Part shown: one piece after another, positions 1-31,966 of the stretch
Layout: every line of letters starts with the position of its first letter
How positions within the stretch are numbered: the first letter of the stretch is position 1
DNA from: a virus
IMG/VR virus record: IMGVR_UViG_3300034073_001851
Coordinates: 1-31,966 of that record
Reading direction: 5' to 3' (one strand)
Length of the DNA: 31,966 bases
The notes under the pieces: model-generated
What the model was told of the DNA's origin: nothing
Seen by the model: the letters and a program-made list of their open reading frames with translations, nothing else
The model's database searches: none
Program-made: the position numbers and the translations under genes

Positions 1-379
1 AAGCAAAAAACCTTTTCATTGTTTCAGATGATGATGCATCAACATGGGTATCAAACAAATCATTTCCATCATTCAAATACTTCTTAATTCGTACTTGTTC
101 AAAAGAAAATCCAGGTTTCCAAAAAAATGTTTCTGGCACATTCTTTCTGTAAACTTGAACAGCAGCAATCAAATGATCAACAACCTTATTATGTAAAGCA
201 GTATCAATAGAACTATGTTGTGTGAAATTTAGTTGTGTGAAGTTTGGTGTTTTGTTTAAATCAAAACGTTGGTGAAGTTCCGGGTTGTTTTCAAATAATG
301 AAATTAATTGCTCACATAATTCTGGAGTCATAGTCCCATCAATAACAGCACAAAAATCTCTCAATGCAAGTTCAGTCAT
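1..379 (-). CDS. 2OG-Fe(II) oxygenase (prolyl-4-hydroxylase-like), C-terminus outside window
   Basis: The minus frame from the ATG at 379 stays open to the window edge (about 126 codons visible). The visible part ends with a stretch containing FDTHVDA about 110 residues in. The H-x-D pair fits the first two iron ligands of the double-stranded beta-helix dioxygenases, and the preceding RIKKYLNDG fits the strand before them. Such enzymes hydroxylate protein or nucleic acid substrates using 2-oxoglutarate and O2, and are common in T4-like phages. The distal histidine and the 2OG-binding arginine lie beyond the window. The start is coupled to the upstream kinase (TGA, one base, ATG). The family call rests on a short motif and general resemblance. 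Confidence 0.7.
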   Translation of the reverse strand, partial: MTELALRDFCAVIDGTMTPELCEQLISLFENNPELHQRFDLNKTPNFTQLNFTQHSSIDTALHNKVVDHLIAAVQVYRKNVPETFFWKPGFSFEQVRIKKYLNDGNDLFDTHVDASSSETMKRFFA

Positions 380-380
380 T

Positions 381-857
381 TCAATTCCTTTCATTTTGGG
401 CAAACTGTATTTCATCAAACCCTTCTTCTTTTAATGGAAAATCACGAGTCACAATCATTCTAGAAAGAACTTCTACGGGAATTATCTTTCCAGGTCTATT
501 CTTTAATCTCTCATTTAAGTCAGTTGGATTATCAAAATATACAGCAATCTTTTTATAATGTGATGGAACTAGTTTAAGTTTCTTTGCACGTGATTTGAAA
601 GTCAAATTAACTTGGTCCCATATCACATCATCATTTCTATCAAATGCATATCGTGCAATCTTATGTGATACCTTTTCTGCAAATGAATATGATAAATCGT
701 CAAACATCTGATTGTAAGTTAATCGATGTTTATCGGCAATCATTTGAATGATATCGTCTGTAGATATGATTGTGGTGGGTTGGTCAGTTTTGAAGTTCTG
801 GCACCATGTTGTTTTTCCACTTCCTGGCAATCCAACTAGCATATAGAATGTGTTCAT
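381..857 (-). CDS. P-loop nucleotide/polynucleotide kinase-like ATPase
   Basis: 158 aa. A Walker A motif GLPGSGKTTW stands at residues 9-18, directly after the first strand. This is typical of small kinases of the T4 polynucleotide kinase/zeta-toxin-like AAA_33 group, which phosphorylate nucleic acid ends or small molecules. ISTDD follows as the likely substrate-side strand, and WDQVN may be the Walker B-like strand. I chose the internal ATG at 857 because GGAG lies six bases upstream; a longer form from 869 would start inside that RBS. Only a kinase domain is present, without the phosphatase domain of T4 Pnkp. It precedes the oxygenase gene and is coupled to it. Confidence 0.75.
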   Translation of the reverse strand: MNTFYMLVGLPGSGKTTWCQNFKTDQPTTIISTDDIIQMIADKHRLTYNQMFDDLSYSFAEKVSHKIARYAFDRNDDVIWDQVNLTFKSRAKKLKLVPSHYKKIAVYFDNPTDLNERLKNRPGKIIPVEVLSRMIVTRDFPLKEEGFDEIQFAQNERN

Positions 858-891
858 GATGTTCTCCATATTGTGTATGGTATTTAGGTAA

Positions 892-922
892 CAAAAAAGG
901 CAGGAACCGAAGTTCCCGCCTC
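892..922 (-). terminator. Rho-independent terminator
   Basis: On the minus strand, AGGCGGGAAC-TTCG-GTTCCTGCCT is followed by TTTTT. A GC-rich stem with a UUCG tetraloop and a U-run ends the unit of the 930..1253 gene. Confidence 0.9.
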
Positions 923-929
923 GTTTGAG

Positions 930-1253
930 TTATGCTGCTTCTGCCATTTCGTTCTTCTCATCAGCATTCTGCTTCAAAGCATCAACTGTATTCTGGGGTG
1001 CTTCAGCAGCCATAAAACTATCATATCCAAGTTGGGTAATGGTAAGAGTTGCGTCTTCACCAACACCATCCTTAACTGCCAGTCCCTTCTTCACAAGAGA
1101 AGAAGTAGAACCAGCAAATGACCGCTTCTTTTCAAAGAGGTTGCAAGAATGCGACCAAACAGGATTACCAACCGGGTGCTTACCATCGTGAAACTGACTA
1201 GAGATAATACCACGAAGAGCAAGCTTCTCATTAGCAGTAAGAGTGATAGTCAT
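930..1253 (-). CDS. Conserved phage hypothetical protein, possible small winged-helix
   Basis: 107 aa from the ATG at 1253, chosen because AAAGGGAAC lies just upstream; the frame is open further but has no RBS there. The N-terminal two-thirds (LTANEKLALRGI, then SSLVKKGLAVKDG and LTITQLGYD) has the helix-helix-helix-beta-hairpin look of a winged-helix fold. The C-terminus is an acidic, Ala/Glu-rich tail (NEMAEAA). It is driven by its own strong promoter (1284..1312) and closed by a terminator, so it forms a single-gene unit. Function is unknown; the fold is inferred only from pattern. Confidence 0.8.
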   Translation of the reverse strand: MTITLTANEKLALRGIISSQFHDGKHPVGNPVWSHSCNLFEKKRSFAGSTSSLVKKGLAVKDGVGEDATLTITQLGYDSFMAAEAPQNTVDALKQNADEKNEMAEAA

Positions 1254-1283
1254 TTTTGTTCCCTTTCTCATCATTATGTTCAT

Positions 1284-1312
1284 ACTATAGCACAGGGTTT
1301 AGTTCAAGTCAA
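1284..1312 (-). promoter_or_regulatory. Sigma70-type promoter
   Basis: TTGACT, 17 bp, TATAGT with TGC just before the -10. It reads into 930..1253 and overlaps the 3' end of the upstream gene 1309..1572. Confidence 0.9.
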
Positions 1313-1572
1313 GCACTTTGTTGAGAGGTGGGTATGCTAGATTGCATATCTCGCAATCCCCTCTCCAATTGTTGCATATGTTCCAGTTCACTTTCCAATC
1401 TATTAGTACGACTAGCAAGTGAAATATATGATTGCATCATATATCCGAGAGCATAATGAACAGACTTTTCTTTCTCCATAAGTCTAACCACTCGGACTAC
1501 GGTATCCGTGAATTCTGAGTATTGCATAGTCAACCTCATTCCAAGTTGAAACATCGGATCAGTGAAGGCCAT
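1309..1572 (-). CDS. Hypothetical phage protein, helical
   Basis: 87 aa, with AAGGAGG before the ATG at 1572. The sequence is predominantly helical. Residues from about 45 on (RTNRLESELEHMQQLERG) have leucine/methionine heptad-like spacing that suggests a coiled coil. There is no catalytic motif. It has its own promoter at 1599..1627, and the last codons overlap the -35 box of the next promoter. I do not recognise the family. Confidence 0.75.
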   Translation of the reverse strand: MAFTDPMFQLGMRLTMQYSEFTDTVVRVVRLMEKEKSVHYALGYMMQSYISLASRTNRLESELEHMQQLERGLRDMQSSIPTSQQSA

Positions 1573-1598
1573 TTTTGTCCCTCCTTGATTATGTACCT

Positions 1599-1627
1599 AT
1601 AATAACATACCTCTCTGTATTTGTCAA
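1599..1627 (-). promoter_or_regulatory. Sigma70-type promoter
   Basis: TTGACA, 17 bp, TATTAT with TGT before the -10. It drives 1309..1572 and is back-to-back with the plus-strand late-type motif at 1640..1647. Confidence 0.85.
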
Positions 1628-1639
1628 GCACTTTTTTCA

Positions 1640-1647
1640 TATAAATA
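1640..1647 (+). promoter_or_regulatory. T4-type late promoter motif TATAAATA
   Basis: An exact TATAAATA on the plus strand. With T4 late spacing, transcription would begin about six bases after the last A, at the ATG of the plus-strand gene at 1653. The motif is seen directly; its use as a late promoter is inferred from T4. Confidence 0.6.
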
Positions 1648-1652
1648 GATGT

Positions 1653-1895
1653 ATGCTGATACTTAGAAAAACAAGTCTAGTCACATTAGACATATTCTAT
1701 TATATTCCAGATTATCCGATGCTTGTCAACGAGTTTGTTTGGCAAACAGAAGACATTGTTCCTGATATTCCGAGGGTACATAAGTTTCTGAAGTTCTGGA
1801 AAGAAAACAATTTGGCAGTTATAAATCAGATACTAATTTCACATTCAGATAAATCAAACATGAATATAACAGACTTCTATGAGAAATTAAATTGA
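1653..1895 (+). CDS. Usg-like protein
   Basis: About 80 aa, one of only two convincing plus-strand genes. The core LDIFYYIPDYP-MLVNEFVWQ then PDIPRVHKFLKFWKE, with a late ISHS, matches the pattern I know for the Usg family (LYHLPDHP..LQTYVWQ..PRFP.L.RFL.FW). Usg is a protein of unknown function typical of alphaproteobacteria. No good Shine-Dalgarno precedes the ATG at 1653, but TATAAATA lies five bases upstream, so a leaderless late transcript is possible. The frame is open upstream to 1575 through the divergent promoter, which is unlikely to be coding. It converges on the hairpin at 1897..1921. Confidence 0.75.
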   Translation: MLILRKTSLVTLDIFYYIPDYPMLVNEFVWQTEDIVPDIPRVHKFLKFWKENNLAVINQILISHSDKSNMNITDFYEKLN

Positions 1896-1896
1896 A

Positions 1897-1921
1897 AAGA
1901 ATCAGGGGACCGAAGTCCCCC
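1897..1921. terminator. Bidirectional terminator hairpin
   Basis: GGGGAC-CGAA-GTCCCC on the plus strand reads as a UUCG-loop hairpin on the minus strand. The minus-strand side runs into TGATTCTTTT, the plus side into CAATTT. It sits between the converging genes 1653..1895 and 1930..2097. Confidence 0.8.
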
Positions 1922-1929
1922 AATTTAGT

Positions 1930-2097
1930 TCAATGATATGTTACCCATTCATCATATAGAAAAACACATATAATGACATTTCGTTCAGATTTAATCGCAC
2001 AAGTGCAATCATATCCTTCTGCTACCTTCTTTGCGTCTTCTAAAGAATCACTATATGTGTAATCAAAGTTCTCATTCATGGGTATAATGGTAAACAT
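1930..2097 (-). CDS. Small hypothetical phage protein
   Basis: 55 aa, beginning MFTIIPMNENFDYTYSD. Its ATG overlaps the stop of the previous gene (TAATG), with GAGG nine bases upstream, so it is translationally coupled. The order strand, helix (LEDAKKVAEGYDC), strand (VIICVFLYDEW) is typical of small phage inhibitor-like proteins. Two cysteines form a C-x-C (YDCTCAI). No family is recognised. Confidence 0.8.
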   Translation of the reverse strand: MFTIIPMNENFDYTYSDSLEDAKKVAEGYDCTCAIKSERNVIICVFLYDEWVTYH

Positions 2098-2231
2098 TAT
2101 CGAACCTCGATTGTGAACTTTTGATTGTTTGAAAGAAGACTATCAATCGTTGATTGAATCTCTTTCATTGCACCATTGATTCGTGCAACAATCCGAGTCT
2201 TGGTATTATCAAATACGGTAATAGTGATCAT
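2097..2231 (-). CDS. Small hypothetical phage protein
   Basis: 44 aa, MITITVFDN... to ...KFTIEVR, with GGAGGAAT before the ATG at 2231. It looks like two short beta strands around an amphipathic helix (VARINGAMKEIQSTIDSLL). It is first in the two-gene unit driven by the promoter at 2257..2284. Function unknown. Confidence 0.75.
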   Translation of the reverse strand: MITITVFDNTKTRIVARINGAMKEIQSTIDSLLSNNQKFTIEVR

Positions 2232-2252
2232 TGATTCCTCCGTTGAAGACAA

Positions 2253-2516
2253 TTACATCATACCACAAAATCGTCGGTTGTCAAGTGCAGGAGTTAGATA
2301 TGCTGCATTTTTCAAAAGACGAATCTCTTCGGGTTGTTCACAAAACTCATTGAGAGAATTGTGGACATGAAGTTCCCGTCCTATATCACGAATTGTTTTA
2401 GAAGGTGATGTTAGACGGAATTTAATAAAGTTCCAACAATCTCGTTCTACACGAGAACGAAAAAGTGTATGGACTGTGAAACAATCCTCAGATTCGATTA
2501 GCACTACCTTGAACAT
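2253..2516 (-). CDS. Hypothetical phage protein
   Basis: 87 aa, start MFKVVLIESEDCF, with GGGG in the end of the preceding gene as the likely RBS (the two genes are four bases apart). It begins with a beta hairpin, followed by basic helical segments (RSRVERDCWNFIKFR, KTIRDIGRELHVH). The last codons overlap the next promoter's -10. There is no recognised domain. Confidence 0.7.
   Translation of the reverse strand: MFKVVLIESEDCFTVHTLFRSRVERDCWNFIKFRLTSPSKTIRDIGRELHVHNSLNEFCEQPEEIRLLKNAAYLTPALDNRRFCGMM
2257..2284 (-). promoter_or_regulatory. Sigma70-type promoter
   Basis: TTGACA, 16 bp, TATGAT with TGG before the -10. It lies inside the 3' end of 2253..2516 and drives 2231 to 1930. Confidence 0.75.
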
Positions 2517-2520
2517 TTGC

Positions 2521-2700
2521 TTACCCCAATAGGTCTATTAGGTTTCCCTTACTATCAACTGCCTTGACACGTTTACCAGCAAAACTGGATTGTGTCAATT
2601 TCATCTGTTGAATTACATACCTATCGTTTAAGTTTTCAATAATGCGAACTGGCATCCAATTGCCACCTACATCTTGAATCATAATAGTTACGTTATTCAT
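2521..2700 (-). CDS. Small hypothetical phage protein
   Basis: 59 aa, MNNVTIMIQDVGGNW..., with AGGAAAC before the ATG at 2700. It is beta-rich at the start (VTIMIQDVGGNWMPVRII), ending in KRVKAVDSKGNLIDLLG, like a small SH3 or barrel fold. A TATAAATA motif lies ten bases upstream at 2711..2718, which suggests late transcription. It is coupled to 2253..2516 downstream. Function unknown. Confidence 0.75.
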   Translation of the reverse strand: MNNVTIMIQDVGGNWMPVRIIENLNDRYVIQQMKLTQSSFAGKRVKAVDSKGNLIDLLG

Positions 2701-2710
2701 TTTAGTTTCC

Positions 2711-2718
2711 TATTTATA
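2711..2718 (-). promoter_or_regulatory. T4-type late promoter motif TATAAATA
   Basis: An exact TATAAATA on the minus strand just after the U-run of the upstream terminator. With T4 spacing it would give a leader of only about five bases for 2521..2700. It could also be chance in AT-rich DNA. Confidence 0.45.
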
Positions 2719-2750
2719 TAAAAAAAGGATGGCAAATTAATGCCATCCAT
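2719..2750 (-). terminator. Rho-independent terminator
   Basis: GGATGGCA-TTAATT-TGCCATCC followed by a run of T on the minus strand. The stem overlaps the last codons and stop of 2737..2910. Confidence 0.9.
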
Positions 2751-2910
2751 TTAGTGGGGAGTAAGTTTCAAAGTGCTCTGCAATTCCATCCATGATATAA
2801 GCAAGAGAACATTCAAAACCAGACTTCTCTGCTTTCTCAATCGCAGAAACGATATCGTTTCCACGGTAGATGGGAGTGCCAAAGTTGATCAGTGTAACAA
2901 GATAAGTCAT
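2737..2910 (-). CDS. Small hypothetical phage protein
   Basis: 57 aa starting MTYLVTLINFGTPIYRG. The ATG at 2910 is chosen because AAGGAGAT stands before it; the frame is open upstream through the promoter. A strand-turn-helix start (DIVSAIEKAEKSGFEC) with an aromatic tail (HFETYSPLNGWH) resembles the many small early proteins of large phages. It is a single-gene unit with its own promoter and terminator. Confidence 0.8.
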   Translation of the reverse strand: MTYLVTLINFGTPIYRGNDIVSAIEKAEKSGFECSLAYIMDGIAEHFETYSPLNGWH

Positions 2911-2938
2911 CCCGTATCTCCTTTTCAACGATGAACAT

Positions 2939-2967
2939 ACTATAGCACAGGGTAGGATGGATGTCAA
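2939..2967 (-). promoter_or_regulatory. Sigma70-type promoter
   Basis: TTGACA, 17 bp, TATAGT with TGC before the -10; drives 2737..2910. Confidence 0.9.
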
Positions 2968-3503
2968 GCAGGAAAAGATTTATACAAAACATATTTCATT
3001 CGAATATATTCTGGTAATTGTTTTGGGTCAAATAACATCCATGCACATCTTCCCGTGCCATTTCCATTAACAATTCTACCAGTTTCAGTTTCAAATTTTA
3101 TCAAATCAGAAACGATATGCATTTCAACTAAATGTTTAACAACATCTTGTCTTGCTTTAGCTGCTATATATTCAACTCTAAGCAAAAGCAAGCAAGGAAC
3201 TTTCCATTCATATAAACATTTTTTTATAAGGCTGTATCCTAAAGTAAATGGTGGATTTGTAATAACACCATCAATGTTATCTGGTTTAGACATCAAAGTA
3301 AAATCTCCTTGTAATACTTTTGGAGATTTTGGATTGATATCAGTTCCTAAAATCACATTGTCAAAATACTCTAGTATCCTTCCATCTCCAGCACATGGTT
3401 CCCACCATTTTTTATTAACATCGAGAAGAGGGCGAGCTAATTCAATAGCAGGAAATGGTGTTGGATAATATTCTAAATATTCTTTTTGTTTTCTATTTCT
3501 CAT
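2964..3503 (-). CDS. Small DNA adenine-type methyltransferase (class I SAM-dependent)
   Basis: 179 aa. After YYPTPFPAIELA, motif I reads EPCAGDG at residues 35-41 (SAM binding) and the catalytic motif IV is NPPF at 83-86. GTDIN sits in between as the acidic strand that contacts SAM. The order I then IV, with NPPF, is that of N6-adenine DNA methyltransferases. At 179 aa there is little room for a target recognition domain, so it is a minimal enzyme. Its ATG overlaps the stop of 3500..4048 (ATGA), tying it to the putative nuclease upstream. Whether it modifies phage or host DNA is unknown. Confidence 0.8.
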   Translation of the reverse strand: MRNRKQKEYLEYYPTPFPAIELARPLLDVNKKWWEPCAGDGRILEYFDNVILGTDINPKSPKVLQGDFTLMSKPDNIDGVITNPPFTLGYSLIKKCLYEWKVPCLLLLRVEYIAAKARQDVVKHLVEMHIVSDLIKFETETGRIVNGNGTGRCAWMLFDPKQLPEYIRMKYVLYKSFPA

Positions 3504-4048
3504 AAATAGTGAACCTTACATCCATTAACAGTTTCTGTTTTTTCAATCATGCTTTCTAGAAGATTCTCATGAATTCTAATTACATCATAACCAGCTTTTG
3601 TGGCGGGTTTTCTTTGCCATTCTTCCGATAAATTCTGAAGTGTATCATTCAATTTTTTAACATTAGTTGGGTTTCTAACATAATATGTGCGTAAAGGTGT
3701 TAGATTTTCTTTATGCCACACATTGAATATATAAAGATCGTGATTGATTAGACCTTTTGCATGAAAAGCAAAAGAAGCTTTGCCTTTATTTATTTTAGAA
3801 GTCTTGGTCTCTATTTTGATTTCTTTGTTATCAACTATCGTTTTTCCATCTTCACCATTTCTACTATAGTTGCAATTGTAATTAGGGTCTATTGACCGTA
3901 TTATTACAAAAAATTTCGTCAGACTTATAGTATCAGTTTCTAAAATATCTATTTCATGGTTTTTGTATATCACATTTCTTATTTCAATAATCTTTTCTAC
4001 AGAATTTATTATTTCTAAAACCGAAGAATCGTTTAAGTATTTTGCCAT
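3500..4048 (-). CDS. Putative PD-(D/E)xK-like nuclease paired with the methyltransferase
   Basis: 182 aa, start MAKYLNDSSVLEI, with GAGAT upstream of the ATG at 4048. A strand pair carries GEDGKTIVDNKEIKIETKTSK: acidic residues D67/D73 followed by E-T-K at residues 80-82, the spacing expected of a PD-(D/E)xK active site. The adjacent segment ASFAFHAKGL then DLYIFNVWH resembles restriction-endonuclease cores. It sits immediately upstream of, and overlapping, a DNA methyltransferase gene, as in a type II restriction-modification pair. I do not recognise a named family; the nuclease call is an inference from motif and neighbour. Confidence 0.5.
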   Translation of the reverse strand: MAKYLNDSSVLEIINSVEKIIEIRNVIYKNHEIDILETDTISLTKFFVIIRSIDPNYNCNYSRNGEDGKTIVDNKEIKIETKTSKINKGKASFAFHAKGLINHDLYIFNVWHKENLTPLRTYYVRNPTNVKKLNDTLQNLSEEWQRKPATKAGYDVIRIHENLLESMIEKTETVNGCKVHYL

Positions 4049-4087
4049 TATTCATCTCGCAGTATTCAATTGTTTGAGTTAAAATAT

Positions 4088-4249
4088 TTACCAGTCAACC
4101 TTATACCCATCTTTTTCAGGATATTGTTTGCGCCAATAAAACGCAGCATCCATCATAGCGTGACCACTCATTTTTGTATATTCCACGGTCTTTACTACAT
4201 TACCATCTTTGGTAATAGTAAGGGTGTATGTGCCCCAAGGTCTGGTCAT
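4088..4249 (-). CDS. Small hypothetical phage protein
   Basis: 53 aa, MTRPWGTYTLTITKDG..., start at 4249 with AAAGGGAAC before it. It has an antiparallel strand pair (YTLTITKDGNVVKTVEYTK), then a helix and WRKQYPEKDGYKVDW. It has its own promoter (4277..4305). Function unknown. Confidence 0.75.
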   Translation of the reverse strand: MTRPWGTYTLTITKDGNVVKTVEYTKMSGHAMMDAAFYWRKQYPEKDGYKVDW

Positions 4250-4276
4250 TTCGTTCCCTTTCTTTTGCATGACTAT

Positions 4277-4305
4277 AATATAACATATATCATAGATGTT
4301 GTCAA
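4277..4305 (-). promoter_or_regulatory. Sigma70-type promoter
   Basis: TTGACA, 17 bp, TATATT with TGT before the -10; drives 4088..4249 and possibly the nuclease/methyltransferase pair behind it. Confidence 0.8.
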
Positions 4306-4331
4306 GCAGGATTTGCTCAGACTACGGAATC

Positions 4332-4423
4332 TGAAGTTGTCGATAACCAAGAGTGTTTTGTATATTACATTGGTCCTGTGAAGGCAGACTTTATATACAG
4401 AACACTCTTTTGAAGTTGTCGAT
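4332..4423. repeat. Inverted repeat flanked by 13-bp direct repeats
   Basis: In the non-coding gap 4306-4438, TGAAGTTGTCGAT occurs twice in direct orientation (4332-4344 and 4411-4423). Inside them are near-perfect inverted arms (4349-4365 and 4393-4409, 16 of 17 matching) around a loop of about 27 bases. The layout resembles a miniature mobile element with target duplication, or a structured RNA. No ORF of note lies here. Confidence 0.7.
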
Positions 4424-4432
4424 TGTTGCACA

Positions 4433-4468
4433 TAAAAAGAAACCCCCAGGTTTCCCCAGGGGTTTCTT
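4433..4468 (-). terminator. Rho-independent terminator
   Basis: GAAACCCCTGGGG-AAA-CCTGGGGGTTTC followed by TTTTT on the minus strand, just after the DUF932 gene. Confidence 0.9.
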
Positions 4469-4470
4469 GA

Positions 4471-5439
4471 TTAGGCAGCCTCAGCAAAGTCCACTGCCTT
4501 TTCCAGTGCCAGAATCTTCTTCTGACGATTTGGACCGTACCAAGCAGAAGTCAATCGGGTATCTTGCGACTGACCAAGAACGTGGTCAATAACAAAGGTA
4601 GCAGAATTGTATGCCTGCCACCAAGTACCCCGACCGAAATCTGCACCGGGCTGTGTATCGAGTGCATCATAAGCAGTCTGTCCGGGACGAGACAACTTAT
4701 CTTCAGCATCGTCCTTCTTTGAAGTAGAAGGAAACACAGTCTGATAGTACTCCTTTAGAGAATCTACGCTGAATTTCTTCCGAGAAAGAAACTCTGCCAT
4801 CTCCTTATAGGAGCCCATGTTGTTCTTAGCAATGCCAAGCGTCTGCTTCACAAGATCAGCATCGAACTTACGACGATGATTCAGACGAACAACCATATCT
4901 TTCTTTTGCCCAAGGGCAAGAGTCAGAGTATTGTTGCACACAACACGGATGGCAGTGAATCGAACATCGACGCACTTGCCATACTCATGAGGATTAGAAA
5001 AGAGTAGATATGAATCTACTTGATCATCCCCAAGGATTGAGAATGAGTCCTTAACTTTCGCCAAGGCCCAAACCATGTTACCCTGCTTGAGTGAACCAGC
5101 AGTGTTCATTTCCATATCACCTTCAGCAACGAATTCGGTGAAGAACTCAAATGCTTCAGTGTTCTGGACAGGCTCCCAATCAGAAGAAATATGAGTGAGA
5201 ATACGATTGTCCGAAGAACGAACAAGCACATCCTTACCGGTATAAATCTTCTCTTCACCCAACTGGATGAACTGCGGATGCCGATCAACTGTCCAATCAA
5301 GTCCAGCCTTTCCTAGCATCTGCATAGGAGTGAGATCGTTATGAACAGGAACACCAAGGCCATGCCAAGGAGTCTGATACTGTTCAAGGTTAGACCCTTG
5401 CGAGTGAGCATAGGCCATCGTCTCGATTTCATGCGACAT
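4471..5439 (-). CDS. DUF932 (TIGR03299-type) phage/plasmid protein
   Basis: 322 aa. The N-terminus MAYAHSQG..PWHGLG and the middle KCVDVRFTAIRVVCNNTL are hallmarks of the DUF932 family found on phages and plasmids. Its role is unproven; links to DNA metabolism or anti-defence have been suggested. The C-terminus has the usual TAYDALDTQPGAD..GTWW-AYNS..ID block. The ATG at 5439 has GGGAGAT upstream, with a promoter at 5467..5495 and a second at 5611..5639. A strong terminator follows. Length is normal for the family and no damage is seen. Confidence 0.9.
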   Translation of the reverse strand: MSHEIETMAYAHSQGSNLEQYQTPWHGLGVPVHNDLTPMQMLGKAGLDWTVDRHPQFIQLGEEKIYTGKDVLVRSSDNRILTHISSDWEPVQNTEAFEFFTEFVAEGDMEMNTAGSLKQGNMVWALAKVKDSFSILGDDQVDSYLLFSNPHEYGKCVDVRFTAIRVVCNNTLTLALGQKKDMVVRLNHRRKFDADLVKQTLGIAKNNMGSYKEMAEFLSRKKFSVDSLKEYYQTVFPSTSKKDDAEDKLSRPGQTAYDALDTQPGADFGRGTWWQAYNSATFVIDHVLGQSQDTRLTSAWYGPNRQKKILALEKAVDFAEAA

Positions 5440-5466
5440 AGGTTATCTCCCGTCGTTTATAAATGT

Positions 5467-5495
5467 ACCTTACATCAAGTTACATAAGATGTCAA
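5467..5495 (-). promoter_or_regulatory. Sigma70-type promoter (proximal, DUF932)
   Basis: TTGACA, 17 bp, TAAGGT (weak -10). Its -35 side is part of an inverted repeat with 5574-5595. Confidence 0.7.
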
Positions 5496-5595
5496 GCACA
5501 AAGTCCACACCAGCAAAATAAAGGCATTTTACTCTGTTCACGGCAATCAATTGTATAACAACAAATGGTGCCGATGTGGACGTTGTGCTTGACCT
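5489..5595. repeat. Imperfect inverted repeat of a promoter -35 region
   Basis: The minus-strand segment covering the DUF932 -35 (5489-5510, TGTGGACTTTGTGCTTGAC) recurs on the plus strand at 5574-5595 (TGTGGACGTTGTGCTTGAC), 19 of 22 matching, around a loop of about 63 bases. The plus copy has no clear -10 at 17 bp and no gene to its right. Confidence 0.6.
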
Positions 5596-5610
5596 TCTCA
5601 AGTGTCCTGT

Positions 5611-5639
5611 ATAGTAGCAGGTCTTTTAAGAAAAGTCAA
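5611..5639 (-). promoter_or_regulatory. Sigma70-type promoter (distal)
   Basis: TTGACT, 17 bp, TACTAT with TGC before the -10. It reads leftward through the inverted repeat towards DUF932, giving a leader of about 165 bases. It lies just downstream of the tRNA gene. Confidence 0.75.
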
Positions 5640-5653
5640 GCACTTTTTTGATA

Positions 5654-5724
5654 CTACCACAGTGGGATTTAAACCCACGCTCCTAAGTACAACTTAGTGT
5701 TTTAGATCACTAAACTATGTGGTA
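5654..5724 (-). tRNA. tRNA, probably Thr (anticodon UGU)
   Basis: The acceptor arm TACCACA/TGTGGTA is preserved, U8-A9 is followed by a D-arm GTTT...AAAC, and the T-arm is GTGGG-TTTAAAT-CCCAC. The anticodon loop GTTGTAC gives UGU on a four-base-pair stem plus an A-G mismatch. The variable loop is only three bases, so the gene is slightly degenerate. No CCA is encoded. It is probably co-transcribed with 5736..6032. Confidence 0.75.
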
Positions 5725-5735
5725 GTACTGATGAA

Positions 5736-6032
5736 TTAATGATCAGAGAATCCGAAGTTCTCTCGTTCCTCATCCGTCATTAGTTCATCACAGATGGCAA
5801 ACAAATCACCATCCTGGTAAAGGTACCACTCCTTTCCATTCTTGTCAACATACTTTGCAGTTGTAAGAACAGAATCCCAAGTTTCCCAATACCATTCATT
5901 CTCCGGACCTTCAACCAGAACTTGCAAATCATCAGGATGAATGCCGTTCCAGTTGTCGGAACAATACTCCGCAAAGAATTGCGGAACATATACTCCACGA
6001 GAATCCGAAGCAAGAATCTCAATTCCAGACAT
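5736..6032 (-). CDS. Hypothetical phage protein
   Basis: 98 aa, MSGIEILASDSRGVYVPQFFAEY..., with CGGAGAAC before the ATG at 6032. It is acidic and rich in Trp/Tyr (ENEWYWETWDSV, KEWYLYQDGDLFAICDELM), a composition shared by a widespread family of small phage and bacterial hypothetical proteins. It has its own strong promoter. Function unknown. A longer frame in another register (5780..6091) is a shadow. Confidence 0.85.
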   Translation of the reverse strand: MSGIEILASDSRGVYVPQFFAEYCSDNWNGIHPDDLQVLVEGPENEWYWETWDSVLTTAKYVDKNGKEWYLYQDGDLFAICDELMTDEERENFGFSDH

Positions 6033-6058
6033 TTAAGTTCTCCGTTATTGATACAAGA

Positions 6059-6087
6059 ACTATACCAAACCTTTTCATAAGAGTCAA
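6059..6087 (-). promoter_or_regulatory. Sigma70-type promoter
   Basis: TTGACT, 17 bp, TATAGT with TGG before the -10; drives 5736..6032 and probably the tRNA behind it. Confidence 0.9.
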
Positions 6088-6177
6088 ACACTTTTTTTGG
6101 GCAACTTATGTTGCCGTGTAGACCAGATATGCAGTCAGTGCATGACTCTTAGGAAAAGATGAAGATGCAACTCCCCA

Positions 6178-6495
6178 TTAATACTCAGTTATCAGAACTT
6201 GCTTACCAAGATGATCTCGGTGATTCTTCACCCAATATCGTCTACGAGATTGGTCGTGATACACCGGATCATGTTCCTCAGTAAACTCAATACCTATAGA
6301 CTTACCCTCATTAGAATTGCGCATATCATCATGAGTAAGATATGCAAATCCACCATATTGGTCTGTCTTATGTAGGATAGATTCTACAAAAGACGCAAGA
6401 ACCAATCGTTCCTTATCGTTATCATCCTGAGAGTTTCGCAAATAGTTATTTGCCATTTCTACAACGGTAGTCACTTGTATGGTTTTACGAGGCAT
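6178..6495 (-). CDS. Hypothetical phage protein
   Basis: 105 aa, MPRKTIQVTTVVEMANNYLRNS..., started at the ATG at 6495. TTGGAGCA stands just before it inside the end of the upstream gene (stop TAA, one base, ATG). The helical N-terminal half (KERLVLASFVESILH) is followed by a strand-rich, charged half (KSIGIEFTEEHDPVY). No family is recognised. Translation is coupled to 6497..6778. Confidence 0.8.
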   Translation of the reverse strand: MPRKTIQVTTVVEMANNYLRNSQDDNDKERLVLASFVESILHKTDQYGGFAYLTHDDMRNSNEGKSIGIEFTEEHDPVYHDQSRRRYWVKNHRDHLGKQVLITEY

Positions 6496-6496
6496 A

Positions 6497-6778
6497 TTAT
6501 GCTCCAAGATAAAACATATCGTTGCCTTCCTTGAAATCGCAACATGCGATCCAAAGAACCTTCTGCGCAAGTTCATCATCAGACAAATCTTTCAATTCAT
6601 CTTCTGACCAACCACCAGTAGATTTAAGATATACGATTGCATCGTTCCTGTCAACAACAAAATTGAGTTGCTGTTGCCAGTAATTTACTGCTTCAGTAAC
6701 ATCTCCTGATGCTGAACATTCGGAGATACAATTATCCGGTAAGTCTTCTGGATAAAGATCAAGCACATATTTCATCAT
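6497..6778 (-). CDS. Hypothetical phage protein
   Basis: 93 aa, MMKYVLDLYPEDLPDNC..., with AAAGGAGAAA before the double ATG. Acidic, with several Cys (DNCISECSASGD, IACCDFKEG) and a WSEDELKDLSDDELAQK segment like a short helix-turn-helix packing motif. First gene of the unit driven by 6802..6830. Function unknown. Confidence 0.8.
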   Translation of the reverse strand: MMKYVLDLYPEDLPDNCISECSASGDVTEAVNYWQQQLNFVVDRNDAIVYLKSTGGWSEDELKDLSDDELAQKVLWIACCDFKEGNDMFYLGA

Positions 6779-6801
6779 GTGATTTCTCCTTTGATTTTCC
6801 T

Positions 6802-6830
6802 ACTATAGCAAACTTCAAGATGGAAGTCAA
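6802..6830 (-). promoter_or_regulatory. Sigma70-type promoter
   Basis: TTGACT, 17 bp, TATAGT with TGC before the -10. Confidence 0.9.
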
Positions 6831-6833
6831 TCA

Positions 6834-6862
6834 GAAAAAAATCCCTGATTTCTCAGGGATTT
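6834..6862 (-). terminator. Rho-independent terminator
   Basis: ATCCCTGA-GAAA-TCAGGGAT followed by TTTTTT on the minus strand, ending the SprT-like gene. Confidence 0.9.
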
Positions 6863-7316
6863 AGAATGATATATTTTCCTCATGCAGATGTCTTAGATAT
6901 CGTACATACAAACCATGTTCTCTGCCCCAAGCTTCAACCTCCCACGGAAGATCGAAATACTCAGTTTCAGAATGGTCTACATACGAATCTTTCCATTTCT
7001 GTAGTGTACCTCTTAATTCACTTTTCAATTCGCCGGTTGCGAATTGTTTGACATGCACGAGTTCATGTGCCAATGTAGACAATTGGCTTTTGCGAGATAG
7101 ATATGGATTTACAACAACCACGAATTCCCGTGGATATTTACGATCATCTGCAACTTCAGTTTGTCCGTTGAGACCTTTTATTTTACGCAAAGAAAGCTCA
7201 ACACTGATATTCTTCATGAGTTTCTTTGATACCAATCTGGACATAATCCAATTGGTTGCATAGTCATACTCTTTTAATGAAACTCGCACAGGTTTGCCCG
7301 TATATGTAAGTTCCAT
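6861..7316 (-). CDS. SprT-like zinc metallopeptidase
   Basis: 151 aa. The zincin motif HELVH stands at residues 84-88 (TLAHELVHVKQF), with a downstream Glu-rich helix (PWEVEAWGRE) that could supply a further zinc ligand. SprT-like proteins are DNA-associated or housekeeping proteases; phage versions are common but unstudied. The ATG at 7316 has AGGAGATG upstream and its own promoter, and a terminator follows, so it is monocistronic. The catalytic motif is clear; the substrate is unknown. Confidence 0.85.
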   Translation of the reverse strand: MELTYTGKPVRVSLKEYDYATNWIMSRLVSKKLMKNISVELSLRKIKGLNGQTEVADDRKYPREFVVVVNPYLSRKSQLSTLAHELVHVKQFATGELKSELRGTLQKWKDSYVDHSETEYFDLPWEVEAWGREHGLYVRYLRHLHEENISF

Positions 7317-7343
7317 TTACATCTCCTATTACGATTATGCTGT

Positions 7344-7372
7344 ACTATACCACAATTCTATTTAGGTGTCAA
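7344..7372 (-). promoter_or_regulatory. Sigma70-type promoter
   Basis: TTGACA, 17 bp, TATAGT with TGG before the -10; drives the SprT-like gene. Confidence 0.9.
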
Positions 7373-7385
7373 TACCTGTCACCAC

Positions 7386-7408
7386 AAAAATGCATAACAG
7401 GTATGCTG
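7386..7408 (-). terminator. Weak terminator-like hairpin after phoH
   Basis: GCATA-CCTGT-TATGC followed by ATTTTTG on the minus strand. The stem is only five base pairs, so function is uncertain. Confidence 0.4.
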
Positions 7409-8128
7409 TTAATAACCTAAAGTTTCACATTCAATAATGAAATCTTTAACGAAACCACTTCTACAAATATCATTTCTGGTCATTTGAATAAATTCAAAAC
7501 TATTCATATTTCTACAAACATTAATTAGTTTTAATAAATCTCTTTTACCATCTCTTTCAGAAAGGTCTGATTGTTTAGTATCACCTGAAATAATAACTCT
7601 ACAATTTTCTCCGATACGAGTTAACACTGTAGATATTTCTGCCCAATTCATATTTTGAACTTCATCAATAATTACTACGGCATTTTTAATAGTTATACCA
7701 CGAATGAATGATGTAGATATAAATTCGATTTGATTTTTCTGTTTGAGAATATCGTATGCATCTCCTCTATTGAATAATTCAGTACAAATTAATTGATATG
7801 GAGATTCATAAACTTTAATTTTTTCTTTTTGAGAACCAGGAAGGAATCCGATATCTCTGGATGGAACAACAGAACGTACAATAATTACTTTATCTTGTTC
7901 TTCATGATGTAAAACTTCTTTTAATGCAAGATATAAACCAACGAATGTTTTTCCTGTACCTGCTGTACCATGAAACATCACATTTTTGTTTTTTCGGAAT
8001 GAATCAAATGCTTTTTTTTGATTCATTGTTTTGGGTGATATATCACTTAGATTCATCACATTGTTGACTGTGATTCCTTGTGCTCTAAGGATTCTTCTTT
8101 CTTTTTTAGTTAGTTTTTTATCTTGCAT
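7409..8128 (-). CDS. phoH: PhoH-like ATPase
   Basis: 239 aa. Walker A GTAGTGKTF falls at residues 54-62 and Walker B VVIIDEVQNM at 151-160, followed by SGDTKQSD, the standard arrangement of PhoH P-loop ATPases. PhoH is one of the most widespread genes in T4-like phages; its role in phosphate stress or RNA metabolism is unsettled. The N-terminus is basic (KKLTKKERRILRAQG) and may contact nucleic acid. AAAGG precedes the ATG at 8128. Its neighbours match a conserved T4-like phage block. Confidence 0.95.
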   Translation of the reverse strand: MQDKKLTKKERRILRAQGITVNNVMNLSDISPKTMNQKKAFDSFRKNKNVMFHGTAGTGKTFVGLYLALKEVLHHEEQDKVIIVRSVVPSRDIGFLPGSQKEKIKVYESPYQLICTELFNRGDAYDILKQKNQIEFISTSFIRGITIKNAVVIIDEVQNMNWAEISTVLTRIGENCRVIISGDTKQSDLSERDGKRDLLKLINVCRNMNSFEFIQMTRNDICRSGFVKDFIIECETLGY

Positions 8129-8135
8129 TAAACCT

Positions 8136-8366
8136 TTACCAAGTGTTAATAGTTGATCTCCGATGCTTCTTTTTCACTTCTTTCAAAACATCACGGAATC
8201 CACTATCAGGTTTCTTGGTAAGTGTAGAATACCCTATACTGGGAGCACCATTTACAAGTTGTTCCATATTAGGATTTTCCTGTAAATACTTATCTCTTTC
8301 AGAGATAGACATAAACACATCTATCTCTTCGTTTGTATCTTTATTTAAGAACTTATACGATGGCAT
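8136..8366 (-). CDS. Small conserved phage protein next to phoH
   Basis: 76 aa, MPSYKFLNKDTNEEIDVFMS... The ATG at 8366 is preferred because homologues I recall begin MP-Y-F, and it follows two bases after the stop of 8368..8532; the frame is open 13 codons further without an RBS. The start resembles FmdB-type putative regulators (short strand-turn-strand), but no CxxC knuckle is present. It ends in a lysine-rich tail (DVLKEVKKKHRR). It is a member of the PhoH/RNase H neighbourhood. Function unknown. Confidence 0.75.
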   Translation of the reverse strand: MPSYKFLNKDTNEEIDVFMSISERDKYLQENPNMEQLVNGAPSIGYSTLTKKPDSGFRDVLKEVKKKHRRSTINTW

Positions 8367-8367
8367 A

Positions 8368-8532
8368 TCAATAATCGTCCGAATGCTCTGATAATGCTCT
8401 AACATCTTTTGTTTTAAGAGCAGACTTCATTCTCTTTTGCTTTCTACGATCAATGTCCTTCTTTCGACGATTCTTTTCTGAATAATCATCATCTTCATAG
8501 TCATACCATTTTTGATTACGAGATTTGCTCAT
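8368..8532 (-). CDS. Small charged phage protein
   Basis: 54 aa, beginning MSKSRNQKWYDYEDDDYSEK and continuing with a dense Lys/Arg stretch (NRRKKDIDRRKQKRMKSALK). The ATG at 8532 overlaps the stop of 8529..8939 (ATGA), and the stop is two bases from the next start, so three genes are chained. Acidic-then-basic composition suggests an RNA- or DNA-associated peptide. No family name is known to me. Confidence 0.75.
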   Translation of the reverse strand: MSKSRNQKWYDYEDDDYSEKNRRKKDIDRRKQKRMKSALKTKDVRALSEHSDDY

Positions 8533-8939
8533 AGTAAGTCCTTAAATGCCTCCTTAATTAGGTTTCTGTCTAGTCCTTTGTAGGGTAGTTTCTTATCTTT
8601 TACATTAATTATTAGTTCAGCATCTTTTGGATCAATGCTTTCCAATAATTGAACGAAAAGTTGTTCTCTTCTAAGTTGTTTCAGATTTGGATTACCTCCT
8701 TCAACAAACAGATAGAGTTTTCTTGCTTCATGATATAACATCCCATGTCCCTCATTGGTAGGCATAGGTTTATATGGTGCTGGTCCTTTTGGCAACAAGA
8801 ATTTGATGTTATCATCCCAGGCATACTTAATAACTGTTCTAAGTGCAGGACTATCATTGCGTTGTAACCAAGCAACCTTTTCTTTTCTTGTCTTGAAATC
8901 CTGAGATTTCTCTAAAATCTCAGATATTGATAATCTCAT
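8529..8939 (-). CDS. DUF6433-like conserved phage protein
   Basis: 136 aa, MRLSISEILEKSQDFKTRKEK... with VAWLQRNDSPALRTVIKYAWD and KFLLPKGPAPYKP. This pattern is shared by a conserved T4-like phage family of unknown function that lies beside RNase H and PhoH. Its C-terminal half (LFVQLLESIDPKDAELI then KKLPYKGLDRNLIKEAF) is also characteristic. It is coupled to the genes on both sides. The DUF number is from memory and should be read as probable. Confidence 0.75.
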   Translation of the reverse strand: MRLSISEILEKSQDFKTRKEKVAWLQRNDSPALRTVIKYAWDDNIKFLLPKGPAPYKPMPTNEGHGMLYHEARKLYLFVEGGNPNLKQLRREQLFVQLLESIDPKDAELIINVKDKKLPYKGLDRNLIKEAFKDLL

Positions 8940-8953
8940 GGTTTCCTCTTATA

Positions 8954-9784
8954 TCAAAAATCATTTATATGTTCCATTAAATTCTTCATCCTATTTTTTA
9001 CAAAATATCCAAACAATTTACTTCTATCGTTAGTATTCTCTTTATTTAATTCAAAAACAATTTGTTGTTCGATGTGATCTGGAATTTGTGTCAAATCAAT
9101 AAGCATCTTATTTCTGACATAATTCCTATAAAGAGAATGTTCTGGATTACTTTCGATATTAGAATAAGTTTCTAACATCTTAGATGTGATTCTACTTTGT
9201 CTTTGTCCAATGACAAAACAGTTATCAGGAGAAGCAATGTTTGGAACACCATCGTTAGAGTCTCCACGAACGATATGTTCAAACAGATATGCTTTTGGGT
9301 CATCTGTTTTTAACATAATCATCTTCACCGGATCATATTGTTTGACATGTGGATTTGTTTGCAATTGTAAATAGTCTTTATCTGTACTAACGATTAAAAT
9401 AGGTTCTTTTGTATTTTTACATGCTATAGCAATGATATCATCTGCTTCAGCAGTATCAACACGAACATATTTATATGGAAACACTTCTTGAAGATCTTTC
9501 TTCAATTCATCTAAAGATTCAAAGATCTTAGTCCAATTTAGTTCAGATTTCTCCCGTGCTTTTTTCCTGGATGCTTTGTAGTATGGGAACTGTTGTTTCC
9601 TCCAGTAATTGAAGGAATCAACAGCAAAGACCATTTCACCGTACTCGTGTTTGAATTTAGCATTCAAAGAACGAATAGAGTTGAGAGCAATATGTCGAAA
9701 CAAATCAACATTGATTTCTGATGTTTTATTCAAATCTTTAAGAACAGCAGAAAATAACACATTGTTTAGATCAAGGATTATCAT
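8954..9784 (-). CDS. rnh: RNase H / 5'-3' flap exonuclease (T4 Rnh type)
   Basis: 276 aa. It opens MIILDLNNVLFS like T4 RNase H. TAEADDIIAIA and then VSTDKDYLQLQ carry the acidic metal-binding residues of the FEN/5'-nuclease superfamily, and GDSNDGVPNI is the helix-hairpin-helix region. It would remove RNA primers from lagging strands during phage replication. I start it at 9784 rather than at the open frame's 9850, because the upstream gene covers that part and the family starts here. GAAGAACC serves as a weak RBS. It overlaps the previous gene by 14 bases. Confidence 0.9.
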   Translation of the reverse strand: MIILDLNNVLFSAVLKDLNKTSEINVDLFRHIALNSIRSLNAKFKHEYGEMVFAVDSFNYWRKQQFPYYKASRKKAREKSELNWTKIFESLDELKKDLQEVFPYKYVRVDTAEADDIIAIACKNTKEPILIVSTDKDYLQLQTNPHVKQYDPVKMIMLKTDDPKAYLFEHIVRGDSNDGVPNIASPDNCFVIGQRQSRITSKMLETYSNIESNPEHSLYRNYVRNKMLIDLTQIPDHIEQQIVFELNKENTNDRSKLFGYFVKNRMKNLMEHINDF

Positions 9785-10151
9785 TTGGTTCTTCTTTGAT
9801 TTCAATTTTTTCTTTGAAGGTTGGGGCAATAAAAACGATTCTATCATCATCTACTTGTTCAAAACAAGCATTAGCAAATGCATGGAATGGATGTTCAATA
9901 TCATAATACTTACACATCAATGCTTTCAATGCTTCCATGCAAAAACAAAGTTCTTTTACTGTTTTATCATCATTTGATAAATGAAAACCAGCATTAGCAA
10001 TTTGTTCAAGAAGTAGATTTGCTAAGATTTCTGAAATCTCTTCAATCTGTTCTTCTTTTTGTGTGAGAATGTTTTCTCTTACTTCTTCAATTGTAGGGGG
10101 AGAAGGAACTGATTTATTTTTAATAGGAAAAGTAATAATGTTATTTGACAT
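9771..10151 (-). CDS. Conserved T4-like phage hypothetical protein
   Basis: 126 aa, MSNNIITFPIKNKSVPSPPT..., start at 10151 with ACAGGAAT upstream; the open frame extends through the promoter. The order of segments is a proline-rich head, a helix (EEQIEEISEILANLLLEQIANAGF), then CFCMEALKALMCKYYDIEHPFHAFA. I recognise this as a family near RNase H in T4-like phages, without known function. Three Cys fall within the second helix. Confidence 0.8.
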   Translation of the reverse strand: MSNNIITFPIKNKSVPSPPTIEEVRENILTQKEEQIEEISEILANLLLEQIANAGFHLSNDDKTVKELCFCMEALKALMCKYYDIEHPFHAFANACFEQVDDDRIVFIAPTFKEKIEIKEEPNDNP

Positions 10152-10179
10152 TTTTATTCCTGTGTTAGAGTTATGATCT

Positions 10180-10208
10180 ACCATAGCAAAGACAGAGATT
10201 GTTGTCAA
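10180..10208 (-). promoter_or_regulatory. Sigma70-type promoter for the RNase H - PhoH block
   Basis: TTGACA, 17 bp, TATGGT with TGC before the -10. It lies between the heptose operon's end and 9771..10151, and is the only strong promoter seen for the six genes down to phoH. Confidence 0.85.
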
Positions 10209-10214
10209 TAAGAT

Positions 10215-10796
10215 TTATAGTATGATTTTTTTATTAAAAGAATATTCTAATCTAATATCTTGTGCTAAAGAATGCATCAATATTTGATGACAATCTTCTA
10301 CAATACCATAATTGTTAGAGTTAACATGAATGCATATATCACTAAGTTTTTTACATTCTCCTCCATCAAAACCAACAAATGATATGGTTTTTATATTCAA
10401 TTCTTTAGCAGTTTTAATTGCAGTAACAACATTTTTTGAATTTCCACTAGATGATATTACAAACAATACACAATTCTCTGATCCATACCATTCCAATTGT
10501 TTGCTGAATACATATTCATATCCAAAATCATTGGCAATAGCAGTTAACAAGGAAACATTAGAAGTCAATGAAATAACTTTAGTATGTACTTCAGTATCTG
10601 TTCTAATTCCTTTCATATGATCACATGAAAGATGTTCTGATATAGCAGAAGAACCTCCATTACCACATACAAAAATTGTTTTATTATTATTTGCACATGA
10701 TAATAAAGATCGTTTTACTTCTTCCAATGAAAAAAGATTTATTTGATTTAATGCATCATTTAACATCTTTTGGTAAGATATGATATAATTATTCAT
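10215..10796 (-). CDS. gmhA: Sedoheptulose-7-phosphate isomerase (GmhA-like)
   Basis: 193 aa, a single SIS domain. FVCGNGGSSAISEHLSCDH and then VISSSGNSKNVV are the phosphosugar-binding loops of GmhA; H and E residues late in the chain (EDCHQILMH) fit the active site. GmhA converts sedoheptulose 7-phosphate to D-glycero-D-manno-heptose 7-phosphate. The length equals bacterial GmhA. ATG at 10796 overlaps the stop of hddA (ATGA). It is the last gene of the heptose operon. Confidence 0.9.
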   Translation of the reverse strand: MNNYIISYQKMLNDALNQINLFSLEEVKRSLLSCANNNKTIFVCGNGGSSAISEHLSCDHMKGIRTDTEVHTKVISLTSNVSLLTAIANDFGYEYVFSKQLEWYGSENCVLFVISSSGNSKNVVTAIKTAKELNIKTISFVGFDGGECKKLSDICIHVNSNNYGIVEDCHQILMHSLAQDIRLEYSFNKKIIL

Positions 10797-11770
10797 GAAC
10801 ACATCTCTATAGAACTGCCTTTATCTGTAAATTTAAATTTCACTAGATTTTTATTTGAAAATAAATCAAGGAATTTATTTTGATTTTGTTCTGGTACATA
10901 GAACATAAAATATCCTCCTCCACCAGCACCTAACAACTTACCACCAAGTGCACCAGATTTCAACCCATAATCATATATTTCATCTAATAAAGGATTGGTG
11001 ATATTTGTTGATAGTGTTTTTTTAACTTTCCAAGATTCATGCAATAATGAACCAAAGTCATCTAATTTGTTTTGTTGTAGATAGGAAATAGATTTTTCTG
11101 CCATATCAACTAATATTGATACATCAGATACTTTTTTATTTTCTGATAGATTTTGAACTTGTTCTGCCAATATATCAGAAGCAAATCTATCTGTTTTTGT
11201 ATTAACAAAAAATAATCTTTGATTTAAGTTTTGTTTAGTGAAGAAATTAATTTCAATTGGTTTTACTTCTACATCATACTTATTAAATATGAAACAATTC
11301 AATCCACCATATGCTGCTGCATATTGGTCTTGTTTTCCAATAGGTTGTTTGCATCTATCAATTTCAATATAAGACGACAATTCTGCTAACATTGCTGGAC
11401 TCAATGCACAATTATATTTCATATAATGTAAAGCATTAATCAGTCCTACAGTAAATGTAGATGATGAACCAAGTCCAGTTCCTTTTGTAGGAACATCAGA
11501 GAAACTAGCAATTTCAATGTTATTTTTAATATCATAATGCTTTAGAATTTCTTTGATTCTATCGTGTTCTATATCATCAATAGTTTTTGGATATTCCATT
11601 TTAGAATAAACAAGTTTGATATGATCTGCAACACAAAAATTTGAAGCAATGTAAATGTGTTGATTGATAGTAGTTGATACTACCAATCCTTCATTGTTTT
11701 CATAATATTGTGGTATATCACTGCCACCACCAAAGAAACTTATTCTTAAAGGAGTTTTTGTTAATATCAT
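10793..11770 (-). CDS. hddA: D-glycero-alpha-D-manno-heptose-7-phosphate kinase (HddA-like, GHMP family)
   Basis: 325 aa. The GHMP signature GTGLGSSSTF is at residues 97-106, the start LTKTPLRISFFGGGSD is typical of HddA, and the C-terminal GALGGKLLGAGGGGYF is the second GHMP glycine motif. HddA phosphorylates heptose 7-phosphate at C1 to the alpha-1,7-bisphosphate, the branch leading to GDP-heptose of capsules and S-layers rather than ADP-heptose of LPS core. The start overlaps the SDR stop (TAATG). Confidence 0.9.
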   Translation of the reverse strand: MILTKTPLRISFFGGGSDIPQYYENNEGLVVSTTINQHIYIASNFCVADHIKLVYSKMEYPKTIDDIEHDRIKEILKHYDIKNNIEIASFSDVPTKGTGLGSSSTFTVGLINALHYMKYNCALSPAMLAELSSYIEIDRCKQPIGKQDQYAAAYGGLNCFIFNKYDVEVKPIEINFFTKQNLNQRLFFVNTKTDRFASDILAEQVQNLSENKKVSDVSILVDMAEKSISYLQQNKLDDFGSLLHESWKVKKTLSTNITNPLLDEIYDYGLKSGALGGKLLGAGGGGYFMFYVPEQNQNKFLDLFSNKNLVKFKFTDKGSSIEMCS

Positions 11771-12735
11771 TATATTTCTTCTCTAACATCCAAGATCCAC
11801 TGATTGTTTTCTAACCAATCTAATGTACGAACAATTGTTTCTGGTATAGAATATTTTGGATTCCATCCCAGAGAAATTAATCGGGACACATCTAAATAAT
11901 TGATCTTACTATCACCAATCCATCCTACTTCATTGCCCGACCAAGTAATCTCAGGATTAATTTTCATATAATTAATAATAATTGGAATAGATTCTGTGAG
12001 ACTACAAGTAGTTGTATTTCCTATATTGAATATATTAACAGGATTATTAGTATTACTAACAATTGTTAACATTGCATCTATACAATCATCTACATCCAAA
12101 TATGTTTTTCTTTGATCTTTACCACCATGTACATATAATTCATTAGGATTCTTTTTCAACATGGAATAAAAATTATAAATGAATCCATGAGAATATCTTG
12201 GACCTGTTATTGATGAATATCTAAAGATCCAAGATTGTGTATCATATGCGGCACAATGTGCTTGTACTAATCCTTCACCTGCTAATTTTGCTGCTCCATA
12301 AAATGATGTTTGTATAAAAGAACTATTTTCTGGAGTAGGAATTATTTCTGAATCTCCATATACTGCTGAAGTAGATGAATAAGCAATCTTTTTAATTTCT
12401 CTTTGTTTGATCCAACGAAGAACATTATAAGTTGCAAGTATTCCATCATTAATATCTTTGTCAGGATAAACAGAACTAAATCTAACATCTGCATTTGCTG
12501 CTAAATGAAATACCATTTCAATATCAGATTCAACAATCTCATTTAGAGAATTAGGTTTTGACAAATCTATATCATAAAATTTAAAATTATTGTATTCATT
12601 TAATTCTTGAAGAATTTTTTCATGCATTGGTTGAAATCTACTTACACCAATAATTCTGATGTTAGATTGAAGCAACCTTAATGTAAGATTGCTTCCGATA
12701 AATCCACAACAACCAGTAATCAAAACTGTTTTCAT
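11770..12735 (-). CDS. NAD-dependent epimerase/dehydratase (extended SDR)
   Basis: 321 aa from the ATG at 12735, chosen for GAGGATAAT upstream and because TGCCGFIG then falls at residues 7-14, as expected for the nucleotide-binding loop. The catalytic pair is Y146-GAA-K150, with the serine in YSSTSAVYGDS. The sequence resembles the GalE/WcaG group acting on nucleotide sugars. In this operon it probably modifies the activated heptose (epimerisation, reduction or 4,6-dehydration), but the exact reaction cannot be told. It sits between GT4 and HddA. Confidence 0.85.
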   Translation of the reverse strand: MKTVLITGCCGFIGSNLTLRLLQSNIRIIGVSRFQPMHEKILQELNEYNNFKFYDIDLSKPNSLNEIVESDIEMVFHLAANADVRFSSVYPDKDINDGILATYNVLRWIKQREIKKIAYSSTSAVYGDSEIIPTPENSSFIQTSFYGAAKLAGEGLVQAHCAAYDTQSWIFRYSSITGPRYSHGFIYNFYSMLKKNPNELYVHGGKDQRKTYLDVDDCIDAMLTIVSNTNNPVNIFNIGNTTTCSLTESIPIIINYMKINPEITWSGNEVGWIGDSKINYLDVSRLISLGWNPKYSIPETIVRTLDWLENNQWILDVREEI

Positions 12736-12742
12736 ATTATCC

Positions 12743-13795
12743 TCAAGTTCTATAAACAAAATATTTGGTTGGAAGTGCTCTTGATTCTGCTGTAGGATAC
12801 TTAGCATTCAACTCTTCTAGAATTCGTATCCACTTACTATAAACAAATTCTGTATTATATCTATTTTGAATATATCTACGAATAAACTTTAATGATTCTA
12901 TATGAGATGGGTCATTATTTCTTACATCTTCAATTGCTTGTTTAAGATTCAAATAATGAATTCCAGCATGTTCATTAGGATTCTCAGAACCATTATACAT
13001 ATACTTATTCAAAGCACCAGAAGTATCTGGTAATGCTGCTAGGTCTGGATGAACACATACCATACCATAATACATTGCTTCAAGCAATGCTCTGCACATG
13101 GTTTCTGGCCATATATTTGGATATGCAAAAATATGATAGTTATCTCTCAATTCTTTTATTAAATCAGTATGCTTTGTAAATCCATGATATGTTATTTGTG
13201 GATGATCTTTACAAATATTAAATAACTTTTCATATTGTTGATCTCTAGCATCCCAACCATACATTTTAAAAGAAGAATGCACATGAAGATGAATGTTCTT
13301 ATCTTCTTCTGCCAATTTCAAAAATACAGGAACCAGCAATTCCAATCCACGATGTGGGGTTGTATGATATGATATATTCACTACTTTCTTTGGATCTGGT
13401 TTCTTTGGTAGTTCAGGATCTTTTTCATATGAATCTATACAATGCATACCACCTTCTATAACACTACATTGTGATGAATATGGTGCACCAATTGCTGCTA
13501 CGAAAGTATTATAATGCCAATTAGATAAAAACACCATTTTATGAAAACTGTTTTTCATTTCTTCAGATTCAAAAGGTTTTCTACTTTCTGGATCATTTGG
13601 TAGATTATGTTCAAACCAAATTCGTATTTTATCTTCTTTTAGTTGTCGTAATCTACTTGGAATGATTTGAACATTTTCTAATAGATGTCGAGGAATATGA
13701 CCATCATATAGAAACCTCATATACATCTCAGTTCCACCTGATGCATTTGAGTTAGAAATTTCATTTGTTTCCATCAAATCAAAATTATCTTGCAT
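12743..13795 (-). CDS. Glycosyltransferase, GT4-like (GT-B fold)
   Basis: 350 aa. The C-terminal half shows the GT4 donor-binding pattern: KKVVNISYHTTPHRGLELL, then FAYPNIWPETMCRALLEAMYYG, with the E-x7-E acidic pair, and CVHPDLAALPDTSG. The N-terminal half (ASGGTEMYMRFLYDG, IWFEHNLPND) is the acceptor side. It probably transfers the operon's activated heptose to a phage or host acceptor. GGAGATAGAG precedes the ATG at 13795, which overlaps the end of the phosphatase gene. No membrane segment is seen. Confidence 0.85.
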   Translation of the reverse strand: MQDNFDLMETNEISNSNASGGTEMYMRFLYDGHIPRHLLENVQIIPSRLRQLKEDKIRIWFEHNLPNDPESRKPFESEEMKNSFHKMVFLSNWHYNTFVAAIGAPYSSQCSVIEGGMHCIDSYEKDPELPKKPDPKKVVNISYHTTPHRGLELLVPVFLKLAEEDKNIHLHVHSSFKMYGWDARDQQYEKLFNICKDHPQITYHGFTKHTDLIKELRDNYHIFAYPNIWPETMCRALLEAMYYGMVCVHPDLAALPDTSGALNKYMYNGSENPNEHAGIHYLNLKQAIEDVRNNDPSHIESLKFIRRYIQNRYNTEFVYSKWIRILEELNAKYPTAESRALPTKYFVYRT

Positions 13796-14330
13796 TCTCT
13801 ATCTCCATAATTGTATGACAAGCATTGTATATATTAGTTGTTTTATAAACAGGATAACAGAAATCATATTCTGGAGGACATGAATACTTATATTCATTCC
13901 CAACAAAAATGGTTTTCAAACCACTTCTATTTCCTGGAACAATGTCTTTCCATCTATCTCCAATCAAATAACTATTGTCTCTATCAATATCATACTTATT
14001 GATAAGATATTCAAACATTCCATTATTAGGTTTGTAATCGTTTGAACTTTTATCTAAAGCACAAACGATTTCATCAATTTGTAGAGTTGATTTTAACATA
14101 TCACAAATAAGATCAAGTTCATCTTTGCTCATATCTCCATCTTTTACTCCAGGTTGATTTGTAACGATGAAGGTCATGAATCCTAAAGATTGAACTAATG
14201 AAAAAGATTCTTTTACTTTTGGAAAAAACTTAAATTCTGCCAAAGTCCATGGAGAAGTAAAAGAACCATCTTTTCTTTCTACTAATTCATTAATAACACC
14301 ATCTCTATCAAAGAACACTGCTTTTTTCAA
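13785..14330 (-). CDS. gmhB: HAD phosphatase, heptose-1,7-bisphosphate phosphatase-like (GmhB)
   Basis: 181 aa. DRDGVIN at residues 8-14 supplies the nucleophile Asp and acid/base Asp, then IVTNQPG and GDRWKDI complete the HAD motifs, in the histidinol-phosphatase/GmhB branch. It would release phosphate from C7 of heptose 1,7-bisphosphate. The start codon is TTG with AGGAAAAG upstream, set inside the last codons of the nucleotidyltransferase gene (23-base overlap). The zinc loop of E. coli GmhB (CxH..C) is not evident. Confidence 0.85.
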   Translation of the reverse strand: MKKAVFFDRDGVINELVERKDGSFTSPWTLAEFKFFPKVKESFSLVQSLGFMTFIVTNQPGVKDGDMSKDELDLICDMLKSTLQIDEIVCALDKSSNDYKPNNGMFEYLINKYDIDRDNSYLIGDRWKDIVPGNRSGLKTIFVGNEYKYSCPPEYDFCYPVYKTTNIYNACHTIMEIENAR

Positions 14331-14724
14331 TTCTTTTCCTCAATTCAGTTGAACTATAACTATGTTTTCTATTTAAATAAACAATCTTGATATTTCTCTC
14401 TTCACATATCTTTTGTCCTGTTATCGATTGACCAAGATATTCTTCTCCCATAAATCTTACATTAATTGATTCTATTGCTAGAATGTTTTCTAAATCATTT
14501 TCTGTGTCATATGGAATTACTTGATTTACTAATTTACAAGACACCAATTGTACATATCGTTCATACATTGATTGAATAGGAATGTTTTTGTATGAACGAT
14601 CTGTTTGAGGATTGGTATGCAGTCCAACGATTAAATAATCACAATGTTGTCTTGCTTCTTTAAATAAAGCAAGATGTCCAGGATGTAAAAGATCAAATGC
14701 ACCGCATGTAAATCCAACTATCAT
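14308..14724 (-). CDS. Cytidylyltransferase-fold nucleotidyltransferase (HldE C-terminal-like)
   Basis: 138 aa. GAFDLLHPGH at residues 8-17 is the HxGH nucleotide-binding signature, and KHSYSSTELRKRI near the end is the usual SSTxIR-type motif. This is the fold of HldE's C-terminal domain and of glycerol-3-phosphate cytidylyltransferase. In context it should activate heptose 1-phosphate to NDP-heptose. This is unusual beside HddA, whose normal partner HddC has a different fold. The nucleotide used (ATP, CTP or other) is not readable. ATGA overlap with the upstream gene. Confidence 0.85.
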   Translation of the reverse strand: MIVGFTCGAFDLLHPGHLALFKEARQHCDYLIVGLHTNPQTDRSYKNIPIQSMYERYVQLVSCKLVNQVIPYDTENDLENILAIESINVRFMGEEYLGQSITGQKICEERNIKIVYLNRKHSYSSTELRKRIEKSSVL

Positions 14725-15419
14725 TTAACCCTCTTATAACTTGCCTTAATATCTCTTCTTTCCAGAACTTCAAAACCATTCGGAAACAACAAATCTGTTT
14801 CGATCTTATCGTGGTCATACATCCAAATATCATCATAGACATATACAGAACCAACTACAGATCTTTCAATAAAGAACTTGGTTTCTAGTTCTACTGATGG
14901 ATTATCGTGAGGACCATCAAAGAAAACAAATGCATATTCATTTTCAATCTTCTTGAAATTGTTATATACAGGAACGCCATCTGCATATCGTTTAAAGAAC
15001 TCGGTATCTTCTAAACAGAAAAAGGTGAAATTCAATCCTGCTTGATATGCACAATAATATAATGATGGAATTGTTCTATTTCTCATATCATTTGTATAAT
15101 CAAATCTGCGTTGTGATGTGATTTCTTTGGAAGTAGGATCACCTTCAATTACAACTCCTGGATAATGAATTGCCATGTTATAATTTGTACATGGGATTTC
15201 AATATTACCATAAGGATCAATGCAGAACATAGAACGATTAGTATCTGCGTTGTTTGCAAGAGTATCTATGACCATCTTGGCAGAACCACCACGTCTAGTA
15301 CCAATTTCTACAACTGCCCCAGAAACTCCTCTAATCTGATTTACAGCATTGACGAGAATATCATACTCTTGTGAATCTGTTCCAAATACTTCTTCTGTAA
15401 ATAGTCTAACTACTGCCAT
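14721..15419 (-). CDS. Class I SAM methyltransferase-like protein (TylF/Methyltransf_24-like)
   Basis: 232 aa. VVEIGTRRGGSAKMV fits SAM-binding motif I; FCIDPYG the acidic strand; YAFVFFDGPHDNPSVELE the metal- and substrate-side motif of the Methyltransf_24/TylF/cephalosporin-hydroxylase group, where D and H bind a divalent ion. It may O-methylate a sugar in the heptose pathway, or supply a substrate-related step. GGAGAAAA precedes the ATG at 15419. It is first in the operon, immediately after a terminator and with no sigma70 promoter of the local type, so how the operon is transcribed is unclear. Confidence 0.75.
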   Translation of the reverse strand: MAVVRLFTEEVFGTDSQEYDILVNAVNQIRGVSGAVVEIGTRRGGSAKMVIDTLANNADTNRSMFCIDPYGNIEIPCTNYNMAIHYPGVVIEGDPTSKEITSQRRFDYTNDMRNRTIPSLYYCAYQAGLNFTFFCLEDTEFFKRYADGVPVYNNFKKIENEYAFVFFDGPHDNPSVELETKFFIERSVVGSVYVYDDIWMYDHDKIETDLLFPNGFEVLERRDIKASYKRVK

Positions 15420-15433
15420 TTCATTTTCTCCAT

Positions 15434-15468
15434 ATAAAAAAAGACCATAGGATTTCTCCTATGGTCTA
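15434..15468 (-). terminator. Rho-independent terminator upstream of the heptose operon
   Basis: AGACCATAGGA-GAAA-TCCTATGGTCT followed by TTTTTT on the minus strand. It ends 15473..15721 and separates it from the heptose operon; read-through may feed the operon. Confidence 0.95.
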
Positions 15469-15472
15469 TATA

Positions 15473-15721
15473 TTACTCTACCTGATAAGATGTCACTGAA
15501 TCTACTCGGAATGATCTCCAATCATCCTTTTCAAGATCAAATACAGAAATCACTGCATCAGACTTCTTTCGTGTGCTTTCACCAGTTGGCAATGCTTCTG
15601 TTGGAATCATTGCTTCACGAAGAGTACAACGCATATTACGTTCAGTTCCATCCTTCTTTGTAAAGGTTACATTGACCGTACCAGTACGAAGGACATCAAG
15701 CAGTTCTTCACGAGCAAACAT
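15473..15721 (-). CDS. SH3-barrel-like small phage protein (DUF2693-like)
   Basis: 82 aa. LRTGTVNVTFTKKDGTERNM-RCTL, then a loop and SVFDLEKDDWRSFRVDSV. This is the pattern of small SH3-like barrel phage proteins annotated DUF2693, of unknown function. GAGGAGAAT precedes the ATG at 15721. It has its own strong promoter and terminator, so it is a monocistronic early gene. Confidence 0.8.
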   Translation of the reverse strand: MFAREELLDVLRTGTVNVTFTKKDGTERNMRCTLREAMIPTEALPTGESTRKKSDAVISVFDLEKDDWRSFRVDSVTSYQVE

Positions 15722-15749
15722 TATATTCTCCTCTCATCATTATGTTCAT

Positions 15750-15778
15750 ACTATAACACACCACAATCCAATTGTCAA
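15750..15778 (-). promoter_or_regulatory. Sigma70-type promoter
   Basis: TTGACA, 17 bp, TATAGT with TGT before the -10; the -35 overlaps the stop region of the glutaredoxin gene. Confidence 0.9.
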
Positions 15779-16008
15779 GCACTTTTTTGTTGCATATGCT
15801 TTACTAAAGCATCATATCCTCCAAGTAGAGTTCCATCTACATTTACAATTATAGGTAGTAATTTAATACCTGGAAATTTTTGAATAACTTCTTCCCTCTG
15901 AATATTTTCACCTATAATCATTTCTGTATACTTCATATTATTTTCATTCATTATTTGTTTTGCTTTATCACAAAACGAACATCCATCTCTTGTATAAATT
16001 GTAATCAT
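15775..16008 (-). CDS. grx: Glutaredoxin
   Basis: 77 aa with redox motif CSFC at residues 10-13 after MITIYTRDG, a PII motif after the middle (KLLPIIVNVDG) and the C-terminal GGYDAL, the glutathione-binding cis-Pro and GG loops of glutaredoxins. In T4-like phages it reduces ribonucleotide reductase or other thiols during infection. It follows 16010..16306 by one base and so is part of the unit read from the late-type motif at 16329..16336. Confidence 0.95.
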   Translation of the reverse strand: MITIYTRDGCSFCDKAKQIMNENNMKYTEMIIGENIQREEVIQKFPGIKLLPIIVNVDGTLLGGYDALVKHMQQKSA

Positions 16009-16009
16009 A

Positions 16010-16306
16010 TTATTTCACCTTTCGTTGTACCAATTCATATATTTCTTCCCACATGAATTTACTATACTTTGTAATTTTGAGAATACCATATTCTGTTGGA
16101 CCAAATCTTTTTTCTAATTGTCTAGCATATGTAAGGGCATCTTGTAAAGTATCAAATGTAGGAGATTTTTTAAAATAATGAAATACGTAATATGGAGAAA
16201 TCTGAACATTATCTATTGCTTGACAATGTTCAACCCTATATTCTCGTACATTCCATGAAGGATATACCGAGGTTTCTAAAATTGCAATACAATCATCTGC
16301 ACTCAT
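16010..16306 (-). CDS. Hypothetical phage protein
   Basis: 98 aa, MSADDCIAILETSVYPSWNV..., with AAAGGAGAAA upstream. Strand-rich middle (QISPYYVFHYFKKSPTF), then DTLQDALTYARQLEKRFGPTEYGI, a pattern of small phage proteins that wrap a single helix with a beta sheet. First gene of a two-gene unit with glutaredoxin. Divergent from 16383..16589. Function unknown. Confidence 0.75.
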   Translation of the reverse strand: MSADDCIAILETSVYPSWNVREYRVEHCQAIDNVQISPYYVFHYFKKSPTFDTLQDALTYARQLEKRFGPTEYGILKITKYSKFMWEEIYELVQRKVK

Positions 16307-16328
16307 TTATTTTCTCCTTTCGTATTAT

Positions 16329-16336
16329 TATTTATG
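16329..16336 (-). promoter_or_regulatory. Late-promoter-like motif CATAAATA
   Basis: One mismatch from TATAAATA, minus strand; expected start about 16323, 17 bases before the ATG at 16306, with a Shine-Dalgarno between. Paired with the divergent motif at 16344..16351. Confidence 0.5.
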
Positions 16337-16343
16337 AAATCAA

Positions 16344-16351
16344 CATAAATA
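16344..16351 (+). promoter_or_regulatory. Late-promoter-like motif CATAAATA
   Basis: One mismatch from TATAAATA, plus strand; expected start about 16357, with AAAGGAG and then the ATG at 16383 well placed downstream. Confidence 0.55.
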
Positions 16352-16382
16352 CTTGAGTTGGTTCTAACAAAAGGAGAAAACA

Positions 16383-16589
16383 ATGTTTGGAGGATTTTTT
16401 GATTTTTTTAAATCATTCAGAAATATTGAAATATCAAATAAGAATAAACCTGATATCAAAACCGTTACATTTGATAGTGACGGAAATGTAGTTAATTATC
16501 CAACTGGTAATCCAAAAGATGGAACACCAGAGGAAGTTAAGAGAGCAGCAAAAGAACTATATGAAAGAATTCAGAAATACGTTAAGTAA
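16383..16589 (+). CDS. Plus-strand hypothetical phage protein
   Basis: 68 aa, MFGGFFDFFKSFRNIEISN..., with AAAAGGAGAAA before the ATG, the second of two real plus-strand genes. The N-terminus is aromatic and amphipathic (GGFFDFFKSF), like a membrane- or protein-docking helix. Then comes TVTFDSDGNVVNYPTGNP and a charged helix (EEVKRAAKELYERIQKYV). Its stop abuts the stop of the convergent gene with no terminator between. Late transcription is inferred from the upstream motif. Function unknown. Confidence 0.8.
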   Translation: MFGGFFDFFKSFRNIEISNKNKPDIKTVTFDSDGNVVNYPTGNPKDGTPEEVKRAAKELYERIQKYVK

Positions 16590-16778
16590 CTACTTATAGT
16601 ATTCTGATGAATCTTTATCCCACCATAAATGTGCAGAATCATATCCTTCTTGATATGCAGCATTAATTTCATCTTGAATAAGGGATAATAGTTTTTCTGC
16701 AATGATATCATTCTTAGATACTGGTTGAATTGATTCTGATTCAACCAGTATTTCTATTATTGTTTGTTTATCTATCAT
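16590..16778 (-). CDS. Small hypothetical phage protein
   Basis: 62 aa, MIDKQTIIEILVESESIQPV..., with a second half NAAYQEGYDSAHLWWDKDSS. The A-Y-x-E-G-Y/K pattern recalls the Rmf-like protein at 19487..19645, but is too weak to assign. It shares one base with the stop of 16778..17014, i.e. coupled. Function unknown. Confidence 0.7.
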   Translation of the reverse strand: MIDKQTIIEILVESESIQPVSKNDIIAEKLLSLIQDEINAAYQEGYDSAHLWWDKDSSEYYK

Positions 16779-17014
16779 TACTTTGTCTTATTATAAGTCT
16801 TAAATGCTCTTAAGATATCATAATTTGTTAAATGATATTTCGGTGTCATTCTAACAAAATCATCTTCAAATCTAGAACAACTATTACGAAAATAGTCACT
16901 ATCCATTTTCCTTGTTGGATATTTGAAGTTTGTTACATATTCAATCAAGTCTAATATTGATAAATCAGGATTTCTATTTGATGCTATCTGAATCTCTTCT
17001 AGTAATTCTTTCAT
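16778..17014 (-). CDS. Small hypothetical phage protein
   Basis: 78 aa, MKELLEEIQIASNRNPDLSI..., started at 17014 with GGAGATAG upstream rather than at the open frame's 17026. Helical, with LDLIEYVTNFKYPTRKMDSDYFRNS, then FVRMTPKYHLTNYDILRAFK. First in the unit from the consensus promoter 17053..17081. No family recognised. Confidence 0.7.
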   Translation of the reverse strand: MKELLEEIQIASNRNPDLSILDLIEYVTNFKYPTRKMDSDYFRNSCSRFEDDFVRMTPKYHLTNYDILRAFKTYNKTK

Positions 17015-17052
17015 CTCTATCTCCATTACTATTCATTTCATAGACACTTATG

Positions 17053-17081
17053 ATTATACAGATGAGACAAATCATTGTCAA
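17053..17081 (-). promoter_or_regulatory. Sigma70-type promoter, full consensus
   Basis: TTGACA, 17 bp, TATAAT: both boxes match consensus exactly. Drives 16778..17014 and 16590..16778. Confidence 0.9.
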
Positions 17082-17100
17082 TACAAAAGTACCCAAAACA

Positions 17101-17136
17101 TAAAAAACCCCAACGACAGTTTCTATCATTGGGTTG
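17101..17136 (-). terminator. Rho-independent terminator
   Basis: CCCAATGATAG-AAA-CTGTCGTTGGG followed by GTTTTTT on the minus strand. Ends the long unit of small genes that begins far upstream. Confidence 0.9.
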
Positions 17137-17141
17137 CTCTA

Positions 17142-17198
17142 TTAATTATGAATAACATTGATACAAAAGTAATTTCTAGTAAACTCGACAACTTCCAT
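17142..17198 (-). CDS. Possible 18-aa peptide
   Basis: ATG at 17198, peptide MEVVEFTRNYFCINVIHN, stop at 17142 just before the terminator. AAGAAC lies upstream as a weak RBS. It fits the tight packing of the region but is too short to be sure. Confidence 0.3.
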   Translation of the reverse strand: MEVVEFTRNYFCINVIHN

Positions 17199-17204
17199 TG
17201 GTTC

Positions 17205-17414
17205 TTAATCAACCAACAATTGAGGGTTTCCATTTTCACTGTCCGTTGTTGTTGTGTTTTCTTTTATAGTTTTAGTTGCTGCTTCAATGATGATATGCTT
17301 TAGTGCATATTGAACAAGTGCATATTTTGTGTCTTCATCCATTTCAAATTTGACATCACATGTACCATCTTCATTTTCAATAAGTTCAAGAATGTCTAGG
17401 TTCACGGTTTTCAT
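17205..17414 (-). CDS. Small hypothetical phage protein
   Basis: 69 aa, MKTVNLDILELIENEDGTCD..., strand-turn-strand (CDVKFEMDEDTKYALVQYALKHII), then a long Thr/Asn-rich tail (ENTTTTDSENGN). Its ATG lies two bases after the zinc-ribbon stop. The fold resembles many small phage proteins that pair a beta hairpin with a helix. Function unknown. Confidence 0.75.
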   Translation of the reverse strand: MKTVNLDILELIENEDGTCDVKFEMDEDTKYALVQYALKHIIIEAATKTIKENTTTTDSENGNPQLLVD

Positions 17415-17416
17415 GA

Positions 17417-17551
17417 TTATTCCACCAATAGTTGACGAGTATCTTTATCAGTATCTTCTGTCTTAATACATTGACATTTATCTTTTTGTGGTGCGTTAAC
17501 AGAACCACATCTAGGACATAACCATCCTTCTTGAATTTTATTTTTTTCCAT
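17417..17551 (-). CDS. Small zinc-ribbon protein
   Basis: 44 aa. GWLCPRCGSVNAPQKDKCQC gives two CxxC/CxC-type knuckles (C12, C15, C26, C28), a rubredoxin-like zinc ribbon used for protein or nucleic acid contact. ATG at 17551 overlaps the end of the HNH gene (14 bases). No RBS stands out. Confidence 0.75.
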   Translation of the reverse strand: MEKNKIQEGWLCPRCGSVNAPQKDKCQCIKTEDTDKDTRQLLVE

Positions 17552-17897
17552 TTTTAAATTTCCTATTTTTATTTTGAATATTGAAATCTGCTTCTCTTAA
17601 ATTTTCAATTCTATCATCGTCTCTTTGTCTGTTTATATGATCTATTGTATTTTTAGGAAATCTTTTATGAACATAAAAAAAAGCTAATCGTCCTGCTCTA
17701 TATCTTTTTTTGTTTATCTTTATATATCTATAACCTTTATAATATATTGAACCTGCCCTTTTTCCTTTTATTCTAGCACCACCAGTTGATTTTTCAATTT
17801 TCCAAGTAAAAATGCCGGTATTAGGATCATAATCTAAAACATTAAGAAGATGTTCATGAAAAGATTGTTCATCTGTTAATTGTTTGTCTTTATCCAT
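17538..17897 (-). CDS. HNH endonuclease (AP2/HNH-type, probable homing enzyme)
   Basis: 119 aa. DYDPNTGIFTWK and then GSIYYKGYRYIKINKKRY form the DNA-binding beta region seen in AP2-like/NUMOD homing enzymes. TIDHINRQRDDDRIENLREA is the HNH core: D-H, N and the following N. It would cut DNA and promote its own spread. I start it at 17897, where GGAGAAAA precedes the ATG; the open frame extends earlier. It sits between two small genes with overlaps on both sides, inserted without breaking the operon. Confidence 0.9.
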   Translation of the reverse strand: MDKDKQLTDEQSFHEHLLNVLDYDPNTGIFTWKIEKSTGGARIKGKRAGSIYYKGYRYIKINKKRYRAGRLAFFYVHKRFPKNTIDHINRQRDDDRIENLREADFNIQNKNRKFKNGKK

Positions 17898-18117
17898 TAT
17901 TTTCTCCTTCATACCAGTCTTTGCAGTATGACCATCCTTGTGTTGCACCAAATGCTACCATAAAACCATGAGATAGTGCATTGCTGATGTATTTAGTCCA
18001 GTCAATATTCTTATGAAACAAGTGTTGTATAATAATATCAACACCATAAAAAACAACGGATGATAATACAAACAGATAAACTGCTAGAATACATTTTAGT
18101 GAGGTATCTTCAGACAT
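17890..18117 (-). CDS. Small membrane protein
   Basis: 75 aa. A hydrophobic segment of about 22 residues begins near residue 9 (CILAVYLFVLSSVVFYGVDI), and a second weaker one follows (LSHGFMVAFGATQGWSY), then a charged tail (DWYEGENNG). Probably two transmembrane segments in the inner membrane. Overlaps its neighbours on both sides by eight bases. Function unknown; phage membrane proteins of this size may affect lysis or exclusion. Confidence 0.8.
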   Translation of the reverse strand: MSEDTSLKCILAVYLFVLSSVVFYGVDIIIQHLFHKNIDWTKYISNALSHGFMVAFGATQGWSYCKDWYEGENNG

Positions 18118-18337
18118 TATCTATTCCTTCGGGTATAATACCAATAGCAATATCATTCAGTTTTTCATTCAACTGATATTCAGACAATCCTGAATAGTTA
18201 ATTCCGTTATGTCTGTTCTTTAAGAAAGTATATGTATTATCTTCTTCACGAATGATCACATAGTCAAACATAATAATTGCTCTTCTTGATTCTTCAACCC
18301 TGTTACGATCAATAATCATCATGTTATTCAAAATCAT
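18110..18337 (-). CDS. Small hypothetical phage protein
   Basis: 75 aa, MILNNMMIIDRNRVEESRRA... with GAAGG inside the end of the upstream gene. A later FDYVIIREEDNTYTFLKNRHN looks like a beta meander; an internal ATG at that point (IIMFDYV) could be the true start. No RBS near it is convincing. Function unknown. Confidence 0.65.
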   Translation of the reverse strand: MILNNMMIIDRNRVEESRRAIIMFDYVIIREEDNTYTFLKNRHNGINYSGLSEYQLNEKLNDIAIGIIPEGIDNV

Positions 18338-18573
18338 AGCAAACCTTCTTTCTTCAAGAAATCAATAATTTTCTGTGCTCTTTTCATGTTACCATGAGAT
18401 GGACCACCCATATACACTGATGGATGATCCATGATAGATGCCATTGTACGCTGAATTATCTCATCTGTCAAGTGTCCATTACCACCACAGTTATTGCAGA
18501 CAGGACCACCACGTTCTTTAGTGAAGACAACTTCACCGGTTCCATTACATTCTTTACATGGTGGTCTATTCAT
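18334..18573 (-). CDS. DnaJ-type zinc-finger small protein
   Basis: 79 aa. It begins NRPPCKECNGTGEVVF and then VCNNCGGNGHL, i.e. CxxCxGxG twice, the zinc-binding knuckle of DnaJ's cysteine-rich domain. No J domain is present. The rest is helical. Such mini-DnaJ fingers appear in phages and may act as zinc-dependent chaperone or protein-binding modules. ATG at 18573 preceded by GGAGAAG; an overlapping GTG at 18576 is possible. Confidence 0.85.
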   Translation of the reverse strand: MNRPPCKECNGTGEVVFTKERGGPVCNNCGGNGHLTDEIIQRTMASIMDHPSVYMGGPSHGNMKRAQKIIDFLKKEGLL

Positions 18574-18803
18574 CACAACTTCTCCATATTCTCTAACAGA
18601 ATCTTACGAAATTCTTCTGTCTCTGATAATGCTAATCCCATCTGATGACAAGTCTCATTTACACAAGCAGCAATAAGACTTTCGTATAATGGAATATTGA
18701 AAGTTGTTTTATCTGGATCATCAAACTTTGCTGCTTGTTTTCTGGCAAGTTCAACTATCTGTGAATCTGACTTTAATTTATCAAGGATATCTTTATAGAT
18801 CAT
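18573..18803 (-). CDS. Small hypothetical phage protein
   Basis: 76 aa, MIYKDILDKLKSDSQIVELA..., helical throughout, ending LSETEEFRKILLENMEKL. It overlaps the previous gene by 11 bases, the same overlap length used by the NAT-repeat family, but it has no NAT repeat. Central ESLIAACVNETCHQMG carries two Cys. Function unknown. Confidence 0.75.
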   Translation of the reverse strand: MIYKDILDKLKSDSQIVELARKQAAKFDDPDKTTFNIPLYESLIAACVNETCHQMGLALSETEEFRKILLENMEKL

Positions 18804-18981
18804 CTTTCAATTCCATATTAATAGCATCATAAACATTTCTTTCAATAAAGATACCAACAAATTGTGATGCTCTTAAACCCATCAATCTTTCTAATTCATA
18901 ATTTATTTCTGTTTTATCTAAAACATCATGAAATATTTTGTTTATTTGAGATGTTGTTTCATCAAAGATATGGTAACTCAT
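18793..18981 (-). CDS. Possible divergent member of the ELEHV family, no repeat
   Basis: 62 aa, MSYHIFDETTSQINKIFHDV... Its C-terminus VYDAINMELKDDL resembles the conserved NAI-x-RELEHV end of the NAT-repeat proteins, and its last 11 bases encode the start of the next gene, as in that family. The repeat region is replaced by ordinary sequence (ELERLMGLRASQFVGIFIER). Relation is an inference from the C-terminal pattern and junction. Confidence 0.6.
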   Translation of the reverse strand: MSYHIFDETTSQINKIFHDVLDKTEINYELERLMGLRASQFVGIFIERNVYDAINMELKDDL

Positions 18982-19277
18982 TCTGGTTCACCAGCACAAT
19001 ATGTCACAGGATCTATCAGTTCTTTTGCTGCTTTCATTGCCAAGAGCATTTGATTGGCAACTGTTGACCATGTGAAAGGATCAATACATTCTGCCTGCCA
19101 GATATGTAGACCATCTTGCCAATCAAGTCTACCTGTTAGAATAGGACTTTCTTCTTCATCAATATGATAAATGATAATTTCGACATCTATCACTTTACCT
19201 GTCAATTGAACATATGAATCTCTGGGAATTACTTTATATGTAATCATAGAGCAATATTCTTTTTGATAATCATTCAT
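18978..19277 (-). CDS. Hypothetical phage protein
   Basis: 99 aa, MNDYQKEYCSMITYKVIPRD... Beta-rich (VQLTGKVIDVEIIIYHIDEEE, TGRLDWQDGLHIWQAECI), then a helix (ANQMLLAMKAAKELI). Its ATG at 19277 follows directly after the upstream stop, with GGAGG ten bases before; a TTG upstream is less likely. Function unknown. Confidence 0.75.
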   Translation of the reverse strand: MNDYQKEYCSMITYKVIPRDSYVQLTGKVIDVEIIIYHIDEEESPILTGRLDWQDGLHIWQAECIDPFTWSTVANQMLLAMKAAKELIDPVTYCAGEPE

Positions 19278-19474
19278 ATCACATACTTCCTCCAAGTTTC
19301 AATTGTAGCAGTATTCTTATTTAATTCATGTTCATCTGTCCATTTAATTTTTTTTGATGAACCTTGAACGAACACTTTGACAAAATCAATTTTATTTTCA
19401 ATGATGTTCTTATATTCATTTGGACCATAATCTTCAAAGTCCAGAACATAAACTTCAAACTTATGAATTTTCAT
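19274..19474 (-). CDS. Small hypothetical phage protein
   Basis: 66 aa, MKIHKFEVYVLDFEDYGPNE..., with GAAGG upstream of the ATG at 19474. Alternating strand pattern, KNIIENKIDFVKVFVQGSS, then KIKWTDEHELNK. This resembles a small beta-grasp or phage ASCH-like piece, but no motif is firm. Overlaps the next gene at ATGA. Confidence 0.75.
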   Translation of the reverse strand: MKIHKFEVYVLDFEDYGPNEYKNIIENKIDFVKVFVQGSSKKIKWTDEHELNKNTATIETWRKYVI

Positions 19475-19486
19475 TTTGTTCAACCT

Positions 19487-19645
19487 TCAATCGTCCCATG
19501 CGGCATTGTAATATCCTTCTTTCCAGGCATCAAATTCATAATCTTGGTCTATGCCAGTATATGGATTATCTTCTGGTTTCTTACCATCATAATATGCGTT
19601 CTTGCCTTCTTCATACGCAAGATCAACTTTTTCTTGAAGATTCAT
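19487..19645 (-). CDS. Rmf/CrpP-like small protein
   Basis: 52 aa. AYEEGKNAYYDGKKPEDNPY then EFDAWKEGYYNA: the A-x-x-E-G-x-x-A-x-x-x-G...NPY...W-x-x-G-Y pattern is that of ribosome modulation factor and CrpP-like proteins, common in alphaproteobacteria and phages. RMF drives 70S ribosomes into inactive dimers; phage versions might act on host ribosomes. ATG at 19645 with GGAGAAT upstream. It overlaps 19623..19799 by 23 bases. Confidence 0.75.
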   Translation of the reverse strand: MNLQEKVDLAYEEGKNAYYDGKKPEDNPYTGIDQDYEFDAWKEGYYNAAWDD

Positions 19646-19799
19646 TTTGCTTATATTCTCCACACCATTGATTAAAGTTTGTTGTTGGTTGTTCCCATTT
19701 TCCACCCACAAACCAGTGTAGGGGTGGAAACCGTCTACACTTACCCCTATCCAAGTCTTGTTCCCAGAATTTACAGTTATTACACATTTCTCTATTCAT
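19623..19799 (-). CDS. Small cysteine-rich, probably zinc-binding protein
   Basis: 58 aa, MNREMCNNCKFWEQDLDRGK..., with CxxC-x-F-W early, C-x-RFPP in the middle and a late W-C-G-E-Y, giving four Cys (C6, C9, C17, C39) for one zinc. This CxxCxFW...C...C type occurs in many small phage and bacterial proteins of unknown function. AAGGATG before the ATG at 19799. The open frame upstream to 19925 is read by two other genes. Confidence 0.75.
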   Translation of the reverse strand: MNREMCNNCKFWEQDLDRGKCRRFPPLHWFVGGKWEQPTTNFNQWCGEYKQNESSRKS

Positions 19800-19879
19800 A
19801 ATACATCCTTGATCAATAAGACAAACAACACAAACAACATAATAAAGAAAATCCAACCTGACATTGTTATGTCTTTCAT
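19796..19879 (-). CDS. Tiny membrane peptide
   Basis: 27 aa, almost entirely one transmembrane segment (MSGWIFFIMLFVLFVLLI) between short charged ends. AAGGAATG precedes the ATG at 19879, and both ends overlap neighbours as ATGA, so it fits the operon exactly. Inner-membrane localisation is likely; function unknown. Confidence 0.7.
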   Translation of the reverse strand: MKDITMSGWIFFIMLFVLFVLLIKDVL

Positions 19880-20073
19880 TTCGCATTCCTTTCAAGATCA
19901 TTCCAAATCTCACTATAAATAGCATCTCTTATAGGATTATGTGTACCAAGATAACTTGCTTGATGTGTAATAGTCATAATCATATTATATGTGACTGAAT
20001 CGGTTGAATTTACTACTGAATTGTGTGTTGCTATATTAATCAATTTCTTGATAAGAGAATCTATATCAGTCAT
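19876..20073 (-). CDS. Possible divergent ELEHV-family protein
   Basis: 65 aa, MTDIDSLIKKLINIATHNSV... The middle (STDSVTYNMIMTITHQAS) and end (NPIRDAIYSEIWNDLERN) echo the V-T-Y-N and AI-x-R-x-L-E features of the NAT-repeat family in degenerate form. AAGAGC lies before the ATG at 20073. Relationship is tentative. Confidence 0.6.
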   Translation of the reverse strand: MTDIDSLIKKLINIATHNSVVNSTDSVTYNMIMTITHQASYLGTHNPIRDAIYSEIWNDLERNAK

Positions 20074-20263
20074 TTGAAATGCTCTTAAACATATCTTTAA
20101 CAATGTTTTGCAAATTTATAGTTGCTATAGATAAAACTTTTTGTGAAGAAATTACATCTGTTAAATAATATACACTACTATACAATTTTTCATCTTGAAT
20201 TGAGTCTGATGTACTAAAAACTACACAATTATAAACATTTCTTATTTTCCTATCCGGTTTCAT
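20066..20263 (-). CDS. Possible divergent relative of the ELEHV-family proteins
   Basis: 65 aa, MKPDRKIRNVYNCVVFSTSD..., with an alternating VYYLTDVISSQKVLSIATINL stretch and end IVKDMFKSISND. Same size class and chained position as the family members around it, but sequence evidence is weak. Its start overlaps the stop of a 17-aa ORF. Confidence 0.6.
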   Translation of the reverse strand: MKPDRKIRNVYNCVVFSTSDSIQDEKLYSSVYYLTDVISSQKVLSIATINLQNIVKDMFKSISND

Positions 20264-20313
20264 TTATCACCTTTAGTACCATACTTTTCTAGTTTCTCTA
20301 CAATGTCAGTCAT
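20260..20313 (-). CDS. Possible 17-aa coupled peptide
   Basis: MTDIVEKLEKYGTKGDK, overlapping the upstream gene's end and the next start (ATGA). It looks like a truncated copy of the N-terminus shared with 20306..20554 (MTDIIELLN), so it may be a relic that still keeps translation coupled. Confidence 0.4.
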   Translation of the reverse strand: MTDIVEKLEKYGTKGDK

Positions 20314-20554
20314 TATTAAACTCTTTCATGAATTCTGGTGTCATTAGTTCTAATGCTTGTTGATAAATAAAATCATCTAGCACATAAGGTATCGTATCAT
20401 TTTCAACCATGAACTTCACATCAAGCAAAATTCTCTCTAAAGAAAGTCTCAATCTAACGATTTCACCAATTACTTGTTGCCTGACATCATCTCTTGGAAA
20501 TCCAAAATCATCCTTGATATTCATATTATTCAGTAGTTCAATAATATCAGTCAT
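20306..20554 (-). CDS. Hypothetical phage protein
   Basis: 82 aa, MTDIIELLNNMNIKDDFGFP..., helical, with RDDVRQQVIGEIVRLRLSLERILLDV resembling a coiled-coil helix. Overlaps the upstream gene by eight bases. The MTDI start is common in phage proteins of this kind. Function unknown. Confidence 0.7.
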   Translation of the reverse strand: MTDIIELLNNMNIKDDFGFPRDDVRQQVIGEIVRLRLSLERILLDVKFMVENDTIPYVLDDFIYQQALELMTPEFMKEFNND

Positions 20555-20819
20555 CCTTATATTTCTCTACCAATCCGTTGTCATAATTATCTTTCCACCA
20601 AAAAAGACACGTCGTATAATACTTTGCCATACTATCAGGCAAAAAAGATTTTACTTGATTTTCAATTTGAATTTTAGGATTCCATTGAATCCATTTTTTG
20701 TTCCAATAAATTGCTTTAAACAAATCACATTTTTGTTCTAAATTAAAATATACACACATGTAATAACCAGAAACAGATGGGATATTTTCAGGATAATTGA
20801 CCCAATTATATTTTTTCAT
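20547..20819 (-). CDS. Hypothetical protein, DUF551-like pattern
   Basis: 90 aa, MKKYNWVNYPENIPSVSGYY..., then CVYFNLEQKCDLFKAIYWNKKWIQW and a late CLFWWKDNYDNG. The W-x-x-x-P-x-x-x-P-x-x-x-G-x-Y start with later A-x-Y and W recalls the small DUF551-type phage/bacterial proteins. GATGAGG before the ATG at 20819. Function unknown. Confidence 0.7.
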   Translation of the reverse strand: MKKYNWVNYPENIPSVSGYYMCVYFNLEQKCDLFKAIYWNKKWIQWNPKIQIENQVKSFLPDSMAKYYTTCLFWWKDNYDNGLVEKYKDD

Positions 20820-21061
20820 TATTTCCTCATCCACTTATCTTTGATTGATCTACGTAACCAATGCTTTCCATCTTTAGGTGAATTCCATGCGTTTCCAAAA
20901 TTCTCTTTATCAGGTAGAACCATATTATCATAGTCCACAGCACTTGTCAATCTGTGTTTGACAACTCTCCGTTCTCTCTTATGCTCTTGAATTTTAAATG
21001 GTTTATCGGATGGAGATTTTGTGTTACCGGATATTGGTGTCTTCTTTCTGGATCTGGACAT
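20819..21061 (-). CDS. Conserved basic phage/alphaproteobacterial hypothetical protein
   Basis: 80 aa, MSRSRKKTPISGNTKSPSDK..., very basic (KIQEHKRERRVVKHRL), then FGNAWNSPKDGKHWLRRSIKDKWMRK. I have seen this MSRSRKKTPI...KRERR...P-DGK pattern in many bacterial and phage genomes without function; it may bind nucleic acid. GAAGGAG precedes the ATG. Overlaps the upstream gene by 38 bases, an unusually long overlap. Confidence 0.75.
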   Translation of the reverse strand: MSRSRKKTPISGNTKSPSDKPFKIQEHKRERRVVKHRLTSAVDYDNMVLPDKENFGNAWNSPKDGKHWLRRSIKDKWMRK

Positions 21062-21290
21062 TAGATTTCTCCTTCAAATCTAGTTCATTAGTAATAGTCA
21101 TACCGCCTGCTAGATATAATGGCATATAGGCATCACCACCAAATCCCATCTTATTATAAATGAGATATCTAAAGGTTCCACCTTCAATAGCATTATCTAC
21201 AATATTTTCCATTACCCAAGCAGTGATTGCTAATTTAGTTCTATAATCACAGTTCTTGACTAATTCATCTAATTCAGTAAATTCAGACAT
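21024..21290 (-). CDS. Hypothetical phage protein at the end of the NAT-repeat block
   Basis: 88 aa, MSEFTELDELVKNCDYRTKL..., helical, with MENIVDNAIEGGTFRYLIYNKMGFGGDAY and a charged tail (KEKSNVQIQKEDTNIR). Its ATG lies in the last codons of the ELENV end of 21283..21477, the same junction design that links the repeat genes to each other. Function unknown. Confidence 0.7.
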   Translation of the reverse strand: MSEFTELDELVKNCDYRTKLAITAWVMENIVDNAIEGGTFRYLIYNKMGFGGDAYMPLYLAGGMTITNELDLKEKSNVQIQKEDTNIR

Positions 21291-21477
21291 TTTCTAGTTC
21301 CTTATAAATGGCATTATTAGTGATATTCCAAGTGATATTATAAGTGACCTCATAAGCTGGAAACAAAGTAACATTTTTAGTGGAATTATCAATGATATGA
21401 TAAGCAGCATGATGGGTGGCAATATCAGTCGAATTCCAAGTCGAAATTCTAATGGCATCTTTGATTTTATTCAACAT
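21283..21477 (-). CDS. NAT-repeat family protein (degenerate repeats)
   Basis: 64 aa, MLNKIKDAIRISTWNSTDIA..., ending VTYNITWNITNNAIYKELENV. The X-N-[AVI]-T period is visible but worn (WNST, DNST, KNVT, YNIT, WNIT). Head and tail match the family (M-NK-KDA start; NAI-x-x-ELE-x-V end). Function unknown. Its end carries the start signals of 21024..21290. Confidence 0.75.
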   Translation of the reverse strand: MLNKIKDAIRISTWNSTDIATHHAAYHIIDNSTKNVTLFPAYEVTYNITWNITNNAIYKELENV

Positions 21478-21655
21478 GTTCTAGTTCCTTTTCAATTTCA
21501 TTGAATATAACATTATCAAGAATACTGCGTGTGAAATGAAAATAATCAGTAAAATATAAAACTGACCATGTTGCTTCTTTTGTAGCACGGTAAATTGATA
21601 CATCAAGAATTAATCTATTATATGTATTAATATCATCTACGATTTTATTTGACAT
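21467..21655 (-). CDS. ELEHV-family protein, largely repeat-free
   Basis: 62 aa, MSNKIVDDINTYNRLILDVS..., ending NVIFNEIEKELEHVE. It keeps the family head (MSNK) and tail (KELEHVE) but the middle has only traces of the four-residue period (YRATKEATWSVLY). Overlaps the next gene by 11 bases, with AAGGAACTAGAACATG serving both as codons and as translation start signal. Function unknown. Confidence 0.75.
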   Translation of the reverse strand: MSNKIVDDINTYNRLILDVSIYRATKEATWSVLYFTDYFHFTRSILDNVIFNEIEKELEHVE

Positions 21656-21836
21656 GTTCTAGTTCTCTTTTGATAGCAGTCAAAATACAAGATATTGATG
21701 TATCTGTTTTATGTAAAATAACATATGAAGTAGAATAATAAACAGGTTTCCATGTATCATTTGAAGTGGCAGCAGTAACAGTTCTGCCGATGTTATTTGT
21801 TATATTCCTAATTTCATTCCATGTTTTATCTGACAT
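21645..21836 (-). CDS. ELEHV-family protein, partial repeats
   Basis: 63 aa, MSDKTWNEIRNITNNIGRTV..., ending ISCILTAIKRELEHVK. Partial repeats at the start (RNITNNIGRTVTAATSNDTW). Same junctions as its neighbours. Function unknown. Confidence 0.75.
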   Translation of the reverse strand: MSDKTWNEIRNITNNIGRTVTAATSNDTWKPVYYSTSYVILHKTDTSISCILTAIKRELEHVK

Positions 21837-22032
21837 TATACAGAGTCTCTTTTATTTGAAGACGAAGAGAATCAAATGTTGCTTCTGTCATTCGTTCTCT
21901 TACATTATCAAGTACTATATCTTGTAAATAATCACGTGTCAAATCATCCAAAAAGGTCATTGTTGAAGTTCCGAAATAATGTGTGCCTACTTTATGTGTT
22001 TTGATTTTCACAAAGTTCACTGGTTTAGACAT
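21826..22032 (-). CDS. Small protein inserted in the NAT-repeat block
   Basis: 68 aa, MSKPVNFVKIKTHKVGTHYF..., ending LRLQIKETLYNVR. It shares size, MSK start and overlapping junctions with the family but has neither NAT repeats nor the ELEHV end, so it may be an unrelated gene carried in the same cassette slot. Function unknown. Confidence 0.7.
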   Translation of the reverse strand: MSKPVNFVKIKTHKVGTHYFGTSTMTFLDDLTRDYLQDIVLDNVRERMTEATFDSLRLQIKETLYNVR

Positions 22033-22255
22033 GTTCTAGTTCTCTTTTGATAGCATTCCCAGTAGCATTAAAAGTGACATTCCAAATGGCATTATCAGTG
22101 GCATTCCAAGTAACATTATAAGTGACATTATAAGTAGCATTATAAGTGACAGTTCTAGTGGCATTATCAGTGACAGTTCTAGTGGCATTATCAGTGGCAA
22201 TCCAAGTTGCATTTCTAGTGACATACCAAATGGCATTCTTTGTTTTATTTGACAT
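22025..22255 (-). CDS. NAT-repeat family protein (clear repeats)
   Basis: 76 aa, MSNKTKNAIWYVTRNATWIA..., with about 16 units of X-[ND]-[AV]-T (RNAT, WIAT, DNAT, RTVT, YNAT, YNVT, WNAT...), ending GNAIKRELEHV. The first position of each unit is mostly Trp, Tyr, Arg or Asp. There is no signal peptide, membrane segment or catalytic motif. The antisense frame is also open (MPLGMPLIMP type) only because the DNA repeat is a multiple of three. Function unknown. Confidence 0.85.
   Translation of the reverse strand: MSNKTKNAIWYVTRNATWIATDNATRTVTDNATRTVTYNATYNVTYNVTWNATDNAIWNVTFNATGNAIKRELEHV
22040..22235. repeat. 12-bp tandem repeat tract inside the NAT genes
   Basis: Degenerate 12-mers of the form AGTGGCATT-NNN on the plus strand (NNN-AATGCCACT on the minus), about 16 copies in frame. 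Similar tracts lie at 23700-23852, 23890-24035, 24070-24248, 25440-25575 and 25625-25760. Confidence 0.9.
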
Positions 22256-22430
22256 GTTCTAGTTCCCTATCAATAGCATTCCTAATTGCGTTAAAAGTAG
22301 AATCACTTGTGGCATTCAAAATGACATTAATTGTGATATTTCTAGTGACATCCAAAGTAACATCACATGTGACATTCTTAGTAGCAACATAAATAGCATT
22401 GACCGTTACATCATTGATTTTACCTATCAT
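22245..22430 (-). CDS. NAT-repeat family protein, first gene of its block
   Basis: 61 aa from the ATG at 22430, which has GGAGAATTTG just upstream; the open frame runs back through a terminator hairpin. MIGKINDVTVNAIYVATKNVT..., ending NAIRNAIDRELEHVK. About 12 four-residue units, V-rich (DVTL, DVTR, NITI, NVIL). It follows the hairpin at 22444..22471. Function unknown. Confidence 0.8.
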   Translation of the reverse strand: MIGKINDVTVNAIYVATKNVTCDVTLDVTRNITINVILNATSDSTFNAIRNAIDRELEHVK

Positions 22431-22443
22431 CAAATTCTCCATA

Positions 22444-22471
22444 TGAAAAGAGTCCCAGTTACGGGACTCTC
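22444..22471 (-). terminator. Terminator hairpin ahead of a NAT-repeat block
   Basis: AGAGTCCC-GTAACT-GGGACTCT followed by TTTCAT on the minus strand, then ATATGGAG and the first NAT gene. The U-run is short, so partial read-through is likely. Confidence 0.75.
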
Positions 22472-22477
22472 TCAGTA

Positions 22478-22825
22478 TCAATCTTCAACTCTTCTATATC
22501 CTTCTGGTACATACTCCCTCTGACGGCGAACATGATATGTTCCCTTCTCAAATAGAATGGGTTCATGTGTATCATAATCACGGAGATGCTCTAGAGCAAC
22601 AGGATCATTTACAACAAGTAGACAATCCATGATAGAGTCAGGAAGTTGATACATCTTTACCTTCTCCTTCTCCATCACATGATTATGACCAGTCTCGGAG
22701 TGGGTAACAACTACATACTTACCAACTGGCGGCACTTCAACAGCATTTGCAGGAATTGGTGTATCAATGCGACGGATGTAAATATCACCTTGAGCCGCAC
22801 AATTAACAAATCGACGAATATTCAT
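22478..22825 (-). CDS. Conserved phage hypothetical protein
   Basis: 115 aa, MNIRRFVNCAAQGDIYIRRI..., with VVVTHSETGHNHVME and DYDTHEPILFEKGTYHVRRQREY. The three blocks are a pattern I recognise in many phage genomes (a beta-rich protein with conserved HSETGH-H and THEPI-F-G-Y-VRRQREY), without known function. GGAGAAAT precedes the ATG at 22825, which overlaps the stop of the HNH gene. Promoter 23467..23495 lies upstream of both. Confidence 0.85.
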   Translation of the reverse strand: MNIRRFVNCAAQGDIYIRRIDTPIPANAVEVPPVGKYVVVTHSETGHNHVMEKEKVKMYQLPDSIMDCLLVVNDPVALEHLRDYDTHEPILFEKGTYHVRRQREYVPEGYRRVED

Positions 22826-23433
22826 TTTATTTCTCCTAAGTTTTTCCATGTTAAGTTACGACATATTTTATATATAGTATTTCTGCTTACTTTATATTCT
22901 CTCATCAAGTCTGCTTGTTTTACACCATTGTTAAACCTCTTTCTTATGTCTAAGACATCTTTTTCTTTCAATATATGCTGACTGTGATTTTCTCCTTTTT
23001 GTTCTGGAGGTAAAACTGCTCTGTTTTTATTTCTACAATCAGCATTATTTTCTGCTGCTGTTCCTAGCCAAAGATGATTAGGATTTACACAACTAGAATT
23101 ATCACATGTATGACACACAAATTTATCGTTGTCAATATATCCATTACTTAGCAAAAAAGAATATCTATGTGCCCTAACAGACTTTTTGTTGTCCAATATA
23201 AATTCGCCATAACCCTGTTTATTTTTATTACCTAACCAAACCCAACATCCATTTTCATTACTTTTATCAACTTTTTCCCAGAACCTAACCGATTCTTCTT
23301 TTTGTCTTTTAGGTCTTTTATATGGTTGTTTTTCAGGTAACATATTATGACGACTATAATATAGATAATGTTTTTTACACAATCCTCTGGATTTAACATT
23401 ATTTTTACATGTGTTTACAGAACATTTTATCAT
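22822..23433 (-). CDS. HNH endonuclease with C-terminal helix-turn-helix (homing type)
   Basis: 203 aa. An N-terminal cysteine cluster (KCSVNTCKNNVKSRGLCKKH) is followed by NGCWVWLGNKNKQGYGEF and the core FVCHTCDNSSCVNPNHLWLG, a His-Asn-His active site of the HNH_3 type. It then carries a helix-turn-helix (KQADLMREYKVSRNTIYKIC) for DNA binding. Such free-standing homing endonucleases copy themselves into new sites. It sits between the promoter and the gene that promoter would have served. Confidence 0.9.
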   Translation of the reverse strand: MIKCSVNTCKNNVKSRGLCKKHYLYYSRHNMLPEKQPYKRPKRQKEESVRFWEKVDKSNENGCWVWLGNKNKQGYGEFILDNKKSVRAHRYSFLLSNGYIDNDKFVCHTCDNSSCVNPNHLWLGTAAENNADCRNKNRAVLPPEQKGENHSQHILKEKDVLDIRKRFNNGVKQADLMREYKVSRNTIYKICRNLTWKNLGEIK

Positions 23434-23466
23434 TTATTACATTTATCTTTTATTGATGATGGTATA

Positions 23467-23495
23467 ACTATACACTACTTATGTGATGTTGTCAA
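23467..23495 (-). promoter_or_regulatory. Sigma70-type promoter
   Basis: TTGACA, 17 bp, TATAGT; overlaps the end of 23479..23679 and reads into the HNH gene and 22478..22825. Confidence 0.9.
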
Positions 23496-23679
23496 GTGAA
23501 AATAATACTCTGTGAAGTTCTTGTTTTATGATAAAATCTGTTGGAAAAGATATTCTATTTATCTTTCCACATGTATGAGAATCAATTTCCATATATGAAC
23601 GAAAATCCAATATGTGATAAATTCTTTCATCTACTAAATGTGATATATGATTTGTCATTTTGTTTGTTTTATTCAACAT
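23479..23679 (-). CDS. NAT-family-linked protein, repeat-free, last in block
   Basis: 66 aa, MLNKTNKMTNHISHLVDERI..., ending FIIKQELHRVLFSLDNIT. Family head (MLNKT) and a worn tail (KQELHRV) remain, the middle is ordinary sequence. Its 3' end contains the next promoter. Function unknown. Confidence 0.7.
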   Translation of the reverse strand: MLNKTNKMTNHISHLVDERIYHILDFRSYMEIDSHTCGKINRISFPTDFIIKQELHRVLFSLDNIT

Positions 23680-23866
23680 GTTCTAGTTCTCTGACAATAG
23701 CATTCAAAGTGTCATTATCAGCGACATCCCAAGTGGCATCCCAAGTGGCATTACAAGTGGCATTATAAGTGACATTACTAGTGGCATTTTCAGTGGCATT
23801 TTCAGTGGCAACCCTAGTGGCATTATAAGTGGCATTATAAGTGGCATCTTTTGTTTTATTCAACAT
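23669..23866 (-). CDS. NAT-repeat family protein (clear repeats)
   Basis: 65 aa, MLNKTKDATYNATYNATRVA..., about 13 units (ENAT, SNVT, YNAT, CNAT, WDAT), ending NAIVRELEHVE. It shares a block SNVT-YNAT-CNAT-WDAT with the next two genes, both in protein and in DNA, which implies recent duplication. The last 11 bases overlap the following gene. Function unknown. Confidence 0.85.
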   Translation of the reverse strand: MLNKTKDATYNATYNATRVATENATENATSNVTYNATCNATWDATWDVADNDTLNAIVRELEHVE

Positions 23867-24053
23867 GTTCTAGTTCTCTGACAATAGCATTCTTAGTGGC
23901 ATTATAAGTGGCATTCCTAGTGGCATCCCAAGTGGCATTACAAGTGGCATTATAAGTGACATTACTAGTGGCATTTTCAGTGGCATTATAAGTGGCATTC
24001 CAAGTGGCATTCCAAGTGGCATTATAAGTGGCATCTTTTGTTTTATTCAACAT
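23856..24053 (-). CDS. NAT-repeat family protein (clear repeats)
   Basis: 65 aa, MLNKTKDATYNATWNATWNA..., about 13 units, ending KNAIVRELEHVE. Near-copy of its neighbours, differing mainly in number and identity of units. Overlaps as in the rest of the family. Function unknown. Confidence 0.85.
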   Translation of the reverse strand: MLNKTKDATYNATWNATWNATYNATENATSNVTYNATCNATWDATRNATYNATKNAIVRELEHVE

Positions 24054-24264
24054 GTTCTAGTTCCCTATCAATAGCATTATAAGTGGCATTCCTAGTGGCA
24101 TCCCAAGTGGCATTACAAGTGGCATTATAAGTGACATTACTAGTGGCATTCCAAGTGGCATTCCAAGTGGCATCCCAAGTGGCATTTTCAGTGGCAACCC
24201 TAGTGGCATTATAAGTGGCAACCCTAGTGGCATTCTTAGTGGCATCTTTTGTTTTATCAATCAT
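24043..24264 (-). CDS. NAT-repeat family protein (longest repeat run), first in block
   Basis: 73 aa, MIDKTKDATKNATRVATYNA..., 15 consecutive units (KDAT, KNAT, RVAT, YNAT, RVAT, ENAT, WDAT, WNAT twice, SNVT, YNAT, CNAT, WDAT, RNAT, YNAI), ending DRELEHVE. The second of two adjacent ATGs is better spaced from GGAGTG. It follows a hairpin at 24279..24310. Function unknown. Confidence 0.85.
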   Translation of the reverse strand: MIDKTKDATKNATRVATYNATRVATENATWDATWNATWNATSNVTYNATCNATWDATRNATYNAIDRELEHVE

Positions 24265-24278
24265 CATTCACTCCATAT

Positions 24279-24310
24279 GAGAAACGGGAACATTTTTGCT
24301 CCCGTTCTCT
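24279..24310 (-). terminator. Terminator-like hairpin ahead of a NAT-repeat block
   Basis: GAGAACGGGA with loop, then TCCCGTTTCTC on the minus strand, followed by ATATGGAG. It lacks a true U-run, so may be an attenuator or processing site rather than a terminator. Confidence 0.55.
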
Positions 24311-24316
24311 TTTCAG

Positions 24317-25354
24317 TTATGTACGAACTTCCGGAACCACAAACTCATTCGTATCCATTCCAAAAGTCCAAGCATTGGCCTGTAAAGCAGTCTTCATATC
24401 AGGTGGAACTGGCAAAGCAAACTCTCGACCTGTTCCACACTTTACACGAAGAAACTTCTCAGTTCCAATGTCAGGCAATGTAACCTCCAATAGTTCACCA
24501 ATCTCTGGATCACCATCAGTATCAATTACCTTAGCATCAAGTTCTGCCAGGATCTTTGCCCAACCAAGAATCTCACATGCCGCACGGCGTTGCTCAATAT
24601 TCTGCCATGTAATTGCTTCCTTGGCACTCAATGACTTGGTATCCATAATCCAATGCTCAGGAACAGATACACCATGCCAATGATATAGTGACCAACCATC
24701 AGACCAACGATGTGAAGGACCATTCTGTAAATGAGCACGATTCTGGTCATCAATCTTCAGCACTTGTGGAAAGTCCGAAACAATACAGAACTTCTCATGC
24801 ATAACACGGAATGTACCATGAATGGCTGCTTCTTCCCAATACTTATACTTCTCATACTCAGGAAGTTGAAGACCAATCACATCCCGCATAGCAGTAAGAT
24901 AAACATCATACTGTGCCCAATATGCACCACCCTGATACACATTTGACCACTGCTTTGCTTCTGAAATACCCTTCTTGCCTGCGAGTTTCTTACATACTTC
25001 AACATACTTTGAAACAACACCACCTGAAGAAGTATCAACGGCATTGAATGCTTCTGTAACAGTATCCATTACAGTTTGTGCATCCTGTGCGTTCTTCTTT
25101 GAAAGAAGGGCAGAAGCAGCACCATACATGAATACCATCTGGATTGGTGACTTAGCAAGAACAACAATAGGCTTTGCTAGATCAGCAGCAGCATATAGAC
25201 CTTCAATAGCAGGCTTTAGTTTAGTAAAGTCCGTAGGAGTTGTGCGTAGAATCATCTTGATCCACTTATCGGTATGCTCCTTGAGCAGTATCTTCTCCTC
25301 TTCAGTGATACCACCAGAAGCCTTAGTAGGAGTACGAACGATATTGTTAGTCAT
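24317..25354 (-). CDS. DUF6745-like protein
   Basis: 345 aa. The middle GPSHRWSDGWSLYHWHGV then VPEHWI is the mark of a family I associate with DUF6745, found in phages and actinobacterial or proteobacterial repeats-type genes, function unknown. An Ala-rich N-terminal half (KPAIEGLYAAADLAKP) and a C-terminal beta part (LLEVTLPDIGTEKFLRVKCGTGREFALPVP) complete it. AAGGAACTG precedes the ATG at 25354 and a strong promoter drives it. The DUF number is from memory. Confidence 0.75.
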   Translation of the reverse strand: MTNNIVRTPTKASGGITEEEKILLKEHTDKWIKMILRTTPTDFTKLKPAIEGLYAAADLAKPIVVLAKSPIQMVFMYGAASALLSKKNAQDAQTVMDTVTEAFNAVDTSSGGVVSKYVEVCKKLAGKKGISEAKQWSNVYQGGAYWAQYDVYLTAMRDVIGLQLPEYEKYKYWEEAAIHGTFRVMHEKFCIVSDFPQVLKIDDQNRAHLQNGPSHRWSDGWSLYHWHGVSVPEHWIMDTKSLSAKEAITWQNIEQRRAACEILGWAKILAELDAKVIDTDGDPEIGELLEVTLPDIGTEKFLRVKCGTGREFALPVPPDMKTALQANAWTFGMDTNEFVVPEVRT

Positions 25355-25383
25355 TGATCAGTTCCTTTGTTGATTAGGATGTA

Positions 25384-25412
25384 ACTATAGCATATGGAAG
25401 GATGGAAGTCAA
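25384..25412 (-). promoter_or_regulatory. Sigma70-type promoter
   Basis: TTGACT, 17 bp, TATAGT with TGC before the -10; its -35 overlaps the end of the NAT gene 25409..25594. Confidence 0.9.
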
Positions 25413-25594
25413 GAGATATTTTTCAATTCCATTTCAATAGCATCCCAAGTAGCATTATAAGTGGCATTCAAAGTGTCATTATCAGTGACATCCCAAGTGG
25501 CATCCCAAGTGGCATCATAAGTGACATTATCAATGGCATTTATAGTGGCATTATAAGTGACATTATAAGTGACATCTTTTGTTTTATTTGACAT
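25409..25594 (-). CDS. NAT-repeat family protein, last in block
   Basis: 61 aa, MSNKTKDVTYNVTYNATINA..., units including NVTY, DATW, DVTD, NDTL, ending WDAIEMELKNIS. The block DATWDATWDVTDNDTLNAT is shared with the neighbour and with 23669..23866. The tail ELKNIS differs from ELEHV, perhaps because no family gene follows. Function unknown. Confidence 0.85.
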   Translation of the reverse strand: MSNKTKDVTYNVTYNATINAIDNVTYDATWDATWDVTDNDTLNATYNATWDAIEMELKNIS

Positions 25595-25778
25595 GTTCTA
25601 GTTCTCGCCTGATAGCATCTTTAGTATCATTAAAAGTGACATTTCCAGTGGCAGTCCAAGATGCAATTGTGGCAGTTCTAGTGGCATTCAAAGTGTCATT
25701 ATCAGTGACATCCCAAGTGGCATCCCAAGTGGCATTATAAGTGGCATTATCAATTGTATCTTTTGTTTTATTTGACAT
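25584..25778 (-). CDS. NAT-repeat family protein
   Basis: 64 aa, MSNKTKDTIDNATYNATWDA..., units to NDTLNATRTATIASWTATGN, ending KDAIRRELEHVK. One unit is broken (IASW), showing the repeat tolerates change. Overlaps the next gene by 11 bases. Function unknown. Confidence 0.85.
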   Translation of the reverse strand: MSNKTKDTIDNATYNATWDATWDVTDNDTLNATRTATIASWTATGNVTFNDTKDAIRRELEHVK

Positions 25779-25956
25779 CTATCATTATCCTATCAATAGC
25801 AAGAACAAGAGTTCCTCTTTCAATAATTCTATCTTTGTAGACATAACCAAAGATATACTGGTCAATACTAAATTCAATAGCAGAACATATAACATAATCA
25901 TTCAACATAAATGTTGTCTTATCTTGTGTTCTTCTATGTATCCAATCTCTTTTCAT
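25768..25956 (-). CDS. Possible repeat-free member ahead of the NAT block
   Basis: 62 aa, MKRDWIHRRTQDKTTFMLND..., ending TLVLAIDRIMIDVK. The tail AIDRIMIDVK resembles AIDRELEHVK and it overlaps the next gene by 11 bases, but there are no repeats. Overlaps the upstream phosphoesterase stop (ATGA). Function unknown. Confidence 0.65.
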   Translation of the reverse strand: MKRDWIHRRTQDKTTFMLNDYVICSAIEFSIDQYIFGYVYKDRIIERGTLVLAIDRIMIDVK

Positions 25957-26798
25957 GGCAATTCAATGTCCCTCAAACCAGTGAAGTTATAAGCACACTT
26001 CTCAAAATGATAACCACGTTGATTTGATAAAACTCGGCACTCCGAATCACCAACAACATAATCAACATTCATATGAGTGTGTCCATGAATCCAGTACTTG
26101 ATAGATGGATTGTCCAAAATCAAATCCGATAAGTTTGAGAAATAAGCAAAGTCTAAACTGTTACCAGAATGTTCTTGGTTCAATGATAGATGTGTTGGTG
26201 CATGATGTGTCATAACAATCACTTTATCATTATTTTTGATAACTTCCTCAATGTATGCCCTTGAGATATTATGCTGATTCAAAATAAACTCAGCATCAAT
26301 CTTCCTGTTAGATGTACGATTGAAATAGTTCATGTCCTTGACATCTTCTTTGCCAATCAACTTATAATCGTTCATCTTTCTTTCAACATCCCACATAGCA
26401 AACGAATTGCCTTTGAAGAAGTCTGTCCATAGAGTAGCACCAACCAATGTCCAATCGTGAATCTTGACTGTATCATTATCAAGAATCCGAATCTTTGTTA
26501 GTTCAAGATTAGCAAAACCATCAATCAGTTCTTGCTTAGTATTGCCAAAGATAGAGTTATAATGTTCATGATTTCCCATGACCATATAAACAGCATCATA
26601 CTTATCAATCAAGTCCTTCTTGAACTTCTTCATATACTTTGAATGCTTTCTAGCATCCTTATCTGTTCTATGTGGTCTAAGCATTGCTGCCGTAGTAATA
26701 TCACCAGCCAGCAATAGAACATCTCCACCAGGTTCATTAGAGAAATCAGGCCAGTCTAAGAACTCAAGATGGAGATCGGACACATATGATATTTTCAT
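25953..26798 (-). CDS. Calcineurin-like metallophosphoesterase
   Basis: 281 aa. All five blocks are present in order: SDLHLE (residues 7-12), LLLAGDIT, VMGNHEHY, MTHHAPTH and IHGHTHMN, which bind two metals. These enzymes hydrolyse phosphodiesters in nucleotides or nucleic acids; small phage versions are common and substrate cannot be inferred. The ATG at 26798 has GGAGAAT-type sequence upstream. It leads the unit that continues into NAT genes. Confidence 0.95.
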   Translation of the reverse strand: MKISYVSDLHLEFLDWPDFSNEPGGDVLLLAGDITTAAMLRPHRTDKDARKHSKYMKKFKKDLIDKYDAVYMVMGNHEHYNSIFGNTKQELIDGFANLELTKIRILDNDTVKIHDWTLVGATLWTDFFKGNSFAMWDVERKMNDYKLIGKEDVKDMNYFNRTSNRKIDAEFILNQHNISRAYIEEVIKNNDKVIVMTHHAPTHLSLNQEHSGNSLDFAYFSNLSDLILDNPSIKYWIHGHTHMNVDYVVGDSECRVLSNQRGYHFEKCAYNFTGLRDIELP

Positions 26799-26812
26799 TT
26801 TAATTCTCCATA

Positions 26813-26848
26813 AACAAAAGGTGCTTGCACTTTAACATGCAAGCACCT
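26813..26848 (-). terminator. Rho-independent terminator
   Basis: GGTGCTTGCA with an eight-base loop and TGCAAGCACC, then TTTTG on the minus strand, ending 26854..27141. Confidence 0.9.
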
Positions 26849-26853
26849 GATTG

Positions 26854-27141
26854 TCAATTGTTGTAGGCAAGTTTATGAACTACATATTTGCCTTTATTTG
26901 TTTCTGCATTTAATTTACTACACAAATCATATGCACCTGATTCTTTTTCTGTATAGGTGAAAAAGTTCATTTCTTTTCCAACCTGATGTATGATTGCGTA
27001 ATAATGTGTAGGACGAACCCAAGTTGATTTACCTACATGCAGTGTATTTGCTACTTTCTTTTCACGTGGTTTTCTTGTTCGTTTTACAGTTGTAGTTGCA
27101 GTAGTTTTGGGTTTGTTTTTAGAACCCTTTGGTCTAGGCAT
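26854..27141 (-). CDS. Basic small phage protein
   Basis: 95 aa, MPRPKGSKNKPKTTATTTVK..., a Lys/Arg/Thr-rich N-terminal 30 residues of nucleic-acid-binding type (PRPKGSKNK resembles AT-hook-like starts), then a folded part (THYYAIIHQVGKEMNFFTYTE, YDLCSKLNAE). AAAGGAGATG before the ATG. Own promoter and terminator. Function unknown; nucleic acid binding is inferred. Confidence 0.8.
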   Translation of the reverse strand: MPRPKGSKNKPKTTATTTVKRTRKPREKKVANTLHVGKSTWVRPTHYYAIIHQVGKEMNFFTYTEKESGAYDLCSKLNAETNKGKYVVHKLAYNN

Positions 27142-27168
27142 CTACATCTCCTTTGTTCATTATGCCTT

Positions 27169-27197
27169 ACTATAGCATACCTTTCAGGAGATGTCAA
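27169..27197 (-). promoter_or_regulatory. Sigma70-type promoter
   Basis: TTGACA, 17 bp, TATAGT with TGC before the -10; drives 26854..27141. Confidence 0.9.
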
Positions 27198-27209
27198 GTA
27201 CATATGTTG

Positions 27210-27347
27210 TTAGTAAAACTCAACCTTGCGTCCAGTTTTCTTTTCACATTCTTTAATTAGTTTCAGAACTTCACTTTTACTCGTTGTTACAAAAAAATAT
27301 GCGGAAAACCAAACAAGCAATATTACCGCACTGAAAAATTCAAACAT
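27210..27347 (-). CDS. Small single-pass membrane protein
   Basis: 45 aa, MFEFFSAVILLVWFSAYFFV..., one transmembrane segment of about 20 residues, then a charged helix (KSEVLKLIKECEKKTGRK). GAGGAGATAA precedes the ATG at 27347. Probably inner membrane with the tail in the cytoplasm or periplasm; function unknown. Confidence 0.75.
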   Translation of the reverse strand: MFEFFSAVILLVWFSAYFFVTTSKSEVLKLIKECEKKTGRKVEFY

Positions 27348-27400
27348 CTTTATCTCCTCTGTTAATAACATAAGTATTTATCAAAAAATGATGCACTGCA

Positions 27401-27437
27401 AAAACAAAAGAGGCATGCTTTTAACGCATACCTCTTT
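27401..27437 (-). terminator. Rho-independent terminator
   Basis: AGAGGTATGC with loop, then GCATGCCTCT followed by TTTGTTTTT on the minus strand, ending the secreted-protein gene 27460..27999. Confidence 0.9.
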
Positions 27438-27459
27438 TTAGATTTTATATAAATACTAA

Positions 27460-27999
27460 TTAAAGGTTTGTTCCAGGTTTTCCTTTACCCAATTTAAATA
27501 CTCGAATGCAGTCAGACATAATAGCAATCAAGTCTGTAGAACCATTCAAATTGATTTCTGCATTTTGAATTGTCCCTGGCATTAGAATAACCATTCTAGA
27601 AAATCCCATAAAGTCTGGCAGGAATTTCTCAGCAGTTATATTTCTAATTCTAATTGTATTTTTATTCAAGAGTTCATATTGAATGTGTGAACCTGTTACT
27701 CGATTTCCAGAATAGAAATTAATCCTTGCGGTATAATTTCCAGGGGCATCAGAAATATTCCAAGTTGCATTCATAAGAACAATATAAAGTTCTTCATCTG
27801 CCAAATCTTTGATTAAAGCAAACTGCGATCCATCATTATAGTTTCTTTCACCACGACAAACCGGATGCAATTCGTTTCTTTGCGGATATCCGACAACTTC
27901 CCAACCTTTATTTTGGGTTGAAAAAAACGCAGATTGTGCTAGTGCTACTGTAGAAAACAAACAGACGGTTGTGGCAATTAACAATGACTTAATATTCAT
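27460..27999 (-). CDS. Secreted (periplasmic) hypothetical protein
   Basis: 179 aa from the ATG at 27999, with GGAGATAG upstream. A clean Sec signal peptide: Lys, then SLLIATTVCLFSTVALAQ with an ALA-Q cleavage site. The mature part is beta-rich with several aromatic turns (GWEVVGYPQRNELHPVC) and two Cys (C52, and a late MSDCIRVF) that could form a disulfide. A late-type motif GATAAATA lies upstream at 28042..28049. Being sent to the periplasm suggests a role at the cell envelope (e.g. superinfection exclusion), but no family is recognised. Confidence 0.8.
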   Translation of the reverse strand: MNIKSLLIATTVCLFSTVALAQSAFFSTQNKGWEVVGYPQRNELHPVCRGERNYNDGSQFALIKDLADEELYIVLMNATWNISDAPGNYTARINFYSGNRVTGSHIQYELLNKNTIRIRNITAEKFLPDFMGFSRMVILMPGTIQNAEINLNGSTDLIAIMSDCIRVFKLGKGKPGTNL

Positions 28000-28041
28000 T
28001 TCTATCTCCATCGTAAAAGATAATTGGTAGGGATTACGATA

Positions 28042-28049
28042 TATTTATC
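28042..28049 (-). promoter_or_regulatory. Late-promoter-like motif GATAAATA
   Basis: One mismatch from TATAAATA on the minus strand; expected start about 28036, 37 bases before the secreted-protein start. No sigma70-type promoter is nearby. Confidence 0.4.
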
Positions 28050-28057
28050 ATCAATTG

Positions 28058-28237
28058 CTACATCCGTCGTTTCATTGAATCTAGTTCAACTTCTTGAATT
28101 TCAATTTTATTCTTATATGTATCATTTCCAAACATCTTGTCTACAAATTCTTCTGCTTTTTCTTTAGTAGTAAAAGCACCTTCAAAAGTTTGATAAGTTT
28201 CATAGTCTACAGTAGACATAACAACAAAGATTTTCAT
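28058..28237 (-). CDS. Small conserved phage protein
   Basis: 59 aa, MKIFVVMSTVDYETYQTFEG... then AFTTKEKAEEFVDKMFG and KIEIQEVELD. A beta-alpha-beta unit of a type common in phage and bacterial proteins reading K-[IV]-[FY]-V-V-x-S-x-V-D-Y-E-x-x-x-T-F. GGAAAACA before the ATG at 28237. Function unknown. Follows tRNA-Lys. Confidence 0.8.
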   Translation of the reverse strand: MKIFVVMSTVDYETYQTFEGAFTTKEKAEEFVDKMFGNDTYKNKIEIQEVELDSMKRRM

Positions 28238-28259
28238 ATTGTTTTCCATAGAAAAAGAG

Positions 28260-28336
28260 TGGAGAACCCTCTCGGACTTGAACCGAGAACCAACTGATTA
28301 AAAGTCAGTTGCTCTAACCGATTGAGCTAAGGGTCC
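28260..28336 (-). tRNA. tRNA-Lys (UUU)
   Basis: Acceptor GGACCCT/AGGGTTC, D-arm TAGCTCAATCGGTTAGAGC, anticodon stem ACTGA/TCAGT with loop CTTTTAA (UUU), T-arm CTCGG-TTCAAGT-CCGAG. CCA is encoded at 28260-28262. Confidence 0.95.
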
Positions 28337-28470
28337 TAAACTTTATATTCAATGGTCCAAGGGAGTGAACCATCATCATCACGATATTGTCTGTAGTACT
28401 CATTCACTGCTTGTTCATAAGAGTTACAAGATATGAACTTGTATTCACGAGTATGAGCAAGATACCACAT
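28336..28470 (-). CDS. Small hypothetical phage protein
   Basis: 44 aa, MWYLAHTREYKFISCNSYEQ..., then AVNEYYRQYRDDDGSLPW. ATG at 28470 with AAGGAATC upstream; the open frame beyond it runs into a tRNA-like sequence. Its stop meets the 5' end of tRNA-Lys. Strand-helix pattern, Tyr-rich; function unknown. Confidence 0.7.
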   Translation of the reverse strand: MWYLAHTREYKFISCNSYEQAVNEYYRQYRDDDGSLPWTIEYKV

Positions 28471-28499
28471 TTTTGATTCCTTGTCAAGTAATATTTTGG

Positions 28500-28570
28500 A
28501 AACCCGTGTGGGAATCGAACCCACTTATTCTACTTGTATGGCTTATTCATTTCAAAATAAACTACGGGTT
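28500..28570 (-). pseudogene. Degenerate tRNA overlapping the end of a gene
   Basis: Acceptor arms AACCCGT/ACGGGTT and a perfect T-arm GTGGG-TTCGATT-CCCAC are present, but no anticodon stem can be drawn. The 5' half is the coding end of 28530..28784. Either a tRNA remnant or a tRNA whose 5' half was rewritten by the gene. Confidence 0.6.
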
Positions 28571-28784
28571 GACCATTCACAGGCGCACCATAACAGATAT
28601 ACTTACTATCAGTTGTCAAAAGTCTACCATGCATCACATAACATTTATCATTTGCTTCTTTATAAACTTTGTAAACAATGCTATGATAAGCCTGAATAAA
28701 ACCTGCTAACAACATAAGTATTAAGATACCCGTAACTAAAAAAAACATAGTAAGAAAAAAAGCATCAAGAATCTTTTCAAGCAT
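28530..28784 (-). CDS. Small membrane protein
   Basis: 84 aa, MLEKILDAFFLTMFFLVTGI..., a hydrophobic stretch of roughly 25 residues (FFLTMFFLVTGILILMLLAG), then a mostly soluble tail with two Cys (KCYVMHGRLL, KYICYGAPV). AAGGATAT before the ATG. Own promoter. Its last codons (QPVVYFEMNKPYK) coincide with the 5' half of the tRNA-like sequence. Function unknown. Confidence 0.8.
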   Translation of the reverse strand: MLEKILDAFFLTMFFLVTGILILMLLAGFIQAYHSIVYKVYKEANDKCYVMHGRLLTTDSKYICYGAPVNGQPVVYFEMNKPYK

Positions 28785-28810
28785 ATTATATATCCTTGTT
28801 TATATTTGGT

Positions 28811-28839
28811 ATCATACTACAAAATAGATATTCTGTCAA
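28811..28839 (-). promoter_or_regulatory. Sigma70-type promoter
   Basis: TTGACA, 17 bp, TATGAT; drives 28530..28784 and probably tRNA-Lys behind it. Confidence 0.8.
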
Positions 28840-28882
28840 TAGGATAATTTGTAATTAGCAATTCTGTTTTTACATTTATTTG

Positions 28883-28957
28883 TGGTAGGGAAACCAGGAC
28901 TTGAACCCAGACCAGAAGGTTCAAAGCCTTCTGTGCTAACCATTACACCATTTCCCT
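28883..28957 (-). tRNA. tRNA-Gln (UUG)
   Basis: Acceptor AGGGAAA/TTTCCCT, anticodon stem AGAAGG/CCTTCT with loop CTTTGAA (UUG), T-loop TTCAAGT, discriminator A and encoded CCA (28883-28885). Confidence 0.95.
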
Positions 28958-28961
28958 TAAT

Positions 28962-29051
28962 TTACCAATAGAAAAGTCCTGACATGCTCATGACAATTAC
29001 GAACAATAAAACGAGAGCAACAAATCGACCAAATGCTGTTTCTTTTGGCAT
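28962..29051 (-). CDS. Tiny membrane peptide
   Basis: 29 aa, MPKETAFGRF then a transmembrane run (VALVLLFVIVMSMSGLFYW). Start ATG at 29051 preceded by AGGATT. Lies between two tRNA genes in the same unit. Function unknown. Confidence 0.65.
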   Translation of the reverse strand: MPKETAFGRFVALVLLFVIVMSMSGLFYW

Positions 29052-29084
29052 ATTAAATAATCCTATTTTAGAGAATTGAATTGG

Positions 29085-29157
29085 CGCACATGGAAGGACT
29101 CGAACCCACAACCTACCGGGTAGAAACCGGTGGCTCTATCCATTGAGCTACATGTGC
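29085..29157 (-). tRNA. tRNA-Arg (UCU)
   Basis: Acceptor GCACATG/CATGTGC, D-arm TAGCTCAATGGATAGAGC, anticodon stem ACCGG/CCGGT with loop TTTCTAC (UCU), T-arm with TTCGAGT, discriminator G. UCU reads AGA, a codon frequent in AT-rich phage genes. Confidence 0.95.
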
Positions 29158-29164
29158 TATTTGT

Positions 29165-29470
29165 TTATTCACAAACTCTTCTTGTTATAGGATCACCAAA
29201 TCGGTCATATCCCACAACTTCACGAAAACACCTACGACCATATTGATCATAGATGATCCCACCAATGATTGCAGCACCAATAGCACCAGCAACATACGGA
29301 GCAATGTTATTTCTCCGATAATGCCTGTAGGGTCTATGTGATCTATAATAATGCGAATGATGGTTCCAATAATGCCCACCATAACCATGCCTTCTATGTT
29401 GTGCTTCGGCGGGAGCAATTGATAGAAACAATGCTGCACAAGCAATGATTGGTGTGAAAAGTTTGAACAT
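29165..29470 (-). CDS. Secreted His/Tyr-rich protein of alphaproteobacterial type
   Basis: 101 aa. Signal peptide (MFKLFTPIIACAALFLSIAP then AEA-Q), then a stretch very rich in His, Tyr and Arg (HRRHGYGGHYWNHHSHYYR), then a Gly/Ala/Ile segment (VAGAIGAAIIGGIIYDQYG) and an end GYDRFGDPITRRVC. Rhizobial and related genomes carry many small exported proteins of this design; metal or surface binding is suggested by composition only. GGAGATTT before the ATG. Probably acquired from the host. Confidence 0.8.
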   Translation of the reverse strand: MFKLFTPIIACAALFLSIAPAEAQHRRHGYGGHYWNHHSHYYRSHRPYRHYRRNNIAPYVAGAIGAAIIGGIIYDQYGRRCFREVVGYDRFGDPITRRVCE

Positions 29471-29492
29471 ATAAATCTCCGAATAAAACAAA

Positions 29493-30011
29493 TTAAAAAA
29501 TAGATCTAGGGATTGAACTCAACTTTTTTCTAATAGCAGTTTCACTAACATTTAGGTATCTGGCAAGAGCAGATTTATTACCATCATATTCTTTCAACAA
29601 CTCTAACAATTGTTCATCAGTCAAAAATATCTTTCGTCTATCTTGTTTTTGAGTAACAACTGTGTATTGTTGTTTTAATTTTCTTTTTAATTCAACTTCA
29701 CTTATTAATTTGCTTTCATCCAAAACAGATGGCATTTCAACTTTAACCATCCCGGCATGAACTTCCCTATGACATCGTGAACATAATAAAACACACTTTT
29801 TTAGTTCATTAATTAATGATAATAACGATTTGGGTGATGCTCTGACAGATGAAAAACTAAACTCTTTTTCATTTGGATCAATGTGATGAAAATCCATTGC
29901 ATCTTGACATCTATCATATCCACATAATTTACAACAACCTCCCATAGCTTCAACCATTTTATGTTTGGTGCGTCTTCTCCATTTTATGACTCGTTCTGAA
30001 CCTTTATTCAA
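29493..30011 (-). CDS. HNH endonuclease with helix-turn-helix tail
   Basis: 172 aa. Zinc site CCKLCGYDRCQ (C-x2-C), then MDFHHIDPNEK and later LLCSRCHREVHAG: the HHIDP...CxxCH core of the HNH family. The C-terminus (LLELLKEYDGNKSALARYLN, VSETAIRKKL) is a resolvase-like helix-turn-helix. No ATG with RBS exists at the front; a TTG at 30011 with GGGAG eight bases upstream is the best start. A TATAAATA lies further upstream at 30045..30052. Confidence 0.85.
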   Translation of the reverse strand: MNKGSERVIKWRRRTKHKMVEAMGGCCKLCGYDRCQDAMDFHHIDPNEKEFSFSSVRASPKSLLSLINELKKCVLLCSRCHREVHAGMVKVEMPSVLDESKLISEVELKRKLKQQYTVVTQKQDRRKIFLTDEQLLELLKEYDGNKSALARYLNVSETAIRKKLSSIPRSIF

Positions 30012-30044
30012 AGTAAATACTCCCAATTTATCTCGAACTGAAAG

Positions 30045-30052
30045 TATTTATA
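30045..30052 (-). promoter_or_regulatory. T4-type late promoter motif TATAAATA
   Basis: Exact TATAAATA on the minus strand; expected start about 30039, then GGGAG and the TTG start of the HNH gene. Confidence 0.55.
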
Positions 30053-30057
30053 TAACT

Positions 30058-30156
30058 TTGATTGTAATGCTCTGGAGGTAGGGATCGAACCTACCGTATA
30101 CTGTTTAACAGACAGTCCCGTCCACCTTGTTCGGCTCTCCAGAGCATTACAATCAA
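30058..30156. repeat. 20-bp perfect inverted repeat around tRNA-Asn
   Basis: TTGATTGTAATGCTCTGGAG at 30058-30077 recurs inverted at 30137-30156. The inner seven bases are the acceptor stem; the outer 13 lie outside the tRNA. Confidence 0.85.
30070..30143 (-). tRNA. tRNA-Asn (GUU) within an extended palindrome
   Basis: Acceptor TCTGGAG/CTCCAGA, anticodon stem ACTGT/ACAGT with loop CTGTTAA (GUU), T-arm GTAGG-TTCGATC-CCTAC, discriminator G. The acceptor pairing continues outward for about 13 further bases on both sides. Confidence 0.9.
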
Positions 30157-30184
30157 GTAAAAGCTCTACCATTGAGCTACACTA
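30157..30184 (-). pseudogene. 5' fragment of a second tRNA
   Basis: TAGTGTAGCTCAATGGTAGA then GC is a complete, textbook D-arm with U8, as at the 5' end of a tRNA, but no matching T-arm or acceptor strand follows; tRNA-Asn begins instead. A remnant of a lost or fused tRNA. Confidence 0.65.
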
Positions 30185-30212
30185 GAAAAGTCATCAGGGA
30201 CTATGCCCTGAT
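30185..30212 (-). terminator. Probable Rho-independent terminator
   Basis: ATCAGGG-CATAGT-CCCTGAT followed by GACTTTTC on the minus strand, overlapping the stop of 30201..30560. Confidence 0.7.
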
Positions 30213-30560
30213 GTAATAGGTTACACCATCAAAGTCAATGTTGGTATAATCACTCCTCAGTTCTTCAGCAGCAGCATCATAATCAATCTTAAGATGACGA
30301 TAAGGCCACTGAGAACTGAACTTATTTATATCTGCTGCGATATCCCAACAATCATCAATCAGATCTTTTACATATTCTACAAAGAAATCCTCATGAATCA
30401 TTGGAATTCCATCATCCCATTCAGATGATGTTTCACCTTGACGGATTAGTTTTTCAAGACGAGTTGCCTCATCAAGAAACTCAGGATCACCAACAATCTC
30501 ATTATATCGATGAACGATATCACGAGAATCAATAATGTCAAGACCGTTATGGATGTCCAT
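30201..30560 (-). CDS. Conserved phage/bacterial hypothetical protein
   Basis: 119 aa, MDIHNGLDIIDSRDIVHRYN..., ending YTNIDFDGVTYYIRA, with IPMIHEDFFVEYVKDLIDD in the middle. This acidic pattern (GL-IIDSRD; WDDGI-I-E-F-YV-DL-DD; DYT-IDFDGVTY) occurs in many phage and actinobacterial/alphaproteobacterial genomes; function is unknown, although ArdA-like antirestriction resemblance has been noted for similar acidic proteins. ATG at 30560 with AAGGAGAAAT upstream. Own promoter and terminator. Confidence 0.85.
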   Translation of the reverse strand: MDIHNGLDIIDSRDIVHRYNEIVGDPEFLDEATRLEKLIRQGETSSEWDDGIPMIHEDFFVEYVKDLIDDCWDIAADINKFSSQWPYRHLKIDYDAAAEELRSDYTNIDFDGVTYYIRA

Positions 30561-30590
30561 AACATTTCTCCTTTGTTTGATTATGCACAT

Positions 30591-30619
30591 ACTATAGCAC
30601 AGGCAAATCGGGATGTCAA
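30591..30619 (-). promoter_or_regulatory. Sigma70-type promoter
   Basis: TTGACA, 17 bp, TATAGT with TGC before the -10; drives 30201..30560. Confidence 0.9.
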
Positions 30620-30637
30620 GCACATTATAGTTGCATA

Positions 30638-30958
30638 TCAATCCCACCAGAACTCAACAACATTATTGTTTAGCATACGAACTGTATCAAATCTTGCATT
30701 TTCCATTAAAGGTTGTATAACTTGCTTAATTACACCATATGCTGACATATCTTTAATGTCAATATTTAAAGTTGCATCCCAACGATTTTCCTCAAGCAGA
30801 TTATCAGTAATAATTCTAATTGTACCTTCTTTATGCAATTTAACAAAATGGTTTTTAAGTTTGGTTGCATATGATCCGTTTGCATTTGGATTAAACATCC
30901 AAAGTTCATTAAGAATCAATTCAATATCGGTATCGGCAGTAAGTGGTACAAAAGGCAT
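30638..30958 (-). CDS. Hypothetical phage protein
   Basis: 106 aa, MPFVPLTADTDIELILNELW..., with a charged helix (YATKLKNHFVKLHKEGTIRI) and an end VRMLNNNVVEFWWD. GGAGAACG before the ATG at 30958; the open frame further up runs through a terminator. Strand-helix mix, no recognised motif. Probably a late or constitutive small gene. Confidence 0.75.
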   Translation of the reverse strand: MPFVPLTADTDIELILNELWMFNPNANGSYATKLKNHFVKLHKEGTIRIITDNLLEENRWDATLNIDIKDMSAYGVIKQVIQPLMENARFDTVRMLNNNVVEFWWD

Positions 30959-30971
30959 TATCGTTCTCCAT

Positions 30972-31006
30972 AATAAAAAAAGAGATTGGTGTTTAAACAC
31001 CAATCC
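30972..31006 (-). terminator. Rho-independent terminator
   Basis: GATTGGTGTTT-AAACACCAATC then TCTTTTTTT on the minus strand, ending 30993..31235. Confidence 0.9.
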
Positions 31007-31235
31007 CCTTGACAGTATAAGAAGTGACAGAAGGAACAGTAGAATCAAGAGTATACTTACGCTTAACTCGTCCCTTAGTATCTACATGCTCTACCAGAGC
31101 AACAGCATAACCATTCTGACGAATAGAATATACAGCATCACGAGGATTAGCAAGACCATAACGAGCAGTAATTTGCTTTGCAGTCAGTGCTTCACCAGAG
31201 AGCAGAGCATTATAAACACGATCAACACCTGTCAT
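30993..31235 (-). CDS. Small winged-helix/HTH DNA-binding-like protein
   Basis: 80 aa, MTGVDRVYNALLSGEALTAK..., with QITARYGLANPRDAVYSIRQ as helix-turn-helix and NGYAVALVEH...KRKYTLDS as wing. This pattern is common in phages as a small putative DNA-binding protein, function unknown. AAAGGAGAATA before the ATG. Own promoter and terminator, so it may be an early regulator. Confidence 0.8.
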   Translation of the reverse strand: MTGVDRVYNALLSGEALTAKQITARYGLANPRDAVYSIRQNGYAVALVEHVDTKGRVKRKYTLDSTVPSVTSYTVKGIGV

Positions 31236-31277
31236 ACTATTCTCCTTTGTTTTACATGCTCTTCATTGAGCATCCAC

Positions 31278-31306
31278 AAAGTAGCATAGTGTTCGGGTGA
31301 TGTCAA
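31278..31306 (-). promoter_or_regulatory. Sigma70-type promoter
   Basis: TTGACA, 17 bp, TACTTT with TGC before the -10; drives 30993..31235. Confidence 0.75.
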
Positions 31307-31309
31307 GCA

Positions 31310-31474
31310 CTATTTAAGTCGTATAGTGATAGTTTCTTTTTCAGAATCAACTTTAATGTTTTCAACATTAACGGTTTTACGATTTGAATCTTGAATTATA
31401 ATTTTGTATCGTGGCATATCCCACAATCCAACTTCTGCTTCACCAACTTTATCTAGCAAATCTTGAACTTTCAT
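31310..31474 (-). CDS. Small beta-rich phage protein
   Basis: 54 aa, MKVQDLLDKVGEAEVGLWDM..., then PRYKIIIQDSNRKTVNVENI and KETITIRL, a short helix and beta hairpins. GTAGGAGAT precedes the ATG at 31474. Follows the o-spanin-like gene in the same unit. Function unknown. Confidence 0.75.
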   Translation of the reverse strand: MKVQDLLDKVGEAEVGLWDMPRYKIIIQDSNRKTVNVENIKVDSEKETITIRLK

Positions 31475-31482
31475 TGTATCTC

Positions 31483-31740
31483 CTACTTATTTAATTCTTT
31501 TAATTTTCTTTCTGCTACTCTACAAGCATCTCTTAATTTACTATAATCTGAAAACATTGATGCAACTTGTGATTCTGAAGGCAAAGATCTCAATTCATTT
31601 GCTGCTTGAATCATTTGTTCTTTTGTATATTGTTTGAGCGCAGGACAACGATTTAAGGCAATAGTAATTCTTTCTTTAGTAACACTAGCACAACCTGTTA
31701 ACATTAGTGATAAAATAGATATAGATAATAGTTTTTTCAT
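31483..31740 (-). CDS. o-spanin (Rz1-like) outer-membrane lipoprotein
   Basis: 85 aa, MKKLLSISILSLMLTGCASV...: the lipobox L-T-G-C places a lipidated Cys at residue 17. After it come RCPALKQYTKE, ELRSLPSES and DYSKLRDACRVAERKLKELN, the Pro/Ser-containing periplasmic stalk and helix of Rz1-like o-spanins. The partner i-spanin would be the gene ending at 31741. Spanins fuse inner and outer membranes in the last step of lysis of Gram-negative hosts. Confidence 0.8.
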   Translation of the reverse strand: MKKLLSISILSLMLTGCASVTKERITIALNRCPALKQYTKEQMIQAANELRSLPSESQVASMFSDYSKLRDACRVAERKLKELNK

Positions 31741-31966
31741 TTAAAATGTACCTTTTTCTAATTTATCTATAACTTCAGTTTTTGGTCTATCTTGAATTAA
31801 TATTTGATTTTGTTCATCTTGTATTTTTTGATTTGCAACTATATTATCTGCCTGCTGTTGAACTTTACCAGAATCAACAGCAGACTTTGTTCTGAAATAT
31901 TCAGTTATTCCACTTAGAAATTTAAAAAAATAGGAAACCGCAGAAACGATTGATCCTGTAATTGAA
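31741..31966 (-). CDS. i-spanin-like protein, N-terminus outside window
   Basis: The frame is open from the window edge to the stop at 31741, 74 codons. It contains a possible membrane-proximal segment (SIVSAVSYFFKFLSGI), then a Gln-rich helix (VQQQADNIVANQKIQDEQNQ) and a short end RPKTEVIDKLEKGTF. Rz-like proteins typically end in this RP...D-L-x-x-G-T/S-F way. It directly precedes the o-spanin gene (stop, one base, ATG). The call is tentative because the N-terminus is missing. Confidence 0.6.
   Translation of the reverse strand, partial: SITGSIVSAVSYFFKFLSGITEYFRTKSAVDSGKVQQQADNIVANQKIQDEQNQILIQDRPKTEVIDKLEKGTF

Follow-up and report, generated by a model that had tools for sequence, protein, structure and literature searches.

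Short, strict repeats in small bacterial and phage proteins are familiar from the pentapeptide-repeat proteins, and the circumsporozoite protein, a eukaryotic surface protein, carries NANP tetrapeptide repeats that have no variable position. Also close to the locus described here are phage proteins with the DUF6745 domain (PF20530), many of which bear a period-4 repeat with a similarly variable residue, X; prophiGD102-1 gp38 has X-[GD]-Q-L units, and Microcystis phage LMM01 gp174 lacks period-4 units.

In the viral record IMGVR_UViG_3300034073_001851, analyzed as a single window of 31,966 nucleotides, a DUF6745 gene is the neighbor of mini-genes built from X-[ND]-[AV]-T units. The mini-proteins share only the kind of repeat with DUF6745 proteins, as the domain was absent from the ten mini-proteins tested. 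They match parts of phrog_8332 (best E value, 6e-7; positions 154 to 228 of 248) and phrog_18326 (3e-4; positions 110 to 170 of 203), PHROG families without assigned function, and these matches are low-complexity and partial. A pentapeptide repeat was rejected because the period in the window is 4 and not 5, the ten mini-proteins gave no Pfam pentapeptide match, and helices are predicted. The NANP repeats matched one profile of the repeat inside DUF6745 proteins weakly (A3; E value, 6e-5), in a way that looks compositional.

The array comprises seven genes of 61 to 76 aa, a decayed eighth, and five non-repetitive siblings. The seven had been named in an initial annotation, and all seven ORFs are present on the minus strand at the coordinates given below; with the decayed copy and the siblings, the mini-gene total rises to 13. 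The features are as follows.

21283..21477, minus strand: decayed period-4 mini-gene, 64 aa; RIST WNST DIAT ... YNIT WNIT NNAI; tail KELENV
21467..21655, minus strand: mini-gene sibling, 62 aa; tail KELEHVE; repeat traces at most
21645..21836, minus strand: mini-gene sibling, 63 aa; tail RELEHVK; repeat traces at most
21826..22032, minus strand: mini-gene sibling, 68 aa; repeat absent; start within the tail of 22025 (8-bp overlap)
22025..22255, minus strand: X-[ND]-[AV]-T mini-gene, 76 aa; 15 units; predicted helices 3-37 and 44-75
22245..22430, minus strand: X-[ND]-[AV]-T mini-gene, 61 aa counted from the ATG at 22430
23479..23679, minus strand: mini-gene sibling, 66 aa; head MLNKTNKM; repeat absent
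23669..23866, minus strand: X-[ND]-[AV]-T mini-gene, 65 aa; inside the 187-bp tandem copies
23856..24053, minus strand: X-[ND]-[AV]-T mini-gene, 65 aa; inside the 187-bp tandem copies
24043..24267, minus strand: X-[ND]-[AV]-T mini-gene, 74 aa
24317..25354, minus strand: DUF6745 protein, 345 aa; repeat-free; residues about 84-119 are the repeat insertion place in other phages
25384..25412, minus strand: candidate sigma-70-like promoter just upstream of the DUF6745 gene, by consensus match alone; TTGACT-17-TATAGT, TG before -10
25409..25594, minus strand: X-[ND]-[AV]-T mini-gene, 61 aa; tail DAIEMELKNIS
25584..25778, minus strand: X-[ND]-[AV]-T mini-gene, 64 aa
25768..25956, minus strand: mini-gene sibling, 62 aa; clear repeat absent; 11-bp overlap with the next mini-gene

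In all seven ORFs the unit is encoded by an in-frame 12-bp DNA repeat, as had been claimed. Tandem Repeats Finder (TRF) places 43.8 copies of the 12-bp repeat at 23730-24245 and a 187-bp gene unit, present three times in tandem, at 23663-24220. The window holds 66 strict X-[ND]-[AVI]-T units across eight genes, 15 of which can be read directly in gene 22025. A three-unit pattern matched three times, against none for the reversed pattern, and chance origin is excluded. For gene 22245, the true start is probably the ATG at 22430, picked by hand, and not the mechanical TTG start; the junction analysis used a start 6 bp further in.

The fixed ends described in the initial annotation are looser than stated. 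On direct reading, only two of the seven genes match M-[LS]NKTKDA exactly at the head and five match the shorter M-[LS]NKTK, and the tail NAIxRELEHV is exact in five, with RELEHV in six. Neighboring mini-genes overlap by 11 bp at 9 of 11 junctions and by 8 bp at the other 2. The tail codons hold a Shine-Dalgarno-like stretch (AGRGAAC at six of the 11 junctions, AAGGAAC or CGAGAAC at three) and also contain the ATG of the following gene. Because these codons carry both a ribosome-binding site and the next start, part of the conserved tail and head is a translation-coupling signal. Sigma-70-like matches across the region, which include the candidate promoter, were not in excess (26 found versus 28.8 expected).

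The mini-genes in the window grade from regular repeats (23856) to a decayed copy (21283) and on to non-repetitive siblings whose heads and tails are similar (21467 and 21645), and in two sister loci (L208 and L210) short non-repetitive ORFs occupy the same slots. Such patterns are what a nursery of new genes might leave, in which repeat expansions yield small proteins that later lose the repeat and so surround DUF6745 with diverse mini-genes of 60 to 75 aa. By sequence, however, the L208 ORFs are no more than possible homologues of the window genes, and change may have run in either direction; we consider this origin unlikely.

The gene at 24317-25354 is a clear DUF6745 member (77.4 bits versus a gathering cutoff of 27, residues 179 to 338, E value of 1e-21), and its presence here is part of a broader pattern. 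The window array is one case of a wider class of period-4 repeats, with variants including X-N/D-A-T, X-D-S-V, X-Q-A-T, and X-S-Q-V, that occurs in two guises, either inside DUF6745 proteins (in cis) or as separate mini-gene arrays. In cis, the repeat sits at one place in all 17 proteins with both flanks aligned. DUF6745 was found on 13 of 23 mini-gene contigs (E value of ≤0.001), 11 of them above the Pfam cutoff, and on none of 20 tail-fiber control contigs (Fisher P = 3e-5); several of the 13 are closely related, so that they represent perhaps nine or ten lineages. The remaining 10 of the 23, in which DUF6745 was not seen, may be fragments, or the link may not be obligatory. The control contigs encode phage tail-fiber G-N-V-T strings, a tetrapeptide repeat caught by the same DNA pattern; they are a different thing, with X fixed as Gly in long, structural-looking proteins.

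The DUF6745 partners read from mini-gene contigs are repeat-free. No locus with both guises was seen, the loci of 70 in-cis arrays (15 of them from bacterial genome contigs) being without credible mini-genes. Counting against the link, the mini-gene pattern had no match in 7 of 10 contigs with a repeat-less DUF6745 (G003-G009), two of which have a DUF6745 gene truncated at the contig edge. Of three published phage records examined, two place the DUF6745 gene in a replication or early gene neighborhood, and the third places it near an integrase and a methylase. The initial annotation contained neither this association and the in-cis version nor the X-D-S-V sister arrays, the overlapping starts and stops, and the diversification of X.

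The mini-genes had been proposed to be a coding, expandable family under selection, and the comparisons bear this out. The same tetrapeptide is written in other codons in other phages (AATGCCACT, AATGCCACA, and GATGCAACG), as is the S-V class (TCTGTT, TCTGTA, TCAGTA, and AGTGTG). Ten paralogue pairs differ by 8 to 28 replacement and 0 to 6 synonymous codons, far from the near-equal ratio that had been named as the mark of a noncoding satellite. Since the motif is kept in different codons and replacement changes exceed silent ones, such a satellite is unlikely; coding and diversification of X are both well supported. In the window, entropy at the three bases of codon X is 1.29, 1.30, and 1.49 bits (i.e., its third base varies as well), compared with 0.63 for codon 3 and 0.38 for codon 4, each at its third base. 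For the 70 in-cis arrays, the medians at X are 1.54, 1.00, and 0.08, and in codons 2, 3, and 4 the median at the third base is 0. Codon X in these arrays accumulated 203 extra replacement codons versus 7 synonymous ones, with 17 extra core variants.

The choice of residue at X is also constrained. Relative to independent base choice (2,110 codons), Cys (6 versus 86), Gly (169 versus 296), His (74 versus 209), and Pro (3 versus 9.5) fall below expectation, and Arg (621 versus 487), Asp (310 versus 230), Tyr (279 versus 189), and Glu (76 versus 29) exceed it. In the in-cis arrays, X behaves like NNC or NNG codons whose third base is nearly fixed, which recalls the targets of diversity-generating retroelements. 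Here, however, there are many tandem targets, and direct reading of the window shows that the Thr codon retains its A in unit after unit along whole genes, which disfavors such a mechanism.

GCC makes up 42 of 46 Ala codons in the window units, whereas its share in long genes is 9% (222 Ala codons), so silent core bases are fixed on a codon that the phage otherwise avoids. This leaves room for a DNA-level constraint. The arrays might then be chiefly a DNA element, with a phage-specific core of 7 to 9 bp per 12 bp serving as a binding site or a recombination or slippage substrate, readable by accident and with X as a free spacer; near-invariance of the silent core positions within each phage fits this. 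Yet the core DNA changes between phages while the peptide pattern stays, X varies in cis at replacement bases and hardly at the third, and its residue classes are constrained (Cys 14-fold under expectation). The repeats are moreover in frame with start, stop, and ribosome-binding site and occupy one defined place in a conserved protein, and we regard a primarily DNA role as quite improbable.

Strict unit number ranges from none in the repeat-free partners to 175 in L141, the order of X along arrays is near random, and the corresponding slots of sister phages are repeat-free. These observations would suit a functionless filler, produced by slippage and tandem duplication in dispensable small genes and a DUF6745 loop. 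Silent change should then match change at X, but X varies more than silent sites in 68 of the 70 in-cis arrays (the exceptions being L322 and L267), and filler leaves unexplained the Cys and Pro shortage, the recurrence of period 4 despite unrelated codons, and the occurrence of only one guise per locus. Neutral filler therefore seems improbable to us. A pairing code among X residues across a hairpin was looked for and not found.

The structure prediction suggested for the 15-unit protein (22025) returned helices only, at a pLDDT of 66, and not a regular solenoid or fiber. The in-cis repeat was also predicted as helical (pLDDT, 40 to 62), continuing a confident core helix. A helical hairpin is thus modeled for the mini-proteins and the in-cis arm with low to moderate confidence, and the low AlphaFold confidence in the repeat leaves disorder possible. 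The residues Asn, Asp, Thr, and Ser form helices poorly. In favor of a helix, Pro is scarce at X, and units better suited to helices (X-Q-A-T, X-E-A-T, and X-[GD]-Q-L) occur in other phages. Disordered chains with Arg, Tyr/Trp, or Asp/Glu stickers at each fourth position could assemble into condensates or tie up host proteins or nucleic acids, consistent with the low in-cis pLDDT, the random order of X, and its bias to Arg, Asp, Tyr, Trp, Gly, and Ser. This is doubtful, however, given that 74 mini-proteins contain almost no Pro (0.54%) and little Gly (2.7%), which is due in part to the fixed unit, that the unit has variants with V, L, Q, or E, and that the in-cis repeat extends a confident helix.

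The initial annotation had favored a solenoid, fiber, decoy, or surface, ice, or wall binder. The period is regular, X is often aromatic or charged, and T-rich repeats are reminiscent of antifreeze proteins. Against this stand the predicted helices, the lack of an obvious signal peptide by eye in the translated heads, and the replication or early gene neighbors of DUF6745 in two of the three published records, so that this reading is now very unlikely. The N-x-T sequons it pointed to are present as a by-product of the motif, and nothing observed points to secretion or glycosylation. The tests made gave DUF6745 no known fold or function: the in-cis model had no Foldseek match in the PDB at an E value of ≤0.001 (best VIA Z, 5.4, on the long helix), and PADLOC left the window DUF6745, L263, and two mini-proteins unmatched and gave L228 one weak match in the repeat region.

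Starting from the observed anatomy, coding, X diversification, co-occurrence with repeat-free DUF6745, and single in-cis insertion point, we tentatively propose that the mini-gene products are small, cytoplasmic, helical hairpins in which one residue is diversified and that they are an in-trans counterpart of the variable-length helical arm that many phages hold in cis in DUF6745. The two share period 4 and the behavior of X and are helical in both low-confidence models. Within the unit, position 1 (X) is diversified, for the most part to Arg or to an acidic, aromatic, or small residue; position 2 is mainly polar or Ala, position 3 small or Gln (A/S/Q), and position 4 beta-branched or aliphatic (T/V, elsewhere L). 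A small residue at every fourth position would allow close helix packing and leave X exposed. The DUF6745 of this phage may have lost its arm or never had one, with translationally coupled stand-alone arms flanking the gene. The array probably grew by duplication of the 12-bp unit and of whole genes (187 bp), with selection retaining and diversifying X. The mini-proteins may partner DUF6745 physically, and X may have a binding role, probably against a host target in early infection.

A further-reaching version, which we offer as speculation and think rather unlikely, is that phages carry a naturally occurring combinatorial library built on a minimal helical scaffold, with one letter of a small chemical alphabet per unit (chiefly Arg as the basic class, Asp/Glu as the acidic, Tyr/Trp as the aromatic, and Gly/Ser as the small). 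Some phages would reach much the same alphabet with NNC codons, and others with NNG codons. Recombination would shuffle units and genes, and the arms, fused to DUF6745 or in trans, would be selected to bind fast-changing host targets such as defense proteins.

Overall, the mini-genes and in-cis repeats suggest an undescribed, fast-evolving protein module. If the proposal is correct, phages possess a widespread and apparently undescribed repeat class whose four-residue unit has one strongly diversified position and which is used either within a conserved DUF6745 protein or as arrays of free mini-proteins. DUF6745 would then gain a handle for function, and the repeat would offer a very simple evolvable protein scaffold.

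The window is a virus record of 31,966 bases, and its array region is matched by part of a 149-kb IMG/VR contig (database loci L150 and L206), in which the DUF6745 (PF20530) protein is 100% identical and the mini-proteins agree letter for letter. Thirteen genes encoding 61 to 76 aa lie on the minus strand between positions 21283 and 25956. The seven genes initially annotated as built from X-[ND]-[AV]-T units are all present, and these units make up most of each protein. An eighth gene of the repeat type, named 21283 by its lower coordinate, is decayed but with the period of four still visible, and five siblings have no clear repeat. The mini-genes flank a 345-aa, repeat-free DUF6745 member (77.4 bits versus a cutoff of 27), and two other genes lie among them; the three are:

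22478-22849, minus strand, small conserved gene, phrog_27831 (unknown function)
22822-23433, minus strand, HNH_3 endonuclease gene between mini-gene 23479 and conserved gene 22478, with an HTH_7 match slightly below the cutoff
24317-25354, minus strand, DUF6745 gene

As judged by eye, relatives of the conserved gene stay near the DUF6745 gene in loci L208 and L209. The endonuclease gene probably entered as a homing-type insertion, because the plus-strand open reading frames (ORFs) listed at that place in the sister locus L208 include no counterpart. Of the 11 junctions between neighboring mini-genes, 9 have an 11-bp overlap and 2 have an 8-bp overlap. At 6 of the 11, AGRGAACTAGAACATG or near-identical DNA encodes the RELEHV tail and doubles as the Shine-Dalgarno sequence and start of the following gene, and the constant tail is thus, at least in part, a translation signal. 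A second open frame over the repeat (22036-24260, minus strand, next frame) encodes M-P-L-X repeats in ORFs of 47 to 67 aa; it follows from the 12-bp period and shows no sign of use. Elsewhere in the window, a minus-strand gene cluster at 10215-14724 has translations that, on a by-eye reading, resemble heptose-type sugar synthesis, with likenesses to a sugar isomerase, kinase, epimerase, glycosyltransferase, phosphatase, and nucleotidyltransferase.

Scans of IMG/VR returned 91 stretches with a four-unit X-[ND]-A-T pattern and at least 120 with a five-unit pattern including X-[ND]-S-V. Besides simple repeats and antisense readings, the matches comprise three groups, namely, repeats inside DUF6745 proteins (in cis), a second in-cis carrier family, and mini-gene arrays (in trans). 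The first group comprises 70 different proteins, each with 10 units or more, in which the commonest unit ending is A-T (52 proteins), S-V (17), or Q-V (1) and the second residue is D, N, A, Q, E, G, or S. Wherever both flanks aligned (17/17), the repeat stands in place of the window-protein segment bounded by residues 73-114 and 111-139. The corresponding place holds further units in two published phage records, X-S-S-L in MW202476 and X-[GD]-Q-L in prophiGD102-1 gp38; such X-S-S-L and X-[GD]-Q-L repeats are present in the published phage proteins UOF77368.1 and QSM05137.1 (L377:5350-6627; L379:4068-5513), which are annotated as hypothetical. The second carrier family (L263, L296, L298, and L288) has X-D-S-V units; several members begin MCxFFS, the C-terminal block is GLVPSFDGKIWRLH-like, and the three members compared with Pfam had no match. 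Examples of the third group, mini-gene arrays that have a head and tail of their own, are L244 with nine genes, L257 with seven, L305 with twelve, and L078 and L125 with five each. In an annotated phage collection, the window DUF6745 protein matched 11 records and L228 matched 2; BLAST gave no match for the window array region, one second-family member, or one X-D-S-V mini-gene, which means little because BLAST masks low complexity.

Several look-alikes were set aside. The first IMG/VR scan (at least 120 matches) was dominated by G-N-V-T in long proteins; kinship with these tail fiber strings was rejected, and DUF6745 was absent from all 20 hand-chosen G-N-V-T contigs. Most of the matches listed from L004 to L121 are G-[ND]-V-T strings belonging to long proteins whose ends resemble those of tail fibers, and they represent a separate phage repeat. 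In the repeat regions, weak sequence matches to Pfam, PHROG, NCBIfam, PADLOC, and PDB entries, including one to phrog_430 (tail lysozyme), look compositional and were not taken as evidence.

One alternative, raised in the initial annotation, is that the array is a noncoding satellite, for which synonymous and nonsynonymous differences between copies would be about equal. Instead, among five window paralogues (ten pairs), we counted 8 to 28 replacement versus 0 to 6 synonymous codon differences, which points to coding sequence. Three lines of evidence argue for coding more generally: an identical peptide unit is encoded by differing DNA across phages, variation inside arrays falls mostly at replacement positions, and the residues at X are unlike those of independent base choice. 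For the first, the A-T unit reads AAT GCC ACT in the window and L196, AAT GCC ACA in L125, and GAT GCA ACG in L078, and the S-V codons of the X-D-S-V unit are TCT GTT, TCT GTA, TCA GTA, TCA GTT, or AGT GTG, depending on the phage.

For the second, units were selected by residue, which leaves the third positions of codons 3 and 4 as the informative silent sites. Across the 66 window units, entropy was 1.29, 1.30, and 1.49 bits at the three bases of X and 0.63 and 0.38 at these two sites. In the in-cis set (70 arrays of at least 10 units, shorter arrays excluded, 15/70 from bacterial genome contigs), median entropies were 1.54, 1.00, and 0.08 at X; 0.18, 0.92, and 0 at codon 2; and 0 at the two silent sites of codons 3 and 4. 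Mean X entropy exceeded that of both silent sites in 68 of these 70 arrays (exceptions, L322 and L267). Extra X codons, counting those present at least twice, were replacement in 203 cases and synonymous in 7, and codons 3 and 4 occurred in 87 variants, 17 beyond one per array. For the third, 2,110 X codons showed fewer Cys (6 versus 85.6 expected from independent bases), Gly (169 versus 296), and His (74 versus 209) and more Arg (621 versus 487), Asp (310 versus 230), Tyr (279 versus 189), and Glu (76 versus 29), with Trp barely above expectation (224 versus 189); these figures are descriptive and carry no probability, because units arise as copies of each other and the avoidance of stop codons (27.7 expected) alters the remaining counts. 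One observation fits the coding reading less well: GCC accounts for 42 of 46 Ala codons in the window units versus 9% of 222 in the long genes, so that silent sites are fixed on a codon rarely used elsewhere in the phage. This shows that the arrays are young or homogenized, and they may have a role at the DNA level. Overall, the mini-gene repeats are very likely coding, and position X is probably diversified.

The initial annotation named a confident regular solenoid or fiber, predicted for the 15-unit protein, as support for its reading. For gene 22025, which has 15 units, the AlphaFold monomer (13 aligned mini-proteins) instead gave two helices, at residues 3-37 and 44-75 (mean pLDDT, 66; pTM, 0.35). 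In the model of the in-cis protein L149 (33 units; alignment of 21 rows), confidence was high for the N- and C-terminal core (ten-residue blocks mostly 83 to 96), and the repeat formed two long helices (91-151 and 161-219; pLDDT, 40 to 62), entered from core helix 68-87 and exiting into core helix 229-237. This model suggests that the repeat is an antiparallel hairpin arm. Further hints of helix are that Pro occurs 3 times at X versus 9.5 expected, that Pro makes up 0.54% of residues in 74 mini-proteins versus 3.6% in 19 long window proteins (a difference due partly to the fixed unit itself), and that the helix-friendly units X-Q-A-T and X-[GD]-Q-L occupy the identical insertion place. Helices can pack closely when a small residue stands at each fourth position with beta-branched neighbors, which would fit A or S at position 3 and T or V at position 4. 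On balance, we favor a helical repeat in the mini-genes. A helix-helix pairing code (opposite charge; large with small) was not found in 68 X strings (59 to 61 usable); any signal was no more than weak (combined z, 1.9 for charge and 0.3 with size; neighbor charge, 2.5), and these values are not claimed as a signal because block duplication can yield them. The core fold of the in-cis DUF6745 model had no known relative in the structure comparisons: Foldseek against the PDB gave no match at an E value of ≤0.001, VIA-align gave rows up to Z 5.4 covering mostly a long helix or C-terminal piece, and three matches in a viral structure library (E ≤ 0.001) were two DUF6745 proteins and an uncharacterized fragment.

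The mini-genes tend to occur with DUF6745. We picked 23 mini-gene contigs by eye, many of them fragments, leaving out L077, L128, L176, and L190 (simple repeats or antisense readings) and L154, L218, and L233 (ORFs resembling antisense or other low-complexity readings), adding L281 although it was not flagged in the ORF scan, and treating L323 and L244 as one contig. DUF6745 was found (E ≤ 0.001) in 13 of the 23, comprising 3 of 4 in a first batch (G001, G002, and G010; not G011) and 10 of 19 in a second (G022 and G024 below the Pfam cutoff), compared with 0 of 20 hand-chosen tail fiber contigs (Fisher, 3e-5, ignoring the close kinship of G023/G033/G034, G031/G038, and G001/G002). Mini-genes and DUF6745 lay within about 5 kb of each other in 9 of the 13 contigs and within about 7 kb in two more. 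Inspected one by one, these DUF6745 proteins were repeat-free, apart from a chance unit pair in L125 and leaving out a second copy in G029. Conversely, no credible mini-gene appeared at the loci of the 70 in-cis arrays, an incomplete test because these loci are contig parts, some only 1 to 2 kb; the three ORFs flagged there (L154, L218, and L233) resemble other-frame or low-complexity readings. A single A-T pattern, run over the full length of nine in-cis contigs, matched inside the DUF6745 frame in five (on the opposite strand in G017) and had no match in the other four because their units differ.

Within the loci seen, the repeat thus occurs as a fusion to DUF6745 or as separate genes near it, never both. 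Against this either/or reading, 7 of 10 contigs with a repeat-free DUF6745 gave no mini-gene match (G003 to G009; in L212 and L220, the contig ends within the gene), and the mini-gene slots of sister phages hold rows of short, nonrepetitive ORFs of 63 to 80 aa (L208:4874-8703 and L210:6770-7999), some with C-terminal ends that look alike; one L208 ORF taken in a wrong frame was left out. Phage LMM01 also has no annotated mini-gene row within 6 kb of its DUF6745 gene. We rate a partnership of the mini-proteins with DUF6745 at about even.

The mini-proteins match unknown-function PHROGs families in part, and DUF6745 is itself a Pfam entry of unknown function. Neither a family model with an assigned function (Pfam, PHROG, NCBIfam, and PADLOC searches) nor a solved structure (PDB sequence search) describes the repeat. 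In the literature text that could be searched, none of the papers listed was on this repeat by title and start of abstract, DUF6745 had no match, and the sole match to the repeat strings was NATWNAT, in work on MoS2 bilayers; "undescribed" refers to these text searches and database comparisons. Within that scope, the period-4 repeat class and its gene arrangement appear new, and any function proposed for them is putative.

The DUF6745 gene sits among DNA polymerase, dUTPase, uracil-DNA glycosylase, and clamp-loader genes in LMM01, near ERF and RepA genes in prophiGD102-1, and near an integrase and a DNA adenine methylase in MW202476. Based on the neighbors in LMM01 and prophiGD102-1, the mini-proteins may be used early in infection. 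Our leading reading, held at slightly less than even odds, is that they are small cytoplasmic helical arms that work with or replace the DUF6745 arm, with X as a diversified contact residue, and we speculate that such X-bearing arms may bind host targets.
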